The notes under the pieces are model-generated. The model worked only from the letters and a program-made list of their open reading frames with translations. It was not told the DNA's origin and searched no databases. Below, in pieces: positions 1 through 35,311 of a stretch of 35,311 nucleotides of DNA (its first letter is position 1; every line of letters starts with the position of its first letter). This DNA is from a virus. The DNA lies in IMG/VR virus record IMGVR_UViG_3300036846_000988, positions 1 to 35,311 of that record; one strand, 5' to 3'. Position numbers and translations under genes: made by a program.

Positions 1-127
1 TGTCGTGTTTCAGAATTAGTATCACTTAATTTTCGGGATTACGATCAGGAAAATGACTCAATCACTGTGATCGGTAAAGGGAATAAGCAGCGAACGCTAT
101 ACCTGAATGCAAAAGCGAAGATGGCTT
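1..127. repeat. 127-bp terminal direct repeat, left copy
   Basis: Bases 1-127 are identical to 35185-35311. The repeat lies inside a recombinase reading frame that reads continuously across the join, so it marks contig circularity. The exact length of 127 is a common assembler k-mer size. Confidence 0.95.
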
Positions 128-432
128 TGAACCACTATCTAAAAGACGTGCCACATATCACTGGACCATTATTCTTCGGACAAACAGCAGGCCAGGAAAT
201 GACGTCTGCAGGGGTTCAGAAACTTGTTAAGCGTTTAGGTGATCGAGCAGGAGTGGCAAATGTCCATCCACATAGATTCAGACGTACTGCAGCCACCTTG
301 GCAAGAAGACACGGGATGCCGATCGAGCTGGTGATGAACTTCTTGGGCCATGAGTCGATTGATACAACCTTGAAATACTCGATGATCGGCGACGAGGAAC
401 TCAAGCTGTCGCATCAAAAATTTGTTAGTTAA
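1..432 (+). CDS. XerC/D-like tyrosine recombinase, C-terminal part (gene crosses the contig junction)
   Basis: This is the catalytic end of a 330-residue tyrosine recombinase whose first 187 codons lie at 34624-35184. The frame is open from base 1. Using whole-protein numbering, the core residues are all visible: Arg189 in CRVSEL, Lys213 in IGKGNKQR, the HRFR motif with His278 and Arg281, His304 in LGH, and the Tyr313 nucleophile in LKYSM. This set is diagnostic of the family that cuts and rejoins DNA through a covalent tyrosine link. It sits between rusA and the mazG-like gene in the replication arm, away from attP, so a role in chromosome dimer or concatemer resolution, or in lytic recombination, fits better than lysogenic integration. 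The role is inference; the family is clear. Confidence 0.9.
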   Translation, partial: CRVSELVSLNFRDYDQENDSITVIGKGNKQRTLYLNAKAKMALNHYLKDVPHITGPLFFGQTAGQEMTSAGVQKLVKRLGDRAGVANVHPHRFRRTAATLARRHGMPIELVMNFLGHESIDTTLKYSMIGDEELKLSHQKFVS

Positions 433-470
433 GAAGCGGAAGAAATAAAAAGAAAACGGAGGAAACATAA

Positions 471-773
471 ATGAATGAATTAGTCGAGCTGGTAGAACAA
501 TGGGCGAAAAATAAGGGACTTGATAAGGCAGATCCTAGCAAGCAGATGCTTAAAGTTGTCGAAGAAACTGGCGAAGTTGCGGCTGCACTAGCTAGAAATG
601 ATCAAGATGATTTGCGTGATGGCATTGGTGATGTGGTAGTTACTTTAATTATCTTAGCTTTACAGAGCGATATGGATATATATGAGTGCTTGAATGTTGC
701 CTATGACGAAATCAAAGGACGGACTGGAAAGATGGTCAATGGTGTTTTCGTTAAATCCAGTGATCTGAAATAA
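471..773 (+). CDS. MazG-like nucleotide pyrophosphohydrolase
   Basis: A 100-residue protein of the all-alpha MazG superfamily, which hydrolyses (d)NTPs to monophosphates in the cytoplasm. The metal-binding pattern is visible: VEETGEV near residues 30-36 (the EExxE motif) and a second acidic motif in DGIGDVVV near residues 50-57. The length matches the short phage versions. The start ATG follows a CGGAGGAAA ribosome site by about 6 bases. It begins a run of small plus-strand genes after the recombinase, consistent with a role in adjusting nucleotide pools during replication. The exact substrate cannot be read from sequence. Confidence 0.85.
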   Translation: MNELVELVEQWAKNKGLDKADPSKQMLKVVEETGEVAAALARNDQDDLRDGIGDVVVTLIILALQSDMDIYECLNVAYDEIKGRTGKMVNGVFVKSSDLK

Positions 774-813
774 TTCCAGAATCGGAAGAAATAGCGGAAT
801 AGGAGGGATAAGA

Positions 814-1089
814 ATGAAATCAGAGCTTGAATACGATTCTTCGAGACCGTTAATGCGTTTGGAAAAGGGCGACAAAGTTTTCATTAAATATAGAAAAGCT
901 ATCTACGAAAATGAAAAGGATAGATCAAAGTACAAAAATGTGCCAGATGGGCATTATAACGGAACTTACATGGGAAATTACACAGTTGAATGTAGTGAAT
1001 ACCCAGAATTAAGCGGAAAGTATAACTATTGGCGAGGTGATCGTTGGGGTTCTTCTTCGTTCTTGTTCGCTGACGAGAGACCTTTCTAG
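814..1089 (+). CDS. small phage protein of unknown function (91 aa)
   Basis: Not recognised. The protein is short, rich in Tyr, Trp and charged residues, and has no membrane segment or signal peptide. The C-terminal half (WRGDRWGSSSFLF) looks like a small beta-rich fold, but that is only an impression. The ATG is preceded by AGGAGGG at 801-807. The leader ATAGCGGAATAG just before it recurs before the next two genes, suggesting these small genes were shuffled or copied as units with their own translation signals. Confidence 0.65.
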   Translation: MKSELEYDSSRPLMRLEKGDKVFIKYRKAIYENEKDRSKYKNVPDGHYNGTYMGNYTVECSEYPELSGKYNYWRGDRWGSSSFLFADERPF

Positions 1090-1144
1090 TAACAAAAACT
1101 AATTACAATATTGACAGATATTACGGAATAGAGGGGGGAAGCAA

Positions 1145-1567
1145 ATGGATAAAGAGAAACGATGCGAATTAGCGAATGAACTAATTATGCTGATAGCAAA
1201 TGAAGGACGTAAGTTCTTCAATCATGAAAACACAAACTATCGGGATGAAGAAGGGTGCATTTCCCATTTTGCTATCAAGAATGGCTACATTTACTTCGTT
1301 GACGGTTACACTCACAGAAACATTTATGTTTATCGATATCGAAACTTTAAGCGTTGGTTTTCAGAAGGTGGTACCTTGCAAGCCTTAGTGATGGACTTGG
1401 TTGAGTATATCCGACTAGGCACTTCCGCTAATGGCACGAACGGATATGGCGGTGTGTATTGTCAACACTGGGGCTATCCAAAAGAGTCTATGAAGGTTAT
1501 TCAACAAAAAGCTATCGAAATAGGTTTTTCTAAGACTATTGTTGAGGATCTTCGTAACTATATTTAG
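1145..1567 (+). CDS. phage protein of unknown function (140 aa)
   Basis: Not recognised. A soluble protein without signal peptide or membrane segment, with many Tyr, Phe and Arg residues in its middle (around residues 40-75) and a Gly/Asn-rich stretch near residues 95-110. The ATG follows GAGGGGGG at 1131-1138. It lies in the block of small unknown genes between the recombinase and arpU, a region that in Gram-positive siphophages usually holds host-takeover or nucleotide-metabolism accessories. No function is assigned. Confidence 0.65.
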   Translation: MDKEKRCELANELIMLIANEGRKFFNHENTNYRDEEGCISHFAIKNGYIYFVDGYTHRNIYVYRYRNFKRWFSEGGTLQALVMDLVEYIRLGTSANGTNGYGGVYCQHWGYPKESMKVIQQKAIEIGFSKTIVEDLRNYI

Positions 1568-1611
1568 TTAGCTATCCACCAAAATAGTGGAATAGGGGGG
1601 AGGATTTGTAT

Positions 1612-1866
1612 ATGGCAAAAAAAGAACGATTAACTTACTCAGGAGAACCATTCACCCTCGGTAAATGGGGCGACAGTATTTATCTGAAAGAAGCAAGAAA
1701 CGGAAAATACTGTACCGAAATTAGAGAATTCATTCCACAACCACATGAAGCCCAAAATGCAGAGTACATGATGTTTTGCCATGGCTTACAACCAGAACTA
1801 ACCAGAGATGAGTTAAACGAGTTTGCCTTGAAGATCCTGAGTTTTACTGGGTATTTCGATAAGTAG
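1612..1866 (+). CDS. phage protein of unknown function (84 aa)
   Basis: Not recognised. A small acidic soluble protein. I chose ATG at 1612 over the TTG two codons upstream (1606) because the GGGGGAGG ribosome site ends at 1603, giving normal spacing to 1612 and almost none to 1606. It is preceded by the recurring leader ATAGTGGAATAGG (1584-1596). A small GTCGG-TTAT-CCGAC hairpin (1874-1887) lies just after its stop codon and may separate it from the next gene. Confidence 0.6.
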   Translation: MAKKERLTYSGEPFTLGKWGDSIYLKEARNGKYCTEIREFIPQPHEAQNAEYMMFCHGLQPELTRDELNEFALKILSFTGYFDK

Positions 1867-1913
1867 AAATTGAGTCGGTTATCCGACGAAATAGCAGAAA
1901 GCGAGGAACTAAA

Positions 1914-2234
1914 ATGGCTTGGGAAGATCGGGTTAAGGAATATGTACGAGTGAAAAACCGAGCGGATGCTTTAAAAGAATTGAAAAAGTTTTATGATCGC
2001 GGCTTTCGATATGTTGTTCGTGATTTAGATGGTGAGCATCTAGTGCTTTTTTCTTTGAAACCTAAGAAATACCTGGATTTAGAAAGCTGGGGATACGTCA
2101 ACGAGTGTGACCCTAAAGCAATTCCTTGCCAAATAATCAGAAACACAGACATTACAGAAATAAACTGGAAAAACCGAAGTGCAGTCTTGATTGGGGATTT
2201 TATTAAAAAAGCTTTGGAACAGGAGGAAGAGTGA
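1914..2234 (+). CDS. phage protein of unknown function (106 aa)
   Basis: Not recognised. The N-terminal half is rich in Arg, Lys and aromatic residues (around residues 8-35), followed by a DLDGEHLVLFSLKPKKY stretch of likely beta strands. There is no membrane segment. The stop TGA overlaps the ATG of the next gene by one base (TGATG), so the two are probably translationally coupled. A related leader (ATAGCAGAAAGCGAGG, 1891-1906) precedes it. Confidence 0.6.
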   Translation: MAWEDRVKEYVRVKNRADALKELKKFYDRGFRYVVRDLDGEHLVLFSLKPKKYLDLESWGYVNECDPKAIPCQIIRNTDITEINWKNRSAVLIGDFIKKALEQEEE

Positions 2235-2404
2235 TGGACATTGAAAAATGCGTTGAACAGACTATTGTGAAGCTACGGGAAGCAAACTTATTACTTAATA
2301 AAGTTTATGAAAAAGATTCATTTGCAAGAGAAGTTCAAGATGACATTTCTGAAATCATGGACACCTTGAATTACAGGTATTTTGGAGAGCAGGAGGAAGA
2401 GTGA
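2234..2404 (+). CDS. very small phage protein, unknown function (56 aa)
   Basis: This 56-codon frame has a strong AGGAGG ribosome site at 2221-2226, seven bases before ATG at 2234. It overlaps the stop codon of the upstream gene (TGATG), and its own stop overlaps the ATG of the downstream gene in the same way. It is predicted to be helical and charged, with no Cys pair and no membrane segment. The tight packing at both ends supports it as a real gene. Function unknown. Confidence 0.6.
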   Translation: MDIEKCVEQTIVKLREANLLLNKVYEKDSFAREVQDDISEIMDTLNYRYFGEQEEE

Positions 2405-2616
2405 TGAGTGAGGAAGGTTGTGTATATTGCAATCATGGCGAACCGCTAAACGATATAGCAAATTCTAATTTTGCTATCAGTATCGATCAAGAAGAGGATA
2501 ATCGATCGATTATTGTAGAGTATGACGATAGCTATGTTGATGACAACGATTGGTCATACATTAATTATTGTCCAATGTGTGGAAGGAAACTAGCAGAAGA
2601 CGATGATGAAGTTTAA
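2404..2616 (+). CDS. small zinc-ribbon protein (70 aa)
   Basis: Two CxxC pairs are visible, CVYC (Cys6, Cys9) near the start and CPMC (Cys56, Cys59) near the end, separated by an acidic linker. This spacing is typical of a zinc ribbon binding one Zn ion. The tail is very acidic. Short zinc ribbons of this type are common in Gram-positive phage early regions and their targets are mostly unknown. I chose the ATG at 2404, which overlaps the previous stop codon, rather than GTG at 2401; the AGGAGG at 2391-2396 fits either. Confidence 0.7.
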   Translation: MSEEGCVYCNHGEPLNDIANSNFAISIDQEEDNRSIIVEYDDSYVDDNDWSYINYCPMCGRKLAEDDDEV

Positions 2617-2657
2617 TTCCGCAATCGTCAGCGATAGCAAACTGAAGGAGTGATCAA

Positions 2658-3143
2658 TTGAAGACAGATTTGACCAGACAAGCAGAGAAATGCTTATGGA
2701 ACTATACAAATAAAATGGGTGTTTTCGGATGTTTTGAAGTCACTATCGGTTGGTACGGCAAAGAGCGAGTGGACTATATCACGTATTCAACAGATAACAC
2801 GATTCGCTGTTATGAGATCAAAGTCACACTAGCTGATTTGAAATCAAAGGCAAGTCAAACGTTTATCGGTGATTATAACTATCTCGTGGTAACTAACGAA
2901 CTATGGGAAGTGATCCAAGCCGATCACGATTTAGGTTGGAAATACTATTATGAGGGCATTTTGATTTTTGATGAACTCAGCCACAACATCGGCATAACAA
3001 GCGTTAAAAAAGCCAAAAAGCGAAATGTCACGATCGGAACAAGGGCGACTGTACTAGAAAGTATGGTTCGTTCGCTGAATAGAGAAGTCGGAAAACTATA
3101 TAAATTGGCACCATTTTGGGAGTTGAAAGCCAATGAAAATTAA
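2658..3143 (+). CDS. putative PD-(D/E)XK-fold nuclease, MmcB-like (161 aa)
   Basis: The pattern ERVDY (Asp39) followed by CYEIKV (Glu53-x-Lys55) is what is expected of the catalytic core of a restriction-endonuclease-like fold. The arrangement resembles MmcB-type DNA-repair proteins found in phages. A further strand (DYNYLVV) fits the same fold. The start is TTG at 2658 behind AAGGAG (2644-2649). The last 11 bases overlap the next gene. Family assignment is from motif pattern only; it could be a nuclease-fold protein with another role. Confidence 0.5.
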   Translation: MKTDLTRQAEKCLWNYTNKMGVFGCFEVTIGWYGKERVDYITYSTDNTIRCYEIKVTLADLKSKASQTFIGDYNYLVVTNELWEVIQADHDLGWKYYYEGILIFDELSHNIGITSVKKAKKRNVTIGTRATVLESMVRSLNREVGKLYKLAPFWELKANEN

Positions 3144-3333
3144 TCATTATACGGTACTAGCTGTTGTATCAATACTGTTAACAATCGCTGGTCTAAGTTG
3201 GCTATCCTATACAATAGTGGACCAACAGAAGCAGATTGAACAACTTCAAGAGCAAATGCAGCATGAGAAGATGAAGTACAAGATTATTATCAACGATCCG
3301 TTAGTCAGGGATGCGATGGAAGCGGGAGGATGA
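3133..3333 (+). CDS. small single-pass membrane protein with coiled coil (66 aa)
   Basis: An N-terminal hydrophobic segment (about residues 8-28) is followed by a Gln/Glu-rich helix (QQKQIEQLQEQMQHEK) likely to form a coiled coil. The architecture suggests a membrane-anchored protein with a short soluble helix. The gene overlaps the upstream nuclease-like gene by 11 bases and the downstream one in an ATGA arrangement. No family is recognised and no function is assigned. Confidence 0.6.
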   Translation: MKINHYTVLAVVSILLTIAGLSWLSYTIVDQQKQIEQLQEQMQHEKMKYKIIINDPLVRDAMEAGG

Positions 3334-3335
3334 AG

Positions 3336-3512
3336 ATGACTTTTGCAGTACTAGGTACAACGGCTTTTGTCGTGATTATGTTTCTATGCGTTGTGATAGG
3401 CAAGGCTACTGACAAAAAGGAGCAAGATTATGGAAGAAGCTATTTTATGGAACAAGATGGCTTTGATCATCGAAGTGATAGTCACAGAGCAGTTAAAAGA
3501 GATCGAAAGTAA
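3336..3512 (+). CDS. small membrane protein, unknown function (58 aa)
   Basis: One hydrophobic segment spans about residues 3-24 (FAVLGTTAFVVIMFLCVVIG), followed by a charged tail. I chose ATG at 3336 because GGAGG at 3325-3329 is correctly spaced from it; the upstream ATG at 3330 touches the ribosome site. The C-terminal third overlaps another small frame (3430-3522) that has its own ribosome site, so the true end product of this locus is uncertain. Confidence 0.5.
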   Translation: MTFAVLGTTAFVVIMFLCVVIGKATDKKEQDYGRSYFMEQDGFDHRSDSHRAVKRDRK

Positions 3513-3522
3513 AGCAAAATAA
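3430..3522 (+). CDS. possible 30-residue peptide overlapping the previous gene
   Basis: A 30-codon frame begins at ATG 3430, with AAGGAG at 3416-3421 eight bases upstream. It encodes a short amphipathic helix (MEEAILWNKMALIIEVIV and a charged end). It overlaps the preceding membrane-protein gene by about 80 bases in another frame. The ribosome site is good, but the frame is short enough to be chance. Confidence 0.3.
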   Translation: MEEAILWNKMALIIEVIVTEQLKEIESKAK

Positions 3523-3533
3523 AAAGCATTAAG

Positions 3534-3610
3534 CAATCGCCCAATGCCCCCAAAATAATGATTTTGTCCCCGCCAAGGTAACTTCATTATACCAAATAAA
3601 GGGGCGATTG
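3534..3610 (+). other. inverted repeat flanking the arpU leader
   Basis: CAATCGCCC (3534-3542) is the exact reverse complement of GGGCGATTG (3602-3610), leaving a 59-base loop. The right arm lies between the ribosome site and start codon of arpU, so folding could limit its translation. No U-run follows, so it is not a terminator. Confidence 0.4.
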
Positions 3611-3614
3611 AGCA

Positions 3615-4031
3615 ATGATGCTATTACTAAGAGAAGTTGATTTTTCTCAAACGAGAAAGAATGCACGATATGTTTTGAAGAACTACCGTCGGTTGGAGCG
3701 GATTGCAGGTCGTTCAAAGATCGATGTCCGCTCACCGATTATTACTGATATGCCTAGAACACCTAGTAATGGAAACAAGTCCGAGGATGCTTTTATTCAA
3801 AGATTGGATGCAGAAACAGAAAGAGACGCAATAATCGTTGCGCTTATGGCTTTGAAGCTAACAAGCAGACAGATACTTCATTATAGCTTCTGCTTACAAG
3901 ATCAGTATTCTAATCTAAGGATCGCAGATGAGATGGGCTATTCAGTTCGGCAAATTGAGCGAATGAAATCAGATGCATTGGTTGAATTTGCTGAAAGTTA
4001 TCGTCGTGGCAAGCTTGTCGCTTATCGCTGA
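3615..4031 (+). CDS. arpU: ArpU-family late transcription regulator
   Basis: A 138-residue protein of the ArpU/RinA-like type, named from the Enterococcus hirae autolysin regulator. Members are small sigma-like DNA-binding proteins placed last in the early arm, just before the terminase region. The N-terminal half carries a conserved basic helix (KNARYVLKNYRRLERIAG). The C-terminal third (about residues 98-125, SNLRIADEMGYSVRQIER) reads as a sigma region 4-like helix-turn-helix. The gene is followed within 6 bases by three phased TGGCGGT repeats, its likely target. It would switch on the late operon. AAAGGGG at 3598-3604 serves as ribosome site. Confidence 0.85.
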   Translation: MMLLLREVDFSQTRKNARYVLKNYRRLERIAGRSKIDVRSPIITDMPRTPSNGNKSEDAFIQRLDAETERDAIIVALMALKLTSRQILHYSFCLQDQYSNLRIADEMGYSVRQIERMKSDALVEFAESYRRGKLVAYR

Positions 4032-4035
4032 AAAA

Positions 4036-4064
4036 TGGCGGTTTTTTGGCGGTATAATGGCGGT
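4036..4064 (+). promoter_or_regulatory. three 11-bp-phased TGGCGGT repeats; likely ArpU-dependent late promoter
   Basis: TGGCGGT occurs at 4036, 4047 and 4058, exactly one helical turn apart, immediately after arpU. A TATTAT hexamer follows at 4093-4098 with no recognisable -35 box, the layout of an activator-dependent promoter. This predicts a start near 4105. Binding by ArpU is inference. Confidence 0.6.
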
Positions 4065-4104
4065 TTAGTACCAATAATCCATAGTAAGATAGTATTATCA
4101 ATTA

Positions 4105-4261
4105 TTGTAAATAACAGGGCGCACTCCTTTAAGATACGTTGGCAGACCTCCTTTCTGAAAATTATTCCCAGCGTCCTGTTTTTAATTAAGACGGCGACAA
4201 AAAAATCTATTATGAATGGAGTTGAACACACTCCTTATCTTCATTCGCTAGCCGTCTTTTT
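4105..4261 (+). ncRNA. structured leader RNA with two long-range stems, each followed by a U-run
   Basis: Stem A pairs AACAGGGCGC (4113-4122) with GCGTCCTGTT (4171-4180; one G-U pair) and runs into TTTTT at 4179-4183. Stem B pairs AAGACGGC (4188-4195) with GCCGTCTT (4251-4258) and runs into TTTTT at 4257-4261. Inside B, GAATG/CATTC (4214-4218/4242-4246) and GGAGT/ACTCC (4218-4222/4230-4234) can nest. The loop of A holds ACCTCCTTTCT, like the 3' tail of 16S rRNA. Both stems end as terminators do but have unusually long structured loops. It could be an attenuator, a put-like antitermination element or a stable small RNA. No known RNA family is recognised. Confidence 0.45.
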
Positions 4262-4266
4262 ATTAT

Positions 4267-4340
4267 GTCACTGTGGCAGACCGGTATTGCCTTTCTCTAA
4301 CCGAGATACGACTAGTGAGGTTCAAATCCTCACCAGTGAC
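4267..4340 (+). tRNA. tRNA-like element, possibly tRNA-Val(AAC) or a degenerate tRNA
   Basis: A 7-bp acceptor stem (GTCACTG/CAGTGAC), a T arm with the standard GGTTCAAATCC box, and a D arm matching the A-box pattern (TGGCAGACCGG) fold as a cloverleaf of 74 bases. The anticodon arm (TTTCT, loop CTAACCG, AGATA) has a T-T mismatch and would place AAC at 34-36. Oddities: the T stem is 6 bp instead of 5, position 37 is C rather than a purine, and no CCA is encoded (TTT follows). It may be a real but unusual phage tRNA, a decayed tRNA, or a tRNA mimic used in processing. Confidence 0.5.
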
Positions 4341-4392
4341 TTTGGGAGTTGTCAATTAGATTACTCACATGATCTTTGGTGCTTCCTGCTTG

Positions 4393-4415
4393 ATCAGTCC
4401 TTCGGGACTGATTTT
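4393..4415 (+). terminator. UUCG-loop terminator-like hairpin
   Basis: ATCAGTCC (4393-4400) pairs perfectly with GGACTGAT (4405-4412) around a TTCG tetraloop, followed by only a short T-run. It is a very stable hairpin but a modest intrinsic terminator, placed between the tRNA-like element and the next promoter. Confidence 0.55.
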
Positions 4416-4438
4416 AGCCATGATTTTCCTCCTTTTTT

Positions 4439-4447
4439 TGATATAAT
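4439..4447 (+). promoter_or_regulatory. extended -10 promoter of the 4473 gene
   Basis: TGATATAAT is a perfect extended -10 (TGn plus TATAAT). No convincing -35 box lies upstream. Predicted transcription starts near 4454, just before the GAGGTGGG ribosome site, giving a very short leader. Confidence 0.5.
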
Positions 4448-4472
4448 ATAATCAAGAAATGAGGTGGGAAAG

Positions 4473-5027
4473 TTGGAAAGTGATTTGCAAAAAGCAATTC
4501 GAAAATTATCTGATTTTTTTGAGGATCCTAAAAAAAGGATTATTCTTATCAAAGGGTATGATGATGAAGCAAAACTATTAGCATCGTTAACTGCGACCAA
4601 TAGTGCATTCAGAAAATGCATTTTTTTGGTTAATGTTATGGGTGAAGCTGCAAGATTTGTTAATAATGCAGTTAAAAAGAAAGTTTTACCGAGTTCAATT
4701 AACTCCAAAAAAGAATATCCGGTGGGAAAAATGGAAATGTCTTTTTATAGTTATGCAACGAGTTCATCAGTTGCTTATTCAGGAAATGAAGATACTTGTA
4801 CAATAGTTTGTCCTATAGAAACTGTTTTGGATAATAATAATAGATATGAAAAATTTGTTGCTGAATTAAAAAGAATTAAATCAAGAAAAATTATTTTAAT
4901 AACAACAAACGAGCATTCTATTGAAAACTGGGATATTGAGAAGTATGTAGATGAAACATATTTTTATTCTGTAGAAAATGATAATCCGGAACTTATGAAT
5001 AACATGAAAAAGTATGGGATTTTATGA
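4473..5027 (+). CDS. accessory gene of unknown function between arpU and terS (184 aa)
   Basis: Not recognised. The predicted soluble protein alternates strands and helices (IILIKGYDDEAK near residues 23-34, TCTIVCPIE in the middle, KIILITTNE further on), an alpha/beta pattern resembling a Rossmann-type fold, but no Walker A or other active-site motif is visible. The gene is more AT-rich than its neighbours (about 27% G+C at 4501-4560). It has its own extended -10 promoter and a terminator overlapping its stop codon, the hallmark of a moron that can be expressed outside the late programme. I chose TTG at 4473 because GAGGTGGG (4461-4468) is well spaced from it; GTG at 4464 lies inside that site. 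Confidence 0.65.
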   Translation: MESDLQKAIRKLSDFFEDPKKRIILIKGYDDEAKLLASLTATNSAFRKCIFLVNVMGEAARFVNNAVKKKVLPSSINSKKEYPVGKMEMSFYSYATSSSVAYSGNEDTCTIVCPIETVLDNNNRYEKFVAELKRIKSRKIILITTNEHSIENWDIEKYVDETYFYSVENDNPELMNNMKKYGIL

Positions 5028-5048
5028 CCTCAACTGAGGTCTTTTTTT
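5026..5048 (+). terminator. intrinsic terminator overlapping the stop codon of the 4473 gene
   Basis: GACCTC (5026-5031) pairs with GAGGTC (5036-5041) around AACT, followed by seven T residues (5042-5048). The TGA stop (5025-5027) is part of the left arm. This lies just upstream of terS, so late transcripts must pass it. Confidence 0.75.
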
Positions 5049-5089
5049 ACATAGAATTAGAAAACAAAACAGATTGCGAGGTGAGAGTA

Positions 5090-5542
5090 GTGAAATTAAC
5101 TGAAAAACAACGTAGGTTTGCGGATGAGTACATTATCAGCGGTAATGCTACTCAAGCCGCCATTTCTGCTGGGTATAGTAAACGAACTGCTAAGTCTGTG
5201 GGTAGTGAGAACCTGACAAAACCTGACATTAGGCAATATATAGACGAAAGACTCGAGCAGCTGCAGTCTGAAAAGATTGCTAGTCAAGAAGAGGTGTTGG
5301 AGTATCTTAGTAAAGTTATGCGAGGAGAAGCGACTGATCAGACAGTCGTGTTCCAAGGTGCTGATTATGGCTCTTCAATTGAAGATATACAGGTAGCTAA
5401 TAAAGATCGTCTAAGAGCAGCTGAACTCCTTGGCAAGAGGTATAGCCTATGGACTGATAAAGTGGAGCTAGATGGCAATATGGATCTGAAAGTGGTGGTT
5501 GATTATGGCGATGGCGAAAACGAAGCGCCAAATGATAGTTAA
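5090..5542 (+). CDS. terS: terminase small subunit
   Basis: A 150-residue protein that recognises phage DNA and recruits the large subunit for packaging. The N-terminal region KLTEKQRRFADEYI and NATQAAISAGYSKRTAK (about residues 18-34) is the classic Terminase_2 helix-turn-helix. The rest is helical, with a C-terminal strand (DLKVVVDYG) likely contacting TerL. I chose GTG at 5090, behind GAGGTGAG, because the upstream extension of the frame would start within the preceding terminator. It overlaps the terL start region. Confidence 0.9.
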   Translation: MKLTEKQRRFADEYIISGNATQAAISAGYSKRTAKSVGSENLTKPDIRQYIDERLEQLQSEKIASQEEVLEYLSKVMRGEATDQTVVFQGADYGSSIEDIQVANKDRLRAAELLGKRYSLWTDKVELDGNMDLKVVVDYGDGENEAPNDS

Positions 5543-6800
5543 GGTACAATTTAACCGAAATTTCCAAACATACAATACCACTAGGAAAAGATATCGATTA
5601 GCTAAAGGATCAGCTGGTTCTGGTAAATCCGTAAATACTGCGCAAGACTTTATCATAAAACTTGGAGATCCGAAATATAAAGGAGCAAATCTTCTTTGTG
5701 TTCGTAAAGTCGCCGAGTCAAATAAAGATAGTACGTATGCTGAATTGAAGTCTGCTATTTATAAGATTTACGGATCTGACTACCACAAATATTGGTCCAT
5801 TAAATCATCGCCTATGATGCTCGAATCAAAGATTACTGGTAATCAAGTGATATTTCGTGGGATGAAAGATGACGGACAACGAGAAAAAGTAAAATCTATT
5901 ACTTTTGACCGTGGTAAACTCACCTGGATATGGATTGAGGAAGCGACAGAACTTTATGAAGCCGATGTAGATATTCTTGATGACCGTTTACGTGGTAATT
6001 TGGATTTTAACCCATATCTTTACTATCAAATGACTTTTACTTTTAACCCGGTATCTGCTACTCACTGGATTAAGGCAAAGTATTTTGATGTAACACATCC
6101 AGACATTTTTACTCATCAATCCACATATCTACAGAATCGATTCATAGATGAAGCCTATCATCGGCGGATGATGATGCGGAAAGAGCGTGATCCTGATGGA
6201 TATCAAATCTATGGGCTCGGCGAATGGGGTGAGTCTGGTGGACTTATCCTTACTAATTACATTGTAGAAAACTTTAACATAGATCCAGAACGTTTTGACT
6301 ACATGGTTAACGCTCAAGACTTTGGATTCAATCATGCCAATGCTATTGGTGAGATTGGATTTAAAGATGGTGAGCTTTTTTTGTGCCGTGAAATCTACGA
6401 GTTCGAAAAAGATACGAGTGAACTTATTGCGATCGCTAATGAAAAAAGAATCAATAAAAAACTGGTTATGTGGTGTGATTCTGCCGAGCCGGATCGAATT
6501 AAAATGTGGCGCAAAGCTGGCTATCATGCTGAACCAGTTGTAAAAGAACCCGGAAGCGTGTCAGCGCAGATCGATTATTTGAAGCAGATGCGCATCCATA
6601 TCCATCCAAGTTGTACAAATACAATCAAAGAAATACAACAATGGAAGTGGAGAAAGGACGAGAAATCCAATACTTTTACAGATGTTCCGGTGAATTTCTT
6701 TGATGATGCAATGGCTATGTTGCGGTACTCTATTGAACTGGAAAGGCGTAAAGGTCAGCAAGCCAAGAAAAGACGTACAAACAGAAAGACAGCATTTTAG
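5505..6800 (+). CDS. terL: terminase large subunit, PBSX type
   Basis: The packaging motor ATPase and nuclease, 431 residues. The Walker A motif GSAGSGKS lies near residues 35-42 and the Walker B motif WIWIEEAT near 141-148. The C-terminal nuclease domain shows DFGFNHANAIGE, WCDSAEPDRI and FFDDAMAMLRYS, containing the expected metal-binding Asp residues. Length and motif order fit the PBSX family. It overlaps terS by 38 bases. ATG at 5505 or 5511 are both possible starts; ribosome-site evidence is weak. Confidence 0.95.
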   Translation: MAMAKTKRQMIVKVQFNRNFQTYNTTRKRYRLAKGSAGSGKSVNTAQDFIIKLGDPKYKGANLLCVRKVAESNKDSTYAELKSAIYKIYGSDYHKYWSIKSSPMMLESKITGNQVIFRGMKDDGQREKVKSITFDRGKLTWIWIEEATELYEADVDILDDRLRGNLDFNPYLYYQMTFTFNPVSATHWIKAKYFDVTHPDIFTHQSTYLQNRFIDEAYHRRMMMRKERDPDGYQIYGLGEWGESGGLILTNYIVENFNIDPERFDYMVNAQDFGFNHANAIGEIGFKDGELFLCREIYEFEKDTSELIAIANEKRINKKLVMWCDSAEPDRIKMWRKAGYHAEPVVKEPGSVSAQIDYLKQMRIHIHPSCTNTIKEIQQWKWRKDEKSNTFTDVPVNFFDDAMAMLRYSIELERRKGQQAKKRRTNRKTAF

Positions 6801-6811
6801 GAGGTGGTTTC

Positions 6812-8344
6812 TTGACATCGAAAATTATTAGTGGCGGATCGTCGGGATCTGTTCCTAAAGAATATATCAAAAAGAACGTGAGCATTGAGAATAAAAGAAC
6901 TCTAAATTTTAAGTCTGCAGGTGGATTTGATCAAAGAAGAGATTTGACTCAATTATCTCCACCATATGATATTGCTACTTTACGATCGATCACCGATATA
7001 TCTGACATTCTGAATCAATCAATTGAAGCTTATGTAACGAACGTGGCTGGATTTGGTTTTGGTATACGTTACAAGGTTGACGACACCGAAGAAACGGCAG
7101 AAATGAAGGCAGAGTGGAATCAATTGGATATCCTTCTGAAAGAATTATCCTTTGAACGTCCGCCAAAAGAAGTGATTGAAGAAGTCATTCGCCATGTTGA
7201 AGAATGTGGGAATGGCTATATTGAGGTTATTCGTAATCTTAAAGGTGATGTTGTAGGAATTGATTCTGTAAAGCCTGAGTACATGACTGTTACCAAACTA
7301 AATAGAGTTATAAATGCGGACGGATCAGAGATTAAGGTCCGCTATTTTGTTTTTCGTGATTCTATGGATGATTCTGTTAAAGAATCTGGAACGTGGTATA
7401 AAACCTATGGTGACCCTACTCCGTTGAATTCAAATGGAAGCGTGGGTTCTGAGGGGCAAGGAACAGCTACTGAAATCATTCACCTTAAAAATGGAGATTT
7501 TCAAGATCCTTATGGCAAGCCTCGCTGGGTAGGACCATTGATTAAAATACTCGGAAATCGTAAAGCTGACGAATTGAATTATCGATATTTTACCCAGGGA
7601 AGACATATTCCTCTTGCCATCACGCTAGAGAATGCGCAGCTGACCGAACAATCCGAAGCCACGTTACAGGAATATGCTAATGCAATTGGCGGGGAAGAAA
7701 ATCAGCATAAGTTTTTATTGCTAGAAGCTGAAAAAGTAAGTCCTGTAGAAGAAGGGCTAGGATATGGGGAAGATAAATTCAAGCCAGCAATTAACATTGA
7801 GAAGTTAGCAGACATATTACAAACAGATGCTTTATTTCTTGAGTATAATGAGAACGTCATTGAATCAGTCCTTGGAGCATTCCGTTTGCCCCCGATTTAT
7901 GTAGCAAGATCAAGCGACTATACAAGAGCTACTGCTGAGACTGCTAAAGAACTGACGGAAGAACAAGTGTTCCAACCCATGCGTGAATCTTACGATTGGC
8001 GTATTAATTCGCTTTTCAGGGAATATGAATTCAAGTATGTAGAAGTGTTTCTGAAATCATCCAATCTTGTAAATATGGAGGATATTAAAGCGATTCTCAC
8101 ACCAGCTATCCAAGCAAATGCAGTCGCTCCAAATGATTTGAGGAATATTCTTTCAAAAGCCCTCAATAAGCCGCTAGAAGCTTTTGATGGGGAAGAGTAC
8201 AATTATCCGCTTAATAGACAATCATCGTCATCAGCGTTTAATCTTGGTGGTTTGGACGTTGCTAAGGCATATGGTGAAGGAGAAGTAAGTGAAGTTGCAG
8301 CAAGTATTCGGCGTATGATCCGGAGTGTGAAGTCCAATGAATGA
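6812..8344 (+). CDS. portal protein, PBSX/SPP1-like
   Basis: A 510-residue portal protein that forms the dodecameric ring at one capsid vertex through which DNA enters and leaves. Recognisable segments include DITDISDILNQSIEAYV-like N-terminal helices, ECGNGYIEVIR, the LKNGDFQDPYGKPRWVG stretch, and RLPPIYVARSSDYTRATAE in the C-terminal half, all typical of the family. The start is TTG at 6812 behind GGAGGTGG, 11 bases after terL. The stop overlaps the next gene by 8 bases. Confidence 0.93.
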   Translation: MTSKIISGGSSGSVPKEYIKKNVSIENKRTLNFKSAGGFDQRRDLTQLSPPYDIATLRSITDISDILNQSIEAYVTNVAGFGFGIRYKVDDTEETAEMKAEWNQLDILLKELSFERPPKEVIEEVIRHVEECGNGYIEVIRNLKGDVVGIDSVKPEYMTVTKLNRVINADGSEIKVRYFVFRDSMDDSVKESGTWYKTYGDPTPLNSNGSVGSEGQGTATEIIHLKNGDFQDPYGKPRWVGPLIKILGNRKADELNYRYFTQGRHIPLAITLENAQLTEQSEATLQEYANAIGGEENQHKFLLLEAEKVSPVEEGLGYGEDKFKPAINIEKLADILQTDALFLEYNENVIESVLGAFRLPPIYVARSSDYTRATAETAKELTEEQVFQPMRESYDWRINSLFREYEFKYVEVFLKSSNLVNMEDIKAILTPAIQANAVAPNDLRNILSKALNKPLEAFDGEEYNYPLNRQSSSSAFNLGGLDVAKAYGEGEVSEVAASIRRMIRSVKSNE

Positions 8345-9158
8345 TGAAGAGTTAATCAAAGCCGCTTTACAGCTAAAAAAAGAAGAAGACGATGAACTGG
8401 CTAAGCTTCTAGAAAAAGCAGGCTTTTTATTTGTCCCAATATTGCTTACGTTCATCTTAAATTCAGAGGATAAGATGGATGAGACCTTGCAAATTGATTA
8501 CGAGGAAGTATGGGAAAAGGTAAAAAAATTCGTAGAGAATCGGAAAAAGAAACCTACCAAGTTATCTATAAAAATTATGCTCCGTGGACGATCATTCAAA
8601 TCAAACATGGAAGAAAGTGTTATCCCAGAACTGAGAAAAGCTTTTTTTGGATTGTTTGATGAATTTAATGCCAAGTATGACGGATCAGAGGATTTTGATT
8701 ATCAGACTAAACACTACCGAGACATTGAAAAATGGCTTAGGAAGCTACCAAAACTAATGAACGTTACTACAGAGAACGCTCTTGTAGGAGTGATTCAAGA
8801 ATCATTTGATGAAGGTAAAGGCATCCGATGGTTAGAAAGTAAGCTGTCTTCACTACCTGAATTCTCTCGTAATCGTGCCAGAACAACTGCGATCACTGAG
8901 GGATTAAGGATGTACTCTGGAAGCCAGTATGAAGCATTAATGCAAAACGATGCTGTTATTGGCATGACCTGGCGCCATACTCACGGCATCAAAGAACCGA
9001 GAAAGGGACACGAAGCGATGGACGGTCAAACAATCGCTAAAGGTGAGTATTTCATCGTCAATGGCGAAAGTTGCCGTTATCCTCGTGACCCTATGTTATC
9101 TGCTAAAGAGTCGATTCATTGTCACTGTTTTGTGGTGCCAGAAATAAAAAATAATTAG
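8337..9158 (+). CDS. minor head / head morphogenesis protein (SPP1 gp7-like)
   Basis: 273 residues. The C-terminal third carries the Mu gpF/SPP1 gp7 signature: WRHTHG, then RKGHEAMDGQ, then CRYPRDPM, then IHCHCF, with conserved His and Cys residues. Members associate with portal and help in early head assembly or DNA ejection. The N-terminal half is charged and helical, with a short hydrophobic stretch (FLFVPILLTFIL, about residues 31-42) that may contact membrane or portal. It overlaps the portal gene. Confidence 0.88.
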   Translation: MNDEELIKAALQLKKEEDDELAKLLEKAGFLFVPILLTFILNSEDKMDETLQIDYEEVWEKVKKFVENRKKKPTKLSIKIMLRGRSFKSNMEESVIPELRKAFFGLFDEFNAKYDGSEDFDYQTKHYRDIEKWLRKLPKLMNVTTENALVGVIQESFDEGKGIRWLESKLSSLPEFSRNRARTTAITEGLRMYSGSQYEALMQNDAVIGMTWRHTHGIKEPRKGHEAMDGQTIAKGEYFIVNGESCRYPRDPMLSAKESIHCHCFVVPEIKNN

Positions 9159-9173
9159 AAAGGTGGTGAGAAA

Positions 9174-10223
9174 ATGCGAAAACTAGAAAACGTTCTTGTA
9201 ACACATGTTTCATATGTGGATAAGGCAGCCAATAAGAAATCATTCTTTCTTACTAAGTCTGCCGAAGAACTAAAACCAAATTTTGAAACTGAAGTTAAGT
9301 TGGTTACTAAATCAGATGATCCACAAAAACTTGTATATGGTGTTGTTTATGAGCCTGATGTTGAAGATGTTCATGGAGATTTCATGGATGCTGACACAAT
9401 CGAGAAGGCTGCACATGTATTCATGGCGGATTATCAACAAATTGATAAACAGCACGATTTCACCACGAATGCCGGAAAAGTAGTAGAGAGTTATGTTGCC
9501 CCTGTTGATATGACTATCGGCGAAACCACAATCACAAAGGGAACGTGGGTACTTGTCACTAAAGCTACTGATGAAATGTGGGAGTCGATACAGAAAGGTG
9601 ATTTTACAGGATATTCATTGGCCGGTACAGCTCAGGTCGAAGAAGTTCAGAAGCAGACAGCCGACAACTTTGAAAGAGGTAAAACTTACCGGGATGTTAA
9701 TGCGGCGATCGATGCTTTCAGATCAGCCACTTGGTCAATATTGGACAACTACACAGACAGCGATGCGGATAAAGTCGCCACCATTCAGTCGGAAATCGGC
9801 GAGTTATCCACACTTATCGGCACAATAAATACAACTAAATCAGTTACCAAACAAGGACTAATCGAAACGGTTAAGTCCTTTTTTAGTACAAATAAATCCG
9901 AGGAGGATGAGGAAATGACAGAAGAACAGTTAAAAAAAGCGCTCGGCGAAGCGCTGAAACCAGTAAACGATCGTTTATCAGCTTTGGAAAAAGGCGGAAA
10001 AACAGATGAAAAACCAGAAACAGAGAATTCAGAAGCTAGCGTTGAATTAGATGCTGATGCTATTGCTAAGGCTGTATCAGAAGCCGTGGCACCTTTGAAT
10101 TCGAAGATCGAGAATCTAGAAAAATCTCGAATCAGCAACAATGCAGAACAAAATTACACAGAAACAGTTGAGAAATCGGTTGTACCATCTTATGTGGACG
10201 CTGCTTTCCCAATTTCTGAATAA
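9174..10223 (+). CDS. XkdF-like prohead protease fused to a scaffold domain
   Basis: 349 residues. The first ~240 resemble the XkdF-type putative serine protease family: it begins LENVLVTHVSYVDKAANKKSF, followed by VYGVVYEPDVEDVHGDFMDA and QIDKQHDF. The last ~100 residues (from Met248) are Glu/Lys-rich, helical and repetitive in charge, as expected for a capsid scaffold that is later cleaved. A strong AGGAGG (9901-9906) and an in-frame ATG at 9915 lie exactly at the domain boundary, so a free scaffold may be made. It lies directly before the capsid gene, the usual place. Confidence 0.85.
   Translation: MRKLENVLVTHVSYVDKAANKKSFFLTKSAEELKPNFETEVKLVTKSDDPQKLVYGVVYEPDVEDVHGDFMDADTIEKAAHVFMADYQQIDKQHDFTTNAGKVVESYVAPVDMTIGETTITKGTWVLVTKATDEMWESIQKGDFTGYSLAGTAQVEEVQKQTADNFERGKTYRDVNAAIDAFRSATWSILDNYTDSDADKVATIQSEIGELSTLIGTINTTKSVTKQGLIETVKSFFSTNKSEEDEEMTEEQLKKALGEALKPVNDRLSALEKGGKTDEKPETENSEASVELDADAIAKAVSEAVAPLNSKIENLEKSRISNNAEQNYTETVEKSVVPSYVDAAFPISE
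9915..10223 (+). CDS. possible free scaffold protein from an internal start (102 aa)
   Basis: AGGAGG at 9901-9906 is followed eight bases later by ATG in the frame of the protease gene. The product would be the acidic, helical C-terminal domain alone (MTEEQLKKALGEAL onward). Many tailed phages make protease-scaffold and scaffold-only forms from nested genes, as in lambda C/Nu3. Expression here is inference from the ribosome site and the domain boundary. Confidence 0.5.
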   Translation: MTEEQLKKALGEALKPVNDRLSALEKGGKTDEKPETENSEASVELDADAIAKAVSEAVAPLNSKIENLEKSRISNNAEQNYTETVEKSVVPSYVDAAFPISE

Positions 10224-10237
10224 AGGGGGAAACACAA

Positions 10238-11176
10238 ATGACAAACGTTTTATCGAACGAAACATTGATCAAACAAATGAACGCAATCTTAAAAGCTGGT
10301 AACAATGTTACCTTACGTGAAGACAATGCTCGAGCATTCTTCTTAGATGCAGTTGCAACTGCAGGAACTATCGGGAAATTATTTGTCCATTTTGCCAAAT
10401 CAGGTACAGGATCTTTGGATAAATTAGGTGTTAAAAAGCGTACATTGAAAAAACATCTAGGTATTAACACTGAAGATACTGGCACGGATATCAAAGAAGA
10501 AGACACAGTACCATTCTCTCTTGTTCCGGTTTACTTGGATACATGGATCGAGAACAGCAATACATTTTATACTGCTCGTACTCGTGGGCAAGATGTCCGT
10601 CAAGCGTTACTTTCACTAATGCAAGCTCAGTATGCAGCGGATTTACAAGACCTAGCTTTTAATGGTGATGAATCTTCATCTGATGCATTCGTGAAGTTAA
10701 ATGATGGTTACATCAAAATGGCTAAAGCATCTGCTGAAGTTAAAGTAGAAGGTAGTAAATTGCCAACGATTCAAGAGCTAACAGCTGCAACTGCTAGAAT
10801 TGAACCAAAATATTTGCGTCAAGGAACATTTAAGTTCTTTATGTCTCAAGCGACAGCAACAAACTATGTTGTTGAATTACAAAATCGAAATACTGCTTTG
10901 GGTGATGCAGTGCTCGTGGATGGTGCTCTACGCAATATCGGCGGATTTGGCGTCGAAGTTGTCGAGTCTATGGAAAACAATGTAATTCTGTTTACTCCAT
11001 ACGAAAACCTAGCTGTAGTTTCTGGTTTAACTGTTACATTGACAACTGCTGCTCAAGATAGTCGTGCCGTTGCAAAACAGGCAACATACCACTTCATGCT
11101 TGATGATATTGACTTCATCATTCGTGAACCTAAAGCACTAGCTTACTTCGGTATTGACGCTACTCCAGAAGGATAA
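10238..11176 (+). CDS. major capsid protein
   Basis: 312 residues, directly after the protease-scaffold gene. It begins with helical NETLIKQMNAILKAGN, then VKKRTLKKHLG and DTWIENSNTFYTARTRGQDV, and has LMQAQYAADLQDLAFNGDE and a C-terminal HFMLDDIDFIIREPKAL strand region. These features and the gene order fit the HK97-fold capsid of PBSX/P2-like type. A good ribosome site (AAGGGGGAAA) precedes ATG. It should be one of the most abundant proteins of the particle. Confidence 0.9.
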   Translation: MTNVLSNETLIKQMNAILKAGNNVTLREDNARAFFLDAVATAGTIGKLFVHFAKSGTGSLDKLGVKKRTLKKHLGINTEDTGTDIKEEDTVPFSLVPVYLDTWIENSNTFYTARTRGQDVRQALLSLMQAQYAADLQDLAFNGDESSSDAFVKLNDGYIKMAKASAEVKVEGSKLPTIQELTAATARIEPKYLRQGTFKFFMSQATATNYVVELQNRNTALGDAVLVDGALRNIGGFGVEVVESMENNVILFTPYENLAVVSGLTVTLTTAAQDSRAVAKQATYHFMLDDIDFIIREPKALAYFGIDATPEG

Positions 11177-11196
11177 GAAAGGGAACGGTGAAAAAC

Positions 11197-11403
11197 ATGG
11201 CAAATTACAACGTTTTAAAAAAATTCCGTGACAAAGAAACTAAAGAAGTTTATGAAGCAGGGACGGTCATTGATATGACCGTTAAACGTGCTGAAGAAGT
11301 TGCTGAAAATTTAGATGACTCTTTCTTACAACGTGTTGAAGAAAAGAAAGATGACAAGAAAGCCGGCAAAGACGATCAGAAGGAAGACAAAAAAGAAAAG
11401 TAG
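11197..11403 (+). CDS. small highly charged head-associated protein (68 aa)
   Basis: It begins MANYNVLKKFRDKETKEVYEAG, a small beta domain commonly found between capsid and connector genes, and ends in a tail almost wholly of Lys, Asp and Glu. It may decorate or stabilise the head, but the role is not established from sequence. GTG at 11188 could add three residues; I prefer ATG at 11197 because the frame from there begins with the conserved MANY-type start. Confidence 0.65.
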   Translation: MANYNVLKKFRDKETKEVYEAGTVIDMTVKRAEEVAENLDDSFLQRVEEKKDDKKAGKDDQKEDKKEK

Positions 11404-11412
11404 GTGAAGATC

Positions 11413-11820
11413 ATGTCTGAACCTTATGTTGATGAAGTCTTTTATAAGGATGATTACGAGGGAACACCTGTTGAAGCTGCGGACTTCTCTCGTTTATCCA
11501 AAAGGGCTTCGGACATTATTGACTCTTTGACAGATTATCAAGTGCCTAAAATTGGTTTGGATAAGTTTTCTGAACATGTACAGCTACTGATTAAAAAAGC
11601 TTGTTGTGCTCAAATAGAATACTATCAAGTCGAAGGTATAGATCTTGATGTTACAGGAAATACTTTGAGCGGTCAGAGCGCTTCTATTGGTGGGTTTAGC
11701 TATTCTGGCGCAACAACGTCAACGAGTAAGCAAGCTAATCGGGTCGCTCCGAGTTGTCTTTCATATTTAGAAGGAACCGGTCTTTTGAGAAAAAGGAGTG
11801 TGAGGATCGGTGTCATTTAA
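11413..11820 (+). CDS. head-tail connector protein (gp6-like)
   Basis: 135 residues with the helical pattern of DNA-packaging adaptor proteins: FSRLSKRASDIIDSLTDY near the N-terminus and LIKKACCAQIEYYQ after it, then a Ser/Gly/Thr-rich loop (TLSGQSASIGGFSYSG) and a C-terminal helix ending in LLRKRSV. In this position it would form the ring beneath the portal. ATG at 11413 follows AGGTGA. It overlaps the next gene by 11 bases. Confidence 0.75.
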   Translation: MSEPYVDEVFYKDDYEGTPVEAADFSRLSKRASDIIDSLTDYQVPKIGLDKFSEHVQLLIKKACCAQIEYYQVEGIDLDVTGNTLSGQSASIGGFSYSGATTSTSKQANRVAPSCLSYLEGTGLLRKRSVRIGVI

Positions 11821-12154
11821 GCCAATACCTAAACACTTGTTGATCCATGAGGTTATCTATCAAGCTCCAAAGCCTGATGATGATGGCTCAATGGGAAGTG
11901 GTGAACTGCCTAAACCACAAAAGATTGAACATGTAAGGTTTACTCCTAAGCGAAAAAGAATTGTAAAAACGGATAATACAGAGATTTTGACTAACGGCAT
12001 TTTGTACGTCGATGCTGTTAATTCAAAACCTTTTGTAAATCCTAGCGAGGACGGAACAATTACATTTCAAAACCGCAAACTAAAAATCGTTGAATGCTAT
12101 GAGGTTTTCACGGACCAGTTAAATCCACACCATATTGAGGTGATGTTGCAATGA
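11810..12154 (+). CDS. minor capsid / head-closure protein, Minor_capsid_1-like
   Basis: 114 residues, starting with GTG at 11810 behind GAGTGTGAGG. The pattern PKHLLIHEVIYQAP, FTPKRKRI, LTNGILYVDAVNSKP and ITFQNRKLKIVECYE fits the small beta-barrel stopper proteins of the first minor-capsid family of Lactobacillales phages. It would seal the connector channel until ejection. Assignment rests on motif recognition and the standard order of four connector genes. Confidence 0.75.
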   Translation: MSFKPIPKHLLIHEVIYQAPKPDDDGSMGSGELPKPQKIEHVRFTPKRKRIVKTDNTEILTNGILYVDAVNSKPFVNPSEDGTITFQNRKLKIVECYEVFTDQLNPHHIEVMLQ

Positions 12155-12480
12155 GCGGGAGATTTGAAGGTAATTTCGATCGTATTGAGAGAGCTATCGA
12201 ATCCGCTCTGAATCCGACATCAATCGCATTTGCTAAAGCGGCTAACCAGTATGTTAAGAAAGACACTGGGGCAACCGAAGCTAGTGTTTGGGTTGATAGT
12301 GATTTCCCAGAAGGAAAACTGGTATGGGGAACAGAGTATGCTGGGTACGCATATTATAGGGGCACTCCATCTAAAAATCATAATCCTCAAGCATCTATAC
12401 GGTGGGCTGAGGTTGCGAAAGCTCAAGATATGGATGAAGTACTGGATGTGGCAGAAAAAGCAATTAAGGAGGCTCTGTGA
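12151..12480 (+). CDS. minor capsid / tail-completion protein, Minor_capsid_2-like
   Basis: 109 residues. KYVKKDTG-like and SVWVDSDFPEGKLVWGTEYAGYAYYRGTP segments with a following HNPQASIRWAEVAK stretch are typical of the gp10/HK97-like family that joins head and tail. It overlaps the upstream gene by 4 bases and the downstream gene by 1 base, indicating translational coupling in the connector block. Confidence 0.75.
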   Translation: MSGRFEGNFDRIERAIESALNPTSIAFAKAANQYVKKDTGATEASVWVDSDFPEGKLVWGTEYAGYAYYRGTPSKNHNPQASIRWAEVAKAQDMDEVLDVAEKAIKEAL

Positions 12481-12914
12481 TGGATTTATTTGCACGAATT
12501 GCTGATCACTTACGCTTATTAGGACTTGAAACACCAAGATTAACAAGCACTGGGAAGCAAATCATTCAAGAAGACAAACCTCCTCAGGACAATGAGCGAG
12601 ATCTATCTATACAAGGGATTGCAACAGGACAAGGGAAGCAGGACTTGGCTAGAAACAGGCAAATTCCGTTCATGGTTCAAATCATTATCAAAAATACAAA
12701 CCAATCACAAGCTTTTAATGATGCTTGGAAGATTGCAGATAGCTTTGATAAATTGCCAAGAAAAGAAAATGGTGAATGGGTCACACTTCGCTCGAGTGAT
12801 GGCTCATTTTTGTTTGATTCGAGCGAAGTTTACACACAACCTAGAAATTTAGGAATTCAAGAACATGATGCATATCTTTATGTACTAACTGTTCGATTAA
12901 ATATAAGTAAATAG
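12480..12914 (+). CDS. minor capsid / tail terminator protein, Minor_capsid_3-like
   Basis: 144 residues. RQIPFMVQIIIKNTNQ and AFNDAWKIADSFDKLP, followed by a C-terminal strand (HDAYLYVLTVRLNI), match the tail-terminator fold that caps the tail tube and sets where the head attaches. ATG at 12480 overlaps the previous stop (TGATG); a GTG one codon earlier is possible. AAGGAG lies 8 bases upstream. Confidence 0.75.
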   Translation: MDLFARIADHLRLLGLETPRLTSTGKQIIQEDKPPQDNERDLSIQGIATGQGKQDLARNRQIPFMVQIIIKNTNQSQAFNDAWKIADSFDKLPRKENGEWVTLRSSDGSFLFDSSEVYTQPRNLGIQEHDAYLYVLTVRLNISK

Positions 12915-12925
12915 GAGGAAATTTC

Positions 12926-13432
12926 ATGAGAATGAATTTACAGTATTTTGCAGCTGGTGAAGGCTATTCACCTAACTGGATGAACAAATATGAAATCGGT
13001 GTAGCTGCAACGGTTGGTGAAAACGGAAAACTTGTGCCACCCACGACCGTTCACGAACTAGCAGATGGTATTCAGGAAGCAACACCTTCCCAAGATGAAT
13101 CATCTGAAACATATGAATATTACGGTGATAAGGGTGGATCAAACACCGATATCACACGTGTTACTGGTGTTTATGCTTTTACAGGTCATCGAAAATATGC
13201 CACTGATGCAGCGCAAGAATTTGTACGCGATCGCTTAAACAAAGCTGGACAAGATCGAATTGTTTTCTTCCGTCACACTGAACCAGATGGCCGAGTAATT
13301 CAAGGTAATGCTACCTTGTCAGGTATCGTCCATACCGGCGGGGGATCAAACAACCGTGGTAACTTTGAAATGCAAGTATCTTTCAATGGTGTTCCAGAAG
13401 ATACCAAACCAGATACAACTCCAGAAGGCTAG
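12926..13432 (+). CDS. major tail protein (tail tube)
   Basis: 168 residues, expected to polymerise as hexameric rings into the tail tube. It starts with MRMNLQYFAAGEG, a lead common in structural proteins of Gram-positive phages, and has YYGDKGGS, YAFTGHRKYAT and a Gly-rich segment near the end (VHTGGGSNNRGNFEMQV). AGGAGG at 12913-12918 gives strong initiation, fitting high expression. A terminator-like hairpin follows directly and would lower transcription of the next genes relative to this one. Confidence 0.88.
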   Translation: MRMNLQYFAAGEGYSPNWMNKYEIGVAATVGENGKLVPPTTVHELADGIQEATPSQDESSETYEYYGDKGGSNTDITRVTGVYAFTGHRKYATDAAQEFVRDRLNKAGQDRIVFFRHTEPDGRVIQGNATLSGIVHTGGGSNNRGNFEMQVSFNGVPEDTKPDTTPEG

Positions 13433-13451
13433 TCATTGTACTAGCCTTTTT
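13425..13451 (+). terminator. terminator/attenuator after the major tail gene
   Basis: AAGGCTAGT (13425-13433) pairs with ACTAGCCTT (13440-13448) around CATTGT, followed by TTTTT (13447-13451). The TAG stop codon of the tail gene (13430-13432) lies in the stem. Late transcription must continue past it, so it probably works as a partial terminator. Confidence 0.75.
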
Positions 13452-13482
13452 CTTTTACATAAAAAATTAGGAGGAATTACAA

Positions 13483-13887
13483 ATGTCAAAAAATAATTTA
13501 ATCGAAGTAGGTTTTAAAAAGCAGGTTCAACCAGTAAGAATTGCGGGTTTAGATTTCGGAATCAAAACAGGTAAGAAATATCGTGATCAGTATTTGTCAG
13601 AATTACCCAAAATGCTTGAATTTATTCAAAAGCAAGAAACGGTTATTAAAACAGCTTCTGAATCAGGTGATTACGAAGCAGTCGTTGAAGCTAATGATAA
13701 AGTTGAGTCCGTTGTCAAAGATGTTATTGATTTAGTGCTGGGTGAAGGATCTTTCGATAAACTGATGGATGCTGCAGATGATGAAATTGATTTGGTTGTT
13801 GGAGCATTCCTTGAAGTTGCTGACCAGTATAAAAAGCTTCAAACGAAACAAAAAGCACAATCCTATATCGACGGTAAAAAGAAATAG
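13483..13887 (+). CDS. tail assembly chaperone, first component (134 aa)
   Basis: A helical, acidic protein in the gpG position between tail tube and tape measure. The first 30 residues (VGFKKQVQPVRIAGLDFGIKTG) form strands, the rest helices with DVIDLVLGEGSFDKLMDAADD. Such chaperones bind the tape measure protein and are absent from the virion. No slippery heptamer for a G-GT frameshift is visible: the downstream gene lies in the same frame, separated by TAG and then TGA. Confidence 0.75.
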   Translation: MSKNNLIEVGFKKQVQPVRIAGLDFGIKTGKKYRDQYLSELPKMLEFIQKQETVIKTASESGDYEAVVEANDKVESVVKDVIDLVLGEGSFDKLMDAADDEIDLVVGAFLEVADQYKKLQTKQKAQSYIDGKKK

Positions 13888-13899
13888 AGGTGATGCTTT

Positions 13900-14595
13900 A
13901 TGGCATTATCTCTTGCTTGGGGTATGGATGATTCGGTCGTAATCAATGAAAACACTTATGAATTAAATCTAGAATTTTCTCGTGTTCTCCGATGGTACGA
14001 AATGTGGAAAGATACCGAATTATCTAAAGAAGGAAAAGTACTATATTCCATTATCCTAATTTTATCTCATGATTGGGGTGAAGAACTTCCCGAAACGATT
14101 GAAGAATTAGCAGAAATTATTCCGCAAGATGATTTAATTCCCTTATCAAACGCTATTATCAAAAGGATTGCTGGGGATCAATTTGAAAGCACAACAGTCA
14201 AACGTGACCTAAAAGGAAATATCTTAGAAGACGAGGAAAAGAAGTGGTATGAATTCGAACAGGATTCTGGCTACATCTATTCCTCTTTTTTGATGGATTA
14301 TGGGATGGATTTGATGGTGGAAAGAAGCAAGGGAACACTGCATTGGGATAAGTTCAACCATTTATTAGCTGGTTTGTCTGATAATACCAAGTTCAAAAAT
14401 GTCATCAAGATTCGCATGATGGAATACCCAGAAAAAGCCACACCAGATGAAATTGAAGAAATAAGAAAAGCAAAATTGGCGGTGGCTTTGAAAGAAGATC
14501 GAGCAAACTTGGAATTTGAAATGATGGATCTTAAGCAAAAACGTGAATACATGTTGAAAAAACAAGAAGAAAGAGGTGAGGTGAAGGATGAATGA
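13900..14595 (+). CDS. Gp15-family tail assembly protein
   Basis: 231 residues of the bacteriophage Gp15 family, found just before the tape measure gene. Features: ENTYELNLEFSRVLRWYEMW near the start, the DSGYIYSSFLMDYGMDL stretch, LHWDKFNHLLAGLSDNTKF, and a long charged C-terminal helix (DRANLEFEMMDLKQKREYML). It takes the second chaperone position. The start ATG follows GAGGTGATG. The end overlaps the tape measure gene by 8 bases. Confidence 0.82.
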   Translation: MALSLAWGMDDSVVINENTYELNLEFSRVLRWYEMWKDTELSKEGKVLYSIILILSHDWGEELPETIEELAEIIPQDDLIPLSNAIIKRIAGDQFESTTVKRDLKGNILEDEEKKWYEFEQDSGYIYSSFLMDYGMDLMVERSKGTLHWDKFNHLLAGLSDNTKFKNVIKIRMMEYPEKATPDEIEEIRKAKLAVALKEDRANLEFEMMDLKQKREYMLKKQEERGEVKDE

Positions 14596-17500
14596 TGGTT
14601 CCGTAATCATTGATGTAGAATTTAATACCGACAAAGCACGAAAGCAGTATCAAGATTTTGGTAATGAAGCGGCTCAACAGTTAGACAACAAGATTGGAAA
14701 GTCCAAAGCCTTCAACTCACTTTCTGAACAATCTGTTGAGTTTGCCAAAAAAGCTAGCTTGAGCATTTTAGCTGTCGGTACTGCTGTTGCCGGTTTTTCA
14801 ATTAAATCAGCAGCTGATATGCAAGCTATGGATGCGCAATTCTCACAAGTATTCGGAAATTTGGAAAAGAATGCTCAAAGTAGCATTGATTCAATCTCTA
14901 AAGAAACAAATATTCTGCCTAATCGTTTGAAACCCGCCTTCACTTCTATGGCAGCATTTGCAAAAACCACTGGGATGGATACAGCAGATGCATTAGATTT
15001 AACTAGCCGAGCAACTAAAGCGGCAGCCGACAGCGCTGCTTTTTATGATAAATCAATTGGCGAAGTCTCTGAGAGTTTACAGTCGTATTTAAAAGGAAAC
15101 TACGAAAACGATGCAGCACTTGGGATTTCATCTACTGAAACAACACGAAATGCAGCTGCAAATAAGCTTTACGGCAAATCATTTAACGACTTATCCGAAG
15201 CCCAGAAGCAGTTAACGCTTTTGCAAATGGTTGAGGATGGTAACAAGTTATCAGGAGCATTAGGACAAGCTGCACGTGAAGGTGGTGGTCTAGAGAACGT
15301 TATCGGAAATATGAAACAAGCCATCACGGATTTAGGGGCAGCTTTTGGTGCGCCGTTGCTTGATCCATTTCTTGCAATTGTTCAAAAAATTAGTGGAGCG
15401 ATGGCAAAACTAGCAGAAGTGTTTAGAGAAAATCCTGCGCTAGTTTATGTCGTGGTGGGTGCCATAACTACTTTAGCTGCAGCATTTGGGGCTGTTTGGT
15501 TAAAAGCAGTTGGCTTTGCCAAAATCGGTTCGATGATAAGCACTGCTTTATCCGTTTTAGCGAGCCCGATATTTCTTGTTATTGCAGCTATAGGTGCATT
15601 GGTAACTGCATTTATCTATTTTTACAACACGAGCGATACCTTTAGAGAAAAGGTTAATGGGGCAGTCAAGACCTTACAATCTTTTATGGCTCCTGTTAAA
15701 GATGTTATAGAAGGTATTAAGTTGCTGGCACAAGCTTTTAAAGCGATTGTTTTCAATGACTTCAGTGTAAGTCTTTCTGATTTACATGATCAGTTCGTCA
15801 AACTATTCCCTGAATCTCTATGGAACGGCATGACATCATTCGCACAAGGCACTAAAGGAATAGTACAAGGAATTTCAACTCTTGCTAAAGCTTTCAAAGC
15901 AATAGCACTTGATGATTTCTCGGTAAGTGTAACCAATTTAAAAGCAGATTTTTTGGAGGTATTTCCTGAAAGCTTGTGGAACGGAATGACCAAAATCGCT
16001 TTAGGAATCCGCTCATTGATAAACGGATTCAAAAGTGGTGAAAAATCAATAGATCCATTTGGAATTGCTCTTAAAATCCTGCATTCAGTTTTTCTTGGAC
16101 TACTTGGACCTATTGGATTGTTTATCAAAGCGTTTGAACTAATTGCAAAGGCTCTAGGAGGCGGAGATGTTTCTAAAGGAATCGATAAAATAATCGATGC
16201 TTTTGATTCTCTAGCATCGGGTCTAGAAAGCAATGGACCAAAAGTGGGAGGTTCTGCTGGCAAAGCAATCGAGGGCATTCTCGCTGCTATTGCTTCTGCA
16301 TTACCTGGTATTATCTCAGGAGGATTGCAAATAGTTGCTGCTATTGTATCTGGAATTGCACAAGGTCTACCTTCACTAGCAATGTCTGCCAGTCAACTAA
16401 TTATGGCGTTCACCGCAGCTATGCTTATTCTAGTACCGCAAATCGCTTTATCAGCAACAGCAATCATTGTGGCTTTATTAGCAGCTTTAACAGCAGGGCT
16501 ACCACAAATCATTGTTGCTGGTGGAGCATTGATTCTGGCCTTACTAGATGGCATCACTGAGCAACTACCAGCCTTGATAGAATCGGCAGCGACTTTGATA
16601 GTAACATGGTTAACTGCATTGACAGAGCACGTTCCAGAAATAGTTGTAGCTGGGATGTCTCTAATAATTGCTATTCTTGATGGTATTGCCCAAAAGCTTC
16701 CTGATCTAGTATCTGCTGTTGGCACACTGATCGTGACGTTCCTTACGGCATTATCAGGACAGTTGCCAAGTATTGTAGCTGCAGGAGCGGACCTTTTAAT
16801 TAATTTTTTAAATGGTTTAGCTTCAAAGATGCCTGATATCGTTTCTGCAGCTCTTAATCTAATTGTTCAGTTCATAAATGGATTGGCTTCAAAAGCTCAA
16901 GATGTAATTAATGCAGGTGTAAATCTAATTGTTCAAATTTTAAAAGGTATTGCTAACAACATTGATCGAATCGTCAGTGCAGGTATGGATATTGTAGATG
17001 CTACTGTTAGAGGGATCCTAAGAGCACAGGATCGATTATTTAAAGCCGGTATTACATTGGTAAATGGGCTAGCTAATAATATTCGTAATAACCAATCAGC
17101 TATGAGAGAGGCAGGCGCCAATCTATTAAACGCTTTAATCGGCGCATTACCAGGTGGTGCGTTGATTAACAATGGTATTGCATTGGTTGATGGTTTATTA
17201 AGTGGATTGATGTCTGGATTTGAGAATGTAAAAAGAACTGTGTCCGGATGGGCGGATACGATAGCAAGTTTAAAAGGACCTATTCCATACGATAAAAAAG
17301 TTCTTATTGAAAATGGGTTAGCCTTGGTTAGTGGCTTAAAAGAAGGACTTATAAACGGTTTTTCTGAAGTTAAGTCAGATGTCTCTACCTGGGCTAATGA
17401 GTTGCAAAAGGGTATAGAATCCGAGTTTGATTCAAACTATTTTAACGATTTAATAGCAAATATACCTAGTAAAATACCAGCAATGGATGCATTGATAAAT

Positions 17501-17773
17501 GGAAGACTGACACCGGAGCTAGTATCTAATATTGGAAAAAGTTCATCATCTTCAAATGCTGCTAATCAAATTATTAATAATAATTACCAGTCAAGTGACT
17601 TTGAAAATAAAATGGTTGATGCCGTTATAAAATTGGCCAATCGTCCCGCAATATTCAAACAGGAAGTTGATAAGCGGGAATTTTCCAGAATCTTTGCTGA
17701 GCCAATTAACGAAGAACAAGCAACATCCGAATCTTTTAAAAATATGTTGAATGGGGTGAAACCAAAACGATGA
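14588..17773 (+). CDS. tape measure protein
   Basis: 1,061 residues. It sets tail length and threads through the tube; by the usual ~0.15 nm per residue this suggests a tail of roughly 160 nm. The N-terminal part has the PBSX/Gram-positive tape-measure domain (SIKSAADMQAMDAQFSQVFG, then ETNILPNRLKPAF). A 52-residue unit is tandemly duplicated near residues 383-486, both copies containing FPESLWNGMT. Residues ~560-790 are a long hydrophobic set of ~37-residue repeats of the type LPxIVxAGxxLIxxxLxGL. The C-terminus is helical and Asn/Ser-rich. No lytic transglycosylase or peptidase domain is visible. Confidence 0.95.
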   Translation: MNDGSVIIDVEFNTDKARKQYQDFGNEAAQQLDNKIGKSKAFNSLSEQSVEFAKKASLSILAVGTAVAGFSIKSAADMQAMDAQFSQVFGNLEKNAQSSIDSISKETNILPNRLKPAFTSMAAFAKTTGMDTADALDLTSRATKAAADSAAFYDKSIGEVSESLQSYLKGNYENDAALGISSTETTRNAAANKLYGKSFNDLSEAQKQLTLLQMVEDGNKLSGALGQAAREGGGLENVIGNMKQAITDLGAAFGAPLLDPFLAIVQKISGAMAKLAEVFRENPALVYVVVGAITTLAAAFGAVWLKAVGFAKIGSMISTALSVLASPIFLVIAAIGALVTAFIYFYNTSDTFREKVNGAVKTLQSFMAPVKDVIEGIKLLAQAFKAIVFNDFSVSLSDLHDQFVKLFPESLWNGMTSFAQGTKGIVQGISTLAKAFKAIALDDFSVSVTNLKADFLEVFPESLWNGMTKIALGIRSLINGFKSGEKSIDPFGIALKILHSVFLGLLGPIGLFIKAFELIAKALGGGDVSKGIDKIIDAFDSLASGLESNGPKVGGSAGKAIEGILAAIASALPGIISGGLQIVAAIVSGIAQGLPSLAMSASQLIMAFTAAMLILVPQIALSATAIIVALLAALTAGLPQIIVAGGALILALLDGITEQLPALIESAATLIVTWLTALTEHVPEIVVAGMSLIIAILDGIAQKLPDLVSAVGTLIVTFLTALSGQLPSIVAAGADLLINFLNGLASKMPDIVSAALNLIVQFINGLASKAQDVINAGVNLIVQILKGIANNIDRIVSAGMDIVDATVRGILRAQDRLFKAGITLVNGLANNIRNNQSAMREAGANLLNALIGALPGGALINNGIALVDGLLSGLMSGFENVKRTVSGWADTIASLKGPIPYDKKVLIENGLALVSGLKEGLINGFSEVKSDVSTWANELQKGIESEFDSNYFNDLIANIPSKIPAMDALINGRLTPELVSNIGKSSSSSNAANQIINNNYQSSDFENKMVDAVIKLANRPAIFKQEVDKREFSRIFAEPINEEQATSESFKNMLNGVKPKR

Positions 17774-19260
17774 CATTTTCTGTAAATTTTAATGGGTATG
17801 AACTTGGGGAATATATTGAAGTGTTAAGAGGGTTCACTCCATTTATTGGTGCGAATTGGCAGCCTTCATTGTCAGATACAGAAGGAACCCCAAGAGGATC
17901 TGATTTTGAATACACAACATACAAGTCTAAAGTTATACCAATGCCATTTCTCATGAGAAATGATTTAGGTGAAAAGTATGATGAGTTACAGCGTATTTTA
18001 AACGTATCTGAACCCAAACCTTTGATTTTCGGCAATCTCCCAAATAGAGTTTTCTATGCAATCCCAAAGGAAACAATCAGCTTTGATGAAATAGTTTTTC
18101 TAGGTAAGGGTACTATTAATTGGGTTATTCCTGATAGTATTGCCCGATCAACTATCGTACAACAGTTTCCGGCTACGCTCAATTCGGATGGTATTCTTGA
18201 GGCAATCGTAACGAACAACGGATCAGAATCCGCTTGGTTACACTATGATATTCATATGAACCATGAAAATGGTTACATTGGTGTTGTTTCTGAGTATGGT
18301 GCTATTCAACTTGGAAAAGTTGATGAAATGGATACTGTACCGGCTGAAAAGTCTGAGTGGTTGGTTAATGCAATTGGTTTTGAAGCATTAAATACTTGGA
18401 CAACAAATGCTGGTTTCGTACCATTTAAACCATCAGATTTTGTCAAAGGCGGTTCTTGGAGATCAGAGATTAACAAAGGACAAACCTATCTTAATTGGTC
18501 AAATCTTGGAACAGGGACAAAATATCACGGGGTAACCAAACAATTAAAATTACCTGTTGATAGTCACGGAGAGATCGGTGTTAGTGACAAATGGGCATTG
18601 CAATTCAAACCTTGGTTTGCGAATACACAAATTGAGGGAGGGGGAGTTCAGGCAATCCTCTTAGCCACTGAGGATGGGAAATATCGAACAGGTCTCATGA
18701 TTCAAAAAGATCGCCGATGGAACAATAACTTCAAAATGATCGTGTTTGATGGTGGCCTATCAAACGAAGGAGCCGCAACTACCAAATTTACTTCCAGATA
18801 TTTTGATTTAGCAGAAGATAAGAACAAATTTACGGCTTGGGATAGCGGTATGTTCGAAATTTCCAAAAAAGGAAAGCAAATTGTCATTAAGTTTCCAGAT
18901 GGAGGCACACATACAATTAATGATTCCGATGATTCGATTGACTATACAAACGTAACAATCATGTCTGCCGCACATGGAACCAGTACTCCTTTACGAAATA
19001 TGGGGTGGCTTTATGTCAAGCTAAGAAAAGATAACGTGTATTATGACAAAGATGTTCCAAACCGTTTTGCAAAGTCAACGGATATTTATATTGATGGTGA
19101 AGCGGGAAAGGCTTATGAAAATGAGAAACCAATTGCAGATGTAATCGGTAGCAATTGGTTTCTTGTGCCTCCAGGAGAAACAAAGATTCAGTTTTCTTAT
19201 TCAGACTTCAGCGATCCACGACCTGATGTTGTAGTAAGTATGCGAGAGGTGTATGGATGA
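17770..19260 (+). CDS. distal tail protein (Dit) with an inserted carbohydrate-binding-like domain
   Basis: 496 residues, about twice the ordinary Dit. The N-terminal ~150 residues carry the conserved Sipho_tail start (SVNFNGYELGEYIEVLRGF and KVIPMPFLMRN). The C-terminal end (VPPGETKIQFSYSDFSDPRPDVVV) completes the Dit galectin-like domain. Between them, about residues 205-425, lies a beta-rich domain with GQTYLNWSNLGTGTKYHG, MIQKDRRWNNNFKMIVFDG and FRKSTDIYI-like strands, resembling an inserted carbohydrate-binding module. Such evolved Dit proteins help the baseplate hold cell-wall sugars. It overlaps the neighbours by 4 bases. Confidence 0.85.
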   Translation: MTFSVNFNGYELGEYIEVLRGFTPFIGANWQPSLSDTEGTPRGSDFEYTTYKSKVIPMPFLMRNDLGEKYDELQRILNVSEPKPLIFGNLPNRVFYAIPKETISFDEIVFLGKGTINWVIPDSIARSTIVQQFPATLNSDGILEAIVTNNGSESAWLHYDIHMNHENGYIGVVSEYGAIQLGKVDEMDTVPAEKSEWLVNAIGFEALNTWTTNAGFVPFKPSDFVKGGSWRSEINKGQTYLNWSNLGTGTKYHGVTKQLKLPVDSHGEIGVSDKWALQFKPWFANTQIEGGGVQAILLATEDGKYRTGLMIQKDRRWNNNFKMIVFDGGLSNEGAATTKFTSRYFDLAEDKNKFTAWDSGMFEISKKGKQIVIKFPDGGTHTINDSDDSIDYTNVTIMSAAHGTSTPLRNMGWLYVKLRKDNVYYDKDVPNRFAKSTDIYIDGEAGKAYENEKPIADVIGSNWFLVPPGETKIQFSYSDFSDPRPDVVVSMREVYG

Positions 19261-21806
19261 TGACAGAGATCCCAATCATAGCGGTAAAGAGTCAGTACGA
19301 TCAAGTACTGGCTTTTTTTAATAATGCAGCACCAAAGGCGATGCATTTCAAAAACGATCGTCTCCACGAATATGTCAAAGGAAATGCTAGTCAGTTCACA
19401 TTTAAAACTGCAGCAAAACATTCAGATTCTCAGTATCTTGTTGAAGGAAATAGGCTAGCTTTCCGATGGGAAAATAAAGACTATGATTTGAATATTGTCA
19501 AAGTTGTTAGAGACGAAAAAGTCGTTGAAGTTACAGCTTATTCAACTATGTTTGAACTTCTATACGAGACTCGGGGAGAATATACCGGAAATTCAATGAC
19601 TTTCGAACAGTATCTAAATGTTTTTGATCCAGAGCATGTTCTTGTTGTGGGAGTAAATGAAGTTTCTTCAGCTAAAATTTCGAATAAGTGGGAAGGGACT
19701 CAAACAATTCTTGCCAGATTATTTTCTTTAGCAACTGTATTCTCAGCAGAGCTTGAATTCGTAACAGAATTGAATGATGACTATACCCTGAAACAAGTTA
19801 CTATGAATGTTTATAAAGAATATTCAGATGGACTCAATCAAGGGATAGGTCAAAATCGTTCAGAGGTCATATTAAAGTATGGTAAAGGAATAACAGGTAT
19901 TACTAAAACCTCTGATATAAGTGATGGTATCTATACCGCTATATTGGCTTATGGAAAAGACGGTCTTTCAATCAACGACATCGAACGTAATTGGTACAAC
20001 GAAGATGGCAATTTGGAATATTTCACACGAAAAGGACAACCAAGAGTTTATGCCCCATTAGCTAGAGATAATTTTCCATCCAACTTATTTGCCAGTGAAA
20101 ATGAGCGCTATATTGGTTATGAAGCGGATGATACCGAGTATACTTCGCAAGAAGCTTTACTAGGATATATGCTTTCTGAACTCAAAAAGCTGAGTACACC
20201 AGAAGTGACCTATGAAATTGATGGAAAATTCGATGTGGATGTGGGGGATACGATCATAGTTGAGGATGACGGCTATAATCCTACATTATATTTATCTGTA
20301 CGTGTGGCTGAAACTGAAAAGAGTCTCTCTAATCCATCTATCCGTAAAGCAGTTATTTCAAATGTGAAAGAATTAATCTCTGAAATCGATGCTTCACTGT
20401 TAGCTAAGGTTCAAGCTTTAATTGAAGCGAACAAAACATACAACTTCGAAATCCTTACAAGCAGCGGAATCGTATTTAAGAATGGATTCGGCAGTACCAC
20501 ATTAACTGCTCGTGTTAGAGATGGTATCAAGGATGTAACAGATACCTTTAGTCTGAAATGGTATAAAGATGGCACCTTGTTTTCAAACACCAAGACAGTG
20601 ACGATCAATGCTGCAGATATCGAAGAAAAGGCAGTCTTTCGTTTTGAAGTAGCAGATGATTCGGGGAATGTGCGTGGCGGTTCTGAGGTGACGGTTACCA
20701 ATATTGATGATGGAAAAGAAGGTAAACCGGGCAAAAGTCCTATCATTACTGTTAACGATGACAGTTCTCTTACGATAGAAGACGATGAAGGAACAAAGCA
20801 AACAGAACCGCTAAAAGGCGAGTCGGGAAAAGGCGTTTCGGCCGAAGAAATTAGCTATGCTATTTCTCAAGATGGAACAACTCCGCCAACGTCTGGATGG
20901 TCAGGTACAAGACCCACACCTAAAGCGGGCTGGTATATGTGGACACGTACCAGATTCAAATATACGGACAATACCTACAGTGCTTATTTCTACCTTGTCG
21001 CTCAACAAGGCAAAGATGCGATCATTATCTCTGATACAGCACCTGCCAATCCAACAAAAGGAACTTTATGGCAAGATAGCAGCGTTGTTCCTCAGATCAT
21101 TAAAGTATTTGACGGCGCTGTTTGGAGTATGTGGGGGATGCCTATTGATAACTTACTTGCTACCAACATTCTTTCTGAGAATGGAGTGTTCAAAAGGTTA
21201 GAAGGAGCAGAGATTGTAAATACATTTTCCTATACAGATTCTGGTGTAACTTATACCGGTACTACCACTATTAAAGATGGAAATGTGACTATCGCAAGAA
21301 CCGGTTCAGACGGATCAACTTGGACAACTACAATGGATCGTGTACAAGGGTTCGTTGATACCTACAAAGCGAGTTCTTCTTCACCAGCTAGAATTGCTCA
21401 ATTAGGACAAGGAAAATTGTATCTGGCGGAATCTGGTGTGGGTGGTTATTTACCTGCAGCTGCTGTAAACCCTGCAAGTTGGACAAATTTATCTTATGCA
21501 CCAGGATTCACAACGGCCGAAAATAACCCTTGCCAGTATCGGAAAGTACAAATAGTTGACGGATCTTGGGAGCTGCAGCTAAGAGGCCAGATTAAGCCGA
21601 CTTCTGGTGATTTCAGTACAACAGCCTCACCAACAGGAGGCATATTGCCTGCTGGATATAGACCTACAAGGAATGAACTGGTACCCGCTGCAGATAGCAC
21701 CAAAAAAGGCGCTCGTGTAGTTGTTTTAGCCGATGGACAGATTCAGTTAAATACGCCGAATGGAGGAAACTATGTTTCCTTTGGTGGGATAAGAATTGCA
21801 TTGTAG
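19257..21806 (+). CDS. tail-associated protein (Tal) / minor structural protein with receptor-binding C-terminus
   Basis: 849 residues. The N-terminal ~370 residues fit the prophage endopeptidase-tail family (minor structural protein N-terminal region), which forms the trimeric hub under Dit: YDQVLAFFNNAAPKAMHF, FNVVKVVRDEK-like strands, and a DVDVGDTIIVEDDGY segment. Next is an Ig-like segment (about residues 395-480), then short Gly-rich collagen-like pieces (GKEGKPGKS, KGESGKG), then SGWSGTRPTPKAGWYMWTRT and KGTLWQDSS modules, and a beta-rich C-terminal head with GYLPAAAVNPASW and LPAGYRPTRNELVP, likely the host-contact part. No peptidase active site could be confirmed. Confidence 0.85.
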   Translation: MMTEIPIIAVKSQYDQVLAFFNNAAPKAMHFKNDRLHEYVKGNASQFTFKTAAKHSDSQYLVEGNRLAFRWENKDYDLNIVKVVRDEKVVEVTAYSTMFELLYETRGEYTGNSMTFEQYLNVFDPEHVLVVGVNEVSSAKISNKWEGTQTILARLFSLATVFSAELEFVTELNDDYTLKQVTMNVYKEYSDGLNQGIGQNRSEVILKYGKGITGITKTSDISDGIYTAILAYGKDGLSINDIERNWYNEDGNLEYFTRKGQPRVYAPLARDNFPSNLFASENERYIGYEADDTEYTSQEALLGYMLSELKKLSTPEVTYEIDGKFDVDVGDTIIVEDDGYNPTLYLSVRVAETEKSLSNPSIRKAVISNVKELISEIDASLLAKVQALIEANKTYNFEILTSSGIVFKNGFGSTTLTARVRDGIKDVTDTFSLKWYKDGTLFSNTKTVTINAADIEEKAVFRFEVADDSGNVRGGSEVTVTNIDDGKEGKPGKSPIITVNDDSSLTIEDDEGTKQTEPLKGESGKGVSAEEISYAISQDGTTPPTSGWSGTRPTPKAGWYMWTRTRFKYTDNTYSAYFYLVAQQGKDAIIISDTAPANPTKGTLWQDSSVVPQIIKVFDGAVWSMWGMPIDNLLATNILSENGVFKRLEGAEIVNTFSYTDSGVTYTGTTTIKDGNVTIARTGSDGSTWTTTMDRVQGFVDTYKASSSSPARIAQLGQGKLYLAESGVGGYLPAAAVNPASWTNLSYAPGFTTAENNPCQYRKVQIVDGSWELQLRGQIKPTSGDFSTTASPTGGILPAGYRPTRNELVPAADSTKKGARVVVLADGQIQLNTPNGGNYVSFGGIRIAL

Positions 21807-21819
21807 AGGAGGAGAGACT

Positions 21820-22023
21820 ATGTTTCGATGGACCAGCATTACTCCCGTTTACTCAGCAGACGGGACAATTTTGGAATACAATATTGCTGTAGATGCACAA
21901 AATGATCAAAGGGAATCTGCGTATGGACAAATTACTGTTAAACCAGAAGATCTTGATCTAAGTGAAATCAATCGTGTTTCTAAAGCAAAACTCATTGAAA
22001 TGTTAACAGAGGAGCAAGCATAG
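21820..22023 (+). CDS. small baseplate-region protein, unknown function (67 aa)
   Basis: It starts MFRWTSITPVYSADGTILEYNI and ends in a short helix (SKAKLIEMLTEEQA). Proteins of this size and order are common between the Tal/receptor-binding gene and the holin in Enterococcus-type phages, but the function is not known to me. ATG at 21820 follows AGGAGGAG; the upstream frame extension overlaps Tal and lacks its own site. The stop codon sits in the loop of a terminator hairpin. Confidence 0.7.
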   Translation: MFRWTSITPVYSADGTILEYNIAVDAQNDQRESAYGQITVKPEDLDLSEINRVSKAKLIEMLTEEQA

Positions 22024-22037
22024 TGCTTGCTCTTTTT
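22012..22037 (+). terminator. terminator with the stop codon as its loop
   Basis: GAGCAAGCA (22012-22020) pairs perfectly with TGCTTGCTC (22024-22032); the three-base loop is the TAG stop codon of the upstream gene. TTTTT follows (22033-22037). Confidence 0.8.
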
Positions 22038-22078
22038 ATGTTGCTAATTGTCAAAAATAGAAAAGGAAAGTGAGATAT

Positions 22079-22522
22079 ATGGATATGAAAATGTTGTTAT
22101 GGGCACAGGAAATGATGAAGGATGAATATGGGAAAATTGTGATTTGGCTGGTATTTATTTTGGTTCTAATGGCGATTGATGTATTAACTGGTTTTATCCA
22201 AGCTTATACCAATCATGACTTGAAGTCTGGAAAGATGAGTACTGGTTTGTTGAAGAAATTCGCCTTGCTCTTGGTTATGGTAGCAATCGTTCCTTTAACA
22301 GTGGTGTTGCCTGGTATTGTTTCTGTCACCGTGATTATTAGTGTTTACACCTTAGAAATGGTAAATGAATTGATCAGTATCTTGGAGAATTTAAACAAGC
22401 TAGGTGTTGGCACAAATATCTTTGATCCTATTATGAAACGATTAAAAGTAAATAATGAAACTCCGACTGAAGAAAAACCAGACTATGGCGATGGTCAGGA
22501 GTTTACAGAAAAGAAAGAGTAG
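22079..22522 (+). CDS. phage holin (Holin_4-like family)
   Basis: 147 residues with an N-terminal amphipathic helix, a hydrophobic segment at about 19-40 (IVIWLVFILVLMAIDVLTG) with the family's conserved DxxTG, and two closely spaced segments at about 60-95. The tail is soluble and acidic. It would form holes in the membrane at the end of infection so that the endolysin reaches the wall. ATG at 22079 is preferred over GTG at 22070, which touches the AAAGGAAAG ribosome site. It directly precedes the lysis genes. Confidence 0.88.
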   Translation: MDMKMLLWAQEMMKDEYGKIVIWLVFILVLMAIDVLTGFIQAYTNHDLKSGKMSTGLLKKFALLLVMVAIVPLTVVLPGIVSVTVIISVYTLEMVNELISILENLNKLGVGTNIFDPIMKRLKVNNETPTEEKPDYGDGQEFTEKKE

Positions 22523-22541
22523 CCTATAAGTTGCTCTTTTT
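22514..22541 (+). terminator. terminator overlapping the holin stop codon
   Basis: AAAGAGTAGC (22514-22523) pairs with GTTGCTCTTT (22530-22539; two G-U pairs) around CTATAA, followed by T residues to 22541. The holin TAG stop (22520-22522) is in the left arm. Confidence 0.7.
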
Positions 22542-22561
22542 AACATGAAGGGATGATGAAC

Positions 22562-22816
22562 ATGAGAAACAAAGAGAAATTTATTAATGATTTTGAAAAA
22601 GTTGCTAATGAACAAGCACTCCAAACGGTTGATCCAGTAGAAGATGCTTCACATGCAATGAACCAATCAAATGAACTTAAATATGTACTTCCAAATGAGT
22701 TCAGCAAAACAGGCAAGGATGAATCCTTCATATTCGAGAAGAATCTGCGTGAAAAGACGGGTTCTGATTTAGGCGAAGTATTAGAAGATTATTTTTATGT
22801 AGGAAGAGGTGAGTAG
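22562..22816 (+). CDS. small protein between holin and endolysin, unknown function (84 aa)
   Basis: Not recognised. A soluble, charged, mainly helical protein (NKEKFINDFEKVANEQAL, then DLGEVLEDYFYVGRGE). There is no signal peptide or membrane segment, so it is not an obvious second holin or spanin; a regulator of lysis timing is possible but unsupported. ATG at 22562 is preferred to 22553 because AAGGG (22548-22552) touches the earlier codon. It ends one base before the endolysin start. Confidence 0.6.
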   Translation: MRNKEKFINDFEKVANEQALQTVDPVEDASHAMNQSNELKYVLPNEFSKTGKDESFIFEKNLREKTGSDLGEVLEDYFYVGRGE

Positions 22817-22817
22817 A

Positions 22818-23633
22818 ATGGCGTTTAAAGATTCGCATGGTGGTCATTGGGGATTAAATATGATGGATCCTGGCGCTTTAGGCTGCGGATATAAAGAAGC
22901 TGAAATCGCACATAAAATAAATGAGCTGATGCGCTCTTATACTGGGGTACCTGATACTTCAGATTATAAAGCGACCTCAGTCAATCAAAACTTGGGTAAT
23001 ATTGTGACGAATATGAACAACTTTCCGGGAGATTATCATATTAGCAATCACTTGAATGCTTTTAATGGTACTGCGAACGGTGTCGAAGTTTGGTATTGGG
23101 CGGGCGATGAATCGGCTAGACAAATGGCAGAAAAAGTCTCTGCTACTATCGCCAAAGTAACTGGGCTATTTAACCGAGGTGCAAAAGCAACTACTAGCTT
23201 GTATGTTATTCGTAACTCAAATGGGCGCACATTGCTTATTGAATGGGGCTTTATTGATAATCAGGGCGACATGAATAAGTTGCTTCCAAATCTTGATAAG
23301 GCAGTTCAAGAAGTTGTTAAATTATTTGGATATACGATCAATTCAAATAATCAAGAATCAGTAATCAAGGATACACCAGAAATCGAAAAAATCTTAGGAG
23401 GAATTGGTATGTTTATTTATTGGCAACCACAAGCAAAAGGAAATATTAGTGATGGATATGGCGTATGGGGGAATAAACGATTTCATCTGAACAATGGTGA
23501 AAAAGTCAAACACTTTAGAGCGATGGTAAGTAATGCAACAGGTGCAGCTTGCAGGGAATATCGTTGGCCACGTGGGAGTGAACAAATCAAAACTGTGGAA
23601 AGTTTTACGGAGCTTCAAAAAACAGTAGTTTAA
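22818..23633 (+). CDS. endolysin: N-acetylmuramoyl-L-alanine amidase with C-terminal wall-binding domain
   Basis: 271 residues. The N-terminal ~175 residues form an Amidase_3 zinc amidase, cutting the bond between N-acetylmuramic acid and L-Ala: His7 in DSHGG, a Glu in the KEAEIAH helix (about 27-29), His78 in HISNH, and catalytic Glu142 in LLIEWGF. A linker rich in Asn, Ser and Glu leads to a ~74-residue wall-binding domain starting MFIYWQPQAKG. AGGAGG and an in-frame ATG lie exactly at that boundary, so a free binding domain may be made and assemble with the full enzyme. No signal peptide; export would depend on the holin. The frame extends upstream to GTG 22809, but GAGGTGAG fits ATG 22818. 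Confidence 0.92.
   Translation: MAFKDSHGGHWGLNMMDPGALGCGYKEAEIAHKINELMRSYTGVPDTSDYKATSVNQNLGNIVTNMNNFPGDYHISNHLNAFNGTANGVEVWYWAGDESARQMAEKVSATIAKVTGLFNRGAKATTSLYVIRNSNGRTLLIEWGFIDNQGDMNKLLPNLDKAVQEVVKLFGYTINSNNQESVIKDTPEIEKILGGIGMFIYWQPQAKGNISDGYGVWGNKRFHLNNGEKVKHFRAMVSNATGAACREYRWPRGSEQIKTVESFTELQKTVV
23409..23633 (+). CDS. possible free endolysin wall-binding subunit from an internal start (74 aa)
   Basis: AGGAGG at 23396-23401 is followed after seven bases by ATG 23409, in the endolysin frame at residue 198. The product would be the binding domain alone. The same arrangement is established for the Enterococcus faecalis phage endolysin Lys170, where full-length and binding-domain chains form one enzyme. 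Here it is inferred from the sequence. Confidence 0.6.
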   Translation: MFIYWQPQAKGNISDGYGVWGNKRFHLNNGEKVKHFRAMVSNATGAACREYRWPRGSEQIKTVESFTELQKTVV

Positions 23634-23659
23634 AAAAAAGCCCGCTACGGCGGGTTTTT
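23632..23659. terminator. bidirectional terminator after the endolysin
   Basis: CCCGC (23641-23645) pairs with GCGGG (23650-23654) around TACG, with eight A residues on the left and five T residues on the right. It can stop late plus-strand transcripts and, with an even longer U-run, minus-strand transcripts coming from the right. Confidence 0.8.
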
Positions 23660-23699
23660 ACATAAATCATATTCGTTTTACTTGCAGTAACCAAGTTTA

Positions 23700-23830
23700 T
23701 CCTATAGATTATTAGGTGCGTGCAATACTCTACGAGGAGTATTAGGCGGTAATGCTTGGGGAAGTGTACCTAATACTCTTCGATTTTTATATTTTATCAT
23801 TGTTCTTACTTAATAGATATTCTTGTTCGG
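23700..23830 (-). ncRNA. structured intergenic region with competing hairpins; candidate minus-strand RNA
   Basis: No gene is visible in 23660-23897. GAGTATTAGG (23737-23746) can pair over 10 bp with CCTAATACTC (23769-23778), or its GAGTATT part can pair with AATACTC at 23724-23730. ATTAGGT (23711-23717) can also pair with ACCTAAT (23768-23774). On the minus strand, TTGGAC and TATCTA 17 bases apart (about 23839-23811) could be a promoter whose transcript would end at the bidirectional terminator. Function and even expression are unproven. Confidence 0.3.
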
Positions 23831-23897
23831 AAAGTTGTCCAAAAAATACTGTTAGTTTTCAGCAAATTATAATTATATATTCATGACATATTTGGAA

Positions 23898-23930
23898 TGC
23901 TCCTTACTCAATTAGAGTAGGGAGCATTTT
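23898..23930 (+). terminator. second terminator at the end of the late operon
   Basis: ATGCTCCTTACTC pairs with GAGTAGGGAGCAT (one G-U pair) around AATTA, followed by TTTTT on the plus strand. The stop codon of the minus-strand gene lies within it. It lacks a U-run on the minus strand, so it mainly stops plus-strand transcripts. Confidence 0.7.
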
Positions 23931-24177
23931 TCATTGCTTCAAATTCAATCATGATCTTTGTTTTACCTAGTACTCCGTATTTTTTCACAACAAACTGTTT
24001 CCGATCATTATACTCACCAGCAACTACAATTTGCATTCCCTCATCAACATCGGCTAGAAAGCTCAAACTATGCGTAGCAATCAAGCAGCTAACTCCATCA
24101 AGCGAGAACCGCACCAAAGGGGTCTTGCTCATCTTCAACACTCGTATCTTCGAAACTACACCTTTCATCGATTTCAT
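23908..24177 (-). CDS. unknown protein of the YolD cassette, possible OB-fold (89 aa)
   Basis: Not firmly recognised. The pattern of strands (KGVVSKIRVL, LVRFSLDG, SCLIATHSLSFLADV, QIVVAGEYNDRKQFVVKKY) resembles a small OB-fold such as those of single-strand DNA or RNA binders. It is the last gene of a three-gene minus-strand operon whose promoter has a LexA-type box, so a DNA-damage-linked role is plausible. ATG at 24177 follows GAGGTGA; GTG at 24186 would place the ribosome site inside the coding region. Confidence 0.55.
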   Translation of the reverse strand: MKSMKGVVSKIRVLKMSKTPLVRFSLDGVSCLIATHSLSFLADVDEGMQIVVAGEYNDRKQFVVKKYGVLGKTKIMIEFEAMKNAPYSN

Positions 24178-24187
24178 TGGAATCACC

Positions 24188-24529
24188 TCAAACTAGTATT
24201 TTAGGCGGGGTAGGAATCTCAACATTTTTAGGCTGCCATAAATGGAGACAATTACTTTTTATATTTACATATTCCGATTCTTTAGGATGTAGTTGCATAA
24301 CAACTTCATCTTTTTCAAAACAAAGGTCCTTAAGGTTACACATAATATCCCACGAAGGAATAATTCGTTTATTTTTCGTGGAAATAGACACATGATTCCA
24401 TCCACCACCATATGAGGCTATAACACGAAATGTTTGTCCTTCGCAAATCCATCGAAAAGAAATACCTCCGATGCCTTCCTCAACGTCAAAAACTCTAATA
24501 CTATTTGCAATTTCTTTTGTAGATTTCAT
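24188..24529 (-). CDS. DUF7694-like protein of the YolD cassette (113 aa)
   Basis: The central region WNHVSIS, RIIPSWDIMCNLKDLCF, EVVMQLHPKESEYVN and CLHLWQP matches a widespread small family of unknown function seen in many phages and bacteria (DUF7694, from memory). It probably forms a compact alpha/beta domain; the conserved Trp, His and Asp could form a binding site. AGGAGGT precedes ATG. It lies in the middle of the SOS-type operon, 26 bases after the YolD-like gene. Confidence 0.65.
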   Translation of the reverse strand: MKSTKEIANSIRVFDVEEGIGGISFRWICEGQTFRVIASYGGGWNHVSISTKNKRIIPSWDIMCNLKDLCFEKDEVVMQLHPKESEYVNIKSNCLHLWQPKNVEIPTPPKILV

Positions 24530-24555
24530 GAGTAAAACCTCCTGCTAAAATTTGT

Positions 24556-24909
24556 TTAAATATCAAACCACTTTTTCTCAGTAAAGAAATCTATGTTTCG
24601 AATTTCACCATATTCTATGAGTGTGGATCCGATGTATATTCCCAGATCATTGTGACCAGACAGAAACCCGGTTATATCAGGCATAAATTTTCCCAACTGA
24701 GTGTAATTTAGTTGCACGGCTAACTTTTTGTGTTTCATAAGCGCTTCCTGAAGAAACTTACCTATTTCTTCTTCATCCATTTCTGGTTTAGGAGGGCATA
24801 CATAAGCCAACTCTTTGTCAACTCTATCAATGTCGGTTGTATGTTCAGACAAGAAGAATCCTATCCACTTTAATTTTTTACGATCCTCATAAGGTTTAAT
24901 CATTCCCAT
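24556..24909 (-). CDS. YolD-like protein
   Basis: 117 residues beginning MGMIKPYEDRKKLKWIGFFLSEHT, the family signature of YolD-like proteins. In Bacillus and relatives these genes are paired with Y-family (UvrX-type) DNA polymerases and controlled by LexA; no polymerase gene is present here, so the protein may act with a host enzyme or with the two genes downstream. ATG at 24909 is eight bases after AAGGAG; GTG at 24918 overlaps that site. Its promoter has a near-consensus TTTACA/TATAAT pair. Confidence 0.8.
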   Translation of the reverse strand: MGMIKPYEDRKKLKWIGFFLSEHTTDIDRVDKELAYVCPPKPEMDEEEIGKFLQEALMKHKKLAVQLNYTQLGKFMPDITGFLSGHNDLGIYIGSTLIEYGEIRNIDFFTEKKWFDI

Positions 24910-24929
24910 ATTTATCACTCCTTACGAAA

Positions 24930-24958
24930 ATTATACGAACGTTTGTTCTCTTTGTAAA
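24930..24958 (-). promoter_or_regulatory. promoter of the YolD operon with a LexA-type box in its spacer
   Basis: On the minus strand TTTACA (24958-24953) and TATAAT (24935-24930) are 17 bp apart. The spacer holds CGAACGTTTGTTCT (24936-24949 on the plus strand), close to the Gram-positive LexA/DinR pattern CGAAC-N4-GTTCG. A repressor bound there would block the promoter until DNA damage. Confidence 0.7.
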
Positions 24959-25010
24959 GCGAACAGAATTATAAATTAAAAATTAGAATTGATAGAAACA
25001 ACTAAAATTT

Positions 25011-25034
25011 CTGGTGATAGTTTTGGTGATAGTG
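25011..25034 (+). repeat. 24-bp direct repeat, left copy (arm-type site candidate)
   Basis: Identical to 25274-25297. It contains GGTGATAGT twice, 12 bp apart, as expected for a pair of integrase arm sites. Confidence 0.8.
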
Positions 25035-25273
25035 AACCTAAATATAAGAAAAGTTAGAAACGAAAAATACTAATGAAAGTACTGATATTAAAGGGTTTAG
25101 CAAATGGGAAACAATAGGAAATGGGGAAGAGGTACAAGAAAAACATGTTCGCCTTACTTGGCAAACCAGGTTTTGAAGATCTTGCAAAAGAATTGAACGA
25201 ACGTCTATAAGCCAACGTTTTTAACACTCTTATAAATTAGTGGTGAACGAAACATGTTCGCTTTAGTTTGTAA

Positions 25274-25297
25274 CTGGTGATAGTTTTGGTGATAGTG
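25274..25297 (+). repeat. 24-bp direct repeat, right copy (arm-type site candidate)
   Basis: Identical to 25011-25034 and only seven bases before the integrase terminator hairpin. Confidence 0.8.
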
Positions 25298-25303
25298 GCA
25301 AAT

Positions 25304-25330
25304 AAAAAGCACTCATTGCGAGTGCTTTTT
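25304..25330. terminator. terminator at the integrase 3' end
   Basis: AAAAAGCACTC (25304-25314) pairs with GAGTGCTTTTT (25320-25330) around ATTGC. U-runs occur on both strands. The integrase stop codon (25313-25315) lies within the hairpin. Confidence 0.8.
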
Positions 25331-26536
25331 TCTTTCGCTTTCGATGTAGTTTTCGAACTGCTCCATAGACCTCTTTTTGACCTCTGGTGAAATGTGGGCA
25401 TAGATTTGAGTTGTTGAAATATCTTTGTGACCAAGGAAGTCTTTTATATCTTCTAAAGACAGACCAGCTTGTCGAGACCTGACTGCAAATGTATGCCTGC
25501 CATCGTGAACTCTAATTTTCGGCAAATCAGCTTTTTCAGCAATCCGATTAAATGCACCATTCACTGATCGATCACGAACTATCTTACCTTTGTATCTCTT
25601 ACTGGTTTGCAAGAAGATAAATTGTTCGCCATCTTCAGTAGAAGGGAAGGTACCAAAAGTACTCAAGATATGATTTCTAAAAGCAAGGAGCGCCTGTTTG
25701 CTTCTTTTAGTCATAGGCATACTTCTGATGCCGGCTGGTGTTTTTGGATCATCAGTAATGATAGTATTAATGTTCAAGCCTTTTTCAACTGATCCTAACC
25801 GTTCTCTTTCAATACTGATCATATTCCCACCAAAATCAATATCCTGCCACTGTAAACCCATTACTTCTGACTTCCTCAATCCTTGATCAAAGATTAGTAG
25901 GAAGAAGGGATACCACAAAACCTCGGATTCTTTTTTCGCAAATTCTAAAAATCTATCAGCTTGCTGCAAATCATAATATCTGATCGATTCTTTTTTCTCA
26001 ATCAATCTGGGAAATTCAACAAATTGAGTTGGGTTATCTTTTATATATCCTAATTGAATTGCTTTTTTGAAAGCATTGCTCAGCGTCGCATTTACGCTCT
26101 TGGCAGTAGTGATGGACAAACCTTGTCCGCTTCTTCCTAAACCTGCCTTTGTAAGTAGTAGATTAATAAACTTTTGATGATCAGCTCGAGTATATTTGTT
26201 CAAAGAATATTTTCCAATATAGGGAATGATATACATCCTTATATTGGCTCTGTGAACTACTCTTGTACCTTCTTTAACCGCTTGCTTATAATTAGTTACC
26301 CAATCCTCAAGAAATTCTTCTATAGTTAAGTTCTGTGGATTTTCTTTGAAATATTCTTCTGATGCTATTTTTCCTTCAATTATTTTGGCGTAACTATTTG
26401 CTTCATCAAATGTCTTAAATCCTTTTTTGTGTATCTTGTTTTGTTTTCCTGTTCCTGGATTGATTCCATTAGAAATGAAAACTTCATATCTATATTGTTT
26501 TGCCTTCTTTAAATAGTATTTCTTAATAGAAGCCAT
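25313..26536 (-). CDS. int: phage integrase, tyrosine recombinase
   Basis: 407 residues. The N-terminal ~65 residues form an arm-binding AP2-like domain (KKYYLKKAKQYRYEVFISNG), followed by the SAM-like core-binding domain (EEFLEDWVTNYKQ) and the catalytic domain. Catalytic residues: Arg221 in GLRKSEV, Lys265 in DPKTPAG, His344 and Arg347 in HDGRH, His370 in LGH, Tyr379 in QIYAH. This is the Tn916/Lactobacillales phage type that integrates and excises the prophage. Its start ATG overlaps the upstream stop (TAATG), so it is translated together with that gene. The attP-like region follows it. Confidence 0.95.
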   Translation of the reverse strand: MASIKKYYLKKAKQYRYEVFISNGINPGTGKQNKIHKKGFKTFDEANSYAKIIEGKIASEEYFKENPQNLTIEEFLEDWVTNYKQAVKEGTRVVHRANIRMYIIPYIGKYSLNKYTRADHQKFINLLLTKAGLGRSGQGLSITTAKSVNATLSNAFKKAIQLGYIKDNPTQFVEFPRLIEKKESIRYYDLQQADRFLEFAKKESEVLWYPFFLLIFDQGLRKSEVMGLQWQDIDFGGNMISIERERLGSVEKGLNINTIITDDPKTPAGIRSMPMTKRSKQALLAFRNHILSTFGTFPSTEDGEQFIFLQTSKRYKGKIVRDRSVNGAFNRIAEKADLPKIRVHDGRHTFAVRSRQAGLSLEDIKDFLGHKDISTTQIYAHISPEVKKRSMEQFENYIESERKKHSQ

Positions 26537-26814
26537 TAATTATCATTCCTTAATATGGACTCTGGTAGTTCAACCATTTTTGGTTTATACCATCCTTTTT
26601 CATACAACTTATCAAGGCCTAATTGTTTTTCTTCGTAAGTGAAGACAGGTACTTTTCTGACTTTACCCGTATCTAAATCATGTTTTATTTGTAATTGATC
26701 CTTTAGTATCTCTTGGTATTCCTCCTCGCTGTAATCTGGATTTGTCAAAATAGGGAATATTCCGATGGTTGGAACATCTTTCTTTAATCTCTCTCTCAAT
26801 TTGTATGGATCCAT
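26536..26814 (-). CDS. unknown protein translationally coupled to the integrase (92 aa)
   Basis: Not recognised. It begins MDPYKLRERLKKDVPTIGI and contains DYSEEEYQEILKDQLQIK and FTYEEKQLGLDKLYEKG; it is helical, soluble and acidic overall. Its stop overlaps the integrase start by one base, so the two products are probably made in a fixed ratio. That position suits a recombination directionality factor or an integrase partner, but no helix-turn-helix is obvious. ATG at 26814 follows AAAGG by nine bases; the TTG at 26823 is less well placed. Confidence 0.6.
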   Translation of the reverse strand: MDPYKLRERLKKDVPTIGIFPILTNPDYSEEEYQEILKDQLQIKHDLDTGKVRKVPVFTYEEKQLGLDKLYEKGWYKPKMVELPESILRNDN

Positions 26815-26913
26815 AAAAATCAACCTTTCGTATTTTTAATATTTAAAATCAATATTTGAGTGAATCAGCACGAATATTAACAAAAATAAGTTGCTTTTTC
26901 GTATTTATTTTCA

Positions 26914-26941
26914 ATCAAAACGAATGTATGTTCGTTTTGAT
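26914..26941. promoter_or_regulatory. palindromic operator-like site upstream of the int operon
   Basis: ATCAAAACGAA (26914-26924) and TTCGTTTTGAT (26931-26941) form a perfect 11-bp inverted repeat around TGTATG. The core CGAATGTATGTTCG differs from the LexA pattern CGAAC-N4-GTTCG by one base. No clear U-run follows on either strand, so an operator is more likely than a terminator. Confidence 0.45.
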
Positions 26942-26942
26942 C

Positions 26943-26966
26943 TTAAAAAGAAAAGCCCGAAGGCTA
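26943..26966 (-). terminator. terminator of the lipoprotein gene
   Basis: On the minus strand AGCC-TTCG-GGCT forms a short stem with a stable UUCG loop, directly followed by TTTTCTTTTT. The stem is only four base pairs, so the efficiency is uncertain. Confidence 0.55.
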
Positions 26967-26971
26967 ATCAA

Positions 26972-27589
26972 CTATTTTATTTCAAAGTCTTTAGAACCAA
27001 AATCAGAACCTAATAAATTTCCCGCTTTTAAGGTAACAGGAGTCTCAGTGTCAGTCAGTGTATAAGCAACGGCGTTAGAGACTGTACCGCCAGGTTTTAT
27101 TGTTGCTGTTTGCGTGTCTAGGTATTTTTCATCGGGTAAAGACGCAATGTTCAGCTCATTGACCATGTTCGGATCATTATCCTGAATTGCCGTAAAGTTC
27201 ATAATCCAAGCACCTGTAGGATCAATGTTTGTAGAGTCATCGTAATCATCTGCTACCATAGTATCATACCAAAAGGCTATGACAGGGGCATCACTGTATT
27301 CATTGCCAGTCTCACCAGGTTGAAGAACTTTGTAATCTGTAATTTTTATCGAGTATGCATTGCCTTTCAAAATCGTGCCATCGAAAGAAGCGTCTGAAGC
27401 ATTTGCAACAAAATTGCTGTCTGACTCTTCAGTTACAGAAGAACTCTCAATAACTGAGCTTGAAACTGTGGTTTCTTCATTATTTGCATTTTTTAATGAA
27501 CTGTTGCTTGAGTTATCCTGATTATTTCCACATGCTGCTAATGTTAATGAAGATATAAGTACCATTCCTAAACTAATTGATTTTTTCAT
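26972..27589 (-). CDS. DUF5067-type lipoprotein, probable lysogenic-conversion gene
   Basis: 205 residues. A lipoprotein signal peptide is clear: MKKS, a hydrophobic core, and lipobox LAAC with Cys20 as the lipidation site. A Ser/Glu/Asn-rich linker (about 21-60) leads to a beta-sandwich domain with YSIKITDYKVLQPGE, PVIAFWYDT and PGGTVSNAVAYTL, the pattern of DUF5067. It would be anchored outside the membrane. Prophage-expressed lipoproteins of this kind can block superinfection (known for Ltp of phage TP-J34); whether this one does is inference. AGGAGATGG precedes ATG. Confidence 0.78.
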   Translation of the reverse strand: MKKSISLGMVLISSLTLAACGNNQDNSSNSSLKNANNEETTVSSSVIESSSVTEESDSNFVANASDASFDGTILKGNAYSIKITDYKVLQPGETGNEYSDAPVIAFWYDTMVADDYDDSTNIDPTGAWIMNFTAIQDNDPNMVNELNIASLPDEKYLDTQTATIKPGGTVSNAVAYTLTDTETPVTLKAGNLLGSDFGSKDFEIK

Positions 27590-27619
27590 TTTTCCATCTC
27601 CTAAGATTTTTTGTTAAAA

Positions 27620-28432
27620 CTAATTTTTTGGTGCTCTGTAACCAGCTGCTTCTGCTTCAGGTACAGTCTTGAACCAAGCAGCGGGATTTGTAGTTTTATT
27701 ATAATATCTGCTTCCTGGTATATGATAGATACCGTTATTTGATCCTTTGATTAATCCGTTTCCGTTAGCATCAACATATTCTGGTTCAGTATATTCTTGT
27801 TGAGATTGTTGGCTTTCAACAGGTTGCTGATCTAAAGATTCGGCGATCTTTGCTTCTGCCTCAGCTGCCTCAGTTTCTGCTTTTTCTTTGGATGCCGCAG
27901 CTTCTTGAGCAGCTTTTTCTTCTTCCTGTTTTTGCGCTAAAACCTTAGCATTTGGTTTTACAATTATTTTTGTACTAGTATTACCACCATCAAGTCTAGA
28001 ATTTATAGTGAGTTCTTCGTCTTTATCACCAGTTAGAGAATGATTTAAACAAAATTTTCCATCTTTGTCTGCTTCAACTGACTCACCAATTATGCCCAAT
28101 CCTACAGAAACCGATGCACCAGGATTTGTTGTTCCAGTAATTACGGCATTACCTTCTTCGTCAACTTCTAGTTCTTCACTATCTAATTTAAGTTCAACAA
28201 CTACGGAATTAGTACTAGAATTATCTGGTTCTTTAATTGATTCAGTAGTTGTTGTAGCAGTTTCTGCCACTTGTTTCTCATCATTTCCTGAACCAAGAAT
28301 ACCCACCAATGCAAATGAAATTGCAGCTAACCCTATTGCGATATTTCGGTTACTCGTATTCGGTTTTCTCTTAATAAAATACCAAATACCAACGCAACTG
28401 AAAATAAAGATAAAACTAAACAACCCCGTCAT
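27620..28432 (-). CDS. membrane-anchored surface protein with sunset domain
   Basis: 270 residues. Two hydrophobic segments near the N-terminus (about 1-19 and 31-47) anchor the protein. Then come a Thr/Ser-rich linker, an Ig-like bacterial domain around residues 80-160 ([18 protein letters not shown]), a long Ala/Glu/Lys helix (about 165-200), and a C-terminal motif with [17 protein letters not shown] and [19 protein letters not shown], the sunset domain. It lies with the lipoprotein gene in the repressor operon, so it is probably made in lysogens. The leader AGGAGATGGGTAA resembles that of the lipoprotein gene. Confidence 0.75.
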
Positions 28433-28443
28433 TTACCCATCTC

Positions 28444-28923
28444 CTAAAAATTATTAAATGATTTTAAAACTGCTACAGTCCCATTCGGTTGGAATAGGAG
28501 AGTGTAGTTGTTTTCTGTTTTAATTCCGTTCCATTTCCTAGCGTACCATTTTACTGCATCTTTAAATGTTACTTCAGATACTTGCAAATGTTCAGCGCAT
28601 TCCCAAATAGAAACACATCCCGCCTCAAAACAATCTATGATGTCATAAGGTGACACTAGCATCACAGCACCAATATCACGTGCTCGTCTTTCCTGTTTAC
28701 GGTGATCAGGATTATTTGAATCTGTGATATCACCAACTGAGGTAAGGTAGTGAGCAATTTCTTCTGAAATTGTGGCAGCTAATTCAGTTGCAGATTGTCC
28801 AGGTCTCAGGTAGATTGTTTTTCCAATGATTAAACCGTTTTGATGATCTGGCATTTTTTCCTCAAATTTATATGTGAGTTCATCATATTCAGCCATCAAA
28901 CGTTCAGAAATATTCAAATACAT
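28444..28923 (-). CDS. immA: ImmA/IrrE-family metallopeptidase
   Basis: 159 residues. The motif EEIAH (Glu54-Glu55-x-x-His58) is the phage variant of HExxH, with Glu in place of the first His, as often seen in this family. A helix with RRARDIGAVMLVSPYDI and a C-terminal helical part follow. In ICEBs1-type systems ImmA cleaves the partner repressor after DNA damage. It lies directly downstream of the CI-like gene in the same operon, the classic pair. The start could be ATG 28923 or the nearby GTG/TTG; AGGTGA is close by. Confidence 0.85.
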   Translation of the reverse strand: MYLNISERLMAEYDELTYKFEEKMPDHQNGLIIGKTIYLRPGQSATELAATISEEIAHYLTSVGDITDSNNPDHRKQERRARDIGAVMLVSPYDIIDCFEAGCVSIWECAEHLQVSEVTFKDAVKWYARKWNGIKTENNYTLLFQPNGTVAVLKSFNNF

Positions 28924-28926
28924 CAC

Positions 28927-29253
28927 CTACTCTTTGTCGTGGTCTCTCATCTTAATAAATTGGATGAAGTCTATCACTTCTTGTTTTTGCTTATCAGTCA
29001 AATCGTCATCAACGTGAGTTGCAACGAGAAGATTAGGATCTTTTTCAATATTCGTAGAATCGGTTCTACCGTGCAAATAATCAAGACTAACCTTAAAATA
29101 ATCTGCTATTTTATTTTGAATATCAACATCAGGGGTACGTCTGCCTTGCTCGTATGATGAATATGTAGTACGTGCGACACCTAAAACATCTGCCATTTCG
29201 GCTTGAGTTAGTTTTTTTTGCTTCCTTAAATCCATGAGTCTGTGTCCGAACAT
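28927..29253 (-). CDS. CI-like repressor (XRE family, ImmR type)
   Basis: 108 residues. An N-terminal helix-turn-helix (about residues 14-48: LTQAEMADVLGVARTTYSSYEQGRR) is followed by a short acidic C-terminal region without a LexA-type autoprotease fold. Repressors of this size depend on an ImmA partner for inactivation, and immA follows at once. It should bind operators in the divergent region 29254-29421 to keep lytic genes off. Its recognition helix is almost identical to that of the Cro-like protein. Confidence 0.9.
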   Translation of the reverse strand: MFGHRLMDLRKQKKLTQAEMADVLGVARTTYSSYEQGRRTPDVDIQNKIADYFKVSLDYLHGRTDSTNIEKDPNLLVATHVDDDLTDKQKQEVIDFIQFIKMRDHDKE

Positions 29254-29307
29254 CTGAGCACCTCCAATGCTTCAATATGTAATAATGATACTACGCAATG
29301 CGCGTAT

Positions 29308-29335
29308 GTTAAAATAAAAAAATGAAATGTGTCAA
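29308..29335 (-). promoter_or_regulatory. leftward lysogeny promoter candidate
   Basis: On the minus strand TTGACA (29335-29330) lies 16 bp from TTTAAC (29313-29308). The -35 is perfect, the -10 weak, as is common for repressor promoters. Confidence 0.5.
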
Positions 29336-29351
29336 AAAGAATAATTGTTTG

Positions 29352-29380
29352 TTGACATGTGTCAAAGAGCGTAGTAATAT
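29352..29380 (+). promoter_or_regulatory. rightward early promoter
   Basis: TTGACA (29352-29357) and TAATAT (29375-29380) are 17 bp apart, followed by AAAGGAG and the cro-like gene. Repeats ATGTGTCAAA (29327, 29357) and TACGC/GCGTA half-sites (around 29292-29306 and 29369-29390) are likely operators for the two XRE proteins. Confidence 0.75.
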
Positions 29381-29421
29381 GAAAGTACGCAATACGACAC
29401 ATTGAAAGGAGAATCATTTTT

Positions 29422-29646
29422 ATGGAAAACTGGTTAACTAAATTGCGTTTAGAAAAAGATCTAACACAAGATGACGTTGCTCAGCTATCAAATATTCCGA
29501 GAACAACTTATTCATCTATAGAGCAAGGGAGACGGAGACCATCTGTCGAAAAAGCTATGAAAATAGCAAAAGCTTTAGATTTTGAATGGACTCTTTTTTT
29601 TGAACCTGAACTACGCGAAATGACACGTGAGGAGGTGCCGAAATGA
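29422..29646 (+). CDS. Cro-like regulator (XRE family)
   Basis: 74 residues, nearly all helix-turn-helix (LTQDDVAQLSNIPRTTYSSIEQGRRR, about residues 14-39). It is divergent from the CI-like gene and first in the early operon. The RTTY-SS-EQGRR recognition helix shared with the repressor indicates that both bind the same operators, the usual lysis-lysogeny switch. The stop overlaps the next ATG (ATGA). Confidence 0.88.
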   Translation: MENWLTKLRLEKDLTQDDVAQLSNIPRTTYSSIEQGRRRPSVEKAMKIAKALDFEWTLFFEPELREMTREEVPK

Positions 29647-29897
29647 AAGACAAACCACAAATGATTAAAGCAAATATCGATTCTGGTTTTCTTAAACGAT
29701 ATGTTGAAATGATAGTTCCAGCGATTAAACGCAAATTCAATATCTCTATCGGTATTGAAGGCGAACTGTTCACAAATACTGGCGGTGTTGAAGAAATCAT
29801 TATTCGTTTCTTAGCTACAGATGATTTAGCGCAGGACATTTATAGATATATTGATAGAAAGTGGCAATTCGCCTCAATACCAGAACTTGTTGCTTAA
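29643..29897 (+). CDS. early protein of unknown function (84 aa)
   Basis: Not recognised. A small mixed alpha/beta soluble protein (MIVPAIKRKFNISIGIEG, then EEIIIRFLATDDLAQDIYRYI). It overlaps the cro-like gene by four bases (ATGA), so it is translated with it. The position next to the switch suggests a regulatory or antirepressor-like job, but no motif supports it. Confidence 0.65.
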   Translation: MKDKPQMIKANIDSGFLKRYVEMIVPAIKRKFNISIGIEGELFTNTGGVEEIIIRFLATDDLAQDIYRYIDRKWQFASIPELVA

Positions 29898-29961
29898 GTT
29901 CATTTTAAACAACAATTGACCGTTTGTGCCAAAAACAATAACGAATAAAAGGAGTGAAAGC

Positions 29962-30519
29962 ATGCCGAAAGCAGCAAAAATCGGTCGGACCTTAAAACTA
30001 TCATTATTTCTTTCGGGAAAGAGACAGAAAGAATTAGCGATCGATGCAAGCACACCAAATGCAACAGTAAGTGATCATTTTAATGGAGCCAACGTCAATA
30101 TTGACAAGGCTATCGAGTATCTAGAGGCAATGAAAGAAAATGGGTATCAAGCTACTGATGAATTAACAGGAGACATCAGTTACCAATACTTAGGATTTTT
30201 CAAATCAATGGATGGCCAACTGGCAGATGTTAAATCAACGAACGATCTTGAGATATTTCAAGAAATCGAGTCAGATGAAAGAAAAGAACGGAAGAAAGTA
30301 GTTCAAAGAATCGTAGCTGAATCACAGGTGAGAATGCTGACTGATGTTGAAAAAACTGAACTTAGGAATTACACAGATGAGTTTCTTGATGAAATTATCG
30401 TAGAAATGGCGATCGTTTTTTCTATTTTGAAGATTTTGAACGTCACTATCCAAGAGGCTATTAAAGAGAGAATGCCTCACTGGATCAAAAAAAGATATAT
30501 GTGGGGGGAACCACAATGA
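29962..30519 (+). CDS. XRE-like DNA-binding early regulator (185 aa)
   Basis: The N-terminal ~60 residues read as a helix-turn-helix (LSLFLSGKRQKELAIDASTPNATVSDHFNG, given as separate pieces LSGKRQKELAIDAS and NATVSDHFNG). The rest is helical and charged, with DERKERKKVVQRIVAE and a final KERMPHWIKKRYMWG. It may regulate early genes or control the switch. ATG at 29962 is chosen because AAGGAG lies at 29949-29954, eight bases ahead. Confidence 0.68.
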   Translation: MPKAAKIGRTLKLSLFLSGKRQKELAIDASTPNATVSDHFNGANVNIDKAIEYLEAMKENGYQATDELTGDISYQYLGFFKSMDGQLADVKSTNDLEIFQEIESDERKERKKVVQRIVAESQVRMLTDVEKTELRNYTDEFLDEIIVEMAIVFSILKILNVTIQEAIKERMPHWIKKRYMWGEPQ

Positions 30520-30764
30520 AAATATCTCAGATGAAGAATGTTGTACCACTTGAAAGAAGAAAAGAAGTGTTAGAGGTTGAGTGGAAGAAAGCAAAAGAAA
30601 TCGCTGATTATCTTGGTATTTCAAGACCAACGTTATCTAAATTAACACATAGGGATGTTGATCCGATTCCTTTTTCAAAACTTAGCGGGATTCTTCAATA
30701 TGATCTGCAAAAGGTTAAGGAATGGGAAGAACGCAATAGAACATTTAATTATAAGGAGGCGTAA
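30516..30764 (+). CDS. excisionase-like / MerR-type DNA-binding protein (82 aa)
   Basis: A winged-helix-like motif is seen in the middle: AKEIADYLGISRPTLSKLTHRD, followed by PFSKLSGILQYDLQKVKEWEER. Such small proteins include phage excisionases and DNA-binding accessory factors. Its place in the early arm away from int would fit an excisionase produced at induction, but a transcription regulator is equally possible. ATG at 30516 overlaps the upstream gene and follows GGGGGG. Confidence 0.6.
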   Translation: MKISQMKNVVPLERRKEVLEVEWKKAKEIADYLGISRPTLSKLTHRDVDPIPFSKLSGILQYDLQKVKEWEERNRTFNYKEA

Positions 30765-30766
30765 TT

Positions 30767-30958
30767 ATGAAACGTTCAATTAAAGACACTTTGACCGTAA
30801 CTGTACTTTTGTTTTTTGTAGTAGCTTTCACAGCAATCCACATTGTAGCAGGACTTGTATTAGTTTTCTTATGGGGCTTCGCTAATTTTGTTTATGATTT
30901 AGCTGCTAAAGATTACCAAGACAAAGAAAAAAGACTTGCTAGCCGACCAAAGCAATAG
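30767..30958 (+). CDS. small membrane protein, unknown function (63 aa)
   Basis: A long hydrophobic stretch (about residues 8-43) could form two closely spaced membrane helices, with a basic N-terminus and a charged C-terminal tail (KDYQDKEKRLASRPKQ). AAGGAGG precedes ATG. Small early membrane proteins may act in superinfection exclusion or host takeover; no function is known here. Confidence 0.6.
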   Translation: MKRSIKDTLTVTVLLFFVVAFTAIHIVAGLVLVFLWGFANFVYDLAAKDYQDKEKRLASRPKQ

Positions 30959-31024
30959 CAAGTCCATCAAATATTTGGATAAATATCTTTGTCTCCATTT
31001 TAAAACAGAAAAGGAGAAATGACA

Positions 31025-31117
31025 ATGAATTCTTTCGAACAAGCGTTAGACGAGTATTTGACAACTCCCGGATGGGGTCAACCAATTTCAGTTGAGGAGA
31101 TGACAGATGATGAGTAA
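31025..31117 (+). CDS. 30-residue peptide upstream of the recombination genes
   Basis: A 30-codon frame from ATG 31025 has AAGGAG at 31012-31017, eight bases before it, and ends overlapping the start of the YqaJ gene. It encodes an acidic peptide (MNSFEQALDEYLTTPGWG, then a short acidic tail). It may be a leader peptide coupling translation of the exonuclease gene or a small protein in its own right. Confidence 0.5.
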   Translation: MNSFEQALDEYLTTPGWGQPISVEEMTDDE

Positions 31118-32051
31118 ATCAACTCTTGAAATGACTCATGACGAATGGTTATTAGATCGCCGAAAGGGTATAGGCGGCTCAGATGTCGCTACAATCCTTG
31201 GGTTAAACAAATGGAAGTCACCTTATCAATTATGGCTAGAAAAGACTGGTCAAATCGATTTAGAACACACTGAGAGCGAACCAGCGTATTGGGGAAATGT
31301 TCTAGAGGAAGTTGTTGCTAAAGAATTTCAAGAACGAACAGGCAAAAAAGTTCGCCGACGAAATCAGGTATTCGAGCATCCGTTACATCCGTTCCTGCGA
31401 GCGAACATCGACAGAGATGTTGTTGGGGAAAATGCTATTTTGGAGTGTAAAACAGCAAATGCTTTCTTTGGTAAAGAATGGGAGGGCGAAGAAGTTCCTC
31501 TAAGTTATTTATGCCAGGTTCAGCATTACATGAACGTTTTAAATAAAAAATATTGTTATATTGCCGTCTTGGTTGGTGGACAAAAGTTCATTTGGAAACG
31601 AGTTGATCGTGATCAAGAACTGATTGACATGATCACCGAACGATTAGTTAGTTTCTGGGAGGAAAATGTTTTAGCTGGCAAAGAACCAGAAATAGATGGT
31701 AGCGAAGCAACGTCAGACTTTTTAAAAGATCGGTATTCGGAACTTGATGAAACAGAAACCACATTGCCATCTTCATTTGATGATTTAGTTGACCAAAAAA
31801 GGGAACTTAAGAAAGCAAAAAAAGAGATTGAAATAGCCATTCGCCAGGTGGATAACGAAATCATAAACGAACTTGGCAAAAGAAATGCTAGTATCGGTAT
31901 CGCTCCAAAAAACATCGTTTCTTGGAAGCTAGTATCCACTAGGAGAATGAACAACAAGAAACTTGCTGAAAAATATCCAGAAGTAGCTAAAGACGAAGAA
32001 ATCTATAACGTTACTGAATCACGAAGACTTACAGAAAAGGAGATCAAATAA
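31110..32051 (+). CDS. YqaJ-like viral recombinase / exonuclease
   Basis: 313 residues of the YqaJ family (phage-type endonuclease of the PD-(D/E)XK fold), the partner of RecT. Visible motifs: RRKGIGGSDVATILG near residues 17-31, AYWGNVLEEVV, RANIDRDVVG with conserved Asp, and ILECKTA (Glu-x-Lys). It resects double-stranded ends 5' to 3' so RecT can load on single strands. The C-terminal ~100 residues are helical. ATG at 31110 or 31107; it is one base upstream of recT's start region, in the same operon. Confidence 0.92.
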   Translation: MSKSTLEMTHDEWLLDRRKGIGGSDVATILGLNKWKSPYQLWLEKTGQIDLEHTESEPAYWGNVLEEVVAKEFQERTGKKVRRRNQVFEHPLHPFLRANIDRDVVGENAILECKTANAFFGKEWEGEEVPLSYLCQVQHYMNVLNKKYCYIAVLVGGQKFIWKRVDRDQELIDMITERLVSFWEENVLAGKEPEIDGSEATSDFLKDRYSELDETETTLPSSFDDLVDQKRELKKAKKEIEIAIRQVDNEIINELGKRNASIGIAPKNIVSWKLVSTRRMNNKKLAEKYPEVAKDEEIYNVTESRRLTEKEIK

Positions 32052-32052
32052 T

Positions 32053-32952
32053 ATGGCCACAAATGATGCATTAAAGAACCAATTAGCTGAAAAGAGTACA
32101 CAGGTTGTTGATCCATCTAAATTAGGATTCAAGGCTTTAATGAACACACCAGCAATGAAAAAGAAATTTACAGATATTCTTCACGAGAAGTCGGATTCCT
32201 TTATGGGATCACTTATGACTCTAGTTGGTGGTGATAATTACCTATCTCAAGCCGAGCCAATGACGATCATTGCATCAGCTTTAAAAGCAGCGACAATGGA
32301 TCTGCCGATTGATAAGAACCTTGGTTATGCTTATGTGGTTCCCTTTAATCGATCAGAAAAGGTTGGGAACAAATGGATCAAACATAACGAAGCTCAATTC
32401 ATTCTAGGTTACAAGGGTTATATTCAACTTGCTCAACGAAGTGGCCAATATAAAGCTTTAAATGCTCTGGCAATCTACGATGGGCAATTGATCGATTGGA
32501 ATCCATTGACCGAAGAATTTACGTTTGACTACAAAGCTAAAGTATCAGATGAAGTGATTGGTTATGTCGGATTCTTCGAACTATTGAACGGCTTTAAGAA
32601 AACAGTTTACTGGACCAAACAAGAAATCGAAAGTCATCGAATCAAGAATGCTAAGGGATATGACAAAGAAAAATTAAGTGGCGCTTGGGTCGATAATTAC
32701 GACTCAATGGCCATTAAAACAGTTCTTAGGAATATGTTATCCAAGTGGGGCCTTTTATCTGTGGAAATGCAATCAGCAATTACTTCGGATGAGAAAGTCT
32801 TTCGAGTAGACGAAAACAACGATTTGATTGAAGAAACTGATTTATCAGATATGGAGCCATTGAATCAAGATCTAAAAGAAGCTGAACGAGTTGAAGAATC
32901 TGAAGACATTGAAACATTGTTCGATACATCAAATCCACCGATAGAAAAATAA
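32053..32952 (+). CDS. recT: RecT-family single-strand annealing protein
   Basis: 299 residues. The conserved RecT core is evident: PLYLSQAEPMTIIASALKAA-like helix, DLPIDKNLGYAYVVPF, AQFILGYKGYIQLAQRSGQY, and a C-terminal AWVDNYDSMAIKTVLRNMLSKWG. It binds single-stranded DNA and anneals complementary strands in phage recombination and replication. The last ~45 residues are very acidic and variable. A GAGGGAGT-TAA-ACTCCCTC hairpin (about 32953-32972) follows but has no U-run. Confidence 0.95.
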   Translation: MATNDALKNQLAEKSTQVVDPSKLGFKALMNTPAMKKKFTDILHEKSDSFMGSLMTLVGGDNYLSQAEPMTIIASALKAATMDLPIDKNLGYAYVVPFNRSEKVGNKWIKHNEAQFILGYKGYIQLAQRSGQYKALNALAIYDGQLIDWNPLTEEFTFDYKAKVSDEVIGYVGFFELLNGFKKTVYWTKQEIESHRIKNAKGYDKEKLSGAWVDNYDSMAIKTVLRNMLSKWGLLSVEMQSAITSDEKVFRVDENNDLIEETDLSDMEPLNQDLKEAERVEESEDIETLFDTSNPPIEK

Positions 32953-32990
32953 TGAGGGAGTTAAACTCCCTCTGATTAGGAGGAATAAGC

Positions 32991-33896
32991 GTGGCAAGAC
33001 CAACGAAGAAAGGTCTTGATTATTTTCCTCTGGATGTCGATTTTTTATCAGATTTAAAAGTTCGAAGAATTATTAAAGCATGCGGTAAAGAAGCCGTTCA
33101 TATACTGGTCGCCCTGCTGGCTAATATTTATCGAGATGAGGGGTATTACGTTTTGTGGGATGACGACCTTGCGTTCTTAGTGGCTGACGAAGTTGGTACG
33201 AAGGAGGGCACAGTTGAAGAACTGGTTAGAAAAGCCGTGCAAGTAAAATTCTTCGATAAAGATATTTTTGATAAATACTCCGTATTAACTTCTAAAGGAA
33301 TTCAAAACAGATACATTCTAGCCACTAAGGAACGTAAAAAAGTTGAGCTTGAATTTAAATATTTGCTGACAAATGAAGTTAATCGGTCGAATATCTCGAT
33401 TAACGGGCGGAATAACTCAGTTAATCAGGGGAATAATCAACAAAGTAAAGTAAAGGAAAGTAAAGAAAAAGAAATAAAAGAAGATGCTACTGCGGGCGAG
33501 AGTGCCTCCCTTGAAACTTTCCAAAAATTATGGCTCTTTCCAAATGTTGTACAGGTCGAAGATCTGCTTAATCTGGTGGATATCTATGGCGATGAACTTG
33601 TAGAGGCTGCTATTAAACTTGCTGGTAGTAAAGACGTCCCTAAGAATCGAGCTATTAGCTTTTTAACGGCATCTTTGCAGGAATGGGCAGATGCTAACGT
33701 TAAAACGATCGATCAAGCGAGGGATTATCAACGAACTAGAGGAGCTAAGAAACAAGGCTATAATCAAAAGCCACTACGAGAGGAAAAACTACCTGATTGG
33801 GCTGTAAACGAACAGGGGGAAGAACAGTTATCACCTGAGCGCCAAGCAGAGCTTGATGCAAAACTAGCAGCATATCTAAACAAAACGAAGCATTGA
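32991..33896 (+). CDS. replication initiator with DUF4373 and DnaD-like domains
   Basis: 301 residues, GTG start behind AGGAGG. The N-terminal ~120 residues match the Lin1244/Lin1753-type domain (DYFPLDVDFLSDLKVRRI, AVHILVALLANIYRDEGYYV), a winged-helix DNA binder. An Asn/Ser-rich linker (about 128-160) is followed by a DnaD-like helical domain (LLNLVDIYGDELVEAAIKLAG, AISFLTASLQEWAD). Such proteins open the phage origin and recruit host helicase loader. The linker DNA contains three GTTAATC/GATTAAC boxes that may be origin iterons. No separate helicase or loader gene is present. Confidence 0.87.
   Translation: MARPTKKGLDYFPLDVDFLSDLKVRRIIKACGKEAVHILVALLANIYRDEGYYVLWDDDLAFLVADEVGTKEGTVEELVRKAVQVKFFDKDIFDKYSVLTSKGIQNRYILATKERKKVELEFKYLLTNEVNRSNISINGRNNSVNQGNNQQSKVKESKEKEIKEDATAGESASLETFQKLWLFPNVVQVEDLLNLVDIYGDELVEAAIKLAGSKDVPKNRAISFLTASLQEWADANVKTIDQARDYQRTRGAKKQGYNQKPLREEKLPDWAVNEQGEEQLSPERQAELDAKLAAYLNKTKH
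33378..33426. other. possible replication-origin boxes inside the initiator gene
   Basis: GTTAATC occurs at 33378-33384 and 33420-33426 and its complement GATTAAC at 33398-33404, all in the low-complexity linker. Gram-positive phages often carry the origin within the initiator gene. The repeats are short, so support is modest. Confidence 0.3.
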
Positions 33897-33910
33897 AAGG
33901 AGCAGATTGC

Positions 33911-34318
33911 TTGAAAATCGTCATACCGATCACACCAAAGCCTCAATCAAGGCCGAGGTTCACCAAGCATCGTAAGACTCCCTATGAGGAATCAGCGATG
34001 AAAGCATACAAAAATGCAGTCAAATACCATGCTATGTCAACAAGGCCGCTGTTAATTGAAAAAGGACCAGTAATTGTTGATGTCTGCTTCTTCGTATATC
34101 CACCAGCTTATATCTCAAAAGTAAAGAAAAACAGGACTTTGCTTGAGGACGAGACAATGTACTGCGATAAAAAGCCAGACATTGATAATTATTTCAAAGC
34201 AGTAACGGATGCGGTAAACGGCATTTTGTATAAAGACGATGGCCAGATAGCAGTTAGCATCTGCCGTAAAGTTTACAGCTTCAATCCTCGAACAGAAATT
34301 GAAATTAATCCACTTTAG
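33911..34318 (+). CDS. rusA: RusA-family Holliday junction resolvase
   Basis: 135 residues. The family core KPDIDNYFKAVTDAVNG is present with the metal-binding acidic residues Asp90, Asp92 and Asp100, followed by LYKDDGQI. The N-terminus (LKIVIPITPKPQSRPRF) fits the first strand and basic loop. It cuts four-way DNA junctions left by recombination. The start is TTG at 33911, eight bases after AAGGAG (33897-33902); the frame extends upstream, but that part overlaps the ribosome site. Confidence 0.9.
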   Translation: MKIVIPITPKPQSRPRFTKHRKTPYEESAMKAYKNAVKYHAMSTRPLLIEKGPVIVDVCFFVYPPAYISKVKKNRTLLEDETMYCDKKPDIDNYFKAVTDAVNGILYKDDGQIAVSICRKVYSFNPRTEIEINPL

Positions 34319-34330
34319 GAGGGACCATCA

Positions 34331-34606
34331 ATGAGAAGCAGAAGCATTAAAGCGCCATTCGAAGATTTTGGAGAATATGAGTCAGCAAATGTTCAAGAAA
34401 AAGGATCTGTAAAAGTTGGTGAAAGCTACATTTGTACTCCGGGAAGACCTTTTTCAGGTCAGATAAGAGCGCAAGTAAGTCGAATTTACAAGAATTCAGC
34501 ACGAGTAAGAATCCTCAGCTGTATTGAAGAAAAAGATGATGAAATACAACGAAATCTTAACGATGTGACTGTAGTAAGTCTTAAGAAAATCCACGAAGTC
34601 TGCTAG
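34331..34606 (+). CDS. phage protein of unknown function (91 aa)
   Basis: Not recognised. A basic protein with a middle strand-rich segment (VKVGESYICTPG, IRAQVSRIYKNSARVRIL) that might form a small SH3-like or OB barrel, preceded by a charged flexible start. AGGAGGG precedes ATG by six bases. It sits between rusA and the recombinase gene in the replication arm. Confidence 0.6.
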   Translation: MRSRSIKAPFEDFGEYESANVQEKGSVKVGESYICTPGRPFSGQIRAQVSRIYKNSARVRILSCIEEKDDEIQRNLNDVTVVSLKKIHEVC

Positions 34607-34623
34607 AAGCGAGGTGGACTTAC

Positions 34624-35311
34624 TTGCAAGAAAAATTGATCAATAGGACATTACTCGAACTTCAGGACCTGTTAAGCGGAGATCAGTTGAAAAAGCTAAA
34701 AGATGTTCTAACGGTAGAATGTGCGAATTATATGATCACTGAACAGAAAAACGAAGTTGTAATTTACGATGAAACATCTGATATTGCAGCATACAAGCAA
34801 TTCTTCGTTTCCAAGAAGATACAGGGGCTTTCAAGCGGAACTTTGAATCTTTATATGCAGACAATCAATCTCTTCATGAGAAGCGTTAGAAAGCCATTTA
34901 GTGATGTTACAACTAACGACATTCGATTGTTTATTGCAAACAGGGAAATGATCGATAACGTAAGCAAAGGCACACTTGCAAGAGAACGAGGCTGTATTGT
35001 TCGATTCTTCAAATGGTTATGCAACGAGGAATATATCGCAAAAGATCCTGGGACAAGAGTAGAAGCCATCAAAGTACCCAAGCGTAGGAAACAGGAATTC
35101 AGCGAGTTAGAAGTTGAAAAGTTGCGATCAGCAACAGCAAATTCCAAAGAAGCACTAGTAATAGAATTGCTGCTGAGTACAGGATGTCGTGTTTCAGAAT
35201 TAGTATCACTTAATTTTCGGGATTACGATCAGGAAAATGACTCAATCACTGTGATCGGTAAAGGGAATAAGCAGCGAACGCTATACCTGAATGCAAAAGC
35301 GAAGATGGCTT
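34624..35311 (+). CDS. XerC/D-like tyrosine recombinase, N-terminal part (continues at base 1)
   Basis: The frame starts at TTG 34624, seven bases after GAGGTGG, and stays open to the end of the window. It carries the SAM-like core-binding domain (AAYKQFFVSKK, SSGTLNLYMQTINLFMR, about residues 55-140), then ELLLSTGCRVSEL with catalytic Arg189. The final 127 bases repeat the start of the window. Joined with 1-432 it gives a 330-residue enzyme with all active-site residues. The lack of an N-terminal arm-binding domain separates it from the integrase at 25313. Confidence 0.9.
   Translation, partial: MQEKLINRTLLELQDLLSGDQLKKLKDVLTVECANYMITEQKNEVVIYDETSDIAAYKQFFVSKKIQGLSSGTLNLYMQTINLFMRSVRKPFSDVTTNDIRLFIANREMIDNVSKGTLARERGCIVRFFKWLCNEEYIAKDPGTRVEAIKVPKRRKQEFSELEVEKLRSATANSKEALVIELLLSTGCRVSELVSLNFRDYDQENDSITVIGKGNKQRTLYLNAKAKMA
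35185..35311. repeat. 127-bp terminal direct repeat, right copy
   Basis: Identical to bases 1-127. Removing one copy leaves a 35,184-bp circle with an intact recombinase gene across the join. Confidence 0.95.

Follow-up and report, generated by a model that had tools for sequence, protein, structure and literature searches.

A conserved structured RNA leader of phage late operons in Enterococcaceae, a candidate cis-acting antiterminator

We analyzed a stretch of 35,311 nucleotides of DNA from an Enterococcus phage record (IMG/VR record IMGVR_UViG_3300036846_000988, positions 1 to 35,311; hereafter, the window) and found that positions 4105-4261 are part of a genuine structured RNA, previously undescribed. 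This interval is the first half of a conserved leader that is larger than an earlier note on this DNA had described; the whole element consists of the late promoter, two stem units (A and B), an exchangeable slot for a tRNA or tRNA-like element (4267-4341), a module C, and a terminator. We establish here the structure of the leader, the covariation of unit B, its promoter-proximal position in sense orientation, its spread, and the layout of the terminators that accompany it. The best-supported mechanism is that the leader acts in cis as an RNA antiterminator of the late operon, a tentative proposal to which we give a little less than an even chance. The element bears on how these phages get past the terminators that separate the structural genes from the one late promoter that is evident, and a conserved RNA heading the late transcript in about one-third of the sampled Enterococcaceae genomes would direct attention to RNA-based lytic control in a major gut and hospital genus.

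The leader lies immediately 3′ of an ArpU-type late regulator gene, whose protein is encoded in identical form by an E. casseliflavus genome. Three direct repeats, presumed binding sites of the late regulator, follow this gene, and repeats of the GGCGG type are found again after the arpU genes of relatives. A –10 box stands next, with equivalent boxes preceding the leader in relatives, and stem 1 begins 15 nt past it, about 8 nt past the predicted start. The earlier note had placed a late start at about 4105 and a folded RNA at the opening of the late transcript; the –10 box is consistent with the former, and the latter is borne out, insofar as sequence can speak to either. The features of the region are as follows.

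3615-4031, + strand: ArpU-type late regulator gene (PHROG 248, transcriptional activator, E = 1.9e-41)
4036-4064, + strand: three direct repeats TGGCGGT (4036-4042, 4047-4053, and 4058-4064; spacing 11 bp), read in the sequence
4093-4098, + strand: –10 box TATTAT of the late promoter, from sequence; start predicted near 4105
4113-4180, + strand: leader unit A, a long-range stem of 10 bp whose 48-nt loop contains GCACUCCUUUA and GACCUCCUUUCU; fold z = –3.1
4188-4258, + strand: leader unit B, an 8-bp closing stem with an A-rich 5′ strand and a pyrimidine-rich 3′ strand; 62.3 bits with covariance model R1
4218-4234, + strand: inner hairpin of unit B, GGAGU-UGAACAC-ACUCC, from sequence
4267-4341, + strand: tRNA-Val(AAC) call by ARAGORN, or tRNA-like element; exchangeable slot after unit B
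4343-4388, + strand: module C, GGGAGUUGUC..GAUUACUCACAUGAUC..CUUCC, conserved 3′ of the slot in the close clade
4392-4415, + strand: terminator-like hairpin after module C, with a U4 tail here and U6-U7 in most relatives
4439-4447, + strand: extended –10 of the first gene (TGATATAAT), a promoter predicted from sequence
4464-5027, + strand: variable first gene, moron-like, 187 aa (PHROG 36795, E = 1.3e-6)
5026-5048, + strand: intrinsic terminator GACCTCAACTGAGGTC-TTTTTTT ahead of terS, from sequence
5090-5542, + strand: terminase small subunit gene (terS), the first essential late gene (PHROG 51, E = 3.6e-51, for a query that begins at 5081); we read the GTG at 5090 as its start

Both stems lie exactly where the earlier note had placed them. 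Stem 1 joins AACAGGGCGC (4113-4122) to GCGUCCUGUU (4171-4180) through 10 bp, one of them G-U, and stem 2 joins AAGACGGC (4188-4195) to GCCGUCUU (4251-4258) through 8 bp; the loops measure 48 and 55 nt, respectively, and 7 nt separate the stems. RNAfold recovers both stems from 4105-4261 at –37.3 kcal/mol (z = –3.1), a value equaled by one of 200 dinucleotide shuffles. A fixed 170-nt window taken after the –10 box, which is a less biased check than counting stem pairs, gives z = –2.6 here and averages –3.0 across some 30 related loci, with values of +1.8 and 0.0 at two loci without the element in their leader. The effect is not uniform across loci, since only –0.8 was obtained for L208, in which unit B lies further downstream, and for L031, which has a long E. 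faecalis leader. Separate z-scores computed on hand-bounded segments are illustrative only.

Each stem had been described as a terminator-like hairpin with a structured loop, running into a five-U tract. The tracts are literally there, but two U of each fall within the stem, and neither is conserved: most close relatives have AUUUAA after stem 1, five have AAGACAGG after stem 2, and the sequence 3′ of stem 2 is diverse over 37 loci. Because the U-tracts are not kept, and with loops of 48-55 nt, we rejected units A and B as intrinsic terminators. A coding role was also considered, as open reading frames at 4035-4451 (+) and 4022-4231 (–) overlap the element; single-base indels in an A-run between near-identical relatives make coding unlikely.

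In the closest clade, formed by phages of E. casseliflavus and E. gallinarum, units A and B are 84-99% conserved over 29 distinct sequences, and covariation within this clade is uninformative because the stems hardly vary. We therefore rely on comparisons across clades. RNAalifold run on 15 cross-clade sequences predicts the unit-B stem alone, and in four of the eight pairs of this stem both bases have changed in a compensatory way; on 32 sequences it predicts the inner six pairs. In the smaller set, 94.2% of unit-B cells are paired, against 84.5% after shuffling (0/500 shuffles as high) and 27-62% in slid registers; in the larger set the figures are 94.5%, 85.1% (0/500), and 24-58%, with 30 double-change cells against 12.5 after shuffling. 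These shuffle statistics ignore the relatedness of the sequences, and for about 13 of the 32 the sole route of discovery was a model based on the unit-B stem, so that their pairing leans toward that model. G-U pairs are tolerated within the stems. Alignment A5, which mixes both strands of palindromic hits, was left out of the counts.

Compensatory changes in related phages had been set beforehand as a check, and for unit B they appear in both the RNAalifold predictions and the pair counts. The expectation that both stems would covary holds in part: unit A keeps its pairing, as judged from hand-curated sequences only. Its stem and loop are retained in 21 close relatives, and other clades have different yet complementary stems in its place, such as ACAGGGCGC/GCGCCCUGU, ACCGAUUGAU/AUCAAUCGGU, and UCGAAAGUCAAA/UUUGACUUUCGA. 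These examples were chosen by hand because they pair and are illustrative only; they are suggestive of a unit A that maintains pairing through changes in sequence.

The earlier note missed the parts of the leader that follow unit B, namely the tRNA-like gene at 4267-4341, module C, and the hairpin at 4392-4415. Although ARAGORN calls the first of these a tRNA, its 6-bp T arm and an A34 anticodon that is unusual for valine lead us to judge that it is more likely a tRNA-like element than a decoding tRNA. The slot directly after unit B is occupied within the closest clade by tRNA-Pro, -Lys, or -Val, sometimes with a second tRNA-Ile, or by a tRNA-like element with a variable middle; more distant Enterococcus phage leaders carry tRNA-Asn, -Trp, -Cys, -Ile, others, or nothing. 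A strict acceptor plus T-arm pattern is present at 25 of 69 loci, true tRNAs included, and at none in antisense or in shuffled sequences; some tRNA-like elements, the window's among them, miss this pattern solely through a 6-bp T arm. We also observed that tRNA-like elements recur in the late leaders of several phage groups (window 4267-4341, L026, L031, L037, L202, L227, and L228), with the acceptor and T arm kept; the anticodon region is either absent or has given way to a hypervariable insert, in many cases GTCACTGTGGCGGAA...GGTGCAAATCCTTGCCAGTGAC. Why late leaders should carry a tRNA-shaped RNA in an exchangeable slot is a question separate from that of mechanism.

The order of the modules varies. 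Module C, as a similar CUACUCAC unit, sits between units A and B at the loci of E. pallens and E. songbeiensis, and in E. songbeiensis unit B leads directly into terS. The position after the leader (window 4464-5027; L002-L044) is a moron slot, in which the gene varies and is in many cases served by an extended –10 promoter and a terminator of its own.

In nearly all relatives this leader is followed by intrinsic terminators. The window has the terminator-like hairpins before and inside the late genes that the earlier note reported, with those at 5026, 13424, and 22011 marking gene boundaries. Among the 26 close-clade leaders with enough sequence, 21 have a hairpin of type CAGUCCUUCGGGGCUGUUUUUU 3′ of module C and the remaining five have AAGCGGUCC..GGGCCGUUUUUUU in that place, so that a terminator precedes the first gene in 26/26. 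A sense terminator lies within 1 kb of the arpU stop at 32 of 43 ArpU-type loci (antisense, 17); in a scan that starts 44 nt in and misses a few terminators, one lies within 1.1 kb after unit B at 28 of 37 diverse unit-B loci (antisense, 17/37). Counts of sense and antisense terminators across the late region are 8/1 in the window, 8/0 in EG-TP1, 9/5 in phiFL1A, and 7/6 in phiEf11. Since terminators follow the leader and mark late gene boundaries, transcription from the late promoter must pass intrinsic terminators. The earlier remark that antitermination would make sense here is thus supported in logic by this layout. As a side observation, four Lactobacillales ArpU-type loci (L229, L230, L231, and L242) have in common a short leader that bears a CCUCCU loop, and in all four a strong terminator of almost the same sequence, AGAGCUAUCC..GGGUGGCUCUUUUUUACAU, precedes the first late gene, which is terS in L231.

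Covariance model R1, built on unit B, found no second copy in the window, including at the early operon, where HK022 has one. It matches 35 of 103 Enterococcaceae genomes (E ≤ 0.01), a lower bound because R1 misses E. faecalis-type stems; in a separate sample of 295 Lactobacillales genomes it matches eight (E ≤ 0.001), all of them also in the Enterococcaceae list. At nearly all loci inspected, the leader stands just 3′ of a late regulator and promoter in sense orientation, and 13 loci that lie away from the best ArpU genes are mostly phage late leaders too. The regulators upstream belong to PHROG 248, PHROG 36 (RinA-like and sigma-region-4-like), and PHROG 1558, and at four loci (L270, L272, L280, and L284) the regulator is degraded, cut off, or not recognized. 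Because the same leader follows different regulator families, we consider it modular, moving between regulators; because the next gene differs, being terS or unrelated morons, we consider its effect not gene-specific. Leaders range from about 170 to 800 nt, with those of E. faecalis reaching the upper figure.

The element was not recognized as a known RNA family in the earlier note, and database searches agree. Rfam gave no match to the window element at gathering score, only chance eukaryotic matches with E up to 5, and among the leaders of relatives tRNA alone was matched. The interval bears no annotated feature in phage records NC_013646, NC_013696, and PQ571292. In our literature search the leader was undescribed; small RNAs of E. 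faecium have been reported from prophage phiEnfa003 (PMC5593968) and could not be placed against it. Two further observations concern the public records. Enterococcal arpU-leader sequence occurs at 79-88% identity in Listeria phage records OR846730 and OR848098 and in Acinetobacter phage D2SVT (PQ554527), whose other-host labels probably reflect host mislabeling or contamination. In the pair MT836717.1/PQ571292.1, one record opens on the first stem, at the equivalent of 4111, and another terminates within the segment just past the slot; either breaks in the assembly or a true end of the genome could account for this.

We also examined the leaders for short motifs. NusB boxA-like motifs score 9.33 over the set, against 9.04 ± 0.12 in shuffled and 9.13 in antisense sequence, a borderline result (1/60 shuffles), and the best match in the window leader lies at the null mean; boxA was rejected as a common motif, being borderline over the set and strong in L183, L182, and L193 alone. 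In these three, the boxA-like strings TCTTCTTTGACAA, TCTTCTTTCAAAA, and TCTTCTTTAACAG lie directly 5′ of the unit-B stem, an arrangement that resembles a nut-like boxA-hairpin.

How might such a leader act? A cis-acting RNA antiterminator fits best because the leader is promoter-proximal and in sense orientation, its structure is conserved, its regulator is exchangeable, the next gene varies, and terminators lie downstream. This host group also offers precedents, in canT of Tn916 (PMC11658703) and conAn of pLS20 (PMC8955417). Transcription would start at 4105, and the nascent leader would bind, in cis, the RNA polymerase that made it; the polymerase so modified would be insensitive to the terminators that separate the late promoter from the genes for head, tail, and lysis. 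Transcripts of any other origin, whether from read-through in the lysogen or from the moron's own promoter, would stop at these terminators, and the late genes would consequently be silent until the late regulator fires the promoter. Several findings count against this proposal. The terminators of phiFL1A (9/5) and phiEf11 (7/6) show little or no sense bias, and an antisense rate of 17/37 after unit B is not low. The slot and module C are not accounted for by antitermination alone, leader lengths vary widely, and the boxA result is borderline over the set and at the null mean in the window. In L204, L220, and L237, moreover, no more than tens of bases separate a terminator from the predicted start, which leaves no room for the element; late operons of the ArpU type are thus able to get past a terminator in its absence, or else they put up with partial termination.

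These three loci favor a Q-like regulator in their phages and lower our confidence in an RNA antiterminator. The late regulator itself (ArpU, RinA, or a relative) would then be an antiterminator loaded at the promoter, with the leader a platform for pausing and folding, made ahead of the terminator and not itself the antiterminator, as in the late leader of lambda. That leader is the 6S RNA, which lies between pR′ and tR′ and is ended at tR′, and Q protein performs late antitermination. The order of promoter, leader, terminator, and late genes is the same in lambda and here, and the ArpU relatives that lack units A and B retain their promoter-proximal terminator. A Q-like regulator leaves unexplained, however, why the structure of this RNA, unlike lambda's leader, is itself conserved, with covariation, behind different regulator families, and existing descriptions make these regulators activators that carry sigma-region-4-like domains, with no report of antitermination by them in the literature that we read; we regard this explanation as unlikely. 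Rather unlikely, too, is that the leader is a trans-acting or structural noncoding RNA, cut from the late transcript at the slot by tRNA maturation enzymes, whether as a smaller RNA in the manner of GOLLD and ROOL or as a sponge or antisense RNA acting through Shine-Dalgarno-complementary CCUCCUUU loops. Many phages do have a tRNA or tRNA-like element directly 3′ of unit B, GOLLD and ROOL are phage RNAs found near tRNAs (PMC12286853), E. faecalis leaders attain about 800 nt, and CUCCUU or CCUCCU occurs in 44% of leaders against 5% of shuffled sequences. Part of this last conservation is explained by the pairing of CUCC with GGAG of the inner hairpin, however, Rfam matches nothing but tRNA, neither GOLLD nor ROOL, and at L187, L190, L144, and L036 unit B is followed by neither tRNA nor terminator and runs into a ribosome-binding site, so release of an RNA is not universal.

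No more than about 8 nt separate unit A from the predicted start, and 5′-terminal stems protect mRNA in the Bacillota; the leader might accordingly be a 5′ stabilizer that shields a 20-kb late mRNA from 5′-end-dependent decay by RNase J, with processing at the slot setting mRNA ends. We find this improbable, given that one simple hairpin would suffice and that a stabilizer does not predict why unit B and its hairpin, module C, and the A-rich strand are conserved. That the inverted repeats act as DNA, for instance as a packaging (pac) site next to terS or as a protein-binding site, is very improbable: the repeats are upstream of terS and two public records start or end near them, but G-U pairs are tolerated in the stems, the orientation is fixed relative to the promoter, and variable genes intervene between the element and terS.

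Returning to the cis-acting RNA antiterminator, it is possible, and we hold this more loosely than the mechanism itself, that the leader represents a lineage-wide new class of such RNAs in Enterococcaceae late operons, built from one to several repeatable stem units, used with different regulators, and equipped with an exchangeable slot for a tRNA or tRNA-like element, at which tRNA processing may release the leader or the mRNA. If so, it would be, to our knowledge, the first case of RNA-only antitermination for the late genes of Gram-positive phages.

The earlier note likened the paired stems to the put sites of HK022, which span about 70 nt and consist of two compact stem-loops about one nucleotide apart (PMC9378689). 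Like the leader, put is a structured RNA of two stems that follows closely on a phage promoter (putL), and its operon contains terminators; the leader does occupy a promoter-proximal site in a terminator-bearing operon. The put RNA binds the zinc-binding domain of the RNA polymerase β′ subunit and acts in cis to suppress termination. Membership in the put family is contradicted by geometry, with loops of 48 and 55 nt and stems 7 nt apart; furthermore, put serves early operons of phages of E. coli and occurs twice per phage, whereas the leader heads a late operon in Enterococcaceae, has one copy in the window, and carries a tRNA-like slot and module C in addition. The canT element of Tn916, a cis-acting, processive RNA antiterminator that acts on heterologous terminators (PMC11658703), is likewise a structured RNA of an Enterococcus-group mobile element that precedes an operon with several intrinsic terminators. 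R1 found no match in the canT region, between orf8 and xis, of L245-L249, and canT has a Gram-positive boxA (TGTTCTTTGAAAAC) in L245 to which the window leader has no comparable match. The canT region itself shows a textbook Gram-positive boxA (TGTTCTTTGAAAACTGAAT) at about 1150-1175 of L245, and the related element of L249 has TGTTCTTTGACAAGTGAAT at about 1209-1230.

In pLS20, a Gram-positive mobile element, the conAn antitermination system operates where a long operon begins, and internal genes of that operon have their own promoter and terminator (PMC8955417); the moron of the window, set between terminators with its own extended –10 and terminator, reproduces this layout. The leader is set apart from conAn, by description, in that conAn requires the protein ConAn1 together with the RNA conAn2, and the leader has no evident linked protein. 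EAR of the Bacillales, as cited in PMC11658703, is a cis-acting RNA antiterminator in Gram-positive bacteria; it belongs to chromosomal exopolysaccharide operons, and the leader matches no Rfam family. GOLLD and ROOL, structured RNAs of phages and prophages, Lactobacillales included (PMC12286853), are much larger and have other structures. We class the leader as a new kind of structured RNA, distinct from put by geometry, from canT by model search, and from GOLLD and ROOL by Rfam. By analogy, it may work like put, EAR, conAn2, or canT and is possibly a variant of the RNA antiterminator kind; if it is an antiterminator, it would add a phage late-gene example to the short list that these four make up.
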